A DNA stretch of 64,000 nucleotides from Novipirellula herctigrandis (lineage in GTDB: Bacteria; Planctomycetota; Planctomycetia; Pirellulales; Pirellulaceae): contig SJPJ01000001.1 in NCBI GenBank assembly GCA_007859835.1, positions 3,157,922 through 3,221,921 of the forward strand, read 5' to 3'. The notes under the pieces were generated by a model. That model was given only the letters and a program-made list of their open reading frames with translations, had not been told where the DNA came from and did not search any database. Both the position numbers and the translations under genes were made by a program. Positions 1 through 64,000 of this stretch are shown here, in pieces. Numbering within the stretch: the stretch's first letter is position 1; each line of letters starts with the position of its first letter.

Positions 1-194
1 CCGTCTTGGCAAAGCTTGACGAACTTTGATTCAACCGACAGAGCATCTCACGCACACCGCGTGTAAAACTTTTCTCAGCTTCATCAAGCAAAGCATCGAT
101 CGGAACGGAACATCCTTGATCTTCTATTGCCCATCGGACTCGCTTGAATTGTACACGACCGTTTTCGGTCAACACGCTGCGAAGTTGCCTACCC

Positions 195-455
195 TTATTC
201 CGAGCGCGAACTCCCGTCGTGCTCTTCGGAGGGGGAAAAAGCGGCTTCCGCCGCATCGATTTTCGCTTGCATGGTTGCTTCGTAAACCTGTTGTCTGAAG
301 CGATCAAGTACTTGACGACTGATGCCTTCGCTGTCTTCGATCCAAACGCCATCGCGCGCATTGTCAACGGAATCGGCGACTGCGTTGAGCGTTGCTTCAA
401 ACTCCACCTGCAACTTCGCTCTCAAAGCATCGCGATCAATTTTTGAACTTTCCAT
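195..455 (-). CDS. Transposase first reading frame (orfA-like), 86 aa
   Basis: A small acidic helical protein beginning MESSKIDRDALRAKL and ending just after the segment EAAFSPSEE. The 'DAAEAAFSP' region is where ISKra4-like planctomycete transposases continue into the KGRQ segment, which here lies in another frame. The stop at 195-197 therefore truncates the transposase unless ribosomes shift frame around the T5C5 run at 231-240. On its own the product probably has no enzymatic activity. Seen: the frame, the length and the homopolymer pair. Inferred: that it is orfA of an insertion sequence. Confidence 0.55.
   Translation of the reverse strand: MESSKIDRDALRAKLQVEFEATLNAVADSVDNARDGVWIEDSEGISRQVLDRFRQQVYEATMQAKIDAAEAAFSPSEEHDGSSRSE
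231..240 (-). other. Candidate frameshift site (T5C5 run)
   Basis: On the minus strand the run TTTTTCCCCC lies where the first frame (GCT TTT TCC CCC) can pass into the frame that encodes the rest of the transposase (CTT TTT CCC CCT). Homopolymer pairs of this kind are typical slippery sites, but the shift required here is +1 (or -2) relative to the first frame, which is less usual than -1. A decayed indel is an equally good explanation. Confidence 0.35.
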
Positions 456-573
456 CGAACCGGTACCTCACAAAAAGAGAATTGAACTTTCCCCATATTA
501 TGAGCCTTGCCCAGCTTTCGCGCCAGAGGTATTAGTCAGACACTCAAGCTGGGGGTAGAGCCTCCGTCGAACC

Positions 574-1476
574 TCATCCACCCAACGCCAACACGGCGAC
601 TCCCACCAAAATTCCGAGTATACACGCTGCTTTGGGCCAAAAGTTAGCTTCTCCCAACGCTCGAATCCCAAACGAGAACGAAATTACCACGCTACAGCGT
701 CTTACGACTGAGACGATCGAGACGAGTGCTTCGGGGTCCGCCAAGGCCGTAAAGTAGAATATGTCAGCAACCAACAGCAGCGGGCAGATCGCCAAATTGA
801 TCCATCGCCACTGAAAGGGCGTCCGTTCACGATGGTTGCGTGACCAAGAAACGGCCATCGGAATCATCACTGGAACCAAGTAAACCGAAAACCACGCCTG
901 GACCGTAGACGGAGTGATTCCGACTGATTGGAGAAGGAATTTGTCATAGATCGAGCTTAGGGCACCTAAAATAGTTGCCACAATCATCATCGCCACCCCA
1001 CGGTCACGGCGGAACGAAACCCCTTCGCGCAACCCCACAGCGGAGAAACTCCAAAACGCGATCAAGACAATCACGATCCCAATCCACTGGGACACCGACG
1101 GACGTTCACGCAGAAACAACGCGGCAATGGCAATCGTCCACACCGGACTCGTCGATCGGATTGGCGCGGCGATGGAAAGAGGAAGTCGCTTGAGCGAAAA
1201 GAAGGCAAGCGTCCATGACGCGCCAACCAGGATGCTTTTTGCGATCAGCAATACATGTTTACCCATCGAAAGCGAATCGACTCGCAGCAACCGATGAGGC
1301 ACCGTCTCAGGCGAGATTGCTGACCAAGCGATAAACGGCAACCACAACACGCAACCCACCGAAACGCTGATGAGCAGCACGATGGGAACGGCGTTTTTTC
1401 GCACCGCCATTTTTTTCGTGACATCATAAAAGCCAAGCAGAATCGCGGAAACCGCCGAAAGTCCAATCCAAGTCAT
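574..1476 (-). CDS. EamA/DMT-family inner-membrane transporter
   Basis: A 300-residue, highly hydrophobic protein with about ten predicted membrane helices arranged as two EamA repeats, the usual size of the drug/metabolite transporter superfamily. The first repeat ends near the charged loop LRERPSVSQWIG, a typical EamA signature region (a conserved E-x-P-S just before a helix). The second repeat starts around residue 150. The substrate cannot be predicted from sequence; family members move amino acids, nucleosides or other small metabolites, usually outward. It lies downstream of the universal stress genes on the same strand with an 85-bp gap, so co-transcription is possible but not shown. 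Start chosen as the ATG that begins the first helix directly. Confidence 0.8.
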   Translation of the reverse strand: MTWIGLSAVSAILLGFYDVTKKMAVRKNAVPIVLLISVSVGCVLWLPFIAWSAISPETVPHRLLRVDSLSMGKHVLLIAKSILVGASWTLAFFSLKRLPLSIAAPIRSTSPVWTIAIAALFLRERPSVSQWIGIVIVLIAFWSFSAVGLREGVSFRRDRGVAMMIVATILGALSSIYDKFLLQSVGITPSTVQAWFSVYLVPVMIPMAVSWSRNHRERTPFQWRWINLAICPLLLVADIFYFTALADPEALVSIVSVVRRCSVVISFSFGIRALGEANFWPKAACILGILVGVAVLALGG

Positions 1477-1561
1477 CCCAAGAAGATGCCAAGCTTTTGT
1501 GGCGTTGGGAATAGGACGGATAAATGATTCCGTTCGCGAACACGCTCATCATGCAACGTGT

Positions 1562-2431
1562 TTAGCTTGCCGACCGAGATACCCAAACGCTGCAATGGGC
1601 ATGGCGCAGGACGAACCGCGAAACACTTCCAAGCAACATTCGGCTGATCGACCCACGCTCGGAATCGCCAACGACAATCAAATCGGATTGCCGCTTGGTG
1701 CACTCATTCACGATCGCTTCACCCACATGTGGCGACTCGATGATTTCAAGCGAAATATTGTCCGCCAATTTTGGAAACTTGTCGCGGCCTTGTTTCAAGT
1801 GATGCATCGCTGCGACGCGTTGTTCGGTGCGGTACTGAACAACATTTGGCATCAAATCCTGGCTAAAAGTCTGCAACAATGGAACGATCCCCAACAACTG
1901 CATCTTCGTGGCTTCATCCCAATCGAGTTCCGCAATTTCGTTGCATGCATGCTCGGAGTCAGGGGTATCATTATAGGCGACCATGATATCCAACGGACTA
2001 ACCGGAGCATCGCGCACGACCAACACACTGCATGGAGCATGCGTGGCGACGTAATCACTTGTACTACCAAGCAACACTCGAGCGATTTGTGAATGTCCCT
2101 TGGCACCCATCACAATCAGACTGCTTTTCGTCTCTTCAGCAACTTCGACGATACTATGCCCGACATGACCATGGACGATCTTTTGAGTCACCGAAGTGGT
2201 TTTTTCCGACAGGATTCCCTCAATCTTGCCCATGAACCCTTTGGCTTCGGCCTCTTGATGATCTCGAAAATCCTTTAGCAGCGGATCGACTGTTTCGGAA
2301 TCGTGCGACGGAACAAAAACGTTGGTCACCAACGTTACTTCAAGAGGCGACGAAAGAGGAAGTTGGCTCAGAAAATGTGCTCCCTGTTCCGCTTGTTCAG
2401 AACCGTCAATTGCCAAAATCACGCTTGTCAT
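1562..2431 (-). CDS. Tandem universal stress protein (two UspA domains)
   Basis: A cytosolic 289-residue protein with two UspA domains, residues about 1-145 and 146-289. Each begins with a beta strand and D or N at the nucleotide site (VILAIDGS in the first, IMVAYNDT in the second). Each also has the ATP-binding loop G-2x-G-9x-G-S/T: GAKGHSQIARVLLGST in the first, and in the second GDSERGSISRMLLGSVS, which has one extra residue before the second glycine. It is probably an ATP-binding stress protein; the exact role is unknown for most such proteins. The gene follows another Usp gene by 27 bp on the same strand, so the two likely form an operon. Confidence 0.88.
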   Translation of the reverse strand: MTSVILAIDGSEQAEQGAHFLSQLPLSSPLEVTLVTNVFVPSHDSETVDPLLKDFRDHQEAEAKGFMGKIEGILSEKTTSVTQKIVHGHVGHSIVEVAEETKSSLIVMGAKGHSQIARVLLGSTSDYVATHAPCSVLVVRDAPVSPLDIMVAYNDTPDSEHACNEIAELDWDEATKMQLLGIVPLLQTFSQDLMPNVVQYRTEQRVAAMHHLKQGRDKFPKLADNISLEIIESPHVGEAIVNECTKRQSDLIVVGDSERGSISRMLLGSVSRFVLRHAHCSVWVSRSAS

Positions 2432-2458
2432 GATTACATCGCCTTTACTTAATAGAGA

Positions 2459-3010
2459 CTACGATTCCACTTCACGAGCCATACCATGACTGTCGCGAAG
2501 CACACGTTCATCAACCGATTCGTTTTCGCTCGATGCCGCTTTGGGTGGTGTTCGACAAACCAACACGGGGCACGGTGAATGACGCAACACTTCACTCACG
2601 ACGCTACCGACAAACCATCGCATAATCGAACCTCGCGAATGGGTTCCCACGACTAACACTTCGCTCGCAAGCTCTTTCGCCTTCACCACAATTTTTTCGC
2701 TCGCGATTCCAACTTCAAGGTACCGTCGAACGCGATCCTCCGGCAAAGGAACCGGAATTTTTTCGAGCATCTGGCGCAACTGCATGGGCGTGTCAGTATT
2801 GCAGATTGGCAAACCCACTGAGGAAATATCCGCAGCGATCGGGTCAACCGGATACCAAACATGAATCAAATCAAGCATCGCGTCACGCCGTTTTACCTCT
2901 TCGACTGCAACCCGAACCGCTTCCTCGCTGGCAGCCGAAAAGTCGGTTGCACACAAAACCGAAGGCTGACCCGAAGCACTCCTGGGGATTGAGTCTGAAG
3001 ATTGGTCCAT
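2459..3010 (-). CDS. Single-domain universal stress protein
   Basis: A 183-residue protein with one UspA fold. It starts with a short polar leader, then VLCATDFSAASEEAV, and carries the ATP-binding loop GTHSRGSIMRWFVGSVVS at about residues 120-140, followed by the terminal strand CPVLVCR. The roughly 25 residues after this strand are polar and probably disordered. It is the first gene of a two-gene Usp unit. The aspartate in 'ATD' and the G-x-x-x-G spacing fit an ATP-binding member. The biological stress it responds to is not visible from the sequence. Confidence 0.85.
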   Translation of the reverse strand: MDQSSDSIPRSASGQPSVLCATDFSAASEEAVRVAVEEVKRRDAMLDLIHVWYPVDPIAADISSVGLPICNTDTPMQLRQMLEKIPVPLPEDRVRRYLEVGIASEKIVVKAKELASEVLVVGTHSRGSIMRWFVGSVVSEVLRHSPCPVLVCRTPPKAASSENESVDERVLRDSHGMAREVES

Positions 3011-3214
3011 GGTGATCGCTTTCTTCCAGTAAACGAATGTCTTCTATCCTATCCGACATCCGCAAAAATGTGCATTCCTTATGCCAAGCTATCTTCGTGC
3101 GAAATTCACGCTATCGACCAATATCGAGCTGCGATTACCGAGCGAATACGCACGCTCTACTTAAAAAGCGTGCGTGGCGGCTCGCTCCATGGGCGTTTCG
3201 TGCACACCTGAATA

Positions 3215-4033
3215 CTACTGCACTCGCACCATGCGAATCGCACCACTGTCACAAAGCCGAAGCCCCTGACTCGTTTGGATCATCAACTCCCCGTCGTCGG
3301 CTATCCCTCGACAGTAGCCTTGGCAATCTTGTCCTAATTGATTGAACCGGATCTGCTTTCCGGTCAAAAAGCACCTCTGGCGAAATTCCCCCAAAATGAT
3401 CGACGGCGATTGGCGAAGCTGGTCGACGGTTTTGACAAGACTCGCAACGATCGGTTCGAGCAATGAGTAACGGGTCGATCGACGTCCGGTTACGGCATAA
3501 AGCGAGTTGGGTTTCGCACCCACTTCATAGGAATCGAGCGTGGGCGAATCATTCACATTCATGCCAATCCCAATCACCAAACGATCCGAAAAAGCTTGGC
3601 TAGTTTCGATCAAGATCCCCGCCAGTTTTCCGCCGCTGAGGTAAACATCGTTTGGCCATTTCAACATCGTTTTGACGGGGGCAAATTCGAACTCAATCGC
3701 TCGTGCTGTGGCAACGCCTGCAGCCAAGGAAAGTAGCTTCGCACTCGGTTCACGCACCGAATCAAAATCGATGGTCAACGAGAATGTCAATGAATCGGCG
3801 CCGCTTAACCACGAATTACCTTGTCGTCCGCGTCCGCTGGTTTGACGGTCCGCCAAATACAGCCGGGGCAATTGGTCATTCGAAATCGCTTGTTTCCGCA
3901 AATCGCCAAGTGCATCCGAATTGGTCGATGCGGACTCCTCGCAATAGGACACGGATCCGCATAGACGCTGTTCCAGAATGTGTTCAGCGACCAACAATCC
4001 GGTAGGGTCGAGCGAGCCAGTGGTTTGAATCAT
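3215..4033 (-). CDS. birA: Biotin--[acetyl-CoA-carboxylase] ligase, catalytic domain only
   Basis: Activates biotin with ATP and transfers it to a lysine of the biotin carboxyl carrier protein in the cytosol. Diagnostic motifs are the biotinyl-AMP loop TSGRGRQGNSW (about residues 64-75), KWPNDVYLSGGKLAGILIE (about 124-142) and a C-terminal SH3-like domain starting near residue 225. At 272 residues it has no N-terminal helix-turn-helix, so it is a monofunctional (group I) ligase rather than a repressor. It follows the zinc-ribbon gene by only 3 bp, so the two are almost certainly co-transcribed. Confidence 0.9.
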   Translation of the reverse strand: MIQTTGSLDPTGLLVAEHILEQRLCGSVSYCEESASTNSDALGDLRKQAISNDQLPRLYLADRQTSGRGRQGNSWLSGADSLTFSLTIDFDSVREPSAKLLSLAAGVATARAIEFEFAPVKTMLKWPNDVYLSGGKLAGILIETSQAFSDRLVIGIGMNVNDSPTLDSYEVGAKPNSLYAVTGRRSTRYSLLEPIVASLVKTVDQLRQSPSIILGEFRQRCFLTGKQIRFNQLGQDCQGYCRGIADDGELMIQTSQGLRLCDSGAIRMVRVQ

Positions 4034-4036
4034 CGA

Positions 4037-4318
4037 TCAGAAAAGCAGGAGGACAAAAGATAACAGGATAAGCACGGTAACGATGATTTGCCACGGCTTC
4101 AGCTTTCGCGAAATCACATGTTTGTCGCCGAATTCATTGGCGATGTAGTCATCGTAGTCAAACGCGTCATCCAAATCCTCTTCGCCGAACCCCTCGGTGC
4201 TGTCTCGCCATCCATCCGCGTCGCTACTGCCACAATGGGGACACGCCTTAGCGCGGCCGGGGACATCGCCGCCACAGTGGGGACACGAAAAATCAGGTTT
4301 GTGATGGGATTTCGACAC
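4037..4318 (-). CDS. Zinc-ribbon protein with a C-terminal membrane anchor
   Basis: A 93-residue protein with an N-terminal double CxxC zinc ribbon (CPHCGGDVPGRAKACPHCG, residues 12-30), a very acidic middle with many D, E and Y residues, and a single hydrophobic helix at the C-terminus (IIVTVLILLSFVLLLF). This is the layout of a tail-anchored zinc-ribbon protein facing the cytosol. Such small proteins are common in planctomycetes and have no known function. It is the first gene of a tight unit with birA; the link probably reflects shared transcription rather than shared function. Confidence 0.7.
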   Translation of the reverse strand: MSKSHHKPDFSCPHCGGDVPGRAKACPHCGSSDADGWRDSTEGFGEEDLDDAFDYDDYIANEFGDKHVISRKLKPWQIIVTVLILLSFVLLLF

Positions 4319-4452
4319 GAGGGTTCCTGCGGGGACTTGTTCCGTAAAGGTTAGAGCGAAGATGCAGAATTGAAAGAGCCGATCAGGATGTTCTGGGGCT
4401 TTTGTGCCGCACCTAGCCTGCCGGCCAGTGACCGATTAAATTGTCTTGCACT

Positions 4453-5268
4453 ATGAACAATAAAATTTTTGATCTCAATGATGACGTGGCCGTCGTGATT
4501 GGCGGAACAGGCGAACTTGGCGGCTTAATGGCCGAATCTCTGGGCAATTTCGGGGCGAAAGTCGCCGTGGTTGGCCGCAATGCCGAGCGAGGACAATCGC
4601 GAGCTAAAGCGATTTCCGACGCTGGTGGAGAGGCCAAGTTTTTCGCTGCCGATAGTCTTAACGCTGATTCGCTTGCCGAAACACGTGACACAATCAAAGC
4701 ATGGGCCGGATCGCCCGCGTCCGTTTTGGTAAATGCAGCGGGCGGCAACCGTCCCGAAGCGACGATCCCACCGGGAGGCGATTTCTGCAAACTGCCTCTC
4801 GATGCCTGGAAAGACGTGTTCGACTTGAACCTAGTCGGCGGATCGTTGTTGCCTTGCCAAGTATTCGCGCCCGACATGATCGAGTCGGGAGTCGGCAGCA
4901 TCATCAACATCGCGTCAATGTCAGGCATGATTCCGCTGTCGCGAGTGGTCGCCTATTCTGCTGCAAAGGCTGCCGTTATCAACTTGACCCTATGGCTATC
5001 GCGTGAATGGGCAACCACAGGTGTCCGCGTGAACGCGATCAGTCCAGGATTCTTCCCCGCGGAACAAAACCGCAAACTGCTTTTTAACGAAGACGGCAGT
5101 TATACAGAACGAGGTGGCCAAATTATCGGCCACACGCCGATGGCTCGGTTTGGAACAGCCGAAGAACTGGCCGGCGCGGTCGTATGGCTTGCCTCTCGAA
5201 AAGCATCCTCGTTTGTCACCGGCCAAAACATCGCTATCGACGGCGGTTTTGCATCGGTCACCATTTAA
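4453..5268 (+). CDS. SDR dehydrogenase, probable D-mannonate (fructuronate) oxidoreductase
   Basis: A classical short-chain dehydrogenase of 271 residues. The Rossmann motif is GGTGELGG near residue 17, the NAG-like motif is VNAAGGN, and the active site has S (SMSG) with YSAAK. The ending DGGFASVTI and the long insert in the substrate loop (about residues 195-220) resemble the SDR-type mannonate oxidoreductases of Bacillus and Bacteroides. The next gene is a 2-keto-3-deoxygluconate kinase-like protein 64 bp downstream, which fits hexuronate catabolism. An upstream in-frame TTG at 4441 exists, but the ATG at 4453 fits the family N-terminus. A different sugar acid substrate is possible. Confidence 0.75.
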   Translation: MNNKIFDLNDDVAVVIGGTGELGGLMAESLGNFGAKVAVVGRNAERGQSRAKAISDAGGEAKFFAADSLNADSLAETRDTIKAWAGSPASVLVNAAGGNRPEATIPPGGDFCKLPLDAWKDVFDLNLVGGSLLPCQVFAPDMIESGVGSIINIASMSGMIPLSRVVAYSAAKAAVINLTLWLSREWATTGVRVNAISPGFFPAEQNRKLLFNEDGSYTERGGQIIGHTPMARFGTAEELAGAVVWLASRKASSFVTGQNIAIDGGFASVTI

Positions 5269-5332
5269 GAATTGATTGAATCAACTGCAAGGGAACTCTT
5301 GACGAGGTCCCCTGCGACTACGGAAACTACTA

Positions 5333-6421
5333 ATGACATCGCTGCCTATCCCAAACCCTGGTGCTGAACTTGATTTCCTTTCCCTCGGTGCTCTGGTTCA
5401 TCGACTTGACCCGGGTGTAATCCCCTTTCGAACGGCTGCCTCGTTTGACGTCCACGTTTCAGGTGGCGAATACAATTGTGCCGCGAATCTTGCCTCGTGC
5501 TTTGGCCTGAAAACCGGTGTCGCCACCGCCATGGTCGACAACGGCATTGGCGAATTGATCAGCCGGCAAGTTCGTGCCATGGGCGTCCGACCTTTCTACA
5601 AACCGTTCGAACATGACGGTGTCCGCGGGCCAAACATGGCAACGGTCTACAGCGACCGAGGTCAAGGTGTCCGTCCACCGGTGGTCTTCTATAACCGAGC
5701 CAACGAAGCGGGCGCGATGCTGAAGCCCGGAGATTTTGATTGGAAAGCGATTTTCGCCGGTGGTTGTCGCTGGTTCCATAGCGGCGGCATCTTTGCAGCT
5801 TTGTCCGAGACGACATCCGAATTGGTCGTCGAAGGAATGAAGGCGGCTGGTGAAGCGGGCGCAATTCGTTCGTTCGATTTGAACTACCGAGCCAAATTGT
5901 GGGATTCGATCGGTGGTTTGGCACAAGGCCAAAAAATGATCGCTCAAATTGCCGAACATGTCGACGTGCTGATCGGCAACGAAGAAGATCTTCAAAAAGG
6001 TCTTGGAGTGAAAGGCCCCGATGTTGAAAACAAGGACGACAGCAAGCTCAACACCGACAACTTCTTCAACATGATCGATGCTGCGGTCAAGAAGTTCCCG
6101 AATATCAAAGCGGTCGCCACAACGCTACGTGAAGTCCACTCCACCAACCGTCACTCGTGGAGTGCAGTATTGTGGTACGACGGAAAACAGTACGTCGCTC
6201 CCACCGCCAAACTCGATGTCATCGACCGGATCGGCGGTGGTGATGGCTTTGCTTCGGGATTGGTCTATGGATTACTCAACGGCCGTACTCCCGAACAATC
6301 GCTGCGACTGGGCTGGGCACACGGGGCGTTGTTGACGACATTCCCCGGCGATGTTTCGCGCGCGTCGCTCGCTGAAGTCGAAGCGTTCGCCAAAGGTGGC
6401 AGTGCTCGCGTGCAGCGTTAA
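5333..6421 (+). CDS. kdgK: PfkB-family sugar kinase, probable 2-keto-3-deoxygluconate kinase
   Basis: Phosphorylates a ketose or keto-deoxy sugar acid with ATP in the cytosol. The PfkB signature appears as DRIGGGDGFASGLVYG (about residues 298-313), with the catalytic aspartate in GGGDGF. The N-terminal substrate-binding half contains GGEYNCAANLA. Length (362 aa) and the longer mid-section fit planctomycete KDG kinases. It follows the mannonate-oxidoreductase-like gene by 64 bp, which supports the order fructuronate, mannonate, KDG, KDG-6-phosphate. The dehydratase (UxuA) and aldolase are not in the window. Fructokinase-like specificity cannot be excluded. Confidence 0.75.
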   Translation: MTSLPIPNPGAELDFLSLGALVHRLDPGVIPFRTAASFDVHVSGGEYNCAANLASCFGLKTGVATAMVDNGIGELISRQVRAMGVRPFYKPFEHDGVRGPNMATVYSDRGQGVRPPVVFYNRANEAGAMLKPGDFDWKAIFAGGCRWFHSGGIFAALSETTSELVVEGMKAAGEAGAIRSFDLNYRAKLWDSIGGLAQGQKMIAQIAEHVDVLIGNEEDLQKGLGVKGPDVENKDDSKLNTDNFFNMIDAAVKKFPNIKAVATTLREVHSTNRHSWSAVLWYDGKQYVAPTAKLDVIDRIGGGDGFASGLVYGLLNGRTPEQSLRLGWAHGALLTTFPGDVSRASLAEVEAFAKGGSARVQR

Positions 6422-6455
6422 GCAACGATTTGCACAGGTTCCCTACGCGACTTCC

Positions 6456-8165
6456 CTACGCGACCTTTTTGCCGCACGGCGCACGCAGATCAAACAGCCC
6501 GAAAATTTCTTCGCGGCTGAGGCTGCCACCGCCCACCGGCGCGGCTTGATCGCTGAACAGCGTATCGAACATCTGGCGTTTCTGTGCCAACACATCGGCG
6601 ATCCGTTGCTCAATCGTGTTCATCGCCAACATCCGTGTCACGGTCACGGCACCAGCAGCACCAATACGATGCGCTCGATTGATCGCTTGATCCTCGACCG
6701 CGGGGTTCCACCAACGATCGAACAAGAACACGTATTCACAGAACTGCAAATTGAGCCCGACGCTACCGGCGCCATAGCTCATTAGAATAACGTGGCTATT
6801 GGGATCGTTCTTGAACCTGTCGATCACGCCTTCCCGCTTTTTATGTGGGATTCGTCCGTGGTATTCGACGGGACCAAACCGCTCAAGTGCCGGACGCATT
6901 TGATCAATACTATTGACCCATTGACTGAACACGATCGCTTTTTTGCCACTGGCCGCCACCTCTTCAAGATCCGCAACGAGTCGCTCAAGCTTCGCACTCG
7001 TGCCGGTCACCGGATCAAAGTTGCAGATCTGCTTCAACCGTAACACCAACTCAAAGACGTGCTGGATCGTCAACATCTCTTCGAGTTCTTCGAGTTGAAT
7101 CACCCCTTCGGATTCAGCCGATTCGTAAGTCGCCCATTGCTCGGGAGTTAAATCCAATTCAGCATCGCGATAGAGCTTCGGTGGCATGTCTTCGAGCACC
7201 ATGTCTTTGGTGCGACGCAAAATATACTCGCGTGCTGCCGACGCCATCTGGGCCAATGGCATGCCAACCTGTAAATAACCGGGCGACAGAAAATCAAAGA
7301 TACCGACCAAGTCATCCGGAGAATTTTCTACAGGTGTTCCCGTTAACGCCCATGATCGCGTCCTTGGAATCGCGCGAACAATTTCGCTCGTCGTGCTGTT
7401 GCGATTTTTAATTCGCTGTGCTTCATCGAGCACGACGAGGTCGAAATGCAAACCACTCTCGAGCACCGTTTCCTTGTCACGCATCAAAAGTTCGTAGTTG
7501 GCAATCTTGACGGGAATGTTAGGAGATCGCCACTGGAATTCTCGTTTAGCCGCGTTGCCTTCAATCGCAGCGACGGGGATTTCGGGTGCCCATACTTTGA
7601 ATTCACGAAGCCAATTCGAAACGAGGGGTTTTGGGCATACCAGCAAAATGCTGCGCACTTCACCACTGCATAGAAGCAGCCGCGTGGTACTGATCGCTTG
7701 CATTGTTTTCCCGAGCCCCATTTCATCGGCCAAGACGCATGCATAGCGAGGGAACATGTACGCGATCCCATCAAGCTGATAGGGAAACGGTTCGAACGGA
7801 AAATTCAATTGGCCGCCGCCAACGAGAAGATCCAATGGCGGTTGAAGGAGGTAGTACAGTCGGTCCTGCAGCTTGACGACATCGCTCGGTGGTTTGATGC
7901 GATGCCGACTCTCGGGACGCTTGCGAACCTTTTTGGCTTCAGGTTCTTCGGCGATGGCAAGTGAGTTCGCCGGAGCGGCCGTTGGGGCGGGTTTCCAATT
8001 GTTTGATTCGGGGAATAGGAAACCGGTAACGCGAGCTTTCAACGGCGAGACACGGATCGGCAGCGATCGCGGTTCGATCCGCTGCAACGTCAATTCGTAA
8101 GTTCCCGAAGGCGTCAAGTCGTCGACATGCCAAGCGTTCGCTTCATCAATTTGGACATTAAACAT
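6456..8165 (-). CDS. SNF2-family DEAD/H helicase-like ATPase
   Basis: A 569-residue superfamily 2 ATPase. The first ~130 residues are variable, with a basic stretch (KKVRKRPESRHR). The SNF2 motor follows: motif I DEMGLGKTMQA, motif II DEAQRIKN (a DEAQ box), motif III ALTGTPVENS, motif IV region KAIVFSQWV, and the C-terminal motifs VILMSYGAGSVGLNLQ and QAINRAHRIG. The DEAQ box and QAxxRxHRIG signature are those of HepA/RapA/SNF2 proteins, which translocate on duplex DNA to remodel bound proteins. The ATG at 8165 (MFNVQIDEAN) lies 4 bp after the stop of the upstream gene, so they are translated as a pair. A longer frame to 8318 overlaps that gene and is unlikely. Confidence 0.88.
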   Translation of the reverse strand: MFNVQIDEANAWHVDDLTPSGTYELTLQRIEPRSLPIRVSPLKARVTGFLFPESNNWKPAPTAAPANSLAIAEEPEAKKVRKRPESRHRIKPPSDVVKLQDRLYYLLQPPLDLLVGGGQLNFPFEPFPYQLDGIAYMFPRYACVLADEMGLGKTMQAISTTRLLLCSGEVRSILLVCPKPLVSNWLREFKVWAPEIPVAAIEGNAAKREFQWRSPNIPVKIANYELLMRDKETVLESGLHFDLVVLDEAQRIKNRNSTTSEIVRAIPRTRSWALTGTPVENSPDDLVGIFDFLSPGYLQVGMPLAQMASAAREYILRRTKDMVLEDMPPKLYRDAELDLTPEQWATYESAESEGVIQLEELEEMLTIQHVFELVLRLKQICNFDPVTGTSAKLERLVADLEEVAASGKKAIVFSQWVNSIDQMRPALERFGPVEYHGRIPHKKREGVIDRFKNDPNSHVILMSYGAGSVGLNLQFCEYVFLFDRWWNPAVEDQAINRAHRIGAAGAVTVTRMLAMNTIEQRIADVLAQKRQMFDTLFSDQAAPVGGGSLSREEIFGLFDLRAPCGKKVA

Positions 8166-8169
8166 GCGA

Positions 8170-8703
8170 TTAACTTGCTCGTGAGATTTGCGACTGTGCC
8201 TCTTTGATTGCTTCGCGAATCCTCTCGAACGGCTCCACTGCGTCGACCAAATCGACAAACCGGCCGGCGATCCCTTCCACGGTTTCGGTATGCTCGATCG
8301 GAACATGCAGCGTCGCACCAGCGAGCTTTACTCGCGATGCGCCAACGAGCATATCATTGGTGATCGGCCCCTCGTCGTTTTCCGCTGCTTCGCCGACCAA
8401 GGCAACGGGGACGCCACCCGATGCACTGAGCGACAACGATTCGGCTTGGTCACAACAGACCATCGATAACGGCGTGCGGCATTTTTTGATCAGAATTGGC
8501 CCGATCACCTCGCCAATCAGGTGATCGCGAAGCGTCGTGCCAAATAGAATTTCGTGAGCTCGCGAGGGGCGGACTGGAAGCGTGCATTGGAATTCGACCG
8601 GGCGACCGCCACGGTTGAGTACCAACAGCCCGCCGGTCCAACCGGTGTGCTCGTCGAAAATCACAGTAAAGTAACCTATCGTCAATTCGGTCGTTTGGGC
8701 CAT
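8170..8703 (-). CDS. Conserved hypothetical protein paired with the SNF2 ATPase
   Basis: A 177-residue soluble protein I do not recognise. It starts MAQTTELTIGYFTVIFDE, is rich in beta-type hydrophobic alternation for the first ~120 residues, and ends in an amphipathic helical tail (EPFERIREAIKEAQSQIS). There is no signal peptide, membrane helix or cysteine cluster. The stop lies 4 bp from the start of the SNF2 gene, so translational coupling is likely and the protein may be a partner of the ATPase. No catalytic motif is evident. Confidence 0.6.
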   Translation of the reverse strand: MAQTTELTIGYFTVIFDEHTGWTGGLLVLNRGGRPVEFQCTLPVRPSRAHEILFGTTLRDHLIGEVIGPILIKKCRTPLSMVCCDQAESLSLSASGGVPVALVGEAAENDEGPITNDMLVGASRVKLAGATLHVPIEHTETVEGIAGRFVDLVDAVEPFERIREAIKEAQSQISRAS

Positions 8704-9048
8704 TCAGAAAGCAATGCGGGGGAGGTTCGAATGCTGGCAAAACGAAATGACGCCCGTTCGTGGACGCATTCCGACATACTGGGTCTATTCGGCGTTCGGG
8801 TTGTTCCGACTTTAGCGGTCAATCGGGCGATAGAAGGAAGGCAAAAACCAGCGGTAAAATGGTTAAATTGGGTAGCCAACTAGGAAATTTTGCTGGCAAC
8901 GCATCTTTGTTCGACAACTTCGTTTTTTGCCGGTTATACTCAGGGCTCGGATCGGTTGACGGATCACGTTCCAGCGGTGAAGCAGGTCTCCCCTCTGTTT
9001 CACGTCCTTTTTTGTTTCGCATTTGTTCTGTGCAGGAAAAAAATCACC

Positions 9049-9507
9049 ATGTCTTACGACAACGAATCCGTCTCCCCCATGTTTCGCATCGATGTTTCCC
9101 CCCAAGCCAGCGCCGAGTCGGATGCACCGGAAAGCCGCGTCGTGGTCGAACTGTTGCAGCAATTGGTCACGGGGCAAAGCCAGCAAAACCGACTGCTTCA
9201 GGAATTGATGCAGCAGAATGCGGCGATGCAAAAACAACGCGCCGGCGAATTGCAGCAATGGAAAGACTCGAACCCCGAATTGTCGCGAGCTTGCCGAGAA
9301 GCAGCCGAAACGCTGAGTCGAGTTCAGACGCGGTTCCTCGATACGATGACCGAAGACATCCTGGAAAACGACGAGCATTTAATGGAAGGCGAATTCATGC
9401 TCAACGAATTCGTTGATCGCTTCGGGCCTCGGTTGGCTCATCTAAACGGTGTTTTGCAGGTGCTGGCCCAGCTTGGAACCGGTCAACCGATCCAACAAAA
9501 CCAATAG
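9049..9507 (+). CDS. Hypothetical coiled-coil protein, 152 aa
   Basis: I do not recognise a family. The protein is mostly alpha helical and glutamine-rich (QQLVTGQSQQNRLLQELMQQ, about residues 31-50). The pattern continues through ESAA-like heptads to residue ~140, so it probably forms a coiled coil and oligomerises. It has no signal peptide and no cysteine motif. The start at 9049 is preferred over an upstream in-frame ATG because the extra 53 residues would be a hydrophobic, cysteine-rich stretch read from the leader, and the ATG has GGAAAAAAA just upstream. It stands alone between divergent and co-directional neighbours. Confidence 0.6.
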   Translation: MSYDNESVSPMFRIDVSPQASAESDAPESRVVVELLQQLVTGQSQQNRLLQELMQQNAAMQKQRAGELQQWKDSNPELSRACREAAETLSRVQTRFLDTMTEDILENDEHLMEGEFMLNEFVDRFGPRLAHLNGVLQVLAQLGTGQPIQQNQ

Positions 9508-9543
9508 CCTAGCGAACCTAAAGTCGAGTGAACCTAAAGTTTC

Positions 9544-10329
9544 GTGCAATACGTTGATGTCAAAATTCACGGTCCCGTCGCGACCGTATTGATGAACCAT
9601 GCGGATCGCCGCAACACGTTAAGTCCTCGTTTGATCGAAGACCTGCAAACAGCGTTTGGGGACGTCCATCAGGAGAAACGTGTCCGTGCAGTTATCCTGT
9701 CCGGTGCAGGTGACCATTTTTGTGCAGGCATCGACTTAGCAGTTCTTGACGCGATAGCGAAGATGCCAAGCCCGCAGGCTTTCGACGAATTCTTCAATGC
9801 ATGGCGACGTTACGCGGACTTACTCGAAACCATTTTGCGGTTCCCTAAGCCGGTGATCGCAGCAGTCGACGGATCAGCAGTGGGCGCCGGATTGGCGTTA
9901 GCACTGGCCGCTGACATAATGATCGTTTCGGACCGAGCGTCCTTGTCGGCCGAAGCGGTTCGGCGAGGATTGGTTGGCGGTGCGACCGCGGCGCTACTCT
10001 CCTTCCGAGCTGGCGCAGCGACGGCCGCTAAAATGTTGTTAACAGGCGAGACGATGGATGCTGACGAAGCATACCGTCGAGGAGTTTGCGAAAAACCAGT
10101 CCCCACAGAGCAAATTTGGGTCGCCGCATCCGACTTGGCCACACGTTGTTCGCACGCCCCGCGCGAAGCGGTCCAAGCGACCAAGCGAATCTTGAATGAA
10201 ACGATTGGTGAGATGCTTTTGACTCAGATCGCAGCAGGAATTGCCGATAGCGCCACGGCGTGTTCCACTGAGTCAGCGCAAGAGGGCGTCGCGGCGTTCC
10301 TTGAGCGTCGAACGCCCAATTGGCCTTAG
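9544..10329 (+). CDS. Enoyl-CoA hydratase/isomerase family protein
   Basis: A crotonase-fold protein of 261 residues. Typical positions are RRNTLSPRLI, the oxyanion-hole segments ILSGAGDHFCAGIDL (residues 50-64) and VDGSAVGAGLALALAADIMI (about 109-128), and the hexamer-forming C-terminus. It could hydrate an enoyl-CoA or isomerise one; the catalytic acid pair expected of a fully active hydratase (two glutamates) is not obvious at the second site, where the sequence reads LVGGATA. A GTG start at 9544 is used with no strong Shine-Dalgarno. It is the first of a three-gene run with cysC and a cupin (27 and 56 bp gaps). Confidence 0.78.
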   Translation: MQYVDVKIHGPVATVLMNHADRRNTLSPRLIEDLQTAFGDVHQEKRVRAVILSGAGDHFCAGIDLAVLDAIAKMPSPQAFDEFFNAWRRYADLLETILRFPKPVIAAVDGSAVGAGLALALAADIMIVSDRASLSAEAVRRGLVGGATAALLSFRAGAATAAKMLLTGETMDADEAYRRGVCEKPVPTEQIWVAASDLATRCSHAPREAVQATKRILNETIGEMLLTQIAAGIADSATACSTESAQEGVAAFLERRTPNWP

Positions 10330-10356
10330 CGTTTCTTTCCCAAGCCCAATTATTCC

Positions 10357-11025
10357 ATGACAAACCCTTCTGATATTGTTTGGCACGACCACACCGTGGA
10401 CCGTGCGACGCGCGAAAAAAATCTCGCACAGCGGGGCTTGGTTGTTTGGTTCACGGGGCTGAGCGGATGCGGCAAAAGCACGATTGCCAACGAGCTTGAC
10501 CATCAATTGAATCAACGATCCCGTGCAACGATGTTGCTCGATGGTGACAACATTCGCCACGGATTATGTGCTCCGCCCGAACGACTCAAGACCGAGCATA
10601 ACGAAGCATTCGCCGAACGATTTGGGTTAGGATTCGGAGCGATGGATCGAGAAGAAAATATCCGCCGCATTGGATCGGTCGCCGCTTTGATGGCGTCCGC
10701 TGGCCTAATCACCCTCACCGCGTTTGTCAGTCCCTACCGGGCCGACCGCGACCGCGTACGAACCATTGTCGAAGCGGCAGGTCAGAGCGGCGATTTTCTT
10801 GAAGTCTTTGTCGATACACCACTCGAAGTGTGCGAAACGCGTGACCCAAAGGGTCTTTACAAGAAAGCAAGAGCGGGCGAGATCAAGAACTTCACCGGTA
10901 TCAGCGACCCGTACGAAGCACCCAAGCACGCCGAAATCCATTTGCAATATCGCGATGGAACAACTCCCTCGGATCAAGCCGCCGAAGTGCTACAGGCGTT
11001 GATCGAGCGAAAAGTGTTCCTGTAA
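10357..11025 (+). CDS. cysC: Adenylyl-sulfate kinase
   Basis: Phosphorylates adenosine 5'-phosphosulfate (APS) to PAPS in the cytosol. It has the P-loop [15 protein letters not shown] (residues 31-45), the APS-binding [10 protein letters not shown] motif (residues 61-70), [17 protein letters not shown] and the [21 protein letters not shown] lid region. Length (222 aa) is normal for a stand-alone CysC. No cysD/cysN lies beside it, so it is not fused to or adjacent to an ATP sulfurylase here; it may feed sulfation of polysaccharides or assimilation. The neighbours, an enoyl-CoA hydratase and a cupin, give no pathway link. Confidence 0.92.
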
Positions 11026-11081
11026 GCCCAACAGCGTCAAACCAATCGGGAGAACCATTCCCCAACGCTCCACCGCCTTAC

Positions 11082-11423
11082 ATGCAACTCATCATGCCGA
11101 ATCTCTATGCGGATTTACCTGCATCGCTTGCTGAAGAACTCGTTACCACGATAGCGCAAGGCGACCACGTTCGTATCGAACGAATTGTTTCCACGGGGCA
11201 CCGCAGTCCGCCTGAGTATTGGTATGACCAACCAGAACTTGAATGGGTCATTGTTTTGAAAGGTCACGCGACGTTGGAATTCGAAGCTGGAAAGCAGACC
11301 CCGATGGGACCGGGCGATCACATTTTGATTACTGCACACACGAAGCATCGTGTTGAATCGACCAGCGACGACGAACCGACCGTTTGGTTGGCCGTTTTTT
11401 TTGCAAACAAGGGCGTCTGCTGA
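11082..11423 (+). CDS. Small cupin-domain protein
   Basis: A 113-residue single-domain cupin. The second cupin motif is visible as GPGDHILITAHTKHRVE (about residues 78-94) and the first around EYWYDQPELEWVIVLKGHATLEFE. The metal site reads WVIVLKG at motif 1, so the first histidine pair is partly replaced (E and D/Q), while the late H in AHTKHRV is present; metal binding is uncertain. Cupins of this size are often sugar isomerase-like or regulatory. It is the last gene in the short run with cysC. Confidence 0.75.
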   Translation: MQLIMPNLYADLPASLAEELVTTIAQGDHVRIERIVSTGHRSPPEYWYDQPELEWVIVLKGHATLEFEAGKQTPMGPGDHILITAHTKHRVESTSDDEPTVWLAVFFANKGVC

Positions 11424-11451
11424 ATTGGCCAGCCGTGGTCACGACCGTCAT

Positions 11452-12348
11452 CTACTTTGCGATTGCGATTGTCCATGCAACCACGACCAACGTTGCTGCG
11501 ACCACGCCCGACACCGCCTGAACACGAGCGTTCGCTAAAACGCGATCGGGCATTCGACATGCGAGATACCCAAGCATCGTACCGGCGATAAAGCCGGCCA
11601 CATGAGCACCAACATCAGTCCGTTCGCCACCGAGACCGGTGAATGCCAACATCAGGACGCCCCCCACAAGCGGACTCCACCGCCTCATCGGTTTAGGCGG
11701 CATTGCCGAACGAGGCCGCAAAGCATGCGCGACCATCATGCCAAGTGCTGCAAAGACGGCGGTCGACGCGCCAATCGATGAGTGCTCGGGTTCGCGAATC
11801 AACGCGTTGAAGAAATTCCCTAACGCCCCAGAGACGACGATCGTCAACCACGCGACTCCACCACCGAGAATCCGCCCCACCATGAAACCGAACACGCTGC
11901 CAAACACAAAATTGGACAACAAGTGCGCGAGATCGGCATGCAAAGTTAACGCTGTGAAGGTCCGCCACCACTGCCCCCGCATGACATCGCCCGCATCCAT
12001 GTCACCAGCGGACATCCACAATGCCCCCGATTCGGGCGACCAAGAAACGACGGCGATCGAAACCAGGATACCGATGTACGCCACGACACCCACAAAGGCT
12101 CCACCAAAAATGGGGACGCGGCGGTCTTCGGTATTCGCTTCTCCGGCGTTGTCTCGTTGATAGGCTTCGATCTCGGCAATCGCCGCATCGGCGTTATCCT
12201 GAGGAACGATCAAGTGCCATTGACCATCGCGATGGATCATCTCATGGTGGAATCCCACGGCTTCGAGCACCACATGCAATTCGCGGCACACCTCACGGCG
12301 AGGTGTCCGAACGATGATTTCCCAGCCGTCTTGGTGTGATTGATCCAT
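11452..12348 (-). CDS. Rhomboid-family intramembrane serine protease
   Basis: A 298-residue membrane protein. Residues 1-75 form a soluble domain (MDQSHQDGWEIIVRTPRREV, a predicted alpha/beta N-cap), followed by at least six helices. The rhomboid signature is present: HADLAHLLSN (about residues 138-147, the HxxxHxxxN helix), the nucleophile region GASTAVFAALG (about 193-203, GxS) and the catalytic histidine in DVGAHVAGFIAGTMLG (about 246-261). It cleaves membrane substrates within the bilayer. The gene is convergent with the cupin gene and divergent from rpsO. Confidence 0.88.
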   Translation of the reverse strand: MDQSHQDGWEIIVRTPRREVCRELHVVLEAVGFHHEMIHRDGQWHLIVPQDNADAAIAEIEAYQRDNAGEANTEDRRVPIFGGAFVGVVAYIGILVSIAVVSWSPESGALWMSAGDMDAGDVMRGQWWRTFTALTLHADLAHLLSNFVFGSVFGFMVGRILGGGVAWLTIVVSGALGNFFNALIREPEHSSIGASTAVFAALGMMVAHALRPRSAMPPKPMRRWSPLVGGVLMLAFTGLGGERTDVGAHVAGFIAGTMLGYLACRMPDRVLANARVQAVSGVVAATLVVVAWTIAIAK

Positions 12349-12681
12349 GCCCGAAATCGTCTCCGGAGTTGCTCAAATTGGCAAGGCTGCGATTACCCGG
12401 CGGATCGATAGGAACGGTCGTCCGCCGACAGGATAGGCACAAAGCCCTCCATTGGTGATGGCTGCGGGAGATCAGAATCCCTCTGAGAATGGCGGTAGAC
12501 CTGCTTTTAACTGACCCCCCACAGAAGGTTTTCGCGGTTTCGGGGTGGATTGGAGGGCTATTTGCCGTTGCGTGATTGTCAACTGCCGGTAAACTACCCC
12601 CAACCGAGGACAGATGAACGATATTGTGAAGGCTGTCGGAAAAGACAAAAAGTAAACGAAAAGAAACGAAAAGAAACAAGA
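12349..12681. other. Intergenic leader of rpsO
   Basis: About 330 bp between the divergent rhomboid and rpsO genes. No convincing gene is visible. The last ~40 bases before rpsO are purine rich, with repeats of AACGAAAAGA. Upstream promoter boxes are not clear enough to mark. The leader is long enough for a structured S15-binding control region, but I see no confident fold. Confidence 0.4.
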
Positions 12682-12951
12682 ATGACGATCTCGAAAGAGC
12701 GTAAAGCCGCAGTCATTGATGAACACGCCAAGGCCTCTGGCGATACTGGAAGCCCTGAAGTTCAAATTGCGATCTTGACCGAACGCATCAACGGTCTTAC
12801 GGAACATATGCGGACTCACCGCAAAGATTATGCTTCGCGACGTGGGCTTTTGGGCTTAGTAAGCCGTCGCCGACGGTTGCTGGACTATGTGCGGAGTGAG
12901 GACCCGCAACGATATCTCGATATCATTGGTAAATTGGGCATCCGAAAATAG
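12682..12951 (+). CDS. rpsO: 30S ribosomal protein S15
   Basis: An 89-residue S15, the usual length. Key segments are [22 protein letters not shown] (residues about 14-35, with the D-T-G-S-P-E-V-Q rRNA-binding loop) and [21 protein letters not shown], then the C-terminal helix. It binds the 16S central domain. It lies 329 bp upstream of pnp on the same strand, the classic rpsO-pnp order. The start ATG at 12682 follows an A-rich leader without a strong Shine-Dalgarno. Confidence 0.97.
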
Positions 12952-13280
12952 CCCATGGTTGGACGCCACATCGGTGCGAACAGTTAGCAATTTGCTCAGA
13001 ATCGCCCAACGGGGCGGTTACCAAGCATTGCTTCTCTCTTGCACCTCTTTGTGGCAGACGGCGGTATGCCGTGCGCTGACGAGAAACGCGTGATTGTTTG
13101 GGCCAAAAATGTTGGCTTTATGCCCGCGCCCAGCACCGTTTCTCTCTCTTCTCAATCGGCAAGCTGCCTTGCTTGTAGTGTGTCTATCCCGCGTCTTATT
13201 CCCACGCAGTTTTTGGGATTCGCGTGATTTCTTTGTGTTGTAATTGATAATGTAGTTGGTTGAAGGAAGGTAATTTAAAA
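12952..13280. other. rpsO-pnp intergenic region
   Basis: Roughly 330 bp with no gene that I can support. A short hairpin ACGGC-GGTAT-GCCGT lies at 13058-13072. In enteric bacteria the pnp leader contains an RNase III-cleaved hairpin used for autoregulation; whether this small hairpin has any such role is unknown. The pnp ribosome binding site AAGGAAGG is at 13263-13270. Confidence 0.4.
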
Positions 13281-15596
13281 GTGACCGTAAACAAAATTCG
13301 TGTTGAAAAACAAATCGGACGCAGCGTATTGTCGTTCGAAACAGGCCAATTGGCCAAACAAGCTGCCGGTTCGGTAATTGTGCAGTATGGTGAAACGACC
13401 GTGTTGGTCGCCACCGCAACGAGTGACCCAAGACCAGGACTCGATTTTTTCCCGCTGACATGTGATTACCGCGAGCGTCTAGCGGCAGCAGGTAAATTCC
13501 CCGGCGGTTTTCTTAAGCGAGAAGGCCGGCCGAGCACCAAGGAAACCCTCAGCGCTCGATTGATGGATCGCCCGATTCGTCCATTGTTCCCAACCGGTTT
13601 CAAAGACGAAGTGCAAGTGCAAGCGTTTGTCATGGCAAGCGACATGCAAAACGACGGCGACATTTTGGCCATGAACGGTGCGGGTGCAGCATTGCACATT
13701 AGCTCGATGCCGTTCCACGGTCCGGTTGCCTCGGTTCGAGTCGGCAAGGTTAATGGCGAATTGATCGCATTCCCGACTTTCGAAGACCTCGAAGAAAGCG
13801 AACTCGACATGATTGTCAGTGGTTCGCGTGAAAAGGTCGCAATGATCGAAGGCTTTGCCAACGAGATGACCGAAGATGACATGATGGATGCGATTCATTT
13901 TGCCCATCAAACGATTCGCGAAATCATCGACCTGCAAGATGAACTCTATCAAAAAGTTCAACCGCAGAAAAAGGAATATGTTGCTGCTCCTGACGATGGA
14001 TTGATGCAGCGTCTTAACGACGCCTACTACGATCAATTCCGCGATGCCCAGCAAACTGCTGGGAAACAAGATCGGGCTGACGCTGTTCGAGCCCTTCGTG
14101 ATCGCGCAATGGGCGACGTGATCCCTGATCCGAACGCTGACGGCGCAATTGAAGTGAATCGCTTTAAGAGCGTTTGGCACGACTTGGAAGAAAAAGTCAT
14201 TCGCGACTTGATCCTCGCCGGTACTCGTCCGGACGGCCGCGATGGCAAGAGCCTGCGATCGATCTACTGCGAAACCGACCTATTGCCACGCGTTCACGGT
14301 TCGGCTTTGTTCCAACGTGGTGAGACCCAAGCATTGATCACCGTCACGCTGGGAACCGCACGTGACGAGCAACGCGTCGACGGACTTCAAGAAGAGTACA
14401 GCAAGAAGTTCATGCTCGATTACAACTTCCCCTCGTTCTCGGTTGGTGAATGTCGTCCGATCCGTGGCCCTGGACGTCGCGAAATCGGTCACGGCTGTTT
14501 GGCCGAACGAAGCGTTGCACCCGTGCTGCCTGCTGCGGAAGATTTCCCCTACACGATCCGTGTGATCAGTGACATCTTGGAATCCAACGGCAGTAGCTCG
14601 ATGGCTTCGGTTTGCGGTGCGACCTTGGGCTTGATGGCCGCTGGCGTTCCGATTAGCAACCCTGTTGCCGGTATCTCGGTCGGTTTGGTTCAAGATGCCA
14701 GCGGTGAAAATTTCACCTTGTTGACTGACATTCTGGGGACCGAAGATCACTTCGGCGACATGGACTTTAAGATTGCAGGAACCCAAAACGGGATTACCGG
14801 CATCCAATTGGACTTGAAGGTCACCGGCATCAGCGACGAAGTGATTCGCGCAACGCTTCAACAATCGCGTGAAGCTCGTATCGAGATCCTTCGCAAGATG
14901 TTGACGACAATCCAACGTCCACGTCGCGAAACCGCACCATCGGCACCACGACTGCTTCGTACGAAGATCGCCGCCGATAAGATCGGTGCGTTGATCGGAC
15001 CAGGCGGAAAGAACATTCGCAGTATCCAAGAAACGACCGGTTGCGTGATCGAAGTGGATGACGACGGCACCGTTTTGGTCGCCAGCACCAACAAGGAAGC
15101 CGCTGCCGAAGCGATGCGTCAAGTCGAAGCTTGCACCGCAACGGTTCAAATCGGAAAGATCTACGACGGCGTTGTCAGCAGCATCAAGGACTTTGGTGCG
15201 TTTGTTGAAATTCTTCCCGGTCGCGATGGACTTTGTCACATTAGCGAATTGAGCAGCGGTTACATCAGCAGCATCGACAAAGTGGTTGCCGTTGGCGATC
15301 CAATGAAGGTCTTAGTGATCGACGTCGACGAACATGATCGCGTTAAACTAAGTCGCCGCCGAGCACTTGAAGAGTTAGGCGTTGAAGACGAAATGGCGGC
15401 CGCAGTGGAAGGCGACGGCGATGACCGTGGCGGCGACCGAGAGGGAGGCGATGGCGATGATCGCCCACGCCGACGTCGTGGTGGCGGTGGCGGTGGCGGT
15501 GGCGACCGAGGAGGCCGAGGTCGCGGCGGTGACCGAGGAGGAGATCGTGGCGGCCGCTCAAGTGGCGGAGGCGGCGGAGGTCGTTACCGCGACTGA
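13281..15596 (+). CDS. pnp: Polyribonucleotide nucleotidyltransferase with a glycine/arginine-rich tail
   Basis: 3'-5' phosphorolytic exoribonuclease that shortens RNA and, in reverse, adds tails. Domain order: first RNase PH-like domain (residues ~5-230, with FFPLTCDYRERLAA and RPIRPLFP), linker, second RNase PH domain (~300-540, with SFSVGE, GPGRREIGHGCLAERS and MDFKIAGTQNGITG), KH domain (~545-615, with IGPGGKNIRSIQETTG), S1 domain (~620-690, KIYDGVVSSIKDFGAFVEI), then a low-complexity acidic and RGG-rich tail (~700-771). Start chosen at the GTG at 13281 because AAGGAAGG precedes it by 10 bases; an in-frame TTG lies at 13260. Terminator at 15624-15659. Confidence 0.97.
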   Translation: MTVNKIRVEKQIGRSVLSFETGQLAKQAAGSVIVQYGETTVLVATATSDPRPGLDFFPLTCDYRERLAAAGKFPGGFLKREGRPSTKETLSARLMDRPIRPLFPTGFKDEVQVQAFVMASDMQNDGDILAMNGAGAALHISSMPFHGPVASVRVGKVNGELIAFPTFEDLEESELDMIVSGSREKVAMIEGFANEMTEDDMMDAIHFAHQTIREIIDLQDELYQKVQPQKKEYVAAPDDGLMQRLNDAYYDQFRDAQQTAGKQDRADAVRALRDRAMGDVIPDPNADGAIEVNRFKSVWHDLEEKVIRDLILAGTRPDGRDGKSLRSIYCETDLLPRVHGSALFQRGETQALITVTLGTARDEQRVDGLQEEYSKKFMLDYNFPSFSVGECRPIRGPGRREIGHGCLAERSVAPVLPAAEDFPYTIRVISDILESNGSSSMASVCGATLGLMAAGVPISNPVAGISVGLVQDASGENFTLLTDILGTEDHFGDMDFKIAGTQNGITGIQLDLKVTGISDEVIRATLQQSREARIEILRKMLTTIQRPRRETAPSAPRLLRTKIAADKIGALIGPGGKNIRSIQETTGCVIEVDDDGTVLVASTNKEAAAEAMRQVEACTATVQIGKIYDGVVSSIKDFGAFVEILPGRDGLCHISELSSGYISSIDKVVAVGDPMKVLVIDVDEHDRVKLSRRRALEELGVEDEMAAAVEGDGDDRGGDREGGDGDDRPRRRRGGGGGGGGDRGGRGRGGDRGGDRGGRSSGGGGGGRYRD

Positions 15597-15623
15597 TAGC
15601 GAGCCAAATTAGTTGATCAATCC

Positions 15624-15659
15624 AAACGTGTCGTTCCCAATAGAACGGCACGTTTTTTT
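15624..15659 (+). terminator. Intrinsic terminator after pnp
   Basis: A hairpin with arms AAACGTGTCGTTC and GAACGGCACGTTT, pairing throughout with one G-T wobble, loop CCAATA, followed by a run of seven T (15653-15659). It lies 28 bp past the pnp stop. Read on the other strand it has no useful T run, so it serves pnp and not the convergent VWA gene. Confidence 0.9.
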
Positions 15660-15666
15660 GTGATTT

Positions 15667-17430
15667 CTATGGCTTGGCAATATAGCGATATTGGCCTTGG
15701 TTTTGAGCGGCGATTCGCTTCATTCGAGTTTCGCCATCGCGGCTGTAGTATGCAATCGTGTGGATGATGCTGATGATGCCACCTTCGCCAAACAGATTGC
15801 GTTTGCGGTTCCTTTCCTTCAAAAGGTCCTCGGTTGACTGTGGAAATTCGCCGTCGGACAACAAGAAAATCGCGTCGGCCTTTAGTTGTAACGCAAACTC
15901 CAATAGCACGTTCGGGTTCTTTCCGCGGTTTGGCTTAATGCTCATCGCCCAACGCTGCAGAGCCGCTTTGTTCTGCGGTGTCGCATAAACACTTCTCTGT
16001 TCATCCTTGTCAGGACTGCTCAGACGCATGTAGTCGGGATTCGAGTCATAGAAAATAACGTAGAACTTTTGATCCGGCTTCAACTGGTTGATTGATCGCA
16101 ACAATTCCAACCGAGCGGATTGGAAGGCGTCGCCCATGCTTTGACTGCTGTCGACCAGATAGACAAAATGGTTGCCACCACCATCGACGCCACAAAATTG
16201 CATCTTTGCATCGGAGTTCGATGGTTTACTCATTAGCGTCGACGCCGCATCGGATGACTTACGCATCATCGAACTGAGCGGACTCGGCGGCGGGTTCGAT
16301 GCAGCCGTATCAGCGTAGGCAACAACGACTTCACCAAGGGGCGTCAGTTCATTCTCGACAACACTCTCGGTTGGTTCAGTTTGTTCGGTTTCCGGCTCCG
16401 TCGATTCGATCGAGAAGGTTTCCATCGACATGTCTGATTCCGACGTTGCGGATGCTGATAATGCAACCTGATCCCGTGGACTTTGCGTCTGTAAGGTAAT
16501 GAGTCCCAACACAAGAAGAATGCCCACATGAACGATTGCGCTAGCGATCCATGCAGCTGGCCGCCGCTTGGGTCGATCATCGTTTTCAGCGTTCTCCTCT
16601 GGAACCGCTAGCTCGACTTCGCCGACCTCTTCGGGAACAGTGCGCGGCGCAAAAAGTTCGAACGCTGGTTCCCTTTCATCGGGTGTCTCATCAGCAGGCG
16701 TCTCGGATGGCTCCTCGCATGATTCCTTGGTCGCGACAGAAAGCTGATCGTGAACTTCTGGCCCGTCGTTCACAGGCCCGTCGTTCACTGGCCCGTCGTT
16801 CACTGGCCCGTCGTTCACTGGCCCATCGTTCACTGGCCCGTCTTGTGCGGACGTGGCAATCGACGGTGAATCCGTCGATTCAAACGCCGCAAAATGGGGG
16901 GACGCTACCGAGGGTTGTGACGAGTCGAATCGGGTAACGCGTTCCTGTATGCCAACGTCGCTACCAACCTCCGCTTGGAATTCGGAAGTTCGCTGCTGCG
17001 TCTCAGCCAATCTCTGTTGGAGCGTGCGAAGTTCGTCCCAATCACTAAAACGACGTGGTGCCCCCGTTTGTCCATGCGCCGAGTCAATTCGCAATGCGGT
17101 AAAGGCGTCGTTTTGAATTTCCGCCCGAACCTTCGGATCCAACCGAACGCTGCTATCTTTAGCGGCAATCCGGGTTGTCAGCGTGCGGATTCGCAATTCC
17201 AACTCCGCCGCCTGCGCGTCGAGCCGAGCGGCATCGCCGGCGCGACGGACGCGAACCAACTCAAGCTCAAGTGCCGATCGTTCGTCCAGAATGCTTTGCA
17301 TTCTCTCTTCGGACGATCCTGATTGCAGACCGTCACCGACACCAGCATCGAGGCTGGCTTTGGCATCCGACAATTTCGATTCGAGAGAATCGCGTGTCAT
17401 TGTTTCCTGAGACAATTGGTCGATGGACAA
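15667..17430 (-). CDS. Membrane-spanning VWA-domain protein with N-terminal coiled coil and 5-residue tandem repeats
   Basis: A 587-residue protein of unknown role. Residues ~1-180 form long helical coiled-coil segments (LESKLSDAKASLDAG; TLQQRLAETQQRTSEFQAEV). Residues ~195-225 are tandem NDGPV repeats encoded by the 15-bp array at 16760-16849. Then comes an acidic stretch, a single transmembrane helix (SAIVHVGILLVLGLITL, ~residues 295-315), an S/T/E-rich linker, and a C-terminal VWA-type domain (~410-587). The VWA site reads VYLVDSSQSMGDA, matching DxSxS for metal-dependent adhesion; the later part IFLLSDGEFP matches the second metal loop. Most likely a membrane-anchored protein whose VWA domain faces the periplasm. 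The neighbours give no clue to function. Confidence 0.7.
   Translation of the reverse strand: MSIDQLSQETMTRDSLESKLSDAKASLDAGVGDGLQSGSSEERMQSILDERSALELELVRVRRAGDAARLDAQAAELELRIRTLTTRIAAKDSSVRLDPKVRAEIQNDAFTALRIDSAHGQTGAPRRFSDWDELRTLQQRLAETQQRTSEFQAEVGSDVGIQERVTRFDSSQPSVASPHFAAFESTDSPSIATSAQDGPVNDGPVNDGPVNDGPVNDGPVNDGPEVHDQLSVATKESCEEPSETPADETPDEREPAFELFAPRTVPEEVGEVELAVPEENAENDDRPKRRPAAWIASAIVHVGILLVLGLITLQTQSPRDQVALSASATSESDMSMETFSIESTEPETEQTEPTESVVENELTPLGEVVVAYADTAASNPPPSPLSSMMRKSSDAASTLMSKPSNSDAKMQFCGVDGGGNHFVYLVDSSQSMGDAFQSARLELLRSINQLKPDQKFYVIFYDSNPDYMRLSSPDKDEQRSVYATPQNKAALQRWAMSIKPNRGKNPNVLLEFALQLKADAIFLLSDGEFPQSTEDLLKERNRKRNLFGEGGIISIIHTIAYYSRDGETRMKRIAAQNQGQYRYIAKP
16760..16849 (-). 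repeat. 15-bp minisatellite inside the VWA gene
   Basis: Five near-perfect copies of GGCCCGTCGTTCACT (start 16760, period 15, with single-base variants in the first and last copies) plus a partial sixth copy. The period is a multiple of three, so copy-number change adds or removes the five-residue unit NDGPV without breaking the frame. Confidence 0.9.
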
Positions 17431-17576
17431 AAATCTACTTTGCCTATTGTGCGGAATATTTGAGACTTGGCAACTAAAATATTGGCTGGTTTGTGTGAAT
17501 TGATGGCTCCCAGCATTTCATGCTAGGCTGTCGAATTCCTCGATTATCCATCCATTTTTCTCAACTTAGGTGTCTC

Positions 17577-18518
17577 ATGACAAATCGTCGCCAATTTCTG
17601 GGGCTCGGCTGTGCCTCTTCGATGGGCCTTGCGCTGGTGACCGAAATCGATGCCGAAGCCGCGGGGATTCCGTCATCCTTCCCGGTTCAGTTTTCGTTGA
17701 ACGCGTCGACCATTCGCGGACAAAACTTGTCGATCACCGAGCAGATCGATGTTGCCTCCCAAGCGGGTTACGATGGGATCGAGCCTTGGATTCGCGATCT
17801 GGTCAGCTATGTACAGGCTGGTGGTGACTTATCCGACCTGCGCAAACAAATTGAAGACTCTGGATTGAAGGTCTCAAGCGCTATCGGTTTCGCTAAATGG
17901 ATTGTCGACGATGAAGACCAGCGCGCAGAAGGTCTGAAGGAGGCTCGTCGCGACATGGAGATGGTCAAGGAAATCGGCGGAAACCTCATCGCTGCACCAC
18001 CTATCGGCGCTCACATGAGTGGCGCAACCTCACCTCCACTTGCGACCATTGCACGTCGACTTCGCGCACTACTTGAACTCAGCGATGAAACGGGCGTCGT
18101 GCCTCAGCTAGAACTTTGGGGATTCTCGCCAACGATTAGCAAGCTTGCAGAATTGGTTTACGTTGCCACTGCGACCGAACACCCCAGCGCCTGCGTACTA
18201 CCCGATTTTTATCATATCTACAAAGGTGGAAACGACTTCGCCGCCTTGGGCATGATCGAAGCATCACGGATGCACTGCTTTCATATCAATGACTATCCTG
18301 AGATGCCGCCAAGCCAAATCAACGACAAGGACCGCGTCTTCCCCGGCGACGGCGTTTGCCCATTGGTGCCAATCATTCGCCAGCTGTTGAACAACGGTTT
18401 TTGTGGCACGTTTTCTTTGGAACTATTCAATCCCGAGTACTGGGAACGTGCCGCTTTGGATGTCGCCCGTGAAGGTCTCGAAAAATCAAAAGCCGTCGTT
18501 GCCCAAGCCAGCAGCTGA
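17577..18518 (+). CDS. Exported sugar phosphate isomerase/epimerase-like TIM-barrel protein
   Basis: A 313-residue protein of the xylose-isomerase-like TIM-barrel superfamily. The N-terminus is a Tat-type signal (NRRQFLGLGCASSMGLAL, residues 3-20), so it is folded before export. The barrel shows the typical metal-ligand pattern, with glutamates and histidine in the segments VPQLELWGFSP, VLPDFYHIYKGGND, MHCFHINDYP and FSLELFN. Members act on hydroxypyruvate, inositols or other polyols; the substrate here is unknown. Start chosen at the ATG at 17577 so the twin arginine is near the N-terminus; an upstream in-frame ATG at 17520 would add 19 residues. Confidence 0.8.
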   Translation: MTNRRQFLGLGCASSMGLALVTEIDAEAAGIPSSFPVQFSLNASTIRGQNLSITEQIDVASQAGYDGIEPWIRDLVSYVQAGGDLSDLRKQIEDSGLKVSSAIGFAKWIVDDEDQRAEGLKEARRDMEMVKEIGGNLIAAPPIGAHMSGATSPPLATIARRLRALLELSDETGVVPQLELWGFSPTISKLAELVYVATATEHPSACVLPDFYHIYKGGNDFAALGMIEASRMHCFHINDYPEMPPSQINDKDRVFPGDGVCPLVPIIRQLLNNGFCGTFSLELFNPEYWERAALDVAREGLEKSKAVVAQASS

Positions 18519-18696
18519 ATAGGCATTCAAGTGGATACATCGACGTGTTTCACGACATCATTTTCGTTGTCTCACAAGTTCCCCTTTACTCGTGGTAGTG
18601 TCGTTTTCTATACCACACAATTGTCGCACCCATGTGGTTGATCACAGTTTGTGGCATTTTGAAGTTTGACATTCAAATTCGTGAAAGGATTCCTTT

Positions 18697-19728
18697 GTGG
18701 CTGATAGCACCCAACCCATAATCAACGCAGCATCCAGTACTGCACCAAGCAACCCAGATACACCAATGACGTCGTTCGGTGATGCAACCCAGCAGTTGAT
18801 CAATCAATTCACCAACGGCGAAGGCGACGTGGCAAGTATCGCCAATTATGCAACGTTGCATTTGGTCCCTCAGCTGTTGCTAGCAGCGCTCGGCCTTGGC
18901 ATCATTTTCATTGGCTATTTGGTCGCCAGCTACTTGTCTCGCGTGATCAGCAAACCGGTCTGTCGCCGCGTTGACGAGACGCTTGGCAAATTTGTCGGCA
19001 AGATTGTTTTCTACTGCATCATGTTCGCTGTCGTCGGTGCCGTTTTATCCAAGATGGGCGCCCCCCTTGGTGGACTTGCAGCGATGTTGGCTGCGGCGGG
19101 CTTTGCAGTTGGTCTTGCTTTCCAAGGCACGCTCAGCAATTTTGCATCGGGTGTCTTGATGTTGGTTTTCCGCCCCTTCAAAGTTGGCGACGTGGTCAAT
19201 GCAGCAGGTGTCGTTGGGAAAGTCAACGAAATCGATCTATTCACAACGACGCTCGATACGCCTGACAATCGCCGCATCATTGTTCCTAACAGTTCCATAT
19301 CAGGCGGCACCATTGAAAACATCAGCCACCATCCGCATCGACGCGTCGAAGTACCAGTGGGTGTTGACTACGCTGCTTCGATCGATGCGACTCGTGCGAC
19401 ACTTGAAGCAGCCGTCCATCAATTCGATCAAGAAATGGTCCAAGGTGAAGGCCGAGGTTCGGCAGTGGTCCTTAGCAACCTCGGTGCCAGTAGCGTCGAT
19501 TGGTTGGTGCGAATGTGGGTTCCATCGAAGGACTTTTTCCGGCTAAAAGAAGGTTTGATTCGTGAAGTCAAAATGCAACTTGACGCTGCGGATATTGGAA
19601 TTCCCTACCCACAAATGGACGTTCATTTGCGTCGCGCCGACGCCACAGATGAAGCTCTGTTCCAACGTCCTCGGATTCGTCCAATACGCAGTGGCACGGA
19701 TCCCGAATCACTCTCCCAAGTCTCCTGA
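18697..19728 (+). CDS. MscS-family mechanosensitive channel
   Basis: A 343-residue inner-membrane channel. An N-terminal polar region (to ~60) precedes helices at ~67-90 and ~110-135, then the pore helix with the Gly/Ala zipper AAMLAAAGFAVGLAFQGTLSNFASG (residues ~128-152) that defines MscS. The beta domain follows (FRPFKVGDVVNAAGVVGKV; IIVPNSSISGGTIEN), then an alpha/beta C-terminal domain. It opens under membrane tension to release solutes in hypo-osmotic shock. GTG start at 18697, preceded by GAAAGGA. A terminator lies at 19844-19884. Confidence 0.93.
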   Translation: MADSTQPIINAASSTAPSNPDTPMTSFGDATQQLINQFTNGEGDVASIANYATLHLVPQLLLAALGLGIIFIGYLVASYLSRVISKPVCRRVDETLGKFVGKIVFYCIMFAVVGAVLSKMGAPLGGLAAMLAAAGFAVGLAFQGTLSNFASGVLMLVFRPFKVGDVVNAAGVVGKVNEIDLFTTTLDTPDNRRIIVPNSSISGGTIENISHHPHRRVEVPVGVDYAASIDATRATLEAAVHQFDQEMVQGEGRGSAVVLSNLGASSVDWLVRMWVPSKDFFRLKEGLIREVKMQLDAADIGIPYPQMDVHLRRADATDEALFQRPRIRPIRSGTDPESLSQVS

Positions 19729-19843
19729 TTTACCAAGCCAAAAAACGTTACGAAATCAACTTAGGTCTCACGCAGCAAACGACTTACGATTGCTGGCTCA
19801 GTTTTTTTGAAAAACCAACAACCTAGCGACTTCATTAGCGATT

Positions 19844-19884
19844 AAGATGGCGACGATCTAAAAAATTGTCGTCATCTTTTTTTT
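19844..19884 (+). terminator. Intrinsic terminator downstream of the MscS gene
   Basis: Arms AAGATGGCGACGAT and ATTGTCGTCATCTT pair over 14 positions with two G-T wobbles, loop CTAAAAA, followed by a run of T (19877-19884). It lies 115 bp past the channel gene stop and 72 bp before the next start. Confidence 0.8.
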
Positions 19885-19956
19885 CGCTTCATGGCTGCTT
19901 CGTTTATTCTTTTTGAAGCACCGTAGGCAACATCCGACGAAGGAGGTAGTCGCGGT

Positions 19957-20709
19957 ATGTGGCACACCAGCCGAGGGGATCGCACTTTAATCTCGAGTGA
20001 AGCATCGTTGGTCAGTTTGGCAATTGACACAATGATTGATGCGTTGTTGGTTCATCTAGACGAAGAGGATGAATCGATCATGCCACCAGAGTGCCAATCG
20101 GGCATCGCCGTGTACGACGTTTTAACCGCGTCGCAACGCGTTGGGTTGCTACACGATGTGGCACGATACTTGTTGACCGAAACTGAAAAGACATTGTCCT
20201 TATCGGCGGCCACGGAAGCGGCCATAGCGGCGCTCTATATTGAGGTTCGCGACCAATTGGCAATCGAGATTGATTTGTATAGTGAAAACCCCATTGAAGG
20301 CCTGCAGACCGACTCGCTGCGATGGCGAATGCTGGTCTTAGCCGCCTATCTTTCGCTCAATCAGATCCCTGACAATGAAGAGCAAACGGAACGGAATCAA
20401 TTGGAGTTCAACGATATCTCCGAAGATGATATGGACTCGGAACCGTTCGGATTGCCAGCCATCGATTCGGACGATTTGGAACATTGGGAAAGACTCATCG
20501 AAAGCTTAACCGATGCGGTTCTATGGGACCGTGATTATGAGTTAGCCGAGAGTTTCTTGGACGTCGACCCCGGCGTGTCGAACCAACGACGACGATTGTT
20601 GGGCATCGACAATGACTACTTCACCTACGTCGCACCGGATCCTCGTCCCGAACAAGTAATGCAATTGGTTTGGGACACTCGTGACATCTTGCGGTCCAAA
20701 CCACGCTAG
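19957..20709 (+). CDS. Hypothetical protein, 250 aa, acidic and helical
   Basis: I do not recognise a family. The product is acidic with helical character (IDALLVHLDEEDE; LSLSAATEAAIAALYIEVRDQL) and a C-terminal region QRRRLLGIDNDYFTYVAPDPR. There is no signal peptide or membrane helix. The gene sits between the mscS terminator and a tandem repeat. The start is the ATG at 19957, preceded by GGAGGT (19940-19945), a good ribosome binding site. No function can be inferred. Confidence 0.6.
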   Translation: MWHTSRGDRTLISSEASLVSLAIDTMIDALLVHLDEEDESIMPPECQSGIAVYDVLTASQRVGLLHDVARYLLTETEKTLSLSAATEAAIAALYIEVRDQLAIEIDLYSENPIEGLQTDSLRWRMLVLAAYLSLNQIPDNEEQTERNQLEFNDISEDDMDSEPFGLPAIDSDDLEHWERLIESLTDAVLWDRDYELAESFLDVDPGVSNQRRRLLGIDNDYFTYVAPDPRPEQVMQLVWDTRDILRSKPR

Positions 20710-21046
20710 CCTGCGGTTTGCCATCTTTCCCCCAAGACAAACCACCCAAGACAAACCACCGAGGGGATGTTGCTGATGTGACAGTCGATTTTTGGCGAAG
20801 GACCCACGCGATCACGGACGACCCGACACCCAAAAGCCTCGATAGTGAGAGGATACGCGCAGGCCCAACTTCGGCCGGGACAAAACATTGCACCGCCACC
20901 GAATTCTTGGCGGGTGGGATTCCCAAAAAGCGATTGGATCGATATATCAAAACATAGCGATATATCGGCCAAAGGCCTTCGTTTGTTTAAGATTAAGCAC
21001 CGAAGATGCCACAAGGCAGATTCAAATAACTACAGGACGAGCAAAA
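20710..21046. other. Leader of the CoA-disulfide reductase-like gene
   Basis: Contains a tandem direct repeat CAAGACAAACCACC (two copies, around 20734-20761) and two copies of the palindrome CGATATATC(G) at 20940-20948 and 20958-20967. No gene that I can support; a longer reading frame that begins at 20888 is only an upstream extension of the next gene. Confidence 0.5.
20940..20967 (+). promoter_or_regulatory. Candidate operator: tandem CGATATATC palindromes
   Basis: CGATATATC at 20940-20948 and the full palindrome CGATATATCG at 20958-20967, centred about 18 bp apart and 80 bp upstream of the gene start at 21047. Spacing close to two helical turns suits a dimeric or cooperative repressor. 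The gene encodes a rhodanese-linked CoA-disulfide reductase-like protein, a type often controlled by persulfide-sensing ArsR-type repressors, so a sulfide-responsive operator is plausible but inferred. Confidence 0.45.
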
Positions 21047-22726
21047 ATGGTTACACAAAAAAGTGATCGACGGACAATTGTGGTAGTGGGTGGCGTCGCC
21101 GGTGGGGCTTCGGCTGCCACACGGGCACGGCGGATGAATGAAGAGGCCGAGATTATCCTGCTGGAAAAGGACGGGGATGTCTCGTTCGCCAATTGTGGGC
21201 TGCCCTACCATATTGGTGGCGAAATCGCCGATCGGTCTGCTTTGGTGGTAGCATCGTCGGAATTTCTCCGTCGCCGCTTTCGCCTCGATGTGCGAACCCA
21301 TCATGAAGTGATCGCGGTTGACCGGCCAAACAAACGCGTGGAAGTGCGTCGCGGAGACTCCAAAGAAACGCTTTGGATCCAATACGATAAATTGATCCTT
21401 GCCCCTGGTGCATCGCCGATTCATCCACCGATTCCGGGTGCGAACGCATCGAATGTGCTGACCTTGCGCAACCTCGACGACATGGATCGGATCAAGAGAA
21501 TTGTCGATGCCGAGTCGACATCAAAAACGGTCGTCGTCGGTGCCGGGTACGTTGGCCTTGAAATGGTCGAGCAGCTGGTTTTGCGTGACATTGAAACGTC
21601 ATTGGTGGAATTGCAGCCGCAAGTACTACCGCTTCTGGATTCGGAAATGGCTGAGCCAATCGCTGCTGAATCGGTCGCCAAAGGAGTGTCGCTGTTTTTA
21701 GGACGTGGGGTGACCGAGATTGTCACCGATGAAAACAACCGTGCGACCGCGGTCGTTTTAGGTGACCGAACGAAGATCGACACGGATTTGGTCATCTTAG
21801 GCATTGGCGTTCGCCCGAACACAAAATTGGCCGCTGACGCCGGCCTTAAGATTGGCGAAACCGGTGGGATTGTGACGAATGACTACATGCAGACTAGCGA
21901 TCCTGATATTTATGCAGCCGGAGACGCTTGCGAATACGTTTACGGGCCGACTGGAAAAAGAATGCGAGTTGCATTGGCCGGACCCGCGAACCGAGCGGGT
22001 CGATTGGCTGGCCAGCATGCGGCAACCGATGAATCCGATCCCATGCCCGCAGTGCAGGGTACTTCCGTTGTACGAGTCTTTGGATGCAGTGCAGCGAGCA
22101 CCGGTTTAACGCGTAGCTTTGCCAAACGCCTTGGGATGGCGGCCAACAGCGTAACGATCATCGCTAAGAATCATGCCGGCTATTTCCCAGGCGCCGAAAT
22201 GATGACCTTGAAATTAGTTTACGATCCCAAGACCGAGAAGATTCTTGGTGCTCAAGCAGTCGGTGGCGAAGGTGTTGACAAGCGGATTGACATTATCGCA
22301 ACGGCGATGCATTTCGGTGGAACGGTTCGCCAATTGACGGGAATCGATTTGTGTTACGCACCGCCTTTTGGATCAGCGAAAGACCCCGTTCATATGGCAG
22401 CGTTTGCAGCCTGCAACCAACTTGACGGTATCAGTGATTTCTACGAGTTCGACGCGGACCTAACCGGCAAGCAAGTGGTCGATGTTCGTACTAGCGGCGA
22501 AATTGAAAAAGCACCGCTTACCGGGGTGAAAGATGCGATCCACATTCCGGTGGACGAACTTCGAGACCGGATGAGTGAATTGGACGAGAGCGCCGAAACC
22601 GTCGTGGCATGCGCCGTTGGAGTTCGCGGTCATATTGCCACACGGATTTTGCATCAGAGGGGTTTCAGCGTCAAGAATCTCTCCGGCGGAGCGACCGTTT
22701 ATAACCGAGCCAAGAAGAAGAGTTAA
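21047..22726 (+). CDS. CoA-disulfide reductase-like flavoprotein fused to a rhodanese domain
   Basis: A 559-residue fusion. Residues ~10-450 are a pyridine nucleotide-disulfide oxidoreductase: FAD site VVVGGVAGGASAATRARR, the single active-site cysteine in SFANCGLPYHIGG (characteristic of CoA-disulfide or persulfide reductases), the NAD(P)H site VVVGAGYVGLEM and the FAD-site AAGDAC. Residues ~470-559 are a rhodanese domain with VDVRTSGEIEKAPLTG and the sulfur-carrying cysteine in VVACAVGVRGH. Fusions of this kind reduce CoA persulfide or polysulfides with NAD(P)H. Start at 21047 (MVTQKS) matches the family N-terminus. The stop abuts the convergent GNAT gene. Confidence 0.9.
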   Translation: MVTQKSDRRTIVVVGGVAGGASAATRARRMNEEAEIILLEKDGDVSFANCGLPYHIGGEIADRSALVVASSEFLRRRFRLDVRTHHEVIAVDRPNKRVEVRRGDSKETLWIQYDKLILAPGASPIHPPIPGANASNVLTLRNLDDMDRIKRIVDAESTSKTVVVGAGYVGLEMVEQLVLRDIETSLVELQPQVLPLLDSEMAEPIAAESVAKGVSLFLGRGVTEIVTDENNRATAVVLGDRTKIDTDLVILGIGVRPNTKLAADAGLKIGETGGIVTNDYMQTSDPDIYAAGDACEYVYGPTGKRMRVALAGPANRAGRLAGQHAATDESDPMPAVQGTSVVRVFGCSAASTGLTRSFAKRLGMAANSVTIIAKNHAGYFPGAEMMTLKLVYDPKTEKILGAQAVGGEGVDKRIDIIATAMHFGGTVRQLTGIDLCYAPPFGSAKDPVHMAAFAACNQLDGISDFYEFDADLTGKQVVDVRTSGEIEKAPLTGVKDAIHIPVDELRDRMSELDESAETVVACAVGVRGHIATRILHQRGFSVKNLSGGATVYNRAKKKS

Positions 22727-23257
22727 CTAAAATACTTTTTGCAGAATCGCCACATCAACCCAGCGCCCGTTCATTCGGCCGATTTCCTTTTGGATACCGA
22801 CCATTTCGTATCCGTGCCGATAATGGAATCGCATACTGCGATCGTTGGTAGCGATAATCCTTGCGACCGCGTGATGCAGATTGCAGGTACGGCAATGGCG
22901 ATCGATTCTTGCCTGCAATAAATCCGCAGCCCCACGCGCAACCGCTTCGGGCCGCAGATAAATTGCCGTTTCGCATGAAAACCGGTACCCGTACCGCTCG
23001 CTATAGCGGCGCGCACAAGCCCATCCATCGATCGCGTCGCCGAGCGCCTTCACGCGTTCGGCGACGTACCACCCATCAGGAACGGGTGCCTTGATCCTTG
23101 CTGAAATTGCACTCGTCGTTTGATGTGCACCATCAAACGTCGCACTGCCAATTTCAATGTAATGATTGTAGATCGCCGCAACCTGTTCGCCATCTTGTGG
23201 TGTTGCTTGCCGAATTTGAATCGCCGGTTCAGCGGTTTGCGAATTGGTAGTTTGCAT
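22727..23257 (-). CDS. GNAT N-acetyltransferase of the phosphinothricin acetyltransferase type
   Basis: A 176-residue GNAT protein. It begins IQIRQATPQDGEQVAAIYNHYI, as in Pat/Bar-type enzymes, and has the catalytic/acceptor region GYRFSCETAIYL and the C-terminal SMRFHYRHGYEMVG with the GNAT motif B tyrosine. The acetyl-CoA pyrophosphate loop, usually Q/R-x-x-G-x-G/A, reads ARGAADLLQ and is weaker than in typical enzymes. It probably acetylates an amine of a small metabolite; the substrate is unknown. It is the last gene of a metG-hydrolase-GNAT run (6 and 26 bp gaps). Confidence 0.8.
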   Translation of the reverse strand: MQTTNSQTAEPAIQIRQATPQDGEQVAAIYNHYIEIGSATFDGAHQTTSAISARIKAPVPDGWYVAERVKALGDAIDGWACARRYSERYGYRFSCETAIYLRPEAVARGAADLLQARIDRHCRTCNLHHAVARIIATNDRSMRFHYRHGYEMVGIQKEIGRMNGRWVDVAILQKVF

Positions 23258-23283
23258 CGCGTTTCCATTAATGCATGAATGGG

Positions 23284-24135
23284 CTAGGCACCACTACGAG
23301 AGTGGCATTGCCCCGTTACCCTTGTTCGTTTCCATAGCCACTCAACAGCCTCGCGCACACTGGCTTGGTGCTCTTCATCAATCAATCCGTCGTGACTGAG
23401 CCCCCTAAGTTCGACCATTCGCTGCGGCCCAGCATAGACATTACGGATCAATTGCTGCATCGCGGGAGGCACCAAGGTGTCACGTTCGCTTTGCAGGAAC
23501 AATCCAGGCCCCGTTACTTTCTCGGCCGTATGGATTGCGTTCATCGCGGGGGTCAATTGGTCCGTAACCGGATTGACCAACGCGCCTAGCGGATAGTTTT
23601 TTGCAATCCGGCGAACGACGAGATCGATGGGTGGCGGATTTCGCAACAGCAACCCGTATGCTTTTTGATCGGATGCCGCCGCGACATGTAGCGCCGTGAC
23701 GCACCCCAGGCTATTTCCGCTGAGCCAAATTGGCGGCACTCCTTCGCCTTGTTCTTCCGCATATTTCTCGGTGACTTGGCGATGAAATTCGAGTGCTGCC
23801 TTTGCGATTCCTCTTAGGGTCGCTCGCCCGGCGCTTCGTCCATAACCGGGTGGGTTCCATGTCCAAAGATGAACATTCTGAGCGGGGCTAAGGTATTCGG
23901 TCGGGAATGCAGTCGCACGCTCGGCGCGGCCTGCCGTTCCGGGGAATTTGAGGACCAATAAATCAGGCCGCTCTCTCGTCGGATCACTTTGACGAAAGAA
24001 GGTTTCCAGCGGTCCTTGCTTCGACGTCATCATCACCCGACGCTGTATTCCACAATCAAGTGGATCACGCGAAGGACGCAGCACAAGTCGGTCGAGCAGA
24101 TAGCTTCGAAAACGATGGATAGGTCGGCGAGGCAT
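23284..24135 (-). CDS. Alpha/beta-hydrolase
   Basis: A 283-residue serine hydrolase fold. The nucleophile elbow is GNSLGCVTALH (GxSxG, serine at about residue 145), preceded by the oxyanion strand LVLKFPGTAGRAER. The acid and histidine are expected around ESERDTLVPP and GLSHDGLI. The leader MPRRPIHRFRSYLLDRLVL is basic and hydrophobic but not a clear signal peptide. Probably an esterase or lipase-like enzyme with unknown substrate. The gene begins 6 bp after the metG stop. Confidence 0.8.
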   Translation of the reverse strand: MPRRPIHRFRSYLLDRLVLRPSRDPLDCGIQRRVMMTSKQGPLETFFRQSDPTRERPDLLVLKFPGTAGRAERATAFPTEYLSPAQNVHLWTWNPPGYGRSAGRATLRGIAKAALEFHRQVTEKYAEEQGEGVPPIWLSGNSLGCVTALHVAAASDQKAYGLLLRNPPPIDLVVRRIAKNYPLGALVNPVTDQLTPAMNAIHTAEKVTGPGLFLQSERDTLVPPAMQQLIRNVYAGPQRMVELRGLSHDGLIDEEHQASVREAVEWLWKRTRVTGQCHSRSGA

Positions 24136-24141
24136 GATTCC

Positions 24142-26196
24142 CTAGTGAACCCGTTGTCCCGGCTGTGCACCTTCATCGACGCCAAGGATAAACACTTCCT
24201 CGCCACCCGGTCCAGCTGCAGTGACCATCCCTTCGCTCAAACCAAACCGCATTTTGCGAGGTTTCAAGTTGGCGGCCATCACTACCAATCGGCCAACCAA
24301 TTTCTCAGGATCGTAAGCCGCCTTGATTCCAGCAAAAACTTGCCGCCGCTCGTCACCACCGAGACTCAGTGTCAATTTCAGTAATTTGTTCGCTTCGGGA
24401 ACATGCTCAGCCGATACCACGCGTGCGACTCGCAAGTCGACTTTCGCGAATTCGTCGATTGAAATTTCATCTGCGATCGGCTCATCCTTCAGCGGTTGGT
24501 CGCTGTCGTTGAACGCGGCATCGTTCGTTGGGGACGCGTTATCTTGCGCCGCATCGGCTGCGGCTAATTCTTTGCTTTCGTCGATCATCTTCTTTAAATC
24601 CTTGGATTGAACTCGGTCCATCATACGTTGAAATTTTGCAACAGGAATACCGACAAGGGGCGTTTTACTTTGATCCCACGAAGTAATCGGGGAACCCAAT
24701 AGATCCCCGCATTGTTTTGCCAAATCAGGCAAAACCGGTGCAATGTAAATCGCGAGTTGGCGGAACAAATTAAGAGCTACAGTGCAAACGTCTTGCAACT
24801 CGCCTTGTCTCTCAGCATCTTTCTTCATTTCCCACGGTTTGGCGTGTTCGACAAACGGATTTGCTGCGTCGGCAAGCTCCATGATTCGCCGCATCGCCCG
24901 GCTGAAGTCACACGCTTCGTAGGCAGCCGCGATTTCGTCTCCGGCTTTGGCTGCCGCTGCGAACAAACCACCGTCGTCAGGGTACTGTTTGGACAATCCA
25001 GTCGTGCTCGCAAATTTGCCCACGCGGCTTGCTAAATTGACGACTTTGCCGACCAAATCACTGTTGACCTTTTCCGTAAACTCGTCGATCCCCAAATCCA
25101 AGTCTTCGACGCGTGGTGTTAACTTCGTTGCGTAGAAATACCGCAAATAAGATGGATTTGAATACTTCAAGTACGTTTCAGCAGAAACCAGTGTGCCGGT
25201 CGACTTGCTCATCTTTTCACCGGCAACGGTCAAGAAACCGTGAATGCGGACTTTGGTTGGCAAACGGAACCCGGCTGACTCGAGCATCCCCGGCCAAAAC
25301 AAAGTGTGGAAGTAAGTGATGTCTTTGCCAATGAAGTGGTGGATTTCACACGAATCACTGTTCCACCAATCTTCAAGCTTTTCACCGTTCGAATCGCACC
25401 ATTGTTGAGTGCTTGCGATGTAGCCAATCGGCGCGTCGAACCAGACGTACCAAAAATTGCCGGGTGAATCGGGAATTTCGAAACCAAAGTACGGTCCCGG
25501 TCGACTAATGTCCCAATCGCGAAGCTCGTTGGCCAAGAAATGGCCTTTCAAATAATTAGCCGTCTCGCTTTGAAGCGCATCACTGGTGTCAATCCAATCG
25601 GCCAGAAAGCCATGCAGCTTTTCAAGTTCGACAAACAGGTGTGTCGATTCACGCAGGATTGGCGTTGCACCGCTAAGCGTACTTTTGGGATCGATCAAAT
25701 CGGTGGGGCTATAGGTATGTCCGCAAACGCAATTGTCACCCGGTTGATCGGTGCGGCCGCATTTAGGACAGGTCCCGCGAACAAAACGGTCAGCCAAGAA
25801 GGTTTCCGCTTCGGGGTCATACAATTGCTCTACCGGACGCTCAGCGATCAGATCCTTGTCGCGCAGCGATTGCCAAATCTTGGCACAGATGGTGCGGTTC
25901 TCGTCGCTGTGGGTGCTGCCGTAATTGTCAAATTGGATTCCAAAACCGTCAAAATCGCGTTGGTGGGACTCACTCATTGCCGCGATCAACGCTTCCTCGC
26001 TGCGGCCTTCTTTGCGAGCGCGGATCATGATTGCCGTGCCGTGAGTATCGTCGGCACAAACGTAGATACAGCGATTGCCACGCAATTTTTGGAACCGGAC
26101 CCAAATGTCAGTCTGGATGTACTCGACCAAGTGGCCAATATGGATCGGACCATTGGCGTATGGCAGGGCGCTGGTGACGAGAATTCGACGTGTCAT
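24142..26196 (-). CDS. metG: Methionyl-tRNA synthetase
   Basis: Charges tRNA-Met in the cytosol. The class I signature is [17 protein letters not shown] (residues ~13-29). The zinc knuckle is [18 protein letters not shown] (~143-160), and the second catalytic signature is [13 protein letters not shown]. The anticodon-binding helical domain follows. A C-terminal OB-fold tRNA-binding domain (about residues 580-684, with [20 protein letters not shown] and [18 protein letters not shown]) is present. Length 684 aa matches the two-domain type with the extra C-terminal domain. First gene of a run with a hydrolase and a GNAT protein. Confidence 0.97.
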
Positions 26197-26440
26197 CTAG
26201 ATAATCAGGGGGTAATTTGGCGTAAAGGAACTCAGTATGTGTCCAAAAACACGGCCGGATCGGCCCGCAAAAGGGGAATTGTAGCCTTGAATTCGAAATT
26301 GGACGATCCGGTAGAAAGATTCACAACCCGACGCTTTGCAGCCGCCCACGGGTTCGCTTTGGGTGTGTCAAAAATCGTGAATTGCCGTTAAAGTTTCCTT
26401 TTGAACCAACTAAAAACTCCCTAACGAATGGGCCAATCCC

Positions 26441-28024
26441 TTGGAAAACGACACACTCGCCTCCTTGTTAGGCCCAGACGCGGATCCCGTTGCAGCAGGT
26501 TGGCGGCTTCGCGAGATCGCCGAAAGTGGTCAACACACCGGCGCCGACCTCATTGACGAACTCTGCAAGGGCCCCGGCATCGTTGGCCGATCCGACAGAG
26601 CGATTTTGGGAGGTCTGCTACATCTAATTCATAAGTTAATCATGGACCAGGCGGTAGAGTCCGAAGGCCAATCGCTTCTGAAACTCGATTCAACTCAGAT
26701 CGATAAACTGCTCCAATGCTTGCCTAGCGAAACGCCAAACGCCTATCTGCTGCTGCATCTTTTGGCCATGATTCGATCCGACGTGTCGTTGTCCATCATG
26801 GTACAGCGATTGATCGAGTCGCCTCCGCAAAAGTGGATGGAGGCAGCCCAAGCGATCAGCCCCCTGATGCAACACGCCGATTGGCAAATGGGTTGGGTCT
26901 TCCCTCGTTTACTCGAATCATTACAGCACCCTTCTCTCGCAGCTTCCACGTTAGACCTCGCAAACTATTTGGTCCGTAGCCGGGGCATCTCACCACATCC
27001 GGCTGCCGAAAAGCTTGACATGCTGAACATGTTGCTTGGTGAAGTAAGTAACCGGCTTGGAAAATTTGAAGAAAACCCGCGAGAATTTGGCGACGATGTG
27101 GAAACTGTCCAGGCCATGTTAGGCGAGGCTGTCGCATTAGCGGTATCGTTGTGTGATACAGTTGGATTGATCGGAGATCCTTCGTCGATTGGAAAATTAA
27201 ACCAAACCGTTGATTTGAAACACCGCCGAGTGCAATGCGAAGCAGCCGGTGCATTGGCAAAATTGGATGATGATCTGGGCAAGAAACGTCTGCTTGAACT
27301 AACGGCTGATCCCGCGGCTCGGCTTCGGGCGATTCACTATGCCGATGAACTTGGGTTGGGCGATTCAGTTGATGAAGCGATGCGAAGTGACACCGCGACT
27401 GCCGAAGCGGAAATGGCCCTTTGGTTAACCCAACCACAACAAATGGGGGTTCCACCAACCGCAGTCGAAGTGATCGAATCGCGGCGGATGCTTTGGCCTA
27501 GCTTCAATGACCGAATCGATGTCCACTTGGTTCGGTTCGAATACAGCTTTGGCGACAAAAAATATAGCAACGTCGGCATCACCGGGCCGGTTGTCTTTGC
27601 ATTGTCCACCGATGTCGCCGATTTGCCAGTCGAAGATATCTACGCAATCTACGCGGGATGGCATGCCGAGCATTCTGAAATTTTCACGGTTGCAGCAGAC
27701 CAGTTCAACGTCGCACAAAAAAGAGCAATGGCGATTTACGAAAAGCACCTCGATCAATTGGGATACGAAGAGATCAAACCGGAACTGTTAGGCTTTTTCC
27801 TCGACGAACAAGCGGGTGTGTTGACGGCGGTCCGTGATGGGACCGCTTGCATCGTTGTCACCGATGCGCTCGAAACGATCGACCAACCCACCGCAGGTCG
27901 AATGCGACCGTTGACGCCCGGTGATGCGTTCAATCTATACAAAGGACGCAAAATGCTTCGCACGTTTAATCCAACATTCGAAGAAGATCCGACATTCGAA
28001 GATAACCCTACTTCCGATACTTAA
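26441..28024 (+). CDS. HEAT-repeat-like protein, function unknown
   Basis: A 527-residue soluble protein. The middle part has HEAT-like helical pairs (LKHRRVQCEAAGALAKLDDDLG, LLELTADPAARLRAIHYADEL) that suggest a protein-binding scaffold. The C-terminal ~170 residues form a different domain with IDVHLVRFEYSFGDKKYSN and QIDQPTAGRMRP-like segments that I do not recognise. No signal peptide. It uses a TTG start at 26441; the nearby ATG at 26428 is in another frame. It stands alone downstream of a divergent metG unit. Confidence 0.65.
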   Translation: MENDTLASLLGPDADPVAAGWRLREIAESGQHTGADLIDELCKGPGIVGRSDRAILGGLLHLIHKLIMDQAVESEGQSLLKLDSTQIDKLLQCLPSETPNAYLLLHLLAMIRSDVSLSIMVQRLIESPPQKWMEAAQAISPLMQHADWQMGWVFPRLLESLQHPSLAASTLDLANYLVRSRGISPHPAAEKLDMLNMLLGEVSNRLGKFEENPREFGDDVETVQAMLGEAVALAVSLCDTVGLIGDPSSIGKLNQTVDLKHRRVQCEAAGALAKLDDDLGKKRLLELTADPAARLRAIHYADELGLGDSVDEAMRSDTATAEAEMALWLTQPQQMGVPPTAVEVIESRRMLWPSFNDRIDVHLVRFEYSFGDKKYSNVGITGPVVFALSTDVADLPVEDIYAIYAGWHAEHSEIFTVAADQFNVAQKRAMAIYEKHLDQLGYEEIKPELLGFFLDEQAGVLTAVRDGTACIVVTDALETIDQPTAGRMRPLTPGDAFNLYKGRKMLRTFNPTFEEDPTFEDNPTSDT

Positions 28025-28211
28025 ACGCTACCGGCGCGCCGTTCCGCACGCATTAGCGAGCTTTGGTGTGCGGATTTGCCCGTTTATCAATGCGTGGACA
28101 CCTGGAAATTGGTTATTATAGGATTAACGTGACTTTGGCACTCGGTCTGCATCCCAATCACTGCCTGTCATGTCCCGTTGGACAAACGTGGGTAACTATG
28201 AGGCGAATGTG

Positions 28212-29627
28212 ATGGAAAAACCGATCTCGATTCTGCTAGTTGAAGACGACCACGACTTTCGTGATTCCTGCGCAAGGTGGATGCAACGCAAAGGTCACCA
28301 TGTGGTTGCTGCGGCCAGCGGTGCAGAAGCATTAGCGATTTGCCAACGACATGATTTCGATGTCGGAGTGATCGACTTGAATATGCCCGGGATGTCGGGA
28401 ATCGAATTGCTTCAACGAATCCGAGGCGACAACATTGATTTAGAAGTGGTCATTTTGACGGGCCAAGGAACGATCGAATCGGCGGTCCAAGCGATGAAAA
28501 TGGGGGCAAGTGATTACTTGACCAAGCCATGCCCACTGGGAGAGCTTGAACACCATTGCGCGTTGGCGCACGAACGCAGCTTGCTGCGTCGAGAAAACCA
28601 ACAACTCAAAGCGATTTTGTCGCGAAACCAGACCGTAGCAAGGCTTGTCGGCGATTCACCGGAAATGAAACGGGTCGCGAAATGGATCGAACGGATTGCC
28701 CCAACCGATAAGCCAGTCTTGATTACAGGCGAAAGTGGGACGGGCAAAGAGGTTGTTGCCAAGTCGATTTGGCGGGCAAGTCACTTGTCGCACAATCCGT
28801 TCGTCACAATCAATTGTGCCGCGTTGCCCGAGACGCTTGTGGAAAGCGAATTGTTCGGCCACCAAAAAGGCTCCTTCACCGGCGCGACAGCCGACAAACC
28901 AGGACTATTCGAAGTGGCTAGCGGTGGCACGTTGTTTATTGATGAACTCGGTGAGATGCCGTTGTCGCTTCAGCCGAAATTGCTCCGAGTGCTCGAAGAT
29001 GGTTCGATGCGGCGAATTGGCTCTCATAAGGAACGCAAGGTGAATGTGCGAGTAATCGCCGCGACCAACCGTGACTTGTCCGAGGATGTGCAAAACGGTT
29101 CATTCCGCGAAGATCTTTTCTATCGCGTCAATGTGTTGCCAATCGACTTGCCACCACTGCGCAACCATGTCAGTGATGTGGATCAATTGATTGATTACTT
29201 TATGCCCGACGGTTGGTCGATTGATGCTGCGGCGCGCCATGCGATGAACGAACATCCTTGGCCAGGCAACGTACGCGAGCTAATCAATGTCATCCAACGC
29301 GCGACGATTCTAGCGGACAACGATGAAATCACGCTCGACGATTTGCCACGTGAATTGACTCATCACGACCGAAAGCATGACGGTGAAGGCATTTCACATC
29401 GGCATGGGGTAGGCGATGACACAAGCGATCGCCTCGATGACATTGCCAAAGACCACATCTTGTATATTCTCGATCGAGAGAACGGCAACAAAGCCAAGAG
29501 TGCGAGAGTGCTTGGAATTCATCGTCGAAAACTCTATCGCTTGCTTGAACGCTACCACTTGACTGGACAGACCGCGTCTTCGAGCGATAATGAGTCATCC
29601 TCGATTGTCGCCGATGTCTTTGATTAG
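28212..29627 (+). CDS. NtrC-type sigma-54-dependent response regulator
   Basis: A 471-residue three-domain activator. The receiver (residues ~1-120) has the phosphoacceptor aspartate in GVIDLNMPG and acid residues in LVEDDHDF. The sigma-54 AAA+ domain follows (~140-370): Walker A GESGTGKEVVAK, the sigma-54 contact loop GSFTGAT, Walker B GGTLFIDELGEM and the arginine finger region RVIAATNRD. The C-terminal Fis-type helix-turn-helix is NKAKSARVLGIHRRKLYRLL. The true ATG is at 28212; an upstream frame adds 14 residues. No sensor kinase gene is adjacent, so the partner is elsewhere. Its targets are not visible. Confidence 0.92.
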   Translation: MEKPISILLVEDDHDFRDSCARWMQRKGHHVVAAASGAEALAICQRHDFDVGVIDLNMPGMSGIELLQRIRGDNIDLEVVILTGQGTIESAVQAMKMGASDYLTKPCPLGELEHHCALAHERSLLRRENQQLKAILSRNQTVARLVGDSPEMKRVAKWIERIAPTDKPVLITGESGTGKEVVAKSIWRASHLSHNPFVTINCAALPETLVESELFGHQKGSFTGATADKPGLFEVASGGTLFIDELGEMPLSLQPKLLRVLEDGSMRRIGSHKERKVNVRVIAATNRDLSEDVQNGSFREDLFYRVNVLPIDLPPLRNHVSDVDQLIDYFMPDGWSIDAAARHAMNEHPWPGNVRELINVIQRATILADNDEITLDDLPRELTHHDRKHDGEGISHRHGVGDDTSDRLDDIAKDHILYILDRENGNKAKSARVLGIHRRKLYRLLERYHLTGQTASSSDNESSSIVADVFD

Positions 29628-29869
29628 TGCGTCTTCGATTGCCAACCTGTGCGAGTAATGACGTGTTTGAATGATGTGGGCCGCAACTAAGCAGCACGCG
29701 GTTGAAAGTCAAAGGGTATCATTGGTTGTCAAACCACGATTTTTCAACAAGCGTGATTGGAATAGAGGATTTGCGTATTTCAAGACATGATTCCAAGAGA
29801 AGGATTCCATTTGGAATCTGTCATCCGCATACTGCGAACGTACTTGGTTTTCACCAGCCGGCATTCCGC

Positions 29870-31174
29870 ATGGCCGGTTTGGCGTGCTTGTTCGCTTGCC
29901 TTTGCTTGTTGATTGCAGATGTTTCTGCCTATGCCCAATCAATGAATTTTGAAAAGGCGCCGATTCTTTACAACGACACTCCGGTGCACGATCGCGCTGC
30001 TCTATTGAGCAAAAAACTACGTGCCAACGAAGCATCGTTGGTTTGGGAAGACAGTCATGGCTACTTGAGATCCGTGCTCGAGGCGTTGGCGATTCCCGTC
30101 AGTTCACAAACGTTGGTGTTTTCCAAAACCAGCCTTCAATTGCATCGAATCTCTCCCAAAACGCCTCGCGCTTTGTATTTCAACGACGATACATACGTGG
30201 GATGGTGCCAAGAAGGCGATGTCATAGAAATCGCGGCGACCGATCCACAACAAGGTGCGATTTTCTACACCATCGAGCAATCGCCAAACGAATCACCACG
30301 ATTAGTCCGTGATCGCGGGCAGTGCCTGACGTGCCATGCATCCAGCCGGACGCAAGATGTGCCAGGATATCTCGTACGGAGTATGTTTGTCGACGAACGT
30401 GGCTATCCAAAATTCGGAAGCGGCACGTTTTTGACCGATTACACCAGCAAATTCGAAGATCGCTGGGGCGGTTGGTACGTGACCGGCTCGCACGGCGAGA
30501 TGAGACACATGGGTAACGAGATCGCCACCGGCAAAGATTCCGACGCCAAAGTTGACCGAGAAGCGGGAGCAAACAACCATGACCTTTCCGGGCGGTTCAA
30601 TGTCAAGCCTTACCTAAGTCAACACAGTGATGTGGTCGCATTGATGGTGCTTGAACACCAAACCCAAATGCATAACGCGATCGCAGCCGCCAGCTTCGAA
30701 ACGCGAACGGCACTAGAGCAAGCGAAGCAAATGAACGAATTGTTAGAGCGTCCCGCTGACTACCAGAGCGAGTCAACGAAGCGGCGGCTCGACCGAGCAG
30801 CTGAAAATGTCGTGAAGCATTTATTGATGCTCGGCGAGTTTCCATTGACGAGCTCTGTCAACGGTACAAGTACATTTGCGAATCAGTTTTCCGAGTCGGG
30901 TAAACGCGATTCCAAAGGACGCTCGCTTCGCGATCTTGATCTGCGAACAAGGCTGTTTCGGTATCCCTGTAGTTTTTTAATTGACAGCGATGCGTTTGAT
31001 CAATTGCCCGCTGCGGTACGCACAAAAACGATTGTGAAGCTGCGCAGCATTCTTGAAAACCGGGATGCGCCGGATGCCTACTCGCACATACCGCCCGAAA
31101 CGCGGCAAGCAATCCTTGAAATCCTTCACGAGCAAAAACCCGAATTATTTGACGGGCATTCCACATCGGAATGA
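29870..31174 (+). CDS. Exported haem-binding (CxxCH) protein of unknown function
   Basis: A 434-residue protein with a signal peptide (MAGLACLFACLCLLIADVSA, residues 1-20) and a single c-type haem motif CLTCH at about residues 152-156, so it likely sits in the periplasm or is lipid-exposed. Large parts around the haem motif (TYVGWCQEGDVIEI, YLVRSMFVDERGYPKFGSG) are conserved-looking but of no family I can name. The start is set at 29870 because it begins the signal peptide; a longer frame starts 56 residues earlier at 29702 without one. It lies 242 bp from the NtrC-type gene and may be under its control, but no site is evident. Confidence 0.7.
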   Translation: MAGLACLFACLCLLIADVSAYAQSMNFEKAPILYNDTPVHDRAALLSKKLRANEASLVWEDSHGYLRSVLEALAIPVSSQTLVFSKTSLQLHRISPKTPRALYFNDDTYVGWCQEGDVIEIAATDPQQGAIFYTIEQSPNESPRLVRDRGQCLTCHASSRTQDVPGYLVRSMFVDERGYPKFGSGTFLTDYTSKFEDRWGGWYVTGSHGEMRHMGNEIATGKDSDAKVDREAGANNHDLSGRFNVKPYLSQHSDVVALMVLEHQTQMHNAIAAASFETRTALEQAKQMNELLERPADYQSESTKRRLDRAAENVVKHLLMLGEFPLTSSVNGTSTFANQFSESGKRDSKGRSLRDLDLRTRLFRYPCSFLIDSDAFDQLPAAVRTKTIVKLRSILENRDAPDAYSHIPPETRQAILEILHEQKPELFDGHSTSE

Positions 31175-31254
31175 GCAAGGCTTTTTCTTTCGCCTCGGCT
31201 GTGCGATACTCCCATCGTTGATCTTCTTCGTTTCTCGCAGCTAAGATTTTTGCC

Positions 31255-32583
31255 ATGACGAATCACCAATACATCGATCGCCTAGTCAATTTGCTCGATC
31301 CCGAAGCGAACCAAGTTTTCAACATGTCCGTCGAGGATGCCACCGAGGCGGTGGGTAGTGGCGACCCCCAACAAATTGCTCAAATCGAAGGCCAATTTGC
31401 ACTGATCCATAAAAAGGACAAAGTGGTACGGATGGCGCGGTCGATCGCTCGCCCGATGCGATTTTTTCTCGCCAAACGAAGCGAAGGTCCCTGTCTTGTG
31501 GTGGCAGAGCGGATTGACGAAATCAAAGCGTTCCTCGAATCAGAGGGGCTCGATGACCAATTCCATCCCTCGTACACACGGATGGTTCCCGCCCACTACC
31601 TTTTCGAACTGCATCTAATCGGTTGCCCTGACCCCAACCCAGGCTACCAACGTTTCTTAACTCCGAAGCAAAATAGCTTGCCGCCCGATTTGGATGTGAT
31701 CGGCACCACTTATATCAGCAAATTGGCTCAGCAATGCGATCGTTGGCTCGACACAATTGACCCCAAAGAACCGATCGGAGTGATGTTTTCGGGCGGGATC
31801 GATAGCGGGTCAGTTTTCTTGGTGTTGTACCATTTACTATTGCAGCGAGGGGAATCACCAAGCCGGCTCAAAGCGTTTACGCTCGCAGTCGATGGCGACG
31901 GAGCGGATGCGGAACAATCACGCGAGTTTCTCAAGAAATTGGGGCTGGAAATATTCCTCGAAACGATAGATGTACCTGTTTCGGCGATCGACTATCGCAA
32001 AGCGATTGCGGCGGTGGAAGATTACAAGCCGCTCGACATTCAATCCGCAACGATGGGTTACGCATTGTGCGAAGCAATCCGCGAGCGTTATCCAGATTGG
32101 AAATATTTAGTTGACGGAGACGGTGGGGACGAAAATTTGAAGGACTACCCGATCGAAGACAATCCAGAACTAACGATCCGTAGCGTTTTGAACAACTTGA
32201 TGTTGTACCAAGAAGGTTGGGGCGTCGATGCGGTCAAGCATTCTAAAACCTATTCGGGCGGCCAAAGCCGCGGGCATGTTCGCACTTACGCACCGGGGCA
32301 CCATTTTGGATTCGTTGGCTTTAGTCCTTACGCGCTGCCAAGTGTGATCGAAGTCGCCGAAAGTATCCCTTTTATCGAATTGACGGATTGGCAACACGAC
32401 AAACTTTACGCATTAAAAGGTGAAATCGTAGGGCGAGGCATCAAGGCAGTCACGGAAATCGATATGCCCGTATTCCCCAAACGTCGATTTCAACACGGAA
32501 TCACATCGAAACAAGATTTCGAGTCTCTGTTTCCCCAATCCGAATCGGAATATCGGGCTGAATTCACACGATTGTATGGTTGA
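31255..32583 (+). CDS. Asparagine synthase-like ATP-dependent amidotransferase domain without glutaminase
   Basis: A 442-residue protein with the PP-loop GVMFSGGIDSGSVFLVLY (residues ~178-195), the motif of asparagine synthases and beta-lactam synthetases, which adenylate a carboxylate. A second conserved site is DGDGGDENLKDYP. The first ~150 residues resemble the class II glutaminase fold in layout, but there is no cysteine at position 2, so glutamine hydrolysis is not expected. It may use free ammonia or cyclise its substrate. It is followed by the radical SAM gene 8 bp later and the flavoprotein gene after it, a compact three-gene unit. Confidence 0.75.
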   Translation: MTNHQYIDRLVNLLDPEANQVFNMSVEDATEAVGSGDPQQIAQIEGQFALIHKKDKVVRMARSIARPMRFFLAKRSEGPCLVVAERIDEIKAFLESEGLDDQFHPSYTRMVPAHYLFELHLIGCPDPNPGYQRFLTPKQNSLPPDLDVIGTTYISKLAQQCDRWLDTIDPKEPIGVMFSGGIDSGSVFLVLYHLLLQRGESPSRLKAFTLAVDGDGADAEQSREFLKKLGLEIFLETIDVPVSAIDYRKAIAAVEDYKPLDIQSATMGYALCEAIRERYPDWKYLVDGDGGDENLKDYPIEDNPELTIRSVLNNLMLYQEGWGVDAVKHSKTYSGGQSRGHVRTYAPGHHFGFVGFSPYALPSVIEVAESIPFIELTDWQHDKLYALKGEIVGRGIKAVTEIDMPVFPKRRFQHGITSKQDFESLFPQSESEYRAEFTRLYG

Positions 32584-32591
32584 TCAATTCC

Positions 32592-33536
32592 ATGACGGAT
32601 CAGTTTCCCCAATTCACAGATAGCGAGATCGCTAGCTTGCGCGGCGATCGCATCGACGTATCGCCAAAGCAGCCTTACGCGATGCTGGTTGAACCCGAAC
32701 GCAACGCATCGGGTGAAGTGATCGATGTTGCGACCATCTTTCTAACGAATCGAGAATGCCCTTTTCGTTGTTTGATGTGCGATCTCTGGAAAAACACGCT
32801 CACCGAAACGGTTGCGGAGGGTGATATCCCCGGACAAATCCAATTTGCATTGGATCAATTACCGGCTGCTCGCGAGGTCAAACTCTACAACAGTGGCAGC
32901 TTCTTTGACCGAAAGGCGATTCCCCCAGAAGATTATGCAGAGATAGCAACATTGGTTCGTGGCTTTGATACGGTGATTGTCGAGAATCACCCCAAACTGT
33001 GCTCCGATGCCTGCGAAACCTTTCGCGATCTTATTGCCCCTGCACAACTGGAAATAGCAATCGGCCTCGAAACATGTCACCCGGAATTGTTGCAGACCCT
33101 CAATAAAGGCATGCAACTGAGTGATTTTGACTCAGCACTCAGGCGACTGCACGACCTCGACATTCGCACTCGCGTGTTTCTGCTGCAAAGCTTGCCTTAC
33201 TTGACTAAGGATGAAGCGATCGACTGGACGTTGCGTTCAATCGATTATGCACTGGATCGAGGAGTCAGTTGCTGTTCGGTGATCCCCACTCGATCGGGTA
33301 ACGGAATGATGGAAACATTGGTCTCGCAAGGCAAGTTCTCGCTTCCAACGAGTGCTTCTCTTGAAACGGTCGCCGAGTTGGGACTTCAACGAAAATCAGG
33401 TCGCGTCTTTATCGACTTGTGGGATTGCGAGCGTTTCTTTCTCTGCGACCACTGCCGAAGTCGACGCGTCGAGAGACTGCGGCAAATGAATCTTACACAA
33501 ACGGTACTCGAACCGATCGAGTGCCCGCATTGTTAA
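32592..33536 (+). CDS. Radical SAM enzyme of the RaSEA/Elp3-like type
   Basis: A 314-residue radical SAM protein. The iron-sulfur site is CPFRCLMC (about residues 54-61), the variant CxxxCxxC motif. The TIM-barrel body carries KLYNSGSFFD, IAIGLET and NKGM, which match the archaeosine-forming radical SAM (RaSEA, TIGR01210) family. The C-terminus has two CxxC pairs (CDHC, CPHC), likely an auxiliary metal site. RaSEA acts on tRNA in archaea, but the substrate of bacterial relatives is unknown. Start at 32592 (MTDQFPQF) rather than the TTG at 32580. Middle gene of the three-gene run. Confidence 0.75.
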   Translation: MTDQFPQFTDSEIASLRGDRIDVSPKQPYAMLVEPERNASGEVIDVATIFLTNRECPFRCLMCDLWKNTLTETVAEGDIPGQIQFALDQLPAAREVKLYNSGSFFDRKAIPPEDYAEIATLVRGFDTVIVENHPKLCSDACETFRDLIAPAQLEIAIGLETCHPELLQTLNKGMQLSDFDSALRRLHDLDIRTRVFLLQSLPYLTKDEAIDWTLRSIDYALDRGVSCCSVIPTRSGNGMMETLVSQGKFSLPTSASLETVAELGLQRKSGRVFIDLWDCERFFLCDHCRSRRVERLRQMNLTQTVLEPIECPHC

Positions 33537-33546
33537 CGTTGCAGTG

Positions 33547-35073
33547 ATGAACACAATGAGTTCGCAATCTAAAGTTTTTGACGTCATCATTCTCGGTGCT
33601 GGCTTTGCCGGTAGTCTTTTGGGGACGCTATTATCCAAACGCGGAATGAGCATCGCGGTTGTCGATCGTGACAAACATCCACGGTTCACGATCGGCGAAT
33701 CATCAACTCCCGCAGCCGATTTTTTGCTTCAGCACATCGTGACACAATTCGGAATCGAGGAATTGCAACCCTTGGTTCGATTCGGTTCATGGCGAAAAAC
33801 GCATCCCGAGATCCTGTGCGGTTGTAAACGGGGATTCAGCTATTTCGATCATGGTCGTAGCGGCGGCTTTGAAGCGACAAGTAATCATCGTGATGAATTG
33901 CTGGTTGCCGCCAGTGTGTCGAATGAAGTCGCTGACACCCAATGGTATCGAGCCGATGTCGATCAGTTTTTCGCTGATGTGGCTCGAAAATACGGTGTCA
34001 CGATGATGGAGCAAACCGAGATTGAATCGATTCGCCGTGCCGCACCGAATGATTGGCGAGTGAACATCCAAAGTGAACAGGGAACGAGTCAGCTTGCGGC
34101 GCCGATGATTGTCGATGCAACCGGTAGTGGACGTTGCCTAGCAAAGAGACTAGGGATCCAGGATATTTCGGATCGGTTCATGACGAAATCATCGGCGATC
34201 TACAGCCACTGGGAAAACTTGACTCCACTAACCGATTGGCTTGCTGCCCGCGGTGCAGCACTCAATGACTATCCGTATCGAGCCGAGGATTCGGCGGTAC
34301 ACCATTTGTTCCGCGATGGTTGGCTATGGCATTTGCAATTCGCAAATGGTCGCACCAGTGTTGGTTTTGTATTCGACGAATCCGAATCGGATAGGGACGT
34401 TTCGATTGCTCAACAAACGGATTGGCAGGGAGTGTTGAGAGATCATCCTGTCATCAATGAATGGATGAGCGATGCAAACATCTGTGCGTTCCCAGGGAAA
34501 GTCTTTCGCACACCACGATTGCAGCGACTAGCCTCCGTTGCTGCGGGTGAGGATTGGGTAGCGATGCCGTTCACGACCGGGTTTATTGATCCGATGCACA
34601 GCACGGGGATTGCCCACTCGCTAAGCGGAGTCGAACGTATCGCCCAGATCTTGCTGAATGAAACAAACGAAAGTCGGGGCGACTCACTTCGACACTACTC
34701 CGATACGGTGCTGCAAGAATTTGAAACGATCGACCGTTTGGTATGGGGGTGCTATGTCGGGCTTCGAGATTTCCGATTGTTCAATGCGTGGAGCATGATC
34801 TACTTTGCCGTCGTGACGACTTACGAGCGACTTTTCTCACAATCGGCGGATCGTCCCACCGGTTTCCTGGGAGCTGATCAAACCGACATTCGCGATCGAG
34901 TGGGCGGGCTTACGGATGAGTTGCGTTCGATCCAAGCAAGCGACCGCATCAAAGACCATTCGGTAATCGAATCCTTCATTGAGACGATTCGCATGACGAT
35001 CCAACCTATCAACCAAGTTGGGCTTTTCGATCCACCGATCCAAAACATGTACCATCGGACGGCCGCAAAGTAG
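33547..35073 (+). CDS. FAD-dependent halogenase/reductase-like flavoprotein
   Basis: A 508-residue flavoprotein. The FAD dinucleotide site is ILGAGFAGSLLG (about residues 15-26) and the flavin-contact motif GESSTPAADFLL follows; the C-terminal flavin contact is GFIDPMHSTGIAHSLSG. This layout is that of flavin-dependent halogenases and related geranylgeranyl-reductase-type oxidoreductases. The WxWxIP motif of halogenases appears only as GWLWHLQF, so halogenation should not be assumed. It may oxidise or reduce the product of the preceding enzymes. A GTG at 33544 lies just upstream; the ATG at 33547 is taken as the start. Last gene of the run, convergent with the glycosyltransferase. Confidence 0.75.
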   Translation: MNTMSSQSKVFDVIILGAGFAGSLLGTLLSKRGMSIAVVDRDKHPRFTIGESSTPAADFLLQHIVTQFGIEELQPLVRFGSWRKTHPEILCGCKRGFSYFDHGRSGGFEATSNHRDELLVAASVSNEVADTQWYRADVDQFFADVARKYGVTMMEQTEIESIRRAAPNDWRVNIQSEQGTSQLAAPMIVDATGSGRCLAKRLGIQDISDRFMTKSSAIYSHWENLTPLTDWLAARGAALNDYPYRAEDSAVHHLFRDGWLWHLQFANGRTSVGFVFDESESDRDVSIAQQTDWQGVLRDHPVINEWMSDANICAFPGKVFRTPRLQRLASVAAGEDWVAMPFTTGFIDPMHSTGIAHSLSGVERIAQILLNETNESRGDSLRHYSDTVLQEFETIDRLVWGCYVGLRDFRLFNAWSMIYFAVVTTYERLFSQSADRPTGFLGADQTDIRDRVGGLTDELRSIQASDRIKDHSVIESFIETIRMTIQPINQVGLFDPPIQNMYHRTAAK

Positions 35074-35080
35074 CACGGCC

Positions 35081-36187
35081 CTACGGTTTGTTTGGCTTCC
35101 CTGCCATCACCTCCATCGACTTATCGAACATGGTCACGATATTGGGAGTCTGTAAAGTAGCGATTCGTTGGCGAGCTCTTTGCGCGGCCTGTTCGCGTTG
35201 TTGCCAATCGGCTAAGCGCTGAACGATACTGACAGCCTCGCCGAGCGTCTCATAGCGAAATTCGTCATCGGCCCAATCGAGGTAACTCAATCGATTCGGC
35301 AGGACAGGTACGGCACCGGCCCAGATTGCTTCACAAACGGCGATGCCAAAGAATTCGTGGTCTGCGGTGGAAACAACGAAATCGACTTGCTCAAGCCAAC
35401 TGCGGTATTCGTCCACCGATTCGACAAAGTCGTCAAACAGTATTCGGTTACCAAAATGTTGGCGAATTTGTGTTAACGCGGGCGCATCATGGTTGCCACG
35501 TTTGCCGAGTAAAACGAGGTTAAATTCCACACCGGCGCGATCCAAAAGCCTCAAAAATTCAACAAATCGGTCGGGGCGTTTGTCGTATTCCCAGCGGGCC
35601 ACCCAGCCGATGCGCAGCGTCGTTCCAGCTTGATTCGCTTGTTGTCGCTTGATCGTCCATGGATCGAACCCAGGTGCGATCACCTGACTTTTTTCTTTCA
35701 GAGAATCGAAATCATGAATCGCGACTGAATCGGGCATCCGACGAACAAAGGACTTCGCCGCGTCGAGAAACCCGTCGAGGTGAAAACGCGAATTGAAAAG
35801 ACAACCATCCGCGGCAATGGCAGTTAGCAAGTTAGTGTAACCGTAATGATGATCGCTTCTTGCATCGGGGGAATCGGGATACATCCATTGGTTCTCATGA
35901 AAATATACCGCCGTCGGCAAGCAACTCAGCTCAACTCGTTTCGTTAAACCACGCCATGTTGGCAAATCGAGCATCGACGAACAAACCAGGGCATCCCAAG
36001 GACTCTCCTCACTCGCACCCCGATCCGCCTGCTTCGCAAAGTCCAATGCCGATGAACGCATTCGCCATTTCCAATGTACCGGCTTTCCCGTCATCAATGT
36101 CCATTGGTGTTGGCTATGCCGGACCACAGAATCGGCGAAAACGCGATGGCTTCCGCCGTAATAAGGTTCGATAAACAGAAAGTGCAT
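35081..36187 (-). CDS. tRNA-queuosine alpha-mannosyltransferase-like glycosyltransferase
   Basis: A 368-residue GT4-type glycosyltransferase. The N-terminal ~170 residues match the DUF3524 domain of the tRNA-queuosine mannosyltransferase QTMAN (GTDC1): MHFLFIEPYYGGSHRVFADS, then MTGKPVHWKWRMRSSALDFA and LPTWRGL. The C-terminal half has the GT-B donor site with IGWVARWEYDKRPDRFVEF and FFGIAVCEAIWAGAVPVLPN. In eukaryotes this enzyme mannosylates Q34 of tRNA-Asp. Here the queuosine substrate is only inferred. It follows a DinB-like gene by 17 bp on the same strand. Confidence 0.75.
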   Translation of the reverse strand: MHFLFIEPYYGGSHRVFADSVVRHSQHQWTLMTGKPVHWKWRMRSSALDFAKQADRGASEESPWDALVCSSMLDLPTWRGLTKRVELSCLPTAVYFHENQWMYPDSPDARSDHHYGYTNLLTAIAADGCLFNSRFHLDGFLDAAKSFVRRMPDSVAIHDFDSLKEKSQVIAPGFDPWTIKRQQANQAGTTLRIGWVARWEYDKRPDRFVEFLRLLDRAGVEFNLVLLGKRGNHDAPALTQIRQHFGNRILFDDFVESVDEYRSWLEQVDFVVSTADHEFFGIAVCEAIWAGAVPVLPNRLSYLDWADDEFRYETLGEAVSIVQRLADWQQREQAAQRARQRIATLQTPNIVTMFDKSMEVMAGKPNKP

Positions 36188-36204
36188 ATTGAATACGCTC
36201 TTCG

Positions 36205-36717
36205 TTACGCCTGCATCGGCGGTTCATCGCCCGATGGTCCGTACATACCAGGGACCGGAATGTCGTTGAGTCGCAAATAGACGCAAAGGATCGCGCGATG
36301 GTGGATTAAGTGATTCATCACGAACGATCGAATAACCACCGAACGAGGCATCGTCATTAACGGTACGCCGCTCTTCGTCAGCGACCATACAAACGCCATT
36401 GCATCATCGTCGACTTTTTCTATCGCCGCGTGTGCGGATGCGACGTTCTTGTCAAACGCTGCAAGGATTTCGTCTCGCGAAGTCAGCGTGGGCGTTTCGT
36501 AGCCTTCGATATCCCATTCCGCTTGGCTCAGTGTTCCTTCAACCCAACCTGGGATTTCAGCTAGGTGATTCGCATTCCATCCGATTGTGTTTGATTTTGG
36601 ATGCGGCTTCCAATCGAATTTATCATCGGACAATGATTCGAGCACTTTGCGAGTGCTCGCCATCTCTTGGTCAAACTCTGGAAGAATTGTCTCTGCGTAA
36701 GTCATCGGTGAATCCAA
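36205..36717 (-). CDS. DinB-family (YfiT-like) protein
   Basis: A 170-residue four-helix bundle of the DinB/YfiT superfamily. It has the typical layout: DNLTI-like first helix, HLAEIPGWVEGTL (His of the putative metal triad), then MTMPRSVVIRSFVMNHLIHHRAILCVYLR, which carries the paired histidines (HLIHHRA), and the end DIPVPGMYGPSGDEPP, a hallmark of this group. The metal-binding histidines suggest a thiol transferase or similar role (bacillithiol/mycothiol-type), unproven. It is translated upstream of the glycosyltransferase gene with a 17-bp gap. Confidence 0.85.
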   Translation of the reverse strand: MDSPMTYAETILPEFDQEMASTRKVLESLSDDKFDWKPHPKSNTIGWNANHLAEIPGWVEGTLSQAEWDIEGYETPTLTSRDEILAAFDKNVASAHAAIEKVDDDAMAFVWSLTKSGVPLMTMPRSVVIRSFVMNHLIHHRAILCVYLRLNDIPVPGMYGPSGDEPPMQA

Positions 36718-36910
36718 AAAGAAAAAAGGAAAAGGGTGCCGCCATCATAACGCAAAAGCAATCGCCAATCTGCGGGCAACTCCTCGAAGCAGATATGGAA
36801 TTGAAAGGCGGGTCTCGTGACGCTTCGTTTCGAAGTGACGGACGAGTCCGAAAGGGATGCCGCCGTGGAAAAATTCGGCAATGGTCGATTGATTCAATGA
36901 GTTCCCATGA

Positions 36911-38389
36911 TCAACCTAACATCGCATGAATAACTCGCGATGGCTTGGTTACGTTGGACAAACGCTGCGGCAACCCTTGGCTCATAAAGGTGAGTTGTTT
37001 GTGGTCAATTCCCATCACATGCAACAGCGTCGCGTGCAAATCGTGCGGACTGACTGGTTCCTCGACGGCTTCGTAGCCGATTTCGTCGGTCGCGCCGATC
37101 GTCGTTCCCGGCTTCACACCACCACCAGCGAACCACATGGTGAAAGCCGCCGGGTTGTGGTCGCGGCCGATAAATTTCATTTCGCGACCGCCACGGTTTT
37201 CACGCATCGGCGTGCGGCCAAATTCACCTCCCCAAATGACCAAGGTTTCGTCTAGTAAACCTCGTCGCTCTAAGTCCTTCAAGAGTGCCGTCATTGGTTG
37301 ATCGACTTCGCGGCAACGATCGCTGAAGCCAACATTAATCGCTTCACTGCCACTAGCGCCATGCGAGTCCCAACCCCAGTGAAATAATTGAATAAACCGC
37401 ACATCGCGTTCAGCCAATCGTCGGGCAAGCAGGCAATTGTTCGCGAACGATTCTTTTCCTGGTTCGGTACCGTACGCTTCGTGAGTCGCGGCGGATTCTT
37501 GTTTCAGATCGAACGCCTCTGAAGCAGCCGTTTGCATCTGAAACGCCATCTCGTATTGTGAAATTCGCGACAAAGTTTCTGGATCCCCGACTTCGGAGTA
37601 AACAGTTTGGTTAAGTCGTTTGAGGGCATCCAGAGCCAAACGCCGTTTTTGCGTCGTCACGTTCTCGGGATTCGATAGGTACAGTACCGGATCCCCCTTC
37701 GATCGGCACTGGACGCCTTGATAAACCGAAGGCAAGAAGCCCGATCCCCAAACACTCTTGCCGGCCGACGGCGTTTTGCCGCCGGACACCAGCACGATGA
37801 ATCCGGGCAAATTGTTGTTCTCGCTGCCCAATCCATACATCGACCACGCTCCAAACGAAGCCGCGCCAAAATTGGAGTTTCCTGTATGCAACAAGAGTTG
37901 CGCCGGCGCGTGGTTAAACTGAGTCGTTTGCATTGACTTGACGAAGCAAACCTTGTCGACAACCGATTTGAAATGGGGAAAACGGTCGGACACCCACGCA
38001 CCGCTGTCGCCAACTTGCTCAAAATCGAATTGTGGTCCGAGCATCTTCGGCACCCCTTGAATGAACGCAAACCGCTTTCCCTTTAGAAAGCTATCGGGGC
38101 AATCCTGTCCATCGAGCGTTTTCAGGTCAGGTTTGTAGTCGAACAACTCCAATTGGCTCGGTGCGCCAGCCATATGCAAAAAGATGACACGTTTGGCTTT
38201 CGCAGGAATCTTGCCCGTCTGCTCGCTGGCCAATAAACTTTTGCCAAATCCCATATCGTCGGCCATCGCCATCCCGGCGAGCCCTAACGAACCGTCTCTC
38301 AGGAAATGCCGCCGCGTGACTCCGCGCAAAACTTGCCGCATCAATGCTTGTTGAATTGGAACATTCATTTGGTTAAGGCTCTTTCCCAA
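36911..38389 (-). CDS. DUF1501 protein
   Basis: A 492-residue exported protein of the DUF1501 family, which belongs to the alkaline phosphatase/sulfatase-like superfamily. The N-terminus has a twin-arginine signal, TRRHFLRDGSLGLAGMAM (residues ~25-42). The body has RVIFLHMAGAPSQLELFDYKP and the metal-site region VIWGGEFGRTPMRENRGGR, GRDHNPAAFTMWFAGGGVKPG and HATLLHVMGID. Function is unknown; it always pairs with DUF1549/1553 proteins in planctomycetes. It overlaps the upstream gene by 25 bp, so the two are co-translated. Confidence 0.93.
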   Translation of the reverse strand: MGKSLNQMNVPIQQALMRQVLRGVTRRHFLRDGSLGLAGMAMADDMGFGKSLLASEQTGKIPAKAKRVIFLHMAGAPSQLELFDYKPDLKTLDGQDCPDSFLKGKRFAFIQGVPKMLGPQFDFEQVGDSGAWVSDRFPHFKSVVDKVCFVKSMQTTQFNHAPAQLLLHTGNSNFGAASFGAWSMYGLGSENNNLPGFIVLVSGGKTPSAGKSVWGSGFLPSVYQGVQCRSKGDPVLYLSNPENVTTQKRRLALDALKRLNQTVYSEVGDPETLSRISQYEMAFQMQTAASEAFDLKQESAATHEAYGTEPGKESFANNCLLARRLAERDVRFIQLFHWGWDSHGASGSEAINVGFSDRCREVDQPMTALLKDLERRGLLDETLVIWGGEFGRTPMRENRGGREMKFIGRDHNPAAFTMWFAGGGVKPGTTIGATDEIGYEAVEEPVSPHDLHATLLHVMGIDHKQLTFMSQGLPQRLSNVTKPSRVIHAMLG

Positions 38390-41283
38390 TTGAGCAGGGT
38401 GTTGCCGATGATCGCCATCGCATCGAAATCAATCCCAGTTTTATCGTTGCCGCACAACTGATCGTATAGCGACCGCAACTCGGACGCATCGGTTTCGCTG
38501 ACCGGTTGCTGCGTTACGTTTTCGACCATAGTCGCGATAACGGCTTCTACATCAGGCGAATCGATCGATTCCGCTCGGTCTTTTTGGCTTGCATGGTGCT
38601 CGATCGCCGATCGTGCTAACGCTTCACCACATTCGACAAAGACCGGATCATTCAGCGTCACCAGGGCTTGCAGCGGAGTGTTCGTGACCGTTCGACGTGG
38701 CGAACACCCCTCGCGTGTTGGCGCGTCAAACGTCAAAAAACTTGGATAGGGACTCGTTCGTTTCCAATACGTGTAGATCGCTCGGCGATATTTTTCATCA
38801 CCCGCTGACGTCTTCCACTTTTGGCTACTGTAGACCGTTTGCCACAAGCCGTCTGGTTGAGGAGGCATAACCGACGGACCGCCCATCGACCGGTTGAGTA
38901 GCCCGGACGCCGCTAGAGCTTGGTCACGCACCATTTCAGCCGTCAATCGGGTTCGCGGACCACGGGCGAGCGATCGATTGGCTCGATCGTTTTCGTAGAG
39001 CGATTCGTCGGCGCGGTTATCTTGGCGGTACGTCGCCGACAACACGATTTCCCGAAGCAGCGGCTTCAAATGCCAACGGTGTGTCGCTTTTAATCTAATC
39101 GCCAAATGCTCCAGCAACTCGGCGTGAGAGGGTGACGCTCCGCTAGAGCCGAAATCTTCTAAAGTTTCGACAATCCCAATACCGAACAATTGCTCCCATA
39201 TTCGATTTGCCCAAACTCGAGCGGTCAATGCATTATCATCACTGACCAACCACTCGGCCAATTCCAAACGATTGACAATGCTTGGCGGATCACCCGACGC
39301 GCTGAACAGTTTTGGGACGCCTGGCGGAACAACACCCCCCTTATCGAGCCAATTGCCCCGGATGAACTCTCGTGTTTCGCGGCTTTGCCTCAGCGGTCGC
39401 GATGCAACCACCGGCAGCTTTCCGCCTTGAATAAGTTTGGCGTTCTTCGATGTCTCTGCGAGTTTAGCCACAGCGTCTTTGTACTGGTCCGATGCAAGCC
39501 GCTCGCACCACTTCACATCGTCACTGACTTCACATCGCATCCGCCGGATTGGTGTCGAAATTTGTCCTGAAGTCGATTGCTTTTGATGGATTTCCAATTG
39601 GATCGATTCGCCATCGGCCAATTCGATAGGCGCGTCGAAGGCGAAAACGGCCCATCGAGGCCCGTGCATTTTCGGGTAGGGACCAACCCCTGCCGCATTC
39701 CCTTGTAACGCATCCTCGGGATTGTTCGGCTCCGTCATTGCATCCACAAAGACGGTTTGTGGAGTAACGGTTCGGGAATCCCCGCCTTCGCTTTTCACAA
39801 ACACCTTCATCATTGAAATGACCGACCCCTGTTCAGGCCATTCCGTGGGGTCGTCTGACAGGGGAAGCAAATGGGTGCGCAGTGCGGTTATGGCGTTGAG
39901 TTTCGTGGAATAGTCCAACGTGTATCGCACACCAACGGGGAAGGTTCCGCCAGCGGCCACGATCTCGTTTCCTTCGATCTTCAATCTGCCTTCGGTCGAT
40001 TCAGCCTTCTCGGGTGTGAGAGCTTGCCAACGAGCATGCTCCGCAACCTCGACTCCCAAATCGTTTCGCTGTTTGCGGCTCTCGATCCATTGCAATTGAC
40101 TATCAATCGCATCCACTTTCGCAGGCCCATTCGGGATGACGAGCGTCGGGAAATCGTTATCCAAGTCACAATCGAGAGTGTTGTTGAACAGCGACATGAC
40201 ACGGTAGTATTCTTCATGGTCGATAGCGTCATACGGATGCGAGTGACACTGCACGCAGCCTAACGTGAACCCTTGCCACACGGTCCATGTCGTATTGACC
40301 CGGTCAATGATCGCGGCAATACGATACTCTTCGTCATCGGTTCCACCTTCGGTATTGGTCAGCGTATTGCGATGCATCGCGGTTGCGATCAGAACGTCCG
40401 AGTCAACTTTGTCGGGATTTTGTTGCAACCACAAATCGCCTGCCAATTGGGCCACTGTAAATTCATCGTACGGCATGTCGGCATTGAAGGCGTCAACCAA
40501 CCAATCGCGATAAGGCCACGCGTCACGGTGCGGATCCTTCTCGAACCCTTTTGAATCCGCATAGCGGGCTAGATCCATCCACAACGAAGCCCACCGCTCA
40601 CCAAACGCAGGACTAGCCAACAATTCATCGACCATGTCAGCGTACGCCGCTTCACAATCAGATGCGTTGTTCGCAAACGATTGCAATTGATCAACGAATC
40701 GTGATGCTTGCTCTTTCGTCGGAGGCAAGCCTGTTAAATCGAACGCCGTGCGGCGCAACCACTGCCGTGGCGGAGCTTCATCGGATGGCTTGATACCATC
40801 GAGACGATGCCGAGCCGCAACGAATCGGTCGAGTGGCTGTTTGGCCCAATCGCTTTGAGCCACGGAATCGAGCGTTCCCGGTTGCAGCGACCCAATCGAC
40901 CAAATTGGATCCCATATTGCTCCTTGGTTGATCCAGCGGCGCAGCGTATCGACATCTTCGGTCGGCACTGGATCGGGGTGCTCTTCGGGCGGTGGCATCC
41001 GCATGTCGGGGTCGTCCGATACGATCCGCTCGATCATCAAGGATGCTTGAGCGTCTCCGGGTTGGATTACCCACCCGTGGGGCGGCAGCACGCTTGCGCC
41101 GTTAACAAACGACACGTCCGAAATTGCTTTCACACCGCCGTGGCATGACGTGCAATACCGCGTCAGAATCGGACGTACATCCGAATTGAAATTGACGGCT
41201 TGCTCATCAGCAAAAGCACTGGACAAAGCGTTAGCAACAACAATGACAATCGCGATCGAAAGCTGCTTCACCACGAACACCAT
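38365..41283 (-). CDS. Planctomycete PSCyt1/DUF1549/DUF1553 protein
   Basis: A 972-residue exported protein with a signal peptide (VKQLSIAIVIVVANALSSAFA) and a c-type haem motif CTSCHGG (about residues 43-49) in the PSCyt1 domain. It then has the DUF1549 region (PLDRFVAARHRLDG; RRTAFDLTGLPPT; RWASLWMDLARYADSKGFEKD) and a DUF1553 region towards the end (LAEWLVSDDNALTARVWANRIWEQLFG; RLTAEMVRDQALAASGLL; TPLQALVTLNDPVFVECGEALA). The DUF1501 gene follows with a 25-bp overlap. The pair is typical of planctomycetes and its function is unknown. Confidence 0.95.
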   Translation of the reverse strand: MVFVVKQLSIAIVIVVANALSSAFADEQAVNFNSDVRPILTRYCTSCHGGVKAISDVSFVNGASVLPPHGWVIQPGDAQASLMIERIVSDDPDMRMPPPEEHPDPVPTEDVDTLRRWINQGAIWDPIWSIGSLQPGTLDSVAQSDWAKQPLDRFVAARHRLDGIKPSDEAPPRQWLRRTAFDLTGLPPTKEQASRFVDQLQSFANNASDCEAAYADMVDELLASPAFGERWASLWMDLARYADSKGFEKDPHRDAWPYRDWLVDAFNADMPYDEFTVAQLAGDLWLQQNPDKVDSDVLIATAMHRNTLTNTEGGTDDEEYRIAAIIDRVNTTWTVWQGFTLGCVQCHSHPYDAIDHEEYYRVMSLFNNTLDCDLDNDFPTLVIPNGPAKVDAIDSQLQWIESRKQRNDLGVEVAEHARWQALTPEKAESTEGRLKIEGNEIVAAGGTFPVGVRYTLDYSTKLNAITALRTHLLPLSDDPTEWPEQGSVISMMKVFVKSEGGDSRTVTPQTVFVDAMTEPNNPEDALQGNAAGVGPYPKMHGPRWAVFAFDAPIELADGESIQLEIHQKQSTSGQISTPIRRMRCEVSDDVKWCERLASDQYKDAVAKLAETSKNAKLIQGGKLPVVASRPLRQSRETREFIRGNWLDKGGVVPPGVPKLFSASGDPPSIVNRLELAEWLVSDDNALTARVWANRIWEQLFGIGIVETLEDFGSSGASPSHAELLEHLAIRLKATHRWHLKPLLREIVLSATYRQDNRADESLYENDRANRSLARGPRTRLTAEMVRDQALAASGLLNRSMGGPSVMPPQPDGLWQTVYSSQKWKTSAGDEKYRRAIYTYWKRTSPYPSFLTFDAPTREGCSPRRTVTNTPLQALVTLNDPVFVECGEALARSAIEHHASQKDRAESIDSPDVEAVIATMVENVTQQPVSETDASELRSLYDQLCGNDKTGIDFDAMAIIGNTLLNWERALTK

Positions 41284-41435
41284 TGAACAAGAAACTGCGG
41301 AGGGTCAAGCCGTTAAAGAAAAACGGACCAAACGAAACGAACTCACCCAGCAGAATCGTACTGGGCATGCAACCAGCATACCCAATCCGTGTCTTGGCGA
41401 CCACAAAAATCAGCAGCCAAGTTCATGCCGCCCGC

Positions 41436-43463
41436 TTAGGACAACAATACCGCCGAAAGTTCCTTGCCGCATGCACCGATTACTTTTTGGATCAACGAGT
41501 CCGCTTGCTCGCCACTGAGTGTTCCGTCATGTCGCTGCAATTCGACCGAAAGCAGAATCCTTTTGCGGTTTGCCCCGTCCTTTTTCGGATCACGATAGGT
41601 TTCGCGGTATGCGACCCCAGCTAGTTCCTCGCCCACGGCGGATCGGACAACTTGCTCAAGCTCACTCCAACGGACAGACTCGGCAACGACGAAATTCAAA
41701 TCACGTTGGACCGAAGGGAACACGCTGACGCTTTGCTGTTGAGGCACCAAACGTGCTGCCTCTAGCAGTTTCACAAGCGACAATTCCGCCGCAACCACTG
41801 GCGAAGGCAACTTCCACGTCTTGAGCACCTTCGGATCGATAATTCCCATGTAGCCAAGATGCCTTTCGCCACAATGAACAGCCAATGCCGCCCCCTTGGC
41901 CAAACCGGGACGCTCGACGGTTTCGACTCGTATCGGGTCGGCAATTCCCATCGAAACACACAATGTCTCGATGACTCCTTTGACCTCCAAATAGTCTTGG
42001 CCTGAAACTAACGCCAACGTGTATTGTTCGTCCGGCAACGCAGCATCGGTTTCGCCAGGTAAATACACATGGGCGATCTCGAACAAGTCCGCATGAATAC
42101 TTGCCATCGCCCAATTGTTTCCGCGTCCTTCAAGCAAACTGGGGATCAACGACCGGCGCAAACAACGGGCTCCCTTTAGCATCGGTGTTTCCGTTTTTAG
42201 CGGCTTGCGTTCGCTCCACGGGCTCACCAACGCATCGATTTGTTTGGTGACCAAGCTTGGTGTCATCGCTTCCGAAATGCCGGCAGTGATCATCACGGAA
42301 CGAACCCGTTCCATCGCGACATCGAACGGACGCTTGCTGCTTGGTGCAACCGGAATGGGCGAGTCCTCGGGGATTTCTTCGTAACCGTGAATCCTAGCGA
42401 CTTCTTCGATCAGGTCCGCTTCACGAGTCAAGTCATGCCGCCACGTGGGAGGAACGTAAGAATCGGTGCCCGGTTTGGAATCGCAGCCGAGCGTCACTAG
42501 AATCCGCTCGACCTCTTCGCGAGGAATCGAAATGCCAAGGATTCGTTCGAGTTGACTTAGCCGAAGCACCACGGGCTCGCGCAGTTCAATGTTGGGTGCG
42601 GTATCGATGACACCGCTCGCCAATTTTCCGCCCGCCGATTCCAGAATCAATTGGCACACGCGCCGGCTTGCCCAATCGACGCCCACGGGATCAACACGGC
42701 GCTCAAACCGATAAGACGATGGGCTATGAAGTTTCAACTTCCGCGCCGTTCGCCGCACCGATAGCGGAGTGAAGATGGCCGCTTCGACGACGAGATTGGT
42801 CGTTGCTTCGTCGACTTCCGAGACGGCACCGCCCATCACGCCCGCGACGGCATTGGCCTCTTTCGCGTCGGCGATCACGCACATCGCAGGCTCAAGTGCA
42901 TAGCTGCGGTGGTCGATCGCTTGGATTGTTTCGCCTTTATTGGCAGGCCGGACAATGATTTTCTCACCCGCCAACTTGGAATAGTCAAACGCATGCAACG
43001 GTTGGCCACATTCCAACATCACGTAATTGGTTGCATCGACGACATTGTTGACCACGCCGATTCCGACCGCTGCAAGTGATTCGGCCATCCAATCCGGACT
43101 CGGACCAACCTTGATGCCTTCAATCACGCGAGCCGTGTAGCGCGGACAGGCCTCGATGAATTGGTTTTCCACTTGCAGTAGTGACTGGACATCGGTTGAC
43201 GATGGCGTCAAATCGATCGAGGGTGTGTTGACAGGCAAATCGTAAAGCACACCGATCTCGCGAGCCACGCCGAGGTGCCCCAAGCAATCGCCGCGATTGC
43301 TGGTCACTTCGAGATCAATGACAACATCCCCGTTCGAGGAACCATCATCAACGGTAGTCGTTTCCTCGTGATTAAGGCCCGAAAGACTTAGCCGCAGGGC
43401 CAAGTCTTCATGTTTCATCGGCAAATCGAGGTAGCGAGAAAGCCATTTCCAGGAGACGAGCAT
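41436..43463 (-). CDS. pheT: Phenylalanyl-tRNA synthetase beta subunit, short form
   Basis: Beta chain of the alpha2-beta2 enzyme. It starts MLVSWKWLSRYLDLP and then goes straight to VVIDLEVTSNRGDCLGHLGVAREI, so the usual N-terminal OB-fold tRNA-binding domain (about residues 40-150 in E. coli) is absent, which explains the 675-residue length against ~800. The B3/B4 domain (VNNVVDATNYVMLECGQPLHAFDY), B5 (RLSQLERILG), the catalytic-like domain and the C-terminal FDX-ACB anticodon-binding domain (VFPSVQRDLNFVVAESVRW) are present. Longer upstream frame to 43589 reads leader sequence. No pheS lies beside it. Confidence 0.92.
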   Translation of the reverse strand: MLVSWKWLSRYLDLPMKHEDLALRLSLSGLNHEETTTVDDGSSNGDVVIDLEVTSNRGDCLGHLGVAREIGVLYDLPVNTPSIDLTPSSTDVQSLLQVENQFIEACPRYTARVIEGIKVGPSPDWMAESLAAVGIGVVNNVVDATNYVMLECGQPLHAFDYSKLAGEKIIVRPANKGETIQAIDHRSYALEPAMCVIADAKEANAVAGVMGGAVSEVDEATTNLVVEAAIFTPLSVRRTARKLKLHSPSSYRFERRVDPVGVDWASRRVCQLILESAGGKLASGVIDTAPNIELREPVVLRLSQLERILGISIPREEVERILVTLGCDSKPGTDSYVPPTWRHDLTREADLIEEVARIHGYEEIPEDSPIPVAPSSKRPFDVAMERVRSVMITAGISEAMTPSLVTKQIDALVSPWSERKPLKTETPMLKGARCLRRSLIPSLLEGRGNNWAMASIHADLFEIAHVYLPGETDAALPDEQYTLALVSGQDYLEVKGVIETLCVSMGIADPIRVETVERPGLAKGAALAVHCGERHLGYMGIIDPKVLKTWKLPSPVVAAELSLVKLLEAARLVPQQQSVSVFPSVQRDLNFVVAESVRWSELEQVVRSAVGEELAGVAYRETYRDPKKDGANRKRILLSVELQRHDGTLSGEQADSLIQKVIGACGKELSAVLLS

Positions 43464-43656
43464 GGGTAGGATCGAGGGGGTTCGGGTTTGAAAACATAGA
43501 ATTTCAGCTCCATACATTATCGAATCGTTCGATTCAGCAAAACCGATCCTCCGCAAATAGTCTTTTCTTTGTGTCCCAGCCTCCCGCACTAGCCAGGAAA
43601 CGTCGATTGCATTAGCATTGCGTGAAATCGTGAAGGAATGCTCAAAAGCAACCTCG

Positions 43657-43731
43657 CGGGCCGTAGCGAAGCCTGGTTATCGCGCCACACTGGGGGTGTG
43701 GAGATCGGAGGTTCGAATCCTCTCGGCCCGA
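43657..43731 (+). tRNA. tRNA-Pro (GGG anticodon)
   Basis: A 75-base cloverleaf: acceptor arms CGGGCCG and CGGCCCG pair perfectly, the D arm is GCG...CGC, the anticodon stem is CCACA/TGTGG with loop CTGGGGG (anticodon GGG, preceded by T33), and the T arm has the usual GGTTCGAATCC core. Discriminator base A; the CCA end is not encoded. It reads CCC and CCU proline codons. It stands upstream of the divergent pheT gene. Confidence 0.95.
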
Positions 43732-43989
43732 CTCTAAGTCCATATGCTAAAAGGACTTGCGGCACTCGGCTTTGTACACACAACCTTGTGAAAACTGATG
43801 TACAAAGAATCGAAAAGGCATCCGCTCTCTCGGATCTTACCTCCGCTAGGCATCCATTTCAAAAGTAAGAACCATTCCGGCAATCTGCCGAGAACAGCTG
43901 TTTAAACTTTACCTTGCCCCCACTTTGATTCCTGACCCGCAGGATCAACTTTCGGGCTCGAAATGGAGATGCGTTTTGAGAATCTTCTC

Positions 43990-44064
43990 GGTGACGCTCC
44001 AAACGGTGACGCTCCAAACGGTGACGCTCCAAACGGTGACGCTCCAAACGGTGACGCTCCAAAC
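43990..44064 (+). repeat. 15-bp tandem array, five perfect copies
   Basis: Unit GGTGACGCTCCAAAC, five identical copies, period 15, followed by GGTGATTCC. Identical copies imply recent expansion. There are no spacers of unique sequence, so it is not a CRISPR array. Confidence 0.95.
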
Positions 44065-44158
44065 GGTGATTCCGGCGGATGGAGGGCGCCGGTTTGGTGT
44101 GAGATTGTCTCGCCACTCTCTATCGCTATTAAGATCTCGAAATTTGGGGCGACTTTTT

Positions 44159-44201
44159 CTCGCATCTGGGTTTTCTCGCATCTGGGTTTTCTCGCATCTG
44201 G
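44159..44201 (+). repeat. 16-bp tandem array, about 2.7 copies
   Basis: Unit CTCGCATCTGGGTTTT, two full copies (44159-44174, 44175-44190) and a partial third that diverges after CTCGCATCTGG. No coding function is evident. Confidence 0.85.
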
Positions 44202-45149
44202 CTCGCTCGGGATTCCTTTCTTGCCTAGTTGGTTTCGGTCAAGACGAACGGAGAACAAACTTTGCCGCTCCGGTTATGGGAGGCGTGATCGCTCTCGCAT
44301 AGTTAGTTCCGGGAGGTGGCAATGGTTGCGTCATCCGTGATTCCTTCCTTGCGACTGATACTCTCTTAAGTTGGCAATCTTCTTTGGGCTCGCCGGTTGC
44401 CCCGCCGTCGACACCGTTGCCATGAGTGGACGCCATTCTTGTTCGCGGGATCATTTGTCTTCACAAAGCAACCAATCGAGTCTTGGGGGCATCTGTATGA
44501 GTCTCCGAAATTTTCGTTGATTGCTTACGCAAGCGACTTAATGGTCTCGCCACGCCACCGCTCTCTGTCAGGAACGTCTTTGAAACCGCAGGTTTCAGAT
44601 TGAAACCAGAATCGCTGCGGGATGAAACAGACAAATCAAATACGGACACAGAACGTCTCTACACTCTTGGCGTGGTGATTGTCGCCGGGCGTTACAAAAG
44701 ACGAAACAGAACGATGGCGGTGAGGAATTATCCGATTTGAAAACCGTGGAGTTACAGAAGCGGTGCGAACAGGGTTATGGCGAAGAATGCGGAAGCCACT
44801 ACAAACAGCATCCGATTTGCCGCATCGGCTGGCGGTCGCAAGCGAACGAAGAAGGACTCGACAGGGAGCTCACTTCGCTCGTTGCTCAACGTGACGCTTG
44901 GGAAGCATACACTGCTGCTCAACAATACGAGGGTTGGCTATGAAACGCCGAACACAATGGCGAAGTCGGGTATTCAAACGCAACGGGACGACCAGTGCAA
45001 AAGAAGAGCAACGAAGCGGTTGCAAACACTCAGGTCGGATACTTGAACGAAGGATCACATTGACGATTCATGTCCAACCAAAGCCAATCACGTTTCAAAA
45101 ATCATTCGTCCGATGAAAACAGCAATCAATCAAAAAAAGCAGGCAAAAC

Positions 45150-45830
45150 CTACGCCACAAAGAGATAAATAAGCAATTTGATGTATTCGATCCAGAGCGG
45201 TGAATCAATTTCGGAACCCTCACCAACGTCGGACGCGGAATAGACTTGCACGTTAACTTGCTTTGACAGCGAACGTCGAAAACAAAGGCGACTTCGCCGT
45301 GTATGCGGAGCAGAGGTAACCACCACAATGCTCTTGAGGCCCGGTTGCTGCTCGGCAACCGCGCGTGCCTCACTAAGCGATCCAAACATCACGGGAGTCT
45401 CAACGGAAACGGTCGAGACCTTTTCGGCGGGGACGCCAAGCCACTCCAAATAGGCGATTGCTTTCTCTAGTCGAGTTTCGGAACGTTGCTGGACAAAGTT
45501 GTAACCAGCTGTCTCGCTCTCGGCCAAAATGATCAGTCGCGGCACTTTCCTCATGTGGAAAAGATCTGAAGCCGCATGAAGACGTTCCCAATAAGCGTGC
45601 CCGTCCGCCATCACATAAGCGGCATCACCCGATGCTTCGGGATCATGTACGACAAGTGGATAAGCAACGAAACCACGAATACTATGAAACGACAACAGAA
45701 CCATCGACAATAGCCATAGACCGATCACGGCAAAACAACGACGCCGCCAACGGCTTCGTCGCCTTGAAAATTTTGGTGTGAGCGTGGTTTTGCTCATGGG
45801 CACATTCAGAGCATTGGATAGAGACGACAA
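45150..45830 (-). CDS. DUF218 (YdcF/ElyC-type) membrane protein
   Basis: A 226-residue protein with a basic N-terminus, one transmembrane helix (FAVIGLWLLSMVLLSFHS, residues ~33-50) and a DUF218 domain. Domain positions include GDAAYVMADGHAYWERL, RLIILAESE, YLEWLGVPAEKVSTV and SIVVVTSAPHTRRSRL, which match the S/T-x-x-H/N pattern of the family. DUF218 proteins act at the cell envelope and their enzymatic role is poorly known. It is the last gene of a four-gene run behind an ABC exporter (32 bp from the HlyD-like gene). The start could also be the ATG at 45797. Confidence 0.75.
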   Translation of the reverse strand: MSSLSNALNVPMSKTTLTPKFSRRRSRWRRRCFAVIGLWLLSMVLLSFHSIRGFVAYPLVVHDPEASGDAAYVMADGHAYWERLHAASDLFHMRKVPRLIILAESETAGYNFVQQRSETRLEKAIAYLEWLGVPAEKVSTVSVETPVMFGSLSEARAVAEQQPGLKSIVVVTSAPHTRRSRLCFRRSLSKQVNVQVYSASDVGEGSEIDSPLWIEYIKLLIYLFVA

Positions 45831-45861
45831 AGGACAGGGTAGATACTACTGATTCAGTATT

Positions 45862-46905
45862 CTAATTCGCTTGGATAAATACATCGACCGGTAAGCCGAC
45901 GGGCAAATCCGTTTCCTGTTGCAAGTCAACCCAAATGCGACGGTTATAGGTATCCGTTCTCTCGCCCGCCCATTGCCCGTACATCCGCTTGGGATTCATC
46001 TGCGGTTCAATCTCGATGACTTTACCGGTCGCAAGCACTCGATCCGAAGCATCGCAAGTGACCTGACAAATTTGGCCCAGTTCCACTTTCAAGGCATCGA
46101 ACTCGTCGACCTCCGCAACCGCCTTAAGGCGTTTGGTATCAGATAAAACAATTAGTGCCCCGGGCATATCGGGCCCAGTCAACTCACCAACTTCGGCTTC
46201 AATCGCTAATATTTGGCCGTCGATGGGGGCCACGATCCTCGTACGATCCAAATTAATTTTCGCGATTTCATGCCTTGCCTCTGCTGCCCGCACCGCAGCA
46301 CTGGCAGCCAATAGATCGTCGTCTCGCGCAGGCAGTTCCAAAGTTTCAAGTCGGCCTTTTGCCGCAGCCGTCATTGCACGAAACGAAGTCAGTTGCGAAT
46401 AGAGATCGTCGAGTGCTTGCTGGCTTCCAGCACCTTTCTCGTGTAGTTTGATCGCACGCGTATACGTTTTCTCGGCACCTGCTAACCTTGCCATTGTCGC
46501 ATTGAATTCCTGTCGTGCTGTTTCAATTTCGCTGTCTCGAAAGCCGTTCTCGAGCCGCTCTTTCTTCGCAAGGGCCTCGCCTAGCAACGCATTTGCCAAG
46601 TCGCATTCCTTGACGAACCGATCGGCATCCAGCACGAGTAACACATCGCCGGCGGATACCCATTGACCTCTTGCAACAAGGATTTCATGAATTTGCTCGG
46701 CAATTCGAGCGCGAATTTCGACCGCGTCTGTACGCCCTTCGATTCGACCTGCGGCGCGAATCGTTTCTTTATTCAGAACGTCTGTTAGACTTACCGCATC
46801 CAATGGCGGAGCGCCAACGGAGTGTGATTGTCGTTGATGTTCGTGCACGATCAAAACACTTCCGAAAATTGCAATCGTGATGACAGTAGTTAGGATCGTT
46901 TTCAC
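45862..46905 (-). CDS. HlyD-family membrane fusion protein (DevB-like)
   Basis: A 347-residue periplasmic adaptor. The N-terminal anchor is LTTVITIAIFGSVLIVH, followed by a lipoyl-like half (IRAAGRIEGRTDAVEIRARI) and a long coiled coil (EALAKKERLENGFRDSEIET, residues ~115-215). The second lipoyl half follows (LDRTRIVAPIDGQILAIEAEVGE) and then the beta-barrel domain (RRIWVDLQQETDLPVGLPVDVFI). It links an inner-membrane ABC transporter to an outer-membrane channel. Its start overlaps the ATPase stop by 4 bp (ATGA type). The DevBCA type exports glycolipids in cyanobacteria; the substrate here is unknown. Confidence 0.85.
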   Translation of the reverse strand: MKTILTTVITIAIFGSVLIVHEHQRQSHSVGAPPLDAVSLTDVLNKETIRAAGRIEGRTDAVEIRARIAEQIHEILVARGQWVSAGDVLLVLDADRFVKECDLANALLGEALAKKERLENGFRDSEIETARQEFNATMARLAGAEKTYTRAIKLHEKGAGSQQALDDLYSQLTSFRAMTAAAKGRLETLELPARDDDLLAASAAVRAAEARHEIAKINLDRTRIVAPIDGQILAIEAEVGELTGPDMPGALIVLSDTKRLKAVAEVDEFDALKVELGQICQVTCDASDRVLATGKVIEIEPQMNPKRMYGQWAGERTDTYNRRIWVDLQQETDLPVGLPVDVFIQAN

Positions 46906-47741
46906 TTGAATTGCCCGTTTTCAATCTCACAAATTCGGTCAGCATACTTTGAGATACGGGGATCGTGAGTCACCACAACCGTTGCCGAATCCGTTGCCCC
47001 GACCAATTCCTTTAGAAGTTCCATCACCTCCATACCAGACTTGCCATCGAGTGCAGCGGTCGGTTCATCGGCTAACAGTAGTTTGGGCGATGTGATCACC
47101 GCACGAGCCAACGCCACACGTTGGCACTGACCGGGACTCATCGCAGTCGGCAAATGGTTGCGGTGCATCGCTAACCCAACACGTCCGAGCAACTCACCGG
47201 CTTGCGCACGGGCGTCCGCCAAAGTCGCACCTTGCAGTGTGAGAGGTACAGCCACGTTGTCTTCGGCCGACAATCCGCGAATCAGCTGAAATCGCTGAAA
47301 CACAAAGCCAATAGAGTCCCGTCGCACCGACGTTCGCTCTGCAACACTTAATGTGTCGACTCGGCGATCAGCAATGACAACTTCGCCGGAGTCAGCTTCG
47401 AGCAGACATCCCAATATGGATAGCAACGTACTCTTGCCGCTGCCGGACGGTCCCGATAGAAAAACACATTCTCCCGAAGCGGCCTGAAAATCAACTCCAT
47501 CAAGGACCCAGCGCCGTTCCCCACCAATGTTGTACGACTTACGCACTTGGGTGGCAGACAAAACAATGTTTGTTTTCGGGTTGCCCGTTTTGTTGCCATT
47601 TTCATTGCTCGCTTGGTTAACCGCCCCGTTGTCGTTTACGCAATTGGCGATTCCCCCAGTTTGCAACGCAGGATACACCAAGGCGTTCGTACTAAGCGGT
47701 GGAGGGACAGCGGCATTGCCGAGTGAAATATCGTGAGTCAT
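46902..47741 (-). CDS. ABC transporter ATPase (MacB/DevA-like)
   Basis: A 279-residue ATPase. It has Walker A GPSGSGKSTLL, the signature MSPGQCQRVALARA (LSGGQ replaced by MSPGQ), Walker B LLLADEPTAALD and the switch histidine VVVTHDPRISKY. A ~60-residue N-terminal extension, rich in N, precedes the domain. It powers the permease at 47747-48874 and shares the run with the HlyD-like gene, overlapping it by 4 bp. Confidence 0.9.
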   Translation of the reverse strand: MTHDISLGNAAVPPPLSTNALVYPALQTGGIANCVNDNGAVNQASNENGNKTGNPKTNIVLSATQVRKSYNIGGERRWVLDGVDFQAASGECVFLSGPSGSGKSTLLSILGCLLEADSGEVVIADRRVDTLSVAERTSVRRDSIGFVFQRFQLIRGLSAEDNVAVPLTLQGATLADARAQAGELLGRVGLAMHRNHLPTAMSPGQCQRVALARAVITSPKLLLADEPTAALDGKSGMEVMELLKELVGATDSATVVVTHDPRISKYADRICEIENGQFK

Positions 47742-47746
47742 TCGCT

Positions 47747-48874
47747 TTAGCCCTGCAAAACGGAATGAGGATCAACGCGACGCACTCGCAAATACGGAAG
47801 CGCAGAAGCGGCTAAGCAGATCGTAAAGACCAATGCTGCACTGGCAATATAGAGTCCTAGCGGAATCGTAATCGCTGCACGAGGCGTACTAAATATCGCC
47901 TGGATCACGAACGACAAGACAATGCCTATACTGATGCCGACGACTGCAACGACCGTCGACTGCGCACCCAAAAGCAATATAATCTCTCGCTCGGTCGAGC
48001 CGATTGCTTTCAGCGTTGCGAACTCGCTTATCCGGTCAAGCACCATCGCGTATAACGTTTGTGCGACCATGACTAACCCAACCAGAAGCCCCAAGAAAGT
48101 CGCTGCGCCGAAACTTAGCCCAATGCCTGTGCGAGTCATCCAAAAATTGATGCTTGTTGCCGCATAGTCCTCCGCTGGCACTGCGGTCACATCCTCCAAT
48201 CGATTGACGATCGCGGCACACACTTGATCGCAGTCCACCCCTGGTTTTACACGAATCAGAAAGTAAGAAGCCATCGTGGGATCGGCCCCCGCAAAGTCAA
48301 CGGCACGGTCGTAGTGTGTGAAGACGTATGGCGTAACCAAGAAACTTAAAACACCATAAGACTTTGCGGAGATCCTGGCACGCCGACCGCCAATCTCGCG
48401 AATCTCTCCGATGGTGGGATCGAAAAGCTTGTCATCGTCGCATTGATCGACAATCACCCCGTCGGCGTACGATAGCGCATCAGCGGGACCATCGACAATA
48501 TCATAAGCCCGCCCCAGGTCCGACCCCTCGGTGACACCCACTAACATCACCCCCTCGAAATTGCCGTCGGGCAGACTAATTTCAGAAAAGCAAATACGCA
48601 AGGGTTCGGCGGATTGGACCCCCGGAACACTACGAATTCGATGGATCCAACGTTCAGGAATATTATGGGGGAAATCGACGTTGTGCATTCCGCGATGACC
48701 GACCCAAATATCGGCACCACTGCGGTCCACCAAAAGGCTAGCCTTGTTGATCAATCCAATAAAGAGCCCGCCTTGGATGTTGACCAACACCACGGAAAAG
48801 ATGACACCGATCAAGCCCGCAAGCAGCTTCCCGCGGTCGCACAGCAGCGTTCGAAGAGCGATATTCCAAAGCAT
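47747..48874 (-). CDS. ABC transporter permease, FtsX/DevC-like
   Basis: A 375-residue permease of the MacB/FtsX type. It has one N-terminal membrane helix (LLAGLIGVIFSVVLVNIQ), a large extracytoplasmic domain (~45-235) and three C-terminal helices (LSFGAATFLGLLVGLVMVAQ; LGAQSTVVAVVGISIGIVLS; LGLYIASAALVFTICLA). It forms a DevBCA-type exporter with the ATPase and HlyD-like proteins downstream. Substrate unknown; it may export a lipid or glycan precursor given the surface-oriented neighbourhood. Confidence 0.87.
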   Translation of the reverse strand: MLWNIALRTLLCDRGKLLAGLIGVIFSVVLVNIQGGLFIGLINKASLLVDRSGADIWVGHRGMHNVDFPHNIPERWIHRIRSVPGVQSAEPLRICFSEISLPDGNFEGVMLVGVTEGSDLGRAYDIVDGPADALSYADGVIVDQCDDDKLFDPTIGEIREIGGRRARISAKSYGVLSFLVTPYVFTHYDRAVDFAGADPTMASYFLIRVKPGVDCDQVCAAIVNRLEDVTAVPAEDYAATSINFWMTRTGIGLSFGAATFLGLLVGLVMVAQTLYAMVLDRISEFATLKAIGSTEREIILLLGAQSTVVAVVGISIGIVLSFVIQAIFSTPRAAITIPLGLYIASAALVFTICLAASALPYLRVRRVDPHSVLQG

Positions 48875-49135
48875 ATTGTCCGCTCACTCTAACGGATCGG
48901 AAGGCCAATGATCTCCTAAAAACGTATTTCGCTGTTATCGACAAGAAGTGGGGTGAGGCTCCAGGGAAAAAAAACGCGAGCCAAAACCCACATCAAAATC
49001 AGTCTTCGCGGGCTTAGTGAGCATGCAGACAGGTGATGATCAAGACTACAACATTGAAGAATGTTAAAGCCGTTAGCCGTGGGTTGAGTGTAGCGGCACC
49101 TACGGAACGCTACGAACGCCAGCCATTGCTATCTT

Positions 49136-49594
49136 TTAACGCAAAGAGCTCAGGTGCCGTTCCAAAACAACGACTCTCGCATCGAGGGCTTCGATTCTCG
49201 CGGCCATCCGTAGCACCAACTCACGCAGCTCACGTTCACTCATTGCCATGATCTCTTTCTGTGGACGCGATTGTCCTGCACTCTCTTCAGCGGTGGGTGC
49301 GAGGGACTTAATCTGTTTCAATACTGCCGAGATTTCCGCCTGAATTGACTTTACCGAAGGGTGTGCTTTGCCAAGCTTGGATTCGGAAAGACGCAGCATT
49401 CTAAGTCGCTGCACCAAGGCCATCCCCTCCTCGGTCTTCAACGCTTCAGCGGGCACTCCCTTGTCGACTTCAACAGCGGAATCATTGCCAGAGGAACGCA
49501 ATTCACTGACCTGTCCACGAGTCAACGCATCGAGTTGAGTTCCGGTCAGCACAGCAAGGAAGAGGAGGGCGACAAAGGGGATTGATCGATTCAT
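49136..49594 (-). CDS. Small exported coiled-coil protein, hypothetical
   Basis: A 152-residue protein with a signal peptide (RSIPFVALLFLAVLTGTQLDA) and long helical segments (SKLGKAHPSVKSIQAEISAVLK, residues ~72-93, and the C-terminal RELVLRMAARIEALDARVVVLE). It probably forms a periplasmic coiled coil. No family is recognised. It is separated from the ABC run by 261 bp, so operon membership is not clear. Confidence 0.65.
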   Translation of the reverse strand: MNRSIPFVALLFLAVLTGTQLDALTRGQVSELRSSGNDSAVEVDKGVPAEALKTEEGMALVQRLRMLRLSESKLGKAHPSVKSIQAEISAVLKQIKSLAPTAEESAGQSRPQKEIMAMSERELRELVLRMAARIEALDARVVVLERHLSSLR

Positions 49595-49757
49595 AAATGA
49601 CTCGGTTTCGGGTTTGTAAAAAGTGTCATCTTTGGCAATGCTAGCGTATCAGTTGTCACAACGTTTGACGTTATCGAGAACGCATTTTCGTAGCGTTACT
49701 TGCCAAGAGCTTCGAAGTAGGAATCGTGCAAACCGCTTCATGGACACAAAGGCCAGC

Positions 49758-50786
49758 CTATGGAATCCCACGAACGATCGATGGACCGATGACCTTCGTC
49801 AGCCAAACCGGCAATCGTTGCCAAATCTTTACCATTCGCTGGTTGCCCGACGCATCGGGGCGCATTTCATCGGGCGATCCCTTGCGGACGTAATACTGCC
49901 ACACGGCCGGATGCGGCTGGGCACCCCACTGAGCCTTGAATTTGTAAGTCCCGCTCCCTTCACTGCTGCGGCCAAAATCAAACGTATGGCTACCACGCTC
50001 AATCGCGCGCTCCAAAAGATTCCTGTACAACAACATGTTCGCACCCGTCCGATTGAATTCTCGCAAACTACTAGCACTGGGCACTTCAGTCACTCCGCCA
50101 TAGTGAACTAGCAATCCACACGCGATTGGACGCGATTCCTTGCGAACGATACACAACTCCGCATCAGCCTCGAAGTGCTGAAGAATGCTCGAAAAAAGTG
50201 AACGAGAAAAAACGGGCGTACCGAGGTCACGCATGTTATGGGCGAAAACCGTATAGAAATCATCTAGCAACTCCGCACCACCAAACTGGACGGCCAAGCC
50301 ATACTCGCCCGTTTTTTTTATTTGGCTGCGTAGTTTGGACTTGAACGACTTCATCAACGCCTCAGCCGACTCGGGTAATTCAAGTCGCATATGAACCTTG
50401 TCCGTGCGTTGGTAATTCAGTCGCGGATGGTCAACAGGGATTTCATGCCGAAGTTCCAGGTATTTCACATTCAATTGATCTGCCAACTCACAGGCCCCGT
50501 CAATCAATAGCCCTGCAACGTCAGGGTCTCGAGCCCAAACCCCACCGGTATTCAGGTAAGGAAGGCTGACCAGGAAGCGGCCAAAAATCGGCCCCGACAC
50601 CAAAACCAGCGGCAAGACCCCCGTTACATCATCGCCATCGCTAATCCGCAACAAATACGCTCGATGGCCAAGCCCCTCCGTGACACTGCCAACCCAGGGC
50701 TCACGGTGTCCATTGAGCTGCGGCAACGATGCGTTGGAAATACTTGGCCATGGAGCAGGCCAATCGAGTAGTTCAAGTTGATTCAC
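49758..50786 (-). CDS. FemAB-like acyltransferase of the PEP-CTERM type
   Basis: A 342-residue GNAT-type protein of the FemAB superfamily. The signature FGRSSEGSGTYKFKAQWGAQP at about residues 277-297 matches the FemAB group associated with PEP-CTERM/exosortase systems. Earlier segments such as ERAIERGSHTFDFGRSSE and SFKSKLRSQIKKTGEYGLAV fit as well. FemAB proteins transfer aminoacyl groups to peptidoglycan; in exosortase systems the role is not known. It has no signal peptide and is probably cytoplasmic. It sits next to two acyltransferases on the opposite strand. Confidence 0.8.
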   Translation of the reverse strand: MNQLELLDWPAPWPSISNASLPQLNGHREPWVGSVTEGLGHRAYLLRISDGDDVTGVLPLVLVSGPIFGRFLVSLPYLNTGGVWARDPDVAGLLIDGACELADQLNVKYLELRHEIPVDHPRLNYQRTDKVHMRLELPESAEALMKSFKSKLRSQIKKTGEYGLAVQFGGAELLDDFYTVFAHNMRDLGTPVFSRSLFSSILQHFEADAELCIVRKESRPIACGLLVHYGGVTEVPSASSLREFNRTGANMLLYRNLLERAIERGSHTFDFGRSSEGSGTYKFKAQWGAQPHPAVWQYYVRKGSPDEMRPDASGNQRMVKIWQRLPVWLTKVIGPSIVRGIP

Positions 50787-51337
50787 GATTGCAAAACTGG
50801 CAATCTAGCCAGCATTGGAACTCCAGGGGCAAGAGAGTTGGGCGAAGACTAAACGAAACCCGAAAATGGGGTTCCTGGTAGATTTTAATCGTTAAGGCTC
50901 ATGACTGTTGAAAACAGAACGGATTTTTAACCCGGAATGGGGTGCCGGCCATTAGTGGCAGGACCGGTTCCCAACTTGTCATTTCCCACCGGCTGCGGTA
51001 ATGCCGGGACTCGTAAAAACTCGTCCCATCCTAAAACCCCACCGCCAACCGATCGGCTAATGGTAGGCCGGACCGACCAAAGGAAGTTCCGGCATCAAGC
51101 CGAGTACGACCAGCAACAAGAACGCCCCCACTAACAGAGAAAACACAAGCAAAGCATGGCGATAACACGCCACCCGCCCATTGTCTTTTTCCCCAATCAA
51201 AATCAATTAAACCGCATTTTTGTCAAGCAACGCGGGTGAAAACGATGATATAGGTTGTACGAGATTTCCCATCATGACACGTCGAAATACAAGCTCCTTC
51301 GGGGAGCAAACCTAATCAATTCGCTATCAATAGTGTG
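50787..51337. other. Divergent intergenic region, 551 bp
   Basis: Lies between the FemAB-like gene and the FeeM-like genes on the opposite strand, so it must hold two promoters. No gene can be supported, and no confident promoter boxes, hairpin or repeat are visible. Confidence 0.4.
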
Positions 51338-52108
51338 ATGGAAAGCTCCAAGTCTTTTCGCCTGCGTGCGTCAAAAACAGCGGTTAACGATACAAGTTCC
51401 AGTTCGAAGCGCCGAAAGGTTTTGTTCACGCGGCTGGACCTGCTTCACTACCGAACCGCTCGATCACGTGATGATTTTGAGCGTGCGTTTCGGCTCTTAC
51501 AGCAGCGATATACCGATGCAGGTTTGGCATCCCCAGCGGATTCGGCACTTCGAATCATGCCGTATCATCTGTCGCATGTTTCGCAAGTGTTTCTCGCCGT
51601 GAAGTTCAACCGAGTCGTAGGAACGGTAACGTTGGTTTGGGATGCCGCTGCAAAGCTTCCGTTGGCGGCGGACTATCCCGAGGCGATTGACTCTCTATGT
51701 TATCGGTCTGAGCGAGTTGGCGAAATCACGTCATTAGCGATCGAACCCTCAGAGGCACCGCGTGGCGAAATTTTTGCTCAATTAAATCGACTGATGGGCC
51801 ATTTCGCGATGGAGAAAGGATTGGACTATTTAACGGCAGTGGTCCATCCACGTCATGCCAAGTTCTACCGCAAGGCTTTAGGTGCCGAGCAAATCAGCAA
51901 CATTGCTCGATGCTCAACCGTTCGGGGCAACGCGGGAGTTGTCGTGGCGATCAAGGTCAACGATTCATTGCGGTACCGTTCTCGCTTACCGAACTTCGCA
52001 TGCGAAGCAAAGTTTACGTCCAAGGACATAACAGCACATCCGATCAGCGACCAGGACCGCCAATACTTCGCCGCTCAAACGTACACCGCATTCAAGCAAG
52101 CGGGCTGA
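51338..52108 (+). CDS. FeeM-like N-acyltransferase, PEP-CTERM/exosortase associated
   Basis: A 256-residue GNAT-like protein of the N-acyl amino acid synthase / exosortase-associated acyltransferase group. The N-terminal leader is basic, followed by LHYRTARSRDDFERAF, then IMPYHLSHVSQVFLAVKFNRVVGTVTLVWD (acyl-chain cleft), VGEITSLAIEP (acyl carrier binding core) and VHPRHAKFYRKALGAEQIS (GNAT C-terminal signature). FeeM enzymes link a fatty acyl chain from ACP to tyrosine. The substrate here is unknown. It has a tandem paralogue at 52454-53263. ATG at 51338 preferred over the GTG at 51335. Confidence 0.7.
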   Translation: MESSKSFRLRASKTAVNDTSSSSKRRKVLFTRLDLLHYRTARSRDDFERAFRLLQQRYTDAGLASPADSALRIMPYHLSHVSQVFLAVKFNRVVGTVTLVWDAAAKLPLAADYPEAIDSLCYRSERVGEITSLAIEPSEAPRGEIFAQLNRLMGHFAMEKGLDYLTAVVHPRHAKFYRKALGAEQISNIARCSTVRGNAGVVVAIKVNDSLRYRSRLPNFACEAKFTSKDITAHPISDQDRQYFAAQTYTAFKQAG

Positions 52109-52453
52109 TGCATTCGATAGTGGGCCGAACGCCGTGATTTCCATCCGTTTTTGTACGGCGATCACTCGCGTCACTCTGTGACTTTCCTCATCTGGTCAAA
52201 TGCCCCAACTACGCGAACTGGGGGGACTGGTGGTACTCGGTTGTTTTCCTACGAGTGCGATGGTCCATTTAGCGATCACAAAGCGAAAGTCCTTTCGATA
52301 TTCGCTTTTGCCGCTATCAACGGGGAGTCGTGTTCGGTGGAATCCGTAGCGACTCAGAACACCCAGGCGGCAACCCAACGGAAGTCTCTAGTGCTTCCGA
52401 GAAGATAAGAGATTCACCGCATCTCCTGTGGTGATGATACCGCGAGGCTTTTC
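52109..52453. other. Spacer between the two acyltransferase genes
   Basis: About 345 bp with no gene that I can support. A frame in this stretch is a chance reading. It is longer than a normal operon gap, so the second gene may have its own promoter. Confidence 0.4.
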
Positions 52454-53263
52454 ATGCTCTTCACGTCTCATTCTTCCTCTACGCCATTTCCCATCTCCAC
52501 CACCGCTTTACCGCCGGCCGCTCAGGAGTCAAACAGCCCCATTGGTCAATCGACCGATCCTCGGAGTGACGATTCACCTCAGTGTCGAACCGCTCGATGC
52601 AGGAAAGATTACGCCGCGAGTTTTGCCACTCTTTATGAATGTTTTCATCGCAGCGATCTGTGTCTTCACCATCAATCAAAAATGCGGATCTTGCCCTTCC
52701 ATTTACGTCCTGAAACGCAGGTCTTTGTTTGTGAGCAAGGGGGAAACGTATGCGGAACCATTTCGATCGTCTTGGACGAAGGAGAGGGAATGCCGCTGGC
52801 GAAAGTTTTTGCGGACGAGGCCAAGCAGAAACGAGTCGCAGGTCATCGAATCGCTGAGTTGTCATCCTTGGCGATCTCGCCAACAAACTCGCATTGTAAA
52901 CCGGAAGCATTCGCTAAGTTGACTTCGATCGCGGTCGCGTTTGCTCGGCATCATGGAGTGGATGAATTGCTGGCAACGGTCCACCCCAGACATGCCCGCA
53001 TTTACGAGCGAGTGATGGGCTTTCGAACGATCAGTGACGTTGCGGCGCACGGCGGAGTTCTAGGCCAACCCGCCGTCCTGATCGCAGCACCGATTGACGA
53101 TCCCGACCTCGTCATCAGCAGTTGGCACCATTGGTACTTCACTAACCCGTACAGCGACAACGACCTCTCGCGGACGCAAATTCCCGCAGCGGATAGACAT
53201 TTTTTCGCGAAACACGTAACGGAATCACGTGGGAATCAAAATCCCAAATCAGCCAGCAACTGA
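52454..53263 (+). CDS. Second FeeM-like N-acyltransferase, paralogue of the preceding one
   Basis: A 269-residue paralogue. Positions align with the first copy: CRTARCRKDYAASFATLYE against YRTARSRDDFERAFRLLQQ, RILPFHLRPETQVFVCEQGG, CGTISIVLDEGEG, IAELSSLAIS and VHPRHARIYERVMGFRTIS. The N-terminal ~50 residues are a low-complexity S/P/T leader not present in the first copy. The duplication may allow two different chain lengths or acceptors. A flavoenzyme gene follows 241 bp later, on the same strand. Confidence 0.68.
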   Translation: MLFTSHSSSTPFPISTTALPPAAQESNSPIGQSTDPRSDDSPQCRTARCRKDYAASFATLYECFHRSDLCLHHQSKMRILPFHLRPETQVFVCEQGGNVCGTISIVLDEGEGMPLAKVFADEAKQKRVAGHRIAELSSLAISPTNSHCKPEAFAKLTSIAVAFARHHGVDELLATVHPRHARIYERVMGFRTISDVAAHGGVLGQPAVLIAAPIDDPDLVISSWHHWYFTNPYSDNDLSRTQIPAADRHFFAKHVTESRGNQNPKSASN

Positions 53264-53504
53264 GCTGGGCAAGGGGACGCGAAAATCCATTCATACGAGG
53301 TAAATCGCAAAACCTCTCGAAACGGGACTATGCGAAGGGTTGTCTCAATCGTAATCATCGCAACAATCGGAGGGGCTATCTTGATGCGAGTGGCTTCGCC
53401 ATGAACATCTTCTCGCCCAGACGAATCAGAGTGACCTAGCCTTTTTCAGCGACCGTCGTTACCGGCTTAACTCTCGCGTTCACGCCTGCCTCTGAATTCT
53501 GACC

Positions 53505-55205
53505 ATGACAAATCAATCGCCTGCTCTCAGCACGTCGCCATCCACATCGAACCCTATCGTGATCCAGGCTGAAGCGATGAACAAAAACACTTCCTCCGAT
53601 TCAGTAATGCAAGCAGCGGCAGCATGGCGCACTGTGTTAGGTGAATCGGCCGTGGAAATCGAGCCATCGGCTTTAGCCGACCATGGCCGTAATGCATATG
53701 GATCCCCCATCCGATCAGTCGCAATTCTGCGCCCACAAAGCGAAAGCGATGTTCAACGTATCGTTGATATAGCAGGTAAGTATGGAGTGCCACTGTATCC
53801 GATTAGCACGGGACGCAACTGGGGGTACGGTGCCGCATCGCCAGTCACCGAGGGCTGTGCCGTCGTCGATCTTTCACAACTGCATAAAATCCGGGTGGTC
53901 GACGCCGAACTTGGAATTGTGTCGCTGCAACCTGGGGTGACGCAGGGAATGCTAGCCGAATTTGTCGCCCAGCAACAACTTGATTGGATGGTTCCGGTTC
54001 ATGGCGGTGGGCCAACGTGCAGCATCCTCGGTAACGCACTGGAACGAGGCTATGGGCTGACACCAACGACCGATCACTTTGCCGCATTAACATCACTACG
54101 CGCCGTGTTGGCGGACGGATCGATGTACGAATCCCCCTTTCATGCCATGGGAGCGGAAACGCTCGGGTCGGCGCATCGCTGGGGGATCGGCCCTTATGTC
54201 GAAGGACTTTTCAGTCAAGGTAATTTCGGGATCGTCACGGAAGCGACCTTTACACTCCAACGACGCCCCGAACATGTCGAGGCGTTCTTTATTCGCATTC
54301 GTGATGAAGCTCAACTTGGCGAACTGGTCGATCAATTGCCAACGGTCTTGTCCGCGCTCGGAGCGACCGTAGCGGGAGTGAATCTGATGAACGATCGTCG
54401 TGTGCTGTCGATGTCGCGTCGCTACCCGGTTGATCAAGTCGGGCCGGGCGAGATTATTTCAGATGCGCTTTGTGCAAAGATGACTAAGAATGCCGGAATC
54501 ACGGCGTGGACCGCTGCCGGTGTGATCCATTGCCCGTACCGAATGCGAAAGAGCGTTCGCCGAGAACTGAAGCGTTTATTGCCAAGATCACTCTCACGCC
54601 CCATCCATATGAATCGCTGGAGAGTTCACTGGGCCAAAGCCGCGACCAGACTAATGCCTATTGGCCAGCAATCAATTATGCAACAGATTGATTCCATCGA
54701 AGCGCTCTTAGACTTAGCCGACGGGATCCCGCAACGAGTAGCATTACCGTTAGCCTATTGGCTTCGCGGCGACGCGATCACCACCAAAGAAGACCTGAAC
54801 CCAGCGCAAGACAATTGCGGATTGATTTGGTACAGTCCCTTAGTCCCCATGAAATCTGCCGATGTTCACCAATACGTCGCCATGGTCGAAAGAGTCTGTG
54901 CCGAGCATGGAATCGAACCACTCATCACACTCACAAGTCTATCCGAGCGACTATTCGATTCGACCGTCCCCATCCTATTCCGCCCCGAACAGCCCGGTGC
55001 CACCGAGCGGGCGCAAGCTTGTTATGAAGCCCTTTGGAAACAGGGCGAGCAAATTGGGTGTCTGCCATACCGCTTGGGGACTCTTACGATGAGCCGTTTA
55101 TTTAATGCAAATCTTGCAAACCACGCAAGCCTGTTACAGCAGTTGAAACGAACATTCGACCCTAAGAACCTGATAAGCCCTGGACGCTACATTTCCATTC
55201 AATAA
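53505..55205 (+). CDS. FAD-binding oxidase of the 4-cresol dehydrogenase/vanillyl-alcohol oxidase type
   Basis: A 566-residue flavoenzyme. The FAD PCMH-type domain includes QSESDVQRIVDIAGKYGVP, the signature STGRNWGYGAASPV, GCAVVDLSQLHKIRVV and GGGPTCSILGNALERG, all close to the 4-cresol dehydrogenase layout (with GYG and the GN-x-x-ERG segment). The C-terminal cap (LPLAYWLRGD; GLIWYSPLVPM) fits the same family. These enzymes remove hydride from the side chain of para-alkyl phenols. An N-terminal ~30-residue leader is polar, with no signal peptide. Whether FAD is covalently bound cannot be told. It follows two FeeM-like genes. Confidence 0.83.
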   Translation: MTNQSPALSTSPSTSNPIVIQAEAMNKNTSSDSVMQAAAAWRTVLGESAVEIEPSALADHGRNAYGSPIRSVAILRPQSESDVQRIVDIAGKYGVPLYPISTGRNWGYGAASPVTEGCAVVDLSQLHKIRVVDAELGIVSLQPGVTQGMLAEFVAQQQLDWMVPVHGGGPTCSILGNALERGYGLTPTTDHFAALTSLRAVLADGSMYESPFHAMGAETLGSAHRWGIGPYVEGLFSQGNFGIVTEATFTLQRRPEHVEAFFIRIRDEAQLGELVDQLPTVLSALGATVAGVNLMNDRRVLSMSRRYPVDQVGPGEIISDALCAKMTKNAGITAWTAAGVIHCPYRMRKSVRRELKRLLPRSLSRPIHMNRWRVHWAKAATRLMPIGQQSIMQQIDSIEALLDLADGIPQRVALPLAYWLRGDAITTKEDLNPAQDNCGLIWYSPLVPMKSADVHQYVAMVERVCAEHGIEPLITLTSLSERLFDSTVPILFRPEQPGATERAQACYEALWKQGEQIGCLPYRLGTLTMSRLFNANLANHASLLQQLKRTFDPKNLISPGRYISIQ

Positions 55206-55231
55206 AAAACGGGTGTCCTAGAACACCCGTT
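55203..55231 (-). terminator. Terminator of the PEP-CTERM protein gene
   Basis: The stem is ACGGGTGT and ACACCCGT (about 8 bp) with a short loop. Read on the minus strand it is followed by TTTTTT (A run at 55204-55209 on the plus strand), so it ends the minus-strand PEP-CTERM gene whose stop is at 55268. It may also act for the convergent flavoenzyme gene, but lacks a T run in that direction. Confidence 0.75.
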
Positions 55232-55267
55232 GCACGTTTCACCAAAACCAGAAAGGCGGCTAACTGG

Positions 55268-56332
55268 CTAAGCGGTAATGGATTTGCGTTTGCGAGAAGT
55301 TGCTAAAATCGCGCTTAAGCAAGCGAATCCAATGATCGAAGCAGGTTCAGGCACAGCGTTGATTTTGAAATTCGCGGTGTCAGCAAACAACCAGCCGTTT
55401 GCCGTTTCGGCGGCAGTAGCGGTTCCCACCGAGGTAGGACTGGTTGTGGAGACATCTCCGTATCCAAGACCTATAGGATTACTGAGAGTCGTTTCAACTT
55501 GAGGCAAGAAAATGGTTCCATTGCCAAAATTGTGGGAAATTACACTATAAACACCCTTGAAATCACCGTAATTGGTTGAAGTTCCAGCCGCATCATCAAG
55601 TACATTAACCTGTGCCAATTTGGTCAAGTCAAGCAGTTCGGTTCCGGTAAACGAAACAAGTGACGGACTCAATGGGTTAGTGATAACATCAAGAACAGAC
55701 ACAGTTTGGAAGCGGATTTCATGGAAATCGTCTGTCGCATCGAAACCCATCAACATTCCTACATTCCAACCATTTCCAGAAGAAATTTGCCCACCAATTG
55801 CTCCGACGTTCAACATCGTCCCCGCCCCAGTCTGCATAGCACTCACTGGGACATTCGCTAAGTTCTCGACGATAGCAAACGTTGCATCGGTGGCGACCAA
55901 GCTGCTAGCAGGATTGTCAGTCAAACCAGCGACACTGCCAGCAAGCCCCGACGCATTAAGCATCGAGCTGAGCGAATTTGAGACGTTTGCAGCGCTGACG
56001 GTTCCGAACTTCAAAATTGAGTCTGTACCACTGCTTCCAACAGCTTTCACCTCGAACGAGTAAACACCATAAATGGATGGATCAGTCGATCCAAGATTGG
56101 CCTCAGGTTTCCCCGATGCAGCAACAGTATCAATTCTATACATACCCTGCACCAAATCACCCACGCCAAGCACCCCAATGTTACCTAAGCCGGAATCAAT
56201 CACCATACCAACGCTCTGATCCTTCACAGTATCCCGGAATCCATCAAAGGTGAGATAATTTCCGAGAACTCCAGCCTGTGCCGGCGCAGCCAATACCAAA
56301 ATTGCCATCACGGCAAAAAACTTTTTTAACAT
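55268..56332 (-). CDS. PEP-CTERM-anchored exported protein
   Basis: A 354-residue protein with an N-terminal signal peptide (MLKKFFAVMAILVLAAPAQA) and a C-terminal sorting tail: VPEPASIIGFACLSAILA, then RKR. That tail is the PEP-CTERM signal processed by an exosortase. The mature part is rich in S, T, G and V (for example SLSSMLNASGLAGSVAGLT) and probably forms beta strands. It is likely secreted or envelope-bound. Start taken at the ATG at 56332; an upstream in-frame ATG at 56386 would precede the signal peptide. No exosortase gene is inside the window. Confidence 0.9.
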   Translation of the reverse strand: MLKKFFAVMAILVLAAPAQAGVLGNYLTFDGFRDTVKDQSVGMVIDSGLGNIGVLGVGDLVQGMYRIDTVAASGKPEANLGSTDPSIYGVYSFEVKAVGSSGTDSILKFGTVSAANVSNSLSSMLNASGLAGSVAGLTDNPASSLVATDATFAIVENLANVPVSAMQTGAGTMLNVGAIGGQISSGNGWNVGMLMGFDATDDFHEIRFQTVSVLDVITNPLSPSLVSFTGTELLDLTKLAQVNVLDDAAGTSTNYGDFKGVYSVISHNFGNGTIFLPQVETTLSNPIGLGYGDVSTTSPTSVGTATAAETANGWLFADTANFKINAVPEPASIIGFACLSAILATSRKRKSITA

Positions 56333-56402
56333 TTTTCTTATTCCTAAAAACCTGTTATTCTTAAAACAAAACACACGTTTAGACACTTGCGTGCGTATTG
56401 GC

Positions 56403-56762
56403 CTAAGAAGGTTTCAGGAGACCGTCCAAATCTGGACAGGGCGGTAGGTTTGCATTTGCAATCTCAACTGCCCACAGAGGTATTGGAGTTGGTACAGCAA
56501 CCAACCCGTCAAATAGAAGTGCGGTTGAACTGAACGAGCAATTGACGCTGACAGCAATGCCCGACATTCCGGAACCATCACCCTGATCAATGCTGCCACG
56601 CTCTAGCTCTTGTTCTTGAGCTGCCTTTAAATCGGCAAGCATCTGCGCCGAACAAGCACCCAAGTTCTTTTCCGCTGGCGACTCACCCACAATCACGCCA
56701 GCATCCGCGCAGCGGAAAGCCACGAAAACCACAAGAACGGCGAGAAGGAATTGAGGTCGCAT
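56403..56762 (-). CDS. Small secreted cysteine-containing protein, hypothetical
   Basis: A 119-residue product with a signal peptide (RPQFLLAVLVVFVAFRCADA) and a mature part with four scattered cysteines (GACSAQM, VNCSFS, PCPDL). The four cysteines may form disulfides outside the cytosol. It is adjacent to and on the same strand as the PEP-CTERM gene. No family is recognised. The start at 56762 (ATG) fits the signal peptide; the longer frame from 56852 adds a non-signal leader. Confidence 0.6.
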   Translation of the reverse strand: MRPQFLLAVLVVFVAFRCADAGVIVGESPAEKNLGACSAQMLADLKAAQEQELERGSIDQGDGSGMSGIAVSVNCSFSSTALLFDGLVAVPTPIPLWAVEIANANLPPCPDLDGLLKPS

Positions 56763-57224
56763 AAAATCAAATATACGAGTCGTGCGGGGGGATTGCAAGC
56801 TTCTGAAGAAGAAAAACATAAAAAACCTTCCTCGAAATGAACATCCGGACACTTGCCTTCAATAGAATCCTAATTTTCCTAGGCATTGGAGAAAACGGCA
56901 GCTTGGAGCGTGAATTTTGAGGACACTAATCTGCGGCAATTAACGCTAATCACAGCAGGAGATCCTTCTCAGACTTTTTGAACGATTGAAGATATCTCTA
57001 AAAGCGAGCATTTTCGGATTGGTACGTCAAAATGTGTAACCTTCCATTTGACACTGCGATTGTGTCATGGCAAAACGCCTCAAACTGCCTTACAACCACT
57101 TCGCTGCAGTAACGCACTCACGTGAATGTTCACTCCCTGGCAAATCAATGCCGGTAGTGAACTCAAAACAAACTCCCTGCGAGCATAAAAGAACAAACAC
57201 AAAGCAAGGTTCCTGCGACTTCCC
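56763..57224. other. Intergenic region upstream of the small secreted protein
   Basis: About 460 bp between the PEP-CTERM pair and wecB, which share a strand. It contains a loose inverted pair GTGAATGTTCAC (57122-57133) and AGTGAAC. No gene that I can support. Confidence 0.4.
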
Positions 57225-58340
57225 CTACGGCGATTGAATTAGAATCGCGGCGATTCGCCCCGCCGCTTTTCCGTCCCACTCTTCAGGACATTTTCCGACG
57301 TCATATTTGCCTTCTAAAACAAGTTGTAATTGCTCCTCGAGCAACTTGGCGTCGTTTCCGACCAACGTGCTGCTGCCTTGCGTGACAGTGATCGGTCGCT
57401 CGGTGTTTTCTCGCATCGTTAAACAGGGAACCGACAAGACTGTCGACTCTTCCTGCAACCCACCGGAGTCAGTGACGATCACTTTCGCACTGCTGGTCAA
57501 AGACAGGAACTCCAGATAACCAAGCGGCGGCATTACCTTGATCCCCGATGCATTGTCAATCAGCGGCCGAAGCCCAAAGCTCTCGATTCGAGCTAGCGTA
57601 CGAGGATGGATCGGAAAGACCATCGGCAATTGGTCACTGACTTGATGTAGGACCTGCAGAATACCCGTCAGCGTATTTTTGTCGTCCACATTCGATGGTC
57701 GGTGCAGTGTCACGACCCCGTAGCCGCCTTTATCAAGTCCTGAATCGGCCAACGTTGACGTCGCCTTGGCTTTGGTTAGCGAGTGGAACAACGTATCAAT
57801 CATCAGATTGCCGACAAGATGAATTGCCGAATCAGGGTGCCCTTCGCGCTTCAGATGCTCGATCCCGATGGGATCGGACACCAACAGCAGATCTGAGATC
57901 GAATCGGTCACGATGCGATTGATCTCTTCCGGCATCGCCCGATCGAAGCTGCGTAGTCCCGCCTCAACATGAGCGACCTTGATGCCCAATTTAGCCGCGG
58001 CAATCGCGGCAGCCATTGTTGAATTGACATCGCCAACGACCACTAGGTAGTCGAACGGCTGGCCACCACAACCCGCCTGGAGGACCGGTTCGATACGTTC
58101 AAGAATTTTGGCCGTTTGGCTTGCTTGAGTGCCCGAGCCGACATCGAGCGATACGTCAGGTTTGGGAATATCCAGTTGCTCGAAGAAGATATCTGATAGA
58201 GTCTTATCATAATGCTGGCCGGTATGGATCAGCGTGCATTTCGCCCGCCCCGTCGCTTTTAAAGCACGAAGCAAAGGTGCCATTTTCATGAAATTCGGGC
58301 GAGCGCCAACGACGCAGGCAAGGTTTATAGTTTTTGTCAT
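57225..58340 (-). CDS. wecB: UDP-N-acetylglucosamine 2-epimerase, non-hydrolysing
   Basis: Interconverts UDP-GlcNAc and UDP-ManNAc in the cytosol. It has ACVVGARPNFMKMAPLLRAL, HTGQHYDK, HVEAGLRSFDRAMPEEINR and TDSGGLQEESTVL, all conserved in the family, at 371 residues. wecC lies 0.99 kb further upstream on the same strand, with a RAYT element on the opposite strand between them. Together the two enzymes supply UDP-ManNAcA for a surface polysaccharide. Confidence 0.93.
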   Translation of the reverse strand: MTKTINLACVVGARPNFMKMAPLLRALKATGRAKCTLIHTGQHYDKTLSDIFFEQLDIPKPDVSLDVGSGTQASQTAKILERIEPVLQAGCGGQPFDYLVVVGDVNSTMAAAIAAAKLGIKVAHVEAGLRSFDRAMPEEINRIVTDSISDLLLVSDPIGIEHLKREGHPDSAIHLVGNLMIDTLFHSLTKAKATSTLADSGLDKGGYGVVTLHRPSNVDDKNTLTGILQVLHQVSDQLPMVFPIHPRTLARIESFGLRPLIDNASGIKVMPPLGYLEFLSLTSSAKVIVTDSGGLQEESTVLSVPCLTMRENTERPITVTQGSSTLVGNDAKLLEEQLQLVLEGKYDVGKCPEEWDGKAAGRIAAILIQSP

Positions 58341-58479
58341 AGCTGATTTCGAATTTGGTAATTCTGGAGTTGGGTGGCCCGCGTCGGCACGCGGGCTGTC
58401 GGTTAAGTTAGCCGATTAGGCGCTAGCCCGGGCCGCTAAATATTTGGGGTTGTGACAGACTGCATTTGCGCAAGTTTTC

Positions 58480-58493
58480 ATCCCGATAGGGAT
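58480..58493. repeat. Hairpin ATCCC-GATA-GGGAT (left outer)
   Basis: Perfect 5-bp stem with a GATA loop. The same core GATCCCGATAGGGATC recurs at 58557-58572 and, in inverted order, at 59067-59082. Confidence 0.8.
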
Positions 58494-58505
58494 TAAAGAG
58501 ATTAG

Positions 58506-58533
58506 CCGGTGGTAAGCGAAGCGTCACCACCGG
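58506..58533. repeat. REP-like hairpin CCGGTGGT...ACCACCGG (left)
   Basis: Eight-base perfect stem CCGGTGGT/ACCACCGG with loop AAGCGAAGCGTC. It is part of the longer motif TTAGCCGGTGGTAAGCGAAGC, a REP-type palindrome. Confidence 0.85.
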
Positions 58534-58556
58534 ATAATAAACGGCAAACCGTTGCT

Positions 58557-58572
58557 GATCCCGATAGGGATC
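58557..58572. repeat. Palindrome GATCCC-GATA-GGGATC (left inner)
   Basis: Perfect 6-bp stem with a GATA loop, 37 bp before the transposase start. Confidence 0.85.
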
Positions 58573-58608
58573 ACAGACCGACACCGATCCTCCACGCAAG
58601 GATAAAAC

Positions 58609-59052
58609 ATGTCGACATTCCATTGTCTCAACTATCACGTAACGTTTTCCACGAAGCATCGCACTCCGTGGATCAAACAAAACAGGATCGACCGATTGCA
58701 TGCCTATCTTGGTGGAACCGTGAATGAACTTGACGGGCGTGCGCTAAAAATTGCCGGAGTTGAGGACCATATTCACTTGTTAATTGGCTTGAAGCCGGTA
58801 CATAAGATCGCCGACTTTATGCGTGAGCTAAAAAAATCTACAAGTAAGTGGGTGCATGAGGAAATCACGTTTCCTCCGTTCCAATGGCAAGAGGGCTACG
58901 CAATTTTTTCGGTAAGTCCCACCGTCTGCCCCTCCGTTGCAAAGTATATTGCGAATCAATACAAACACCATCGAAAACGATCGTATCGTGAAGAACTGAT
59001 CCAAATGTTGGAGGTCGCAGGTATTAAATACAATCCGAAATATCTGGATTAA
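58609..59052 (+). CDS. REP-associated tyrosine transposase (RAYT, Y1 family)
   Basis: A 147-residue Y1-type transposase. It has CLNYHVTFSTKHRTPW, the metal-binding HUH-like site GVEDHIHLLIGL (HxH at about residues 53-55) and a catalytic tyrosine in VAKYIANQYKHH. Members cut single-stranded DNA at REP hairpins and mobilise them. The surrounding hairpins match that mode of action. The gene is on the opposite strand to wecB/wecC and sits between them. No other RAYT copy is visible in the window. Confidence 0.88.
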   Translation: MSTFHCLNYHVTFSTKHRTPWIKQNRIDRLHAYLGGTVNELDGRALKIAGVEDHIHLLIGLKPVHKIADFMRELKKSTSKWVHEEITFPPFQWQEGYAIFSVSPTVCPSVAKYIANQYKHHRKRSYREELIQMLEVAGIKYNPKYLD

Positions 59053-59066
59053 CGATCGTAGTCTTT

Positions 59067-59082
59067 GATCCCTATCGGGATC
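59067..59082. repeat. Palindrome GATCCC-TATC-GGGATC (right inner)
   Basis: Perfect 6-bp stem with a TATC loop. It is the reverse complement of the left inner palindrome and lies 14 bp after the transposase stop. Confidence 0.85.
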
Positions 59083-59106
59083 AGCGGTAACGCGAGGGAT
59101 TGCGGC

Positions 59107-59134
59107 CCGGTGGTGGCGTTTCGCTTACCACCGG
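59107..59134. repeat. REP-like hairpin CCGGTGGT...ACCACCGG (right)
   Basis: Stem CCGGTGGT/ACCACCGG with loop GGCGTTTCGCTT. On the minus strand it reads TAGCCGGTGGTAAGCGAAACG, the inverted counterpart of the left hairpin. Confidence 0.85.
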
Positions 59135-59145
59135 CTAATGGCTTA

Positions 59146-59159
59146 GATCCCTTCGGGAT
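59146..59159. repeat. Hairpin GATCCC-TT-CGGGAT (right outer)
   Basis: ATCCC/GGGAT stem around a four-base loop, matching the left outer hairpin in position and arms. Confidence 0.75.
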
Positions 59160-59330
59160 AGAAGCGGATCGTGCGGAATAAAACCTGCAAACAGAAAATC
59201 CGCGTCAATACCAAAGATTAAGCGACCAAACGGCTAACACAAAAAACTGGAATTGCATCAATCCGCAGCTAGTGCCATCGGCTCAGTTTCTGGTGTCTCG
59301 AGCAACCGAACCTTAAATTCTGACGAAGCA

Positions 59331-60623
59331 CTAAAGGCGGCCGTCGACTTGGTCAGCTGGGAGGACCGATTTAATGTCGTAGAGGACGCATTCGCGGCGG
59401 CCGAGGTGACGGATGGCGTCGATCCCAAGCTCTTTGAATTGCCGATGCCCTACTGCGATGAGGATGGCGTCGTATTTACCGGCGGCGGGCTCGGGGACCG
59501 GCACAATGCCATACTCATGCTTCGATTCGGCGGCGTTGACCCAGGGGTCATAAACATCCACGTTGGCTCCATAATCTTGGAACTCGTGCACAATATCAAC
59601 GACTCGCGTGTTGCGAATATCTGGACAATCTTCTTTGAACGTCAGTCCCATGACGAGTACGTTTGCGTCTTCGACATGAATCCGCCGCTTGAGCATCCGC
59701 TTGACGACTTGCGCGACGACATATTGGCCCATCGAGTCGTTGATTCGGCGGCCCGCCAGGATGACTTCGGGCGTGTAGCCGAGTTCTTGTGCTTTGTGGG
59801 TCAGATAATAAGGGTCGACGCCGATGCAATGACCGCCGACTAATCCGGGCCGGAATGGCAAGAAATTCCACTTCGTCCCGGCCGCCTCAAGGACTTCGAG
59901 CGTATCGATGCCCATGCGGTTGAAGATCAACGCCAATTCGTTGACCAGGGCGATGTTAAGGTCACGCTGGGTGTTTTCAATCACCTTGGCGGCCTCGGCC
60001 ACTCGGATTGAACTGGCTCGATGCGTGCCAGCGGTGACGATCGATTGGTAAAGATCGTCTACGAATTGAGCGGTTTGAGGCGTGGATCCGGAGGTGACTT
60101 TGGTGATCGTGGTTAGGCGGTGCAGTTTGTCGCCGGGGTTGATTCGTTCGGGGCTGTATCCGGCAAAGAAATCAACGTTGAACGTCAGTCCCGATCCCTG
60201 CTCGATCAGCGGGATACAAACCTCTTCGGTCGCTCCGGGATAGACGGTTGATTCATAGATTACCGTATCGCCCGCCTTGATGACTCCGCCAAGCATCTGA
60301 CTGGCTTTGACCAGCGGTGTAAGGTCAGGGCGTTTGTGACGGTCGATGGGAGTGGGAACGGTGACGATGTAGACGTTCGCCGCGGCGATGTCTTTGAGTT
60401 CGCTGGTGAAGTTGAGCTTCTTGGCACTGGCCAGTTCGGCGGCGTCGACTTCCAAAGTGCCGTCGACGCCGGTGCGCAACTCGTCGACTCGCGTGGTGTT
60501 AATGTCAAAGCCGATCGTGGGGAACTTTTTGCCGAACTCGACCGCTAACGGCAATCCAACGTAGCCGAGACCGATGACGCAGATTGTCGGGTGAGTTGTA
60601 ATTGTTTTGACGGCGTTAGACAT
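59331..60623 (-). CDS. wecC: UDP-N-acetyl-D-mannosamine dehydrogenase
   Basis: Oxidises UDP-ManNAc to UDP-ManNAcA with NAD. It has the Rossmann motif [19 protein letters not shown] (residues ~16-34), [19 protein letters not shown], the active-site cysteine in [12 protein letters not shown] (about residue 266) and the C-terminal domain [17 protein letters not shown]. Length 430 aa is normal. It is the first half of the wecC-wecB pair. The stop codon side lies next to the REP unit. A related UDP-glucose or UDP-GlcNAc dehydrogenase cannot be ruled out. Confidence 0.88.
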
Positions 60624-60954
60624 GGATAGAAGATTGATGGGTGAATTGGAAAACTGTAAATAGAAAGTACGTTCGTTAACTGGTTCGTTTTTCTGACTAT
60701 TGCCCCTTTCTGGGCTGAGCTTTTGGCAAATATGTTACTCAAACACGGTTACCGGTCGCCGAGTGTTAACTCTCATCCGGTTTCTTTGACACCCATTCCA
60801 GTGGCAAATCTTATCAGTCGATGTGCGTTCGCACCCGGTCCCTACGGTATTGATGGAGATCAAGGCACAATGGCTGCGGCTAACATGTATTAAGCTTTGT
60901 AACTTACAGGGCATTGGGATAGCGTCTTGCAGCTCACCAGTTTGCGCTGCCAAG
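60624..60954. other. Intergenic region between wecC and the amidotransferase
   Basis: About 330 bp between the amidotransferase gene and wecC, both on the minus strand, so it must carry the wecC promoter if they are not co-transcribed. No gene can be supported. It is A/T-rich near wecC and has no obvious hairpin terminator. Confidence 0.4.
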
Positions 60955-62085
60955 CTAATTTTCTAGCTCATCAGCCTGGATTTGGACAAGCTCGGGTGCC
61001 GACTGATGCTTGAGTTTCTCCACTGCAGCGTGAACATCGCCAAACTCGACCCCCAGGTCGTCACAGATCATTGCCACGTACTTGGCCGAGACATCATTTT
61101 CCTTTTCAAGCCGTTCCAGTGCAGCGTCGCGTGTAATCTCGCCCCTGCGAATCATGGTACTTAACATGACGTCGTTCTTCGTAAACCCGCACGACTCAAG
61201 ATACAAATATTCCTTGACACGGTGTAGACGACAATCCGTTCGCCAATCGTTCGTACAGTACTCAGGCCGTTCCCAACCAAACTCTCTTTTGATGGTCTCC
61301 GTCACTTCCTTTTCGTTCCAATCGACGAAATTGTATAGAGATACCATCTTCAATTCCTTTCTGTTGAAACTTCTAAAATAGTAACGATAGTAGGCTTCTT
61401 GTATCGCTCCGCCTAGCAACTTGGGGCTCATCGCGTACCGAGGATTAGAAGCCAGATTACGAGCAAATCCCAAGAGCAGTCGTCTTTTCGAAAACTCCAT
61501 TGAAGAAGTTAGAAGTTGAAGGGGAAAGGTCGTTCCAAGCGATGCCAATTCTCCGCCGCCTCCGTGCAGCACAAGTCGAACGTTATATTCTCGAACTACC
61601 TTCATCAACCCGCCATGGATGCCGACCATACACCCAGTGCAAAAAGTTCCAATCATCGCGGCAGATGGTTTTTTGACCCAGCAGGCGATCGCCTTACCTG
61701 CTAACTGCCTCATGTCATGGGACTTCACGACGACTTCGGTATCAAGCGTCTCGGCAATGCGTTGAATATTTTCTCTCGTCTGAGGTGGCATGAAGCCGTT
61801 GTCGTTAACGAACAGCAAAGGCCTCAGTTTCAAAACGCGTGACACATAGTAGGCCACATAGGAACTGTCTCGCCCCCCGCTTAACGCAACAACACAATCG
61901 TAGTCGTCGTTTTGAACGTATTGAAGCCGCAAGCGTTCAAGACGCTTTACGAGTCCATCCAATCCGTCGGTGTACCGATGGGCCATGCTTTTATAACCTG
62001 AACGACAGTAGTTGCAGACTCCTTCGTCGTCAATTTCGATTTGTGGGAAGCAACTAGGCAAAACACAGTTGGTGCAGCGAATCAT
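60955..62085 (-). CDS. N-acetyl sugar amidotransferase (WbpG/PseA-like)
   Basis: A 376-residue ATP-dependent amidotransferase. It starts with a zinc ribbon (RCTNCVLPSCFPQIEID and CNYC) and has the PP-loop VALSGGRDSSYVAYYVSRV (about residues 65-83), then LLFVNDNGFMPPQTRENIQR. This is the layout of N-acetyl sugar amidotransferases (TIGR03573) that convert a uronic acid carboxylate of a nucleotide sugar to an amide or make an acetamidino group. With wecB and wecC nearby it may act on a ManNAcA-type sugar. Cysteines at GTFCTGCMVGIHGG are also conserved in the family. Confidence 0.85.
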   Translation of the reverse strand: MIRCTNCVLPSCFPQIEIDDEGVCNYCRSGYKSMAHRYTDGLDGLVKRLERLRLQYVQNDDYDCVVALSGGRDSSYVAYYVSRVLKLRPLLFVNDNGFMPPQTRENIQRIAETLDTEVVVKSHDMRQLAGKAIACWVKKPSAAMIGTFCTGCMVGIHGGLMKVVREYNVRLVLHGGGGELASLGTTFPLQLLTSSMEFSKRRLLLGFARNLASNPRYAMSPKLLGGAIQEAYYRYYFRSFNRKELKMVSLYNFVDWNEKEVTETIKREFGWERPEYCTNDWRTDCRLHRVKEYLYLESCGFTKNDVMLSTMIRRGEITRDAALERLEKENDVSAKYVAMICDDLGVEFGDVHAAVEKLKHQSAPELVQIQADELEN

Positions 62086-62686
62086 ACGAAACTCCTTAGA
62101 ATTCTTAGAGGCGAATTTTCATGAGCGATAGCCATTCCAATACCGATACGTCCTGAGCAAAGCACATAACACTACGGCGTAAAAGAACACAAACGACGCC
62201 TTTTCGCCATTGAATCGGAGTGTTGTTGGATCGGTTTCTGGCTGGTTTGAACTGTACAACGAAATAGCACACCACTGAGCCTAGCAAAGATCCCCAGCGC
62301 CACAATTGTTTTCTTGACCAAGGGCAATGTTCGGATTTTGGATCATCAGGGTGAAAGCATTGACTTCCTTCGAGGAGAATTCCAAGAAACCCAATCAAAT
62401 AGCATTGAACAAAGCAGAATCAGCGTGCAACACGACCTTGTTGAACTGAAGAGTGACCAAGAGCGGTGATATACCGGGGGAATGGATCCGGAAAAGATGG
62501 GCGACCTCAAATCCGCTTGTCGCATTCAGCATCATCCCCATAATACATTCGGCAACCGTGCATTGGCGCACTTGCGTCCCCTACTGTTCCTGCTTTCGGG
62601 GCAGTAAGCGACCAATTGCGACGGACTTCTTTTCACCAATCTTTTCAACTCATCCAAACATCTCTTGCTGAAGGGCAAATGCTCCA
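62086..62686. other. Divergent intergenic region
   Basis: About 600 bp between the amidotransferase gene (minus) and the surface-protein gene (plus), so it holds both promoters. Short frames inside it (for example 62105-62398, minus) have no domain or signal support. A ribosome binding site AAGGG at 62671-62675 precedes the plus-strand gene. Confidence 0.4.
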
Positions 62687-64000
62687 ATGGTTCGACCAAA
62701 CGTCTCCCCCCCGCACACACATCACCGTAAAATCCAAAGACGAATGCTTCGGGTAGAAACACTCGAAGGGCGCCGTTTGTTGAGCGCTGACTTGATGCAA
62801 CACCATGCCGTTCAGGTTACCGAGTCCCAGATTATTACACATCACGACACGATCCCTCGTTTCGGTGCGAACCCCACTAACATCGCAGTCGCGAATGGGC
62901 TATGGTCCAACTCCACGACTTGGAGCGAAAATCGAGTTCCGCATGCCGATGAAATCACCAGTATCCCGCATGGCGTAGAGGTCATCTACAACATTGACAG
63001 CAATGTCCGCCTGGACGTAATTGAAGTCAGCGGCCAGCTGGAGTTTGACCAAAGTGTCGACACATCGTTGTGGCTAAACGAATTGATCGTGATGCCATCT
63101 GGCACACTTACCATTGGGACCGCCGAGTCCCCCATCGCTGGCAGCGTCACGGCCGAGATCGTATTCACCGACACGCCAGGTTCAGAGGGCCACCATTTTA
63201 AAACAGGATCCATCACAGCACCTGGGATCGATCCATCGCAATACGGAAACGGGTTGATCGTCCTAGGTACACTAAACGTCGTTGGCAGTGACAAGACGGA
63301 CTTTGTACGGGCTGTGGGAGACATCAGGGGGGGGGGCGTAATAGTCAATCTTGATGGAACACCAGTGGGCTGGCTGGCTGAAGACTTGATTGTGGTGCCG
63401 GAAACATCACAAACAGTTATTCGAAAGACGCCTGTAATTTTGAATGAAACTGAAACCTCTCGGATTGTGAATGTTTCAGGCAGTGAACTCACTTTGTCGA
63501 CGCCACTCAAGCACAACCACTTTGGCATCACCGAAAATTCCTTTGGCATTGAGCGATCAGCTCACGTTGCCAATCTAACACGCAACGTTGTGTTGAGGAG
63601 CGAGAATCCGGACGGCGTCCGGGGGCATGTCCAAGCGACCGGCAATGCCACTTTCAACATCGCCAACGCCGAATTTCGTTCGCTTGGTCGCACGAGCGCC
63701 GATAGTCAAGTTGCTGATACCCTCTTCGAAACTGACGGTTCTGTATTCGTGATTGGCGAGAACCAAGTGGGGCGTTATCCAATCCATTTGCATCATCTTT
63801 CTAACCCGTTTTTGATTGAAGGGGTAGTCATCAACGACGGACTGAAATGGGGGATCGCGATTCACGATACCAACAATGGCCTGCTACAAAATAGCATCGT
63901 CTATGACGTCGACGGAGCAGGGGTCGTTACCGAGAATGGGAATGAAGTCGACAATCGATTCATCAACAATCTCGTGATGAAAGTTGACGGGGGTCATCAA
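62687..64000 (+). CDS. G8-domain surface protein, beginning only (continues past the window)
   Basis: An open frame with no stop to the end of the window: at least 438 residues. The N-terminus MVRPNVSPPHTHHRKIQRR followed by VETLEGRRLLSAD is the basic/hydrophobic leader of planctomycete giant surface proteins. Residues ~65-170 resemble a G8 domain (WSNSTTWSENRVPHADEITS; VEVIYNIDSNVRLDVIEVSG; LIVMPSGTLTIGTAESPIAG). After it, repeated beta strands (VFVIGENQVGRYPIHLHHLS; IAIHDTNNGLLQNSIVYDV) suggest a right-handed beta helix, as in CEMIP-type proteins. ATG at 62687 with AAGGG 11 bases upstream; a later ATG at 62744 is in frame. A run of ten G at 63327-63336 is in frame. Confidence 0.8.
   Translation, partial: MVRPNVSPPHTHHRKIQRRMLRVETLEGRRLLSADLMQHHAVQVTESQIITHHDTIPRFGANPTNIAVANGLWSNSTTWSENRVPHADEITSIPHGVEVIYNIDSNVRLDVIEVSGQLEFDQSVDTSLWLNELIVMPSGTLTIGTAESPIAGSVTAEIVFTDTPGSEGHHFKTGSITAPGIDPSQYGNGLIVLGTLNVVGSDKTDFVRAVGDIRGGGVIVNLDGTPVGWLAEDLIVVPETSQTVIRKTPVILNETETSRIVNVSGSELTLSTPLKHNHFGITENSFGIERSAHVANLTRNVVLRSENPDGVRGHVQATGNATFNIANAEFRSLGRTSADSQVADTLFETDGSVFVIGENQVGRYPIHLHHLSNPFLIEGVVINDGLKWGIAIHDTNNGLLQNSIVYDVDGAGVVTENGNEVDNRFINNLVMKVDGGHQ
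63327..63336 (+). repeat. In-frame poly-G tract (G10)
   Basis: Ten consecutive G inside the surface-protein gene, encoding the end of one Arg codon and three Gly (R-G-G-G). The frame is open on both sides for hundreds of bases, so the length shown is the in-frame length. Homopolymers of this length are prone to slipped-strand mutation. Confidence 0.85.

Follow-up and report, generated by a model that had tools for sequence, protein, structure and literature searches.

The stieleriacine pathway of Stieleria maiorica and S. neptunia, which belong to the same bacterial family as the organism studied here, employs N-acyl amino acid synthases (NAS) of the FeeM type, named NasY (PMC7293339, PMC7378531, PMC12479983). 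The role of a ThiF/nitroreductase module in stieleriacine biosynthesis is a proposal only, and NasY1, which knock-out showed to be the main synthase of S. neptunia, is not part of the ThiF/nitroreductase cluster, so clustering is no proof of involvement (PMC12479983). Related Mycobacterium tuberculosis enzymes catalyse cyclisation and O2-dependent desaturation of N-acyl tyrosine, as described in PMC12479983 and PMC12856293, and PMC11072679 reports that a synthase of PEP-CTERM-linked lipids is required for polysaccharide-band formation in a methanotroph.

Here, a locus of Novipirellula herctigrandis is analysed in a window of 64,000 nucleotides, i.e. the whole stretch of DNA under study. The original prediction, made from the sequence alone, was that two tandem FeeM-like NAS might make an N-acyl tyrosine whose side chain is then oxidised by a 4-cresol-dehydrogenase-type flavoenzyme. 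The locus bears on two questions, namely the desaturation route of N-acyl dehydrotyrosines and why NAS sit in PEP-CTERM/exosortase loci, a linkage reportedly made by Craig et al. in 2011.

Results

Both predicted synthases are confirmed on the + strand: NasA (51338..52108, 256 aa from its ATG; a GTG start is possible at 51335, extending the ORF to 51335-52108) and NasB (52454..53263, 269 aa) match the Pfam FeeM family PF21926 at 125.2 and 138.5 bits respectively, far above its cut-off of 27 bits. For NasB, grouping with FeeM and not with acyl-homoserine-lactone synthases also holds at the level of fold: when its predicted model (mean pLDDT 83.5) was searched with Foldseek, FeeM (2g0b) took ranks 1-6 (E 1.8e-12 to 6.1e-11) and the next match followed at 1.6e-7, while the first acyl-homoserine-lactone synthase listed was TofI at rank 9 (1.8e-6), which rules out NasB as an enzyme of that type. 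The two synthases are indeed paralogous, although only 31.7% identical; NasB falls in a 55-row tree clade (support 100/99) that excludes NasA, and NasA is placed in an unresolved fork with the NAS of genomes G190, G160, G154, G172 and G159. The low identity and separate tree positions rule out recent tandem duplication, and on this sequence comparison NasA and NasB are old paralogues from different NAS lineages. Both probably fatty-acylate tyrosine; the initial suggestion that the pair stands for two chain lengths gained no support. The published NAS tree mainly tracked strain phylogeny (PMC12479983), an argument against predicting substrates from such trees. The same genome encodes a further NAS, of the inferred NasY1 clade, ~70 kb downstream of the locus.

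The third gene (53505..55205, + strand) encodes a 566-aa flavoenzyme of the vanillyl-alcohol oxidase (VAO)/p-cresol methylhydroxylase (PCMH) type, the proposed N-acyl-tyrosine desaturase, which matches FAD_binding_4 in Pfam and carries the expected motifs STGRNWGYG (residues 101-109) and GNALERG (residues 176-182). Its kinship with phenol oxidases is borne out by a 19-row profile of the enzyme and its relatives, which matched PCMH (1dii) at 1.4e-125 versus 3.8e-30 for D-lactate dehydrogenase, and by its predicted model, for which Foldseek ranks 1-47 were VAO/PCMH-family phenol oxidases. A lactate/glycolate-type oxidase can be rejected, as the phenol oxidases were far ahead in both searches and the glcD model gave just 42.6 bits (cut-off 567.9). 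Tyr108, Tyr522 and Arg523, whose positions we take to be those of the phenolate-binding Tyr, Tyr and Arg of the VAO/PCMH family, are kept in 8/8 orthologues and 77/77 members of the wider scan; among 11 divergent relatives Tyr108 is missing in two and Tyr522 in one. Absence of Tyr108 is seen in the related enzymes at loci L053 and L059.

The residue check proposed for the flavoenzyme also covered the FAD-linking His/Tyr; FAD is linked covalently through His422 in VAO and Tyr384 in PCMH. A profile of the C-terminal part aligned VAO His422 with Leu440, i.e. the VAO-type His is absent, and its PCMH alignments start at 387 and so stop short of Tyr384. Tyr418, present in 8/8 orthologues and 75/77 scan members with Cys438 nearby (8/8 and 76/77), could be the counterpart of PCMH Tyr384. 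Gly occupies the position aligned with what we take to be the catalytic Asp of VAO in nearly all members. In 4-cresol dehydrogenase proper, the gene for a cytochrome c subunit adjoins the flavoprotein gene; no such cytochrome partner was found among the seven neighbouring proteins scanned.

The surroundings, with the following genes of the window all on the - strand, identify the locus as PEP-CTERM/exosortase-associated. The anticipated PEP-CTERM surface protein (55268..56386) is real (TIGR02595, 18.4 bits, cut-off 16) and belongs to cluster c6, present at both VAO and ThiF loci; next to it lies a small conserved protein, c30 (56403..56852), which gave no match in Pfam and NCBIfam scans and also adjoins the PEP-CTERM protein in L051, L074 and L102. 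On the other side is a FemAB-family XrtA/PEP-CTERM-associated protein (49758..50786; TIGR03019, 339.8 bits, cut-off 260.35), and an exosortase is found elsewhere in the genome (PF09721, 186.6 bits, G000:C1:3268768-3269523). A small conserved protein, c17 (49136..49594), separates FemAB from a putative exporter comprising a DevC/MacB-like ABC permease (47747..48874; FtsX PF02687; TIGR01185 at 95.4 bits, below its cut-off), a DevA/LolD-like ATPase (46902..47741; PF00005; TIGR02982 at 211.6 bits, below its cut-off) and an HlyD/DevB-like membrane-fusion protein (45862..46905; PF13437; TIGR01730 at 96.2 bits, cut-off 94.9). A DUF218 protein (45150..45830; PF02698, 32.1 bits, cut-off 27.6; cluster c12) is also conserved in the locus.

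Across 241 genomes of the family, homologues of the flavoenzyme (VAO below) occur in 22/39 NAS-positive genomes versus 1/202 others (p 1.3e-19), Fisher values that overstate independence because genomes are related by descent. Of the 241 genomes, 60 had a FeeM match at E <= 0.001 and 54 had one that cleared the Pfam cut-off; the set of 39 leaves out matches below 49 bits, a cut-off set after the lists were seen, and with Pfam's own cut-off the counts become 22/54 versus 1/187 (p 1.8e-15). The exact NAS-NAS-VAO trio, expected to be conserved together, is not widely kept; the conserved unit is NAS plus VAO. A NAS lies on the same contig within ~12 kb of VAO in 13/22 VAO genomes of the family, and VAO is directly 3' of NAS, at most 260 bp away, in 6/22.

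The same pairing is seen in a genome-wide scan, for which 80 VAO loci were fetched and 76 counted (L180, L181, L183 and L186 were dropped, no intact VAO ORF having been called). A NAS is present within 600 bp of VAO in 41/76 loci, always on the strand of VAO itself, and within 6 kb in 56/76. The adjacent NAS represent two families, FeeM and TIGR03694 (44/44 cluster members match the TIGR03694 model), and 29/33 close TIGR03694-VAO pairs are from Marinobacter. PEP-CTERM-like ORFs account for 61/298 ORFs within 2 kb of VAO versus 2/395 beyond 5 kb, and 53/76 loci have one within 3 kb. The fetched stretch contains no NAS at 17/76 loci; a PEP-CTERM-like ORF is nonetheless no more than 3 kb away at 11 of these, and FtsX permeases adjoin VAO at four.

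VAO and the ThiF/nitroreductase module nearly exclude each other: among the 39 NAS genomes, 21 have VAO only, 12 ThiF only, one both and five neither (p 1.7e-5, a statistic that depends on cut-offs picked once the lists were known). Under the Pfam cut-off, which gives 54 NAS genomes and leaves 20 of them without either module, p is 0.008, and for the nine close orthologues alone it is 0.018. The module was counted by ThiF at >= 200 bits (14/241 genomes; next match 69.6 bits) since the S. neptunia-like nitroreductase query (12/241) probably undercounts, finding none in the S. maiorica-like G207 when a paper reports one in S. maiorica. Both states are found inside each of the genera g1, g50 and g60. 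The genome with both modules, G209, has a VAO only 32-33% identical at a distant locus. The candidate O-methyltransferase Enr13x_12160 of S. neptunia was expected close to that VAO, but the query sequences used did not reveal it in L060-L062. VAO and ThiF/nitroreductase loci have common neighbours, namely a UbiE-like methyltransferase, PEP-CTERM protein, glycosyltransferase and exporter. The comparison suggests that related genomes share this flavoenzyme as a substitute for the oxidation step so far proposed for such planctomycete lipids.

Discussion

In the pathway that we infer, and consider reasonably likely, N-acyl tyrosine is the product of the NAS and the substrate of the flavoenzyme, which would desaturate it to give N-acyl 2,3-dehydrotyrosine, a lipid of the stieleriacine type. 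NasA and NasB would acylate tyrosine at its amino group with fatty acyl chains, for which acyl-ACP is the probable donor. The VAO-type enzyme would hold the phenolate of N-acyl tyrosine via Tyr108/Tyr522/Arg523 and move a hydride from the benzylic carbon to FAD, leaving a p-quinone methide that would tautomerise to the dehydrotyrosine, and in this way would replace the ThiF-like cyclase and nitroreductase-type flavin oxidase proposed for stieleriacines. The product would leave the cell through the ABC/HlyD exporter encoded in the locus, and the PEP-CTERM/exosortase/FemAB setting would connect it with the cell surface and with exopolysaccharide. The original prediction is supported in part: its core, synthesis followed by side-chain oxidation, is backed by co-occurrence, by the conservation of neighbours and by near-exclusion between VAO and the proposed desaturation module.

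Oxidation of N-acyl tyrosine to a different product is unlikely but deserves to be weighed. Benzylic hydroxylation, in which the quinone methide takes up water as it does in 4-cresol dehydrogenase, would yield N-acyl beta-hydroxytyrosine, and oxidative decarboxylation would yield N-acyl 4-hydroxystyrylamine, an enamide of the kind first suggested. The hydroxylating PCMH is the best PDB profile match, and the Gly at the presumed catalytic Asp position also points this way, but the lack of a cytochrome partner among the seven neighbours scanned argues against it, as does near-exclusion with a module whose homologues desaturate N-acyl tyrosine; for the latter reason dehydrotyrosine is favoured over the enamide, itself a possible product.

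A quite improbable alternative is a different phenolic substrate for VAO, for instance a free phenol or a tyrosine residue in the PEP-CTERM protein, in which case VAO and NAS would meet only through shared exopolysaccharide/PEP-CTERM loci. The NAS-less loci, with their PEP-CTERM-like ORFs and FtsX permeases, and the frequency of such ORFs near VAO overall are what this explanation would predict, yet a single VAO among the 202 genomes outside the NAS-positive set, the invariably co-oriented close NAS and the near-exclusion with ThiF all speak against it. Persistence of VAO beside PEP-CTERM genes even without a close NAS would also be explained if nucleophiles of the exopolysaccharide or of the adjacent PEP-CTERM protein captured p-quinone methides formed from N-acyl tyrosines. 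Under this speculative and very doubtful idea, the NAS-VAO pair of PEP-CTERM/exosortase bacteria would be a lipidation system that anchors polymer or surface proteins, and free dehydrotyrosine would be no more than a by-product. That the genes came together recently or by chance, and have no common pathway, is barely credible, for although no orthologue is present in two other genomes from the organism's genus (one has a 29% match over 216 residues, the other none), orthologues at 54-64% identity with conserved neighbours occur in eight further genomes of the family, and NAS are enriched in a 392-genome phylum sample, being present in 9/17 VAO genomes (p 2.1e-7; the other 8/17 are without a NAS of at least 49 bits).

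If desaturation of N-acyl tyrosine by the flavoenzyme is correct, bacteria without the ThiF/nitroreductase module, otherwise scored as non-producers, possess another desaturase that is unrelated to it. The occurrence of this flavoenzyme with two NAS families in planctomycetes and proteobacteria would offer a handle on PEP-CTERM-linked lipid chemistry.

NAS beside PEP-CTERM proteins, with both NAS families recurring, recall the system of Craig et al. as cited in PMC7293339, PMC11072679 and PMC4897644, although the passages citing it do not mention a VAO partner, and no report linking NAS or PEP-CTERM with VAO/PCMH-type oxidases was found in open-licence PMC articles. With PCMH, vanillyl-alcohol oxidase and eugenol oxidase the flavoenzyme has fold, sequence family and phenolate-binding Tyr/Tyr/Arg in common, and it differs in lacking the VAO-type FAD-linking His and a cytochrome partner (seven neighbours) and in its NAS and PEP-CTERM linkage. 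The oxazolone pathways TyzACB, TrzAS and OxzAB (PMC12856293, PMC12479983) likewise proceed from an N-acyl aromatic amino acid to flavin-dependent desaturation, but use a ThiF-like cyclase and nitroreductase-type flavin oxidase, whereas here a VAO-type FAD enzyme is present and no cyclase was found. Similar too is the stieleriacine locus (PMC7293339, PMC7378531, PMC12479983), which has a PEP-CTERM protein, an ABC exporter and, in some relatives, a methyltransferase (none of its type, c9, was seen in the window). In N. herctigrandis no S. neptunia-like ThiF or nitroreductase relative was detected genome-wide at E <= 1e-15, and a VAO/PCMH enzyme is found instead, in a genome that, as in the stieleriacine system, has a synthase of the inferred NasY1 clade.

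Results

The original prediction of two FeeM-like acyltransferases followed by a 4-cresol-dehydrogenase-type enzyme was borne out. The ORFs of the two N-acyl amino acid synthases (NAS), NasA (51335-52108, + strand, ATG at 51338) and NasB (52454-53263, +), match PF21926 at 125.2 and 138.5 bits, respectively, against a cut-off of 27, and a third ORF (VAO, 53505-55205, +) was assigned to the VAO/PCMH-type flavoenzymes by profile and structure matches. FeeM (2g0b) filled Foldseek ranks 1-6 for the predicted NasB model (mean pLDDT 83.5), its best match lying five orders of magnitude ahead of the next fold. A profile of VAO and 18 relatives matched p-cresol methylhydroxylase at 1.4e-125 but D-lactate dehydrogenase at only 3.8e-30, and VAO/PCMH phenol oxidases occupied Foldseek ranks 1-47 for the predicted VAO model (mean pLDDT 79.7), placing the flavoenzyme with the phenol oxidases and not with lactate-type enzymes.

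NasA and NasB are 31.7% identical. NasB forms a 4-row clade (support 100/99) with NAS of three compared genomes (G215, G223 and G206), nested in a 55-row clade (100/99). NasA falls outside this larger clade, at an unresolved fork of the tree with NAS of G190, G160, G154, G172 and G159. The 9.5 Mb genome containing the window (G000:C1:3157922-3221921) has a third full FeeM gene ~70 kb downstream, in a 12-row clade (100/95) with a gene taken to be NasY1 of Stieleria neptunia. Several relatives carry two to four NAS, partly from different lineages, and this, together with the NasA/NasB divergence, would fit different substrates. Separately, the 989-residue NCBIfam model PRK14852 is matched by NasA (model positions 25-198), by NasB (27-195) and, at positions 612-795, by a nitroreductase-type protein (L057:6258-7475), which suggests that natural NAS-oxidase fusions may exist.

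Active-site correspondences to VAO/PCMH were obtained by alignment. Tyr108, Tyr522 and Arg523, the counterparts of that family's phenolate-binding residues, are present in 8/8 orthologues and in all 77 members of a genome-wide scan; among 11 divergent relatives, two lack Tyr108 and one lacks Tyr522. Both Tyr108-less relatives (L053 1331-4176 and L059 167-3093) have Leu in its place and adjoin a Methyltransf_2-type methyltransferase; O-methylation of the substrate would prevent phenolate formation. The VAO-type His link to FAD is missing, since that position is Leu440, and the FAD-linking Tyr of PCMH falls just beyond the alignable part. Tyr418 (8/8 orthologues, 75/77 scan members) may be its counterpart, and the nearby Cys438 (8/8 and 76/77) is another possible flavin link. 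The catalytic Asp position of VAO is Gly in 7/8 orthologues and 76/77 scan members.

The minus strand upstream of NasA encodes a FemAB XrtA-associated protein (above the TIGR03019 cut-off), the small conserved protein of cluster c17, an ABC permease, its ATPase and an HlyD-like protein, followed by one of the DUF218 family. Downstream of VAO are genes for a PEP-CTERM protein (above the TIGR02595 cut-off) and the small protein of cluster c30. The exporter is DevABC-like but scores under the curated DevABC cut-offs. Exosortases are encoded in the genome, one of them ~47 kb past the window end. Elsewhere in the window, perfect tandem repeats at 43989-44069 (15 bp x 5.4) and 44155-44201 (16 bp x 2.9) lie immediately downstream of tRNA-Pro (43657-43732), and a 147-aa ORF amid polysaccharide genes (58609-59052, +) presumably resembles an IS200/TnpA_REP-type transposase.

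Across 241 genomes of the same family, VAO (E <= 1e-20) was detected in 23, at 54-64% identity in eight genomes besides the window's and 27-35% in the remainder. It occurs in 22 of the 39 NAS-positive genomes (FeeM match of at least 49 bits) versus 1/202 others (G216; p 1.3e-19), and in 22/54 versus 1/187 at Pfam's own FeeM cut-off (p 1.8e-15), genomes being treated as independent in both tests though they are related. Relatives of ThiF, part of the ThiF/nitroreductase module proposed to desaturate stieleriacines, reach at least 200 bits in 14 family genomes, 13 of which fall among the same 39. These 39 divide into 21 with VAO only, 12 with ThiF only, one with both and five with neither (p 1.7e-5, related genomes treated as independent). 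The near-exclusion depends on cut-off, weakening to p 0.008 with 54 NAS genomes, 20 of which have neither; none of the nine close VAO orthologues among the 39 coexists with ThiF (p 0.018), genomes again being treated as independent in both figures. The window's genome has VAO, and a search of it for S. neptunia-like ThiF and nitroreductase relatives found none, while the same-genus genome G001 has ThiF and nitroreductase and no close VAO. Both states are found within three genera (g1, g50 and g60), and therefore exchange or differential loss occurred more than once.

The VAO and ThiF/nitroreductase loci are the same kind of locus. The sole genome with both modules, G209, has a distant VAO locus (32-33% identity) and reads glycosyltransferase, PEP-CTERM protein (c6), UbiE-like methyltransferase (c9), ThiF, nitroreductase, ABC, NAS; we infer that it is S. 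neptunia because its methyltransferase-ThiF-nitroreductase-ABC-NAS order matches the published Enr13x_31210 to 31280. G205 reads glycosyltransferase, VAO, VAO, c9, c6; G160 reads NAS, VAO, c9, c6, glycosyltransferase; and G159, of the same genus as G160, reads c30, c6, c9, ThiF, nitroreductase, glycosyltransferase. VAO follows NAS immediately, on the same strand and within 260 bp, in 6/22 genomes (G000, G160, G172, G190, G215 and G223) and lies within ~12 kb of it on one contig in 13/22; in the other nine the two are ~50 kb apart (three), on different contigs (four) or far apart (two). In G212, VAO adjoins a 980-aa protein in which an N-acetyl-sugar-amidotransferase-like part is joined to one resembling acyl-CoA ligases, and a 'male sterility'-type reductase comes next; related genes also adjoin VAO in G211 and G203 (G212-type genes and relatives: L055 9785-13956, L056 8227-12398, L099 11582-15579).

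Beyond the family, VAO was found in 17 genomes of a 392-genome phylum sample, nine with and eight without a NAS scoring 49 bits or more, such NAS occurring in 28/392 (p 2.1e-7; 1.1e-5 once the two genomes also present in the family set are removed). Five directly adjacent NAS-VAO pairs were seen in four genomes of other families (two in G257, one each in G316, G317 and G469), that of G317 including a tandem NAS pair. A genome-wide scan with eight VAO orthologues as queries returned 244 relatives, and the analysis went on with the best 80 loci; because it was run through two VAO peptide patterns, it is skewed to this VAO clade and not to NAS. The VAO ORF is intact in 76 of these best 80 loci. 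In 41 of the 76 a NAS sits no more than 600 bp from VAO, always on its strand (33 TIGR03694-type, 8 FeeM); a NAS lies within 6 kb in 56 and further away in three, and none was found in the fetched stretch of 17. Every one of the 44 proteins in the TIGR03694 cluster matches that model. Loci labelled Marinobacter account for 29 of the 33 close TIGR03694-VAO pairs in these best 80 loci, and other gammaproteobacteria have more widely spaced pairs (e.g. L153, L158, L175). Of the ORFs less than 2 kb from VAO, 61/298 are PEP-CTERM-like, versus 2/395 beyond 5 kb, and 11 of the 17 NAS-less loci carry a PEP-CTERM-like ORF within 3 kb, again within the best 80 of 244. Seven metagenome contigs labelled as other phyla (L120, L135, L145, L147, L152, L171 and L178) may be misassigned; L145 (labelled Elusimicrobia) and L147 (Omnitrophota) have identical NAS scores and equal NAS-VAO distances and are probably one sequence binned twice. 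In the Stieleria tagensis assembly (L108) the NAS-VAO gap is 256 bp.

Discussion

The NAS-VAO genes are a real locus, and its proposed function as a candidate N-acyl (dehydro)tyrosine pathway is well supported. As para-alkyl phenols, tyrosine derivatives belong to the substrate class of the VAO/PCMH family. VAO would take hydride from the benzylic carbon to give a p-quinone methide, which could lose the alpha proton to form 2,3-dehydrotyrosine, add water to form beta-hydroxytyrosine, or lose CO2 to form an enamide. The dehydrotyrosine outcome would be favoured over the other two because VAO is nearly exclusive with a desaturation module.

The available portions of accounts of the stieleriacine and oxazolone pathways (PMC12479983, PMC7293339, PMC7378531, PMC12856293) make no mention of a VAO-type enzyme, and no report linking such an oxidase to NAS, exosortase or PEP-CTERM was found in excerpts of the open-licence PMC literature. 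In those same portions, stieleriacines are described as N-acyl dehydrotyrosines from Stieleria (PMC7293339, PMC7378531), and a 2025 study proposed a ThiF-like cyclase together with a nitroreductase-type enzyme as the source of their 2,3-double bond, the main S. neptunia synthase by knock-out being NasY1, outside the ThiF/nitroreductase cluster (PMC12479983). Related enzymes in M. tuberculosis are described as cyclising N-acyl tyrosine or tryptophan and desaturating it in an O2-dependent manner (PMC12856293). The window's locus is predicted to be a variant of the N-acyl (dehydro)tyrosine pathway, with a VAO-type enzyme in the place of its relatives' ThiF/nitroreductase module.
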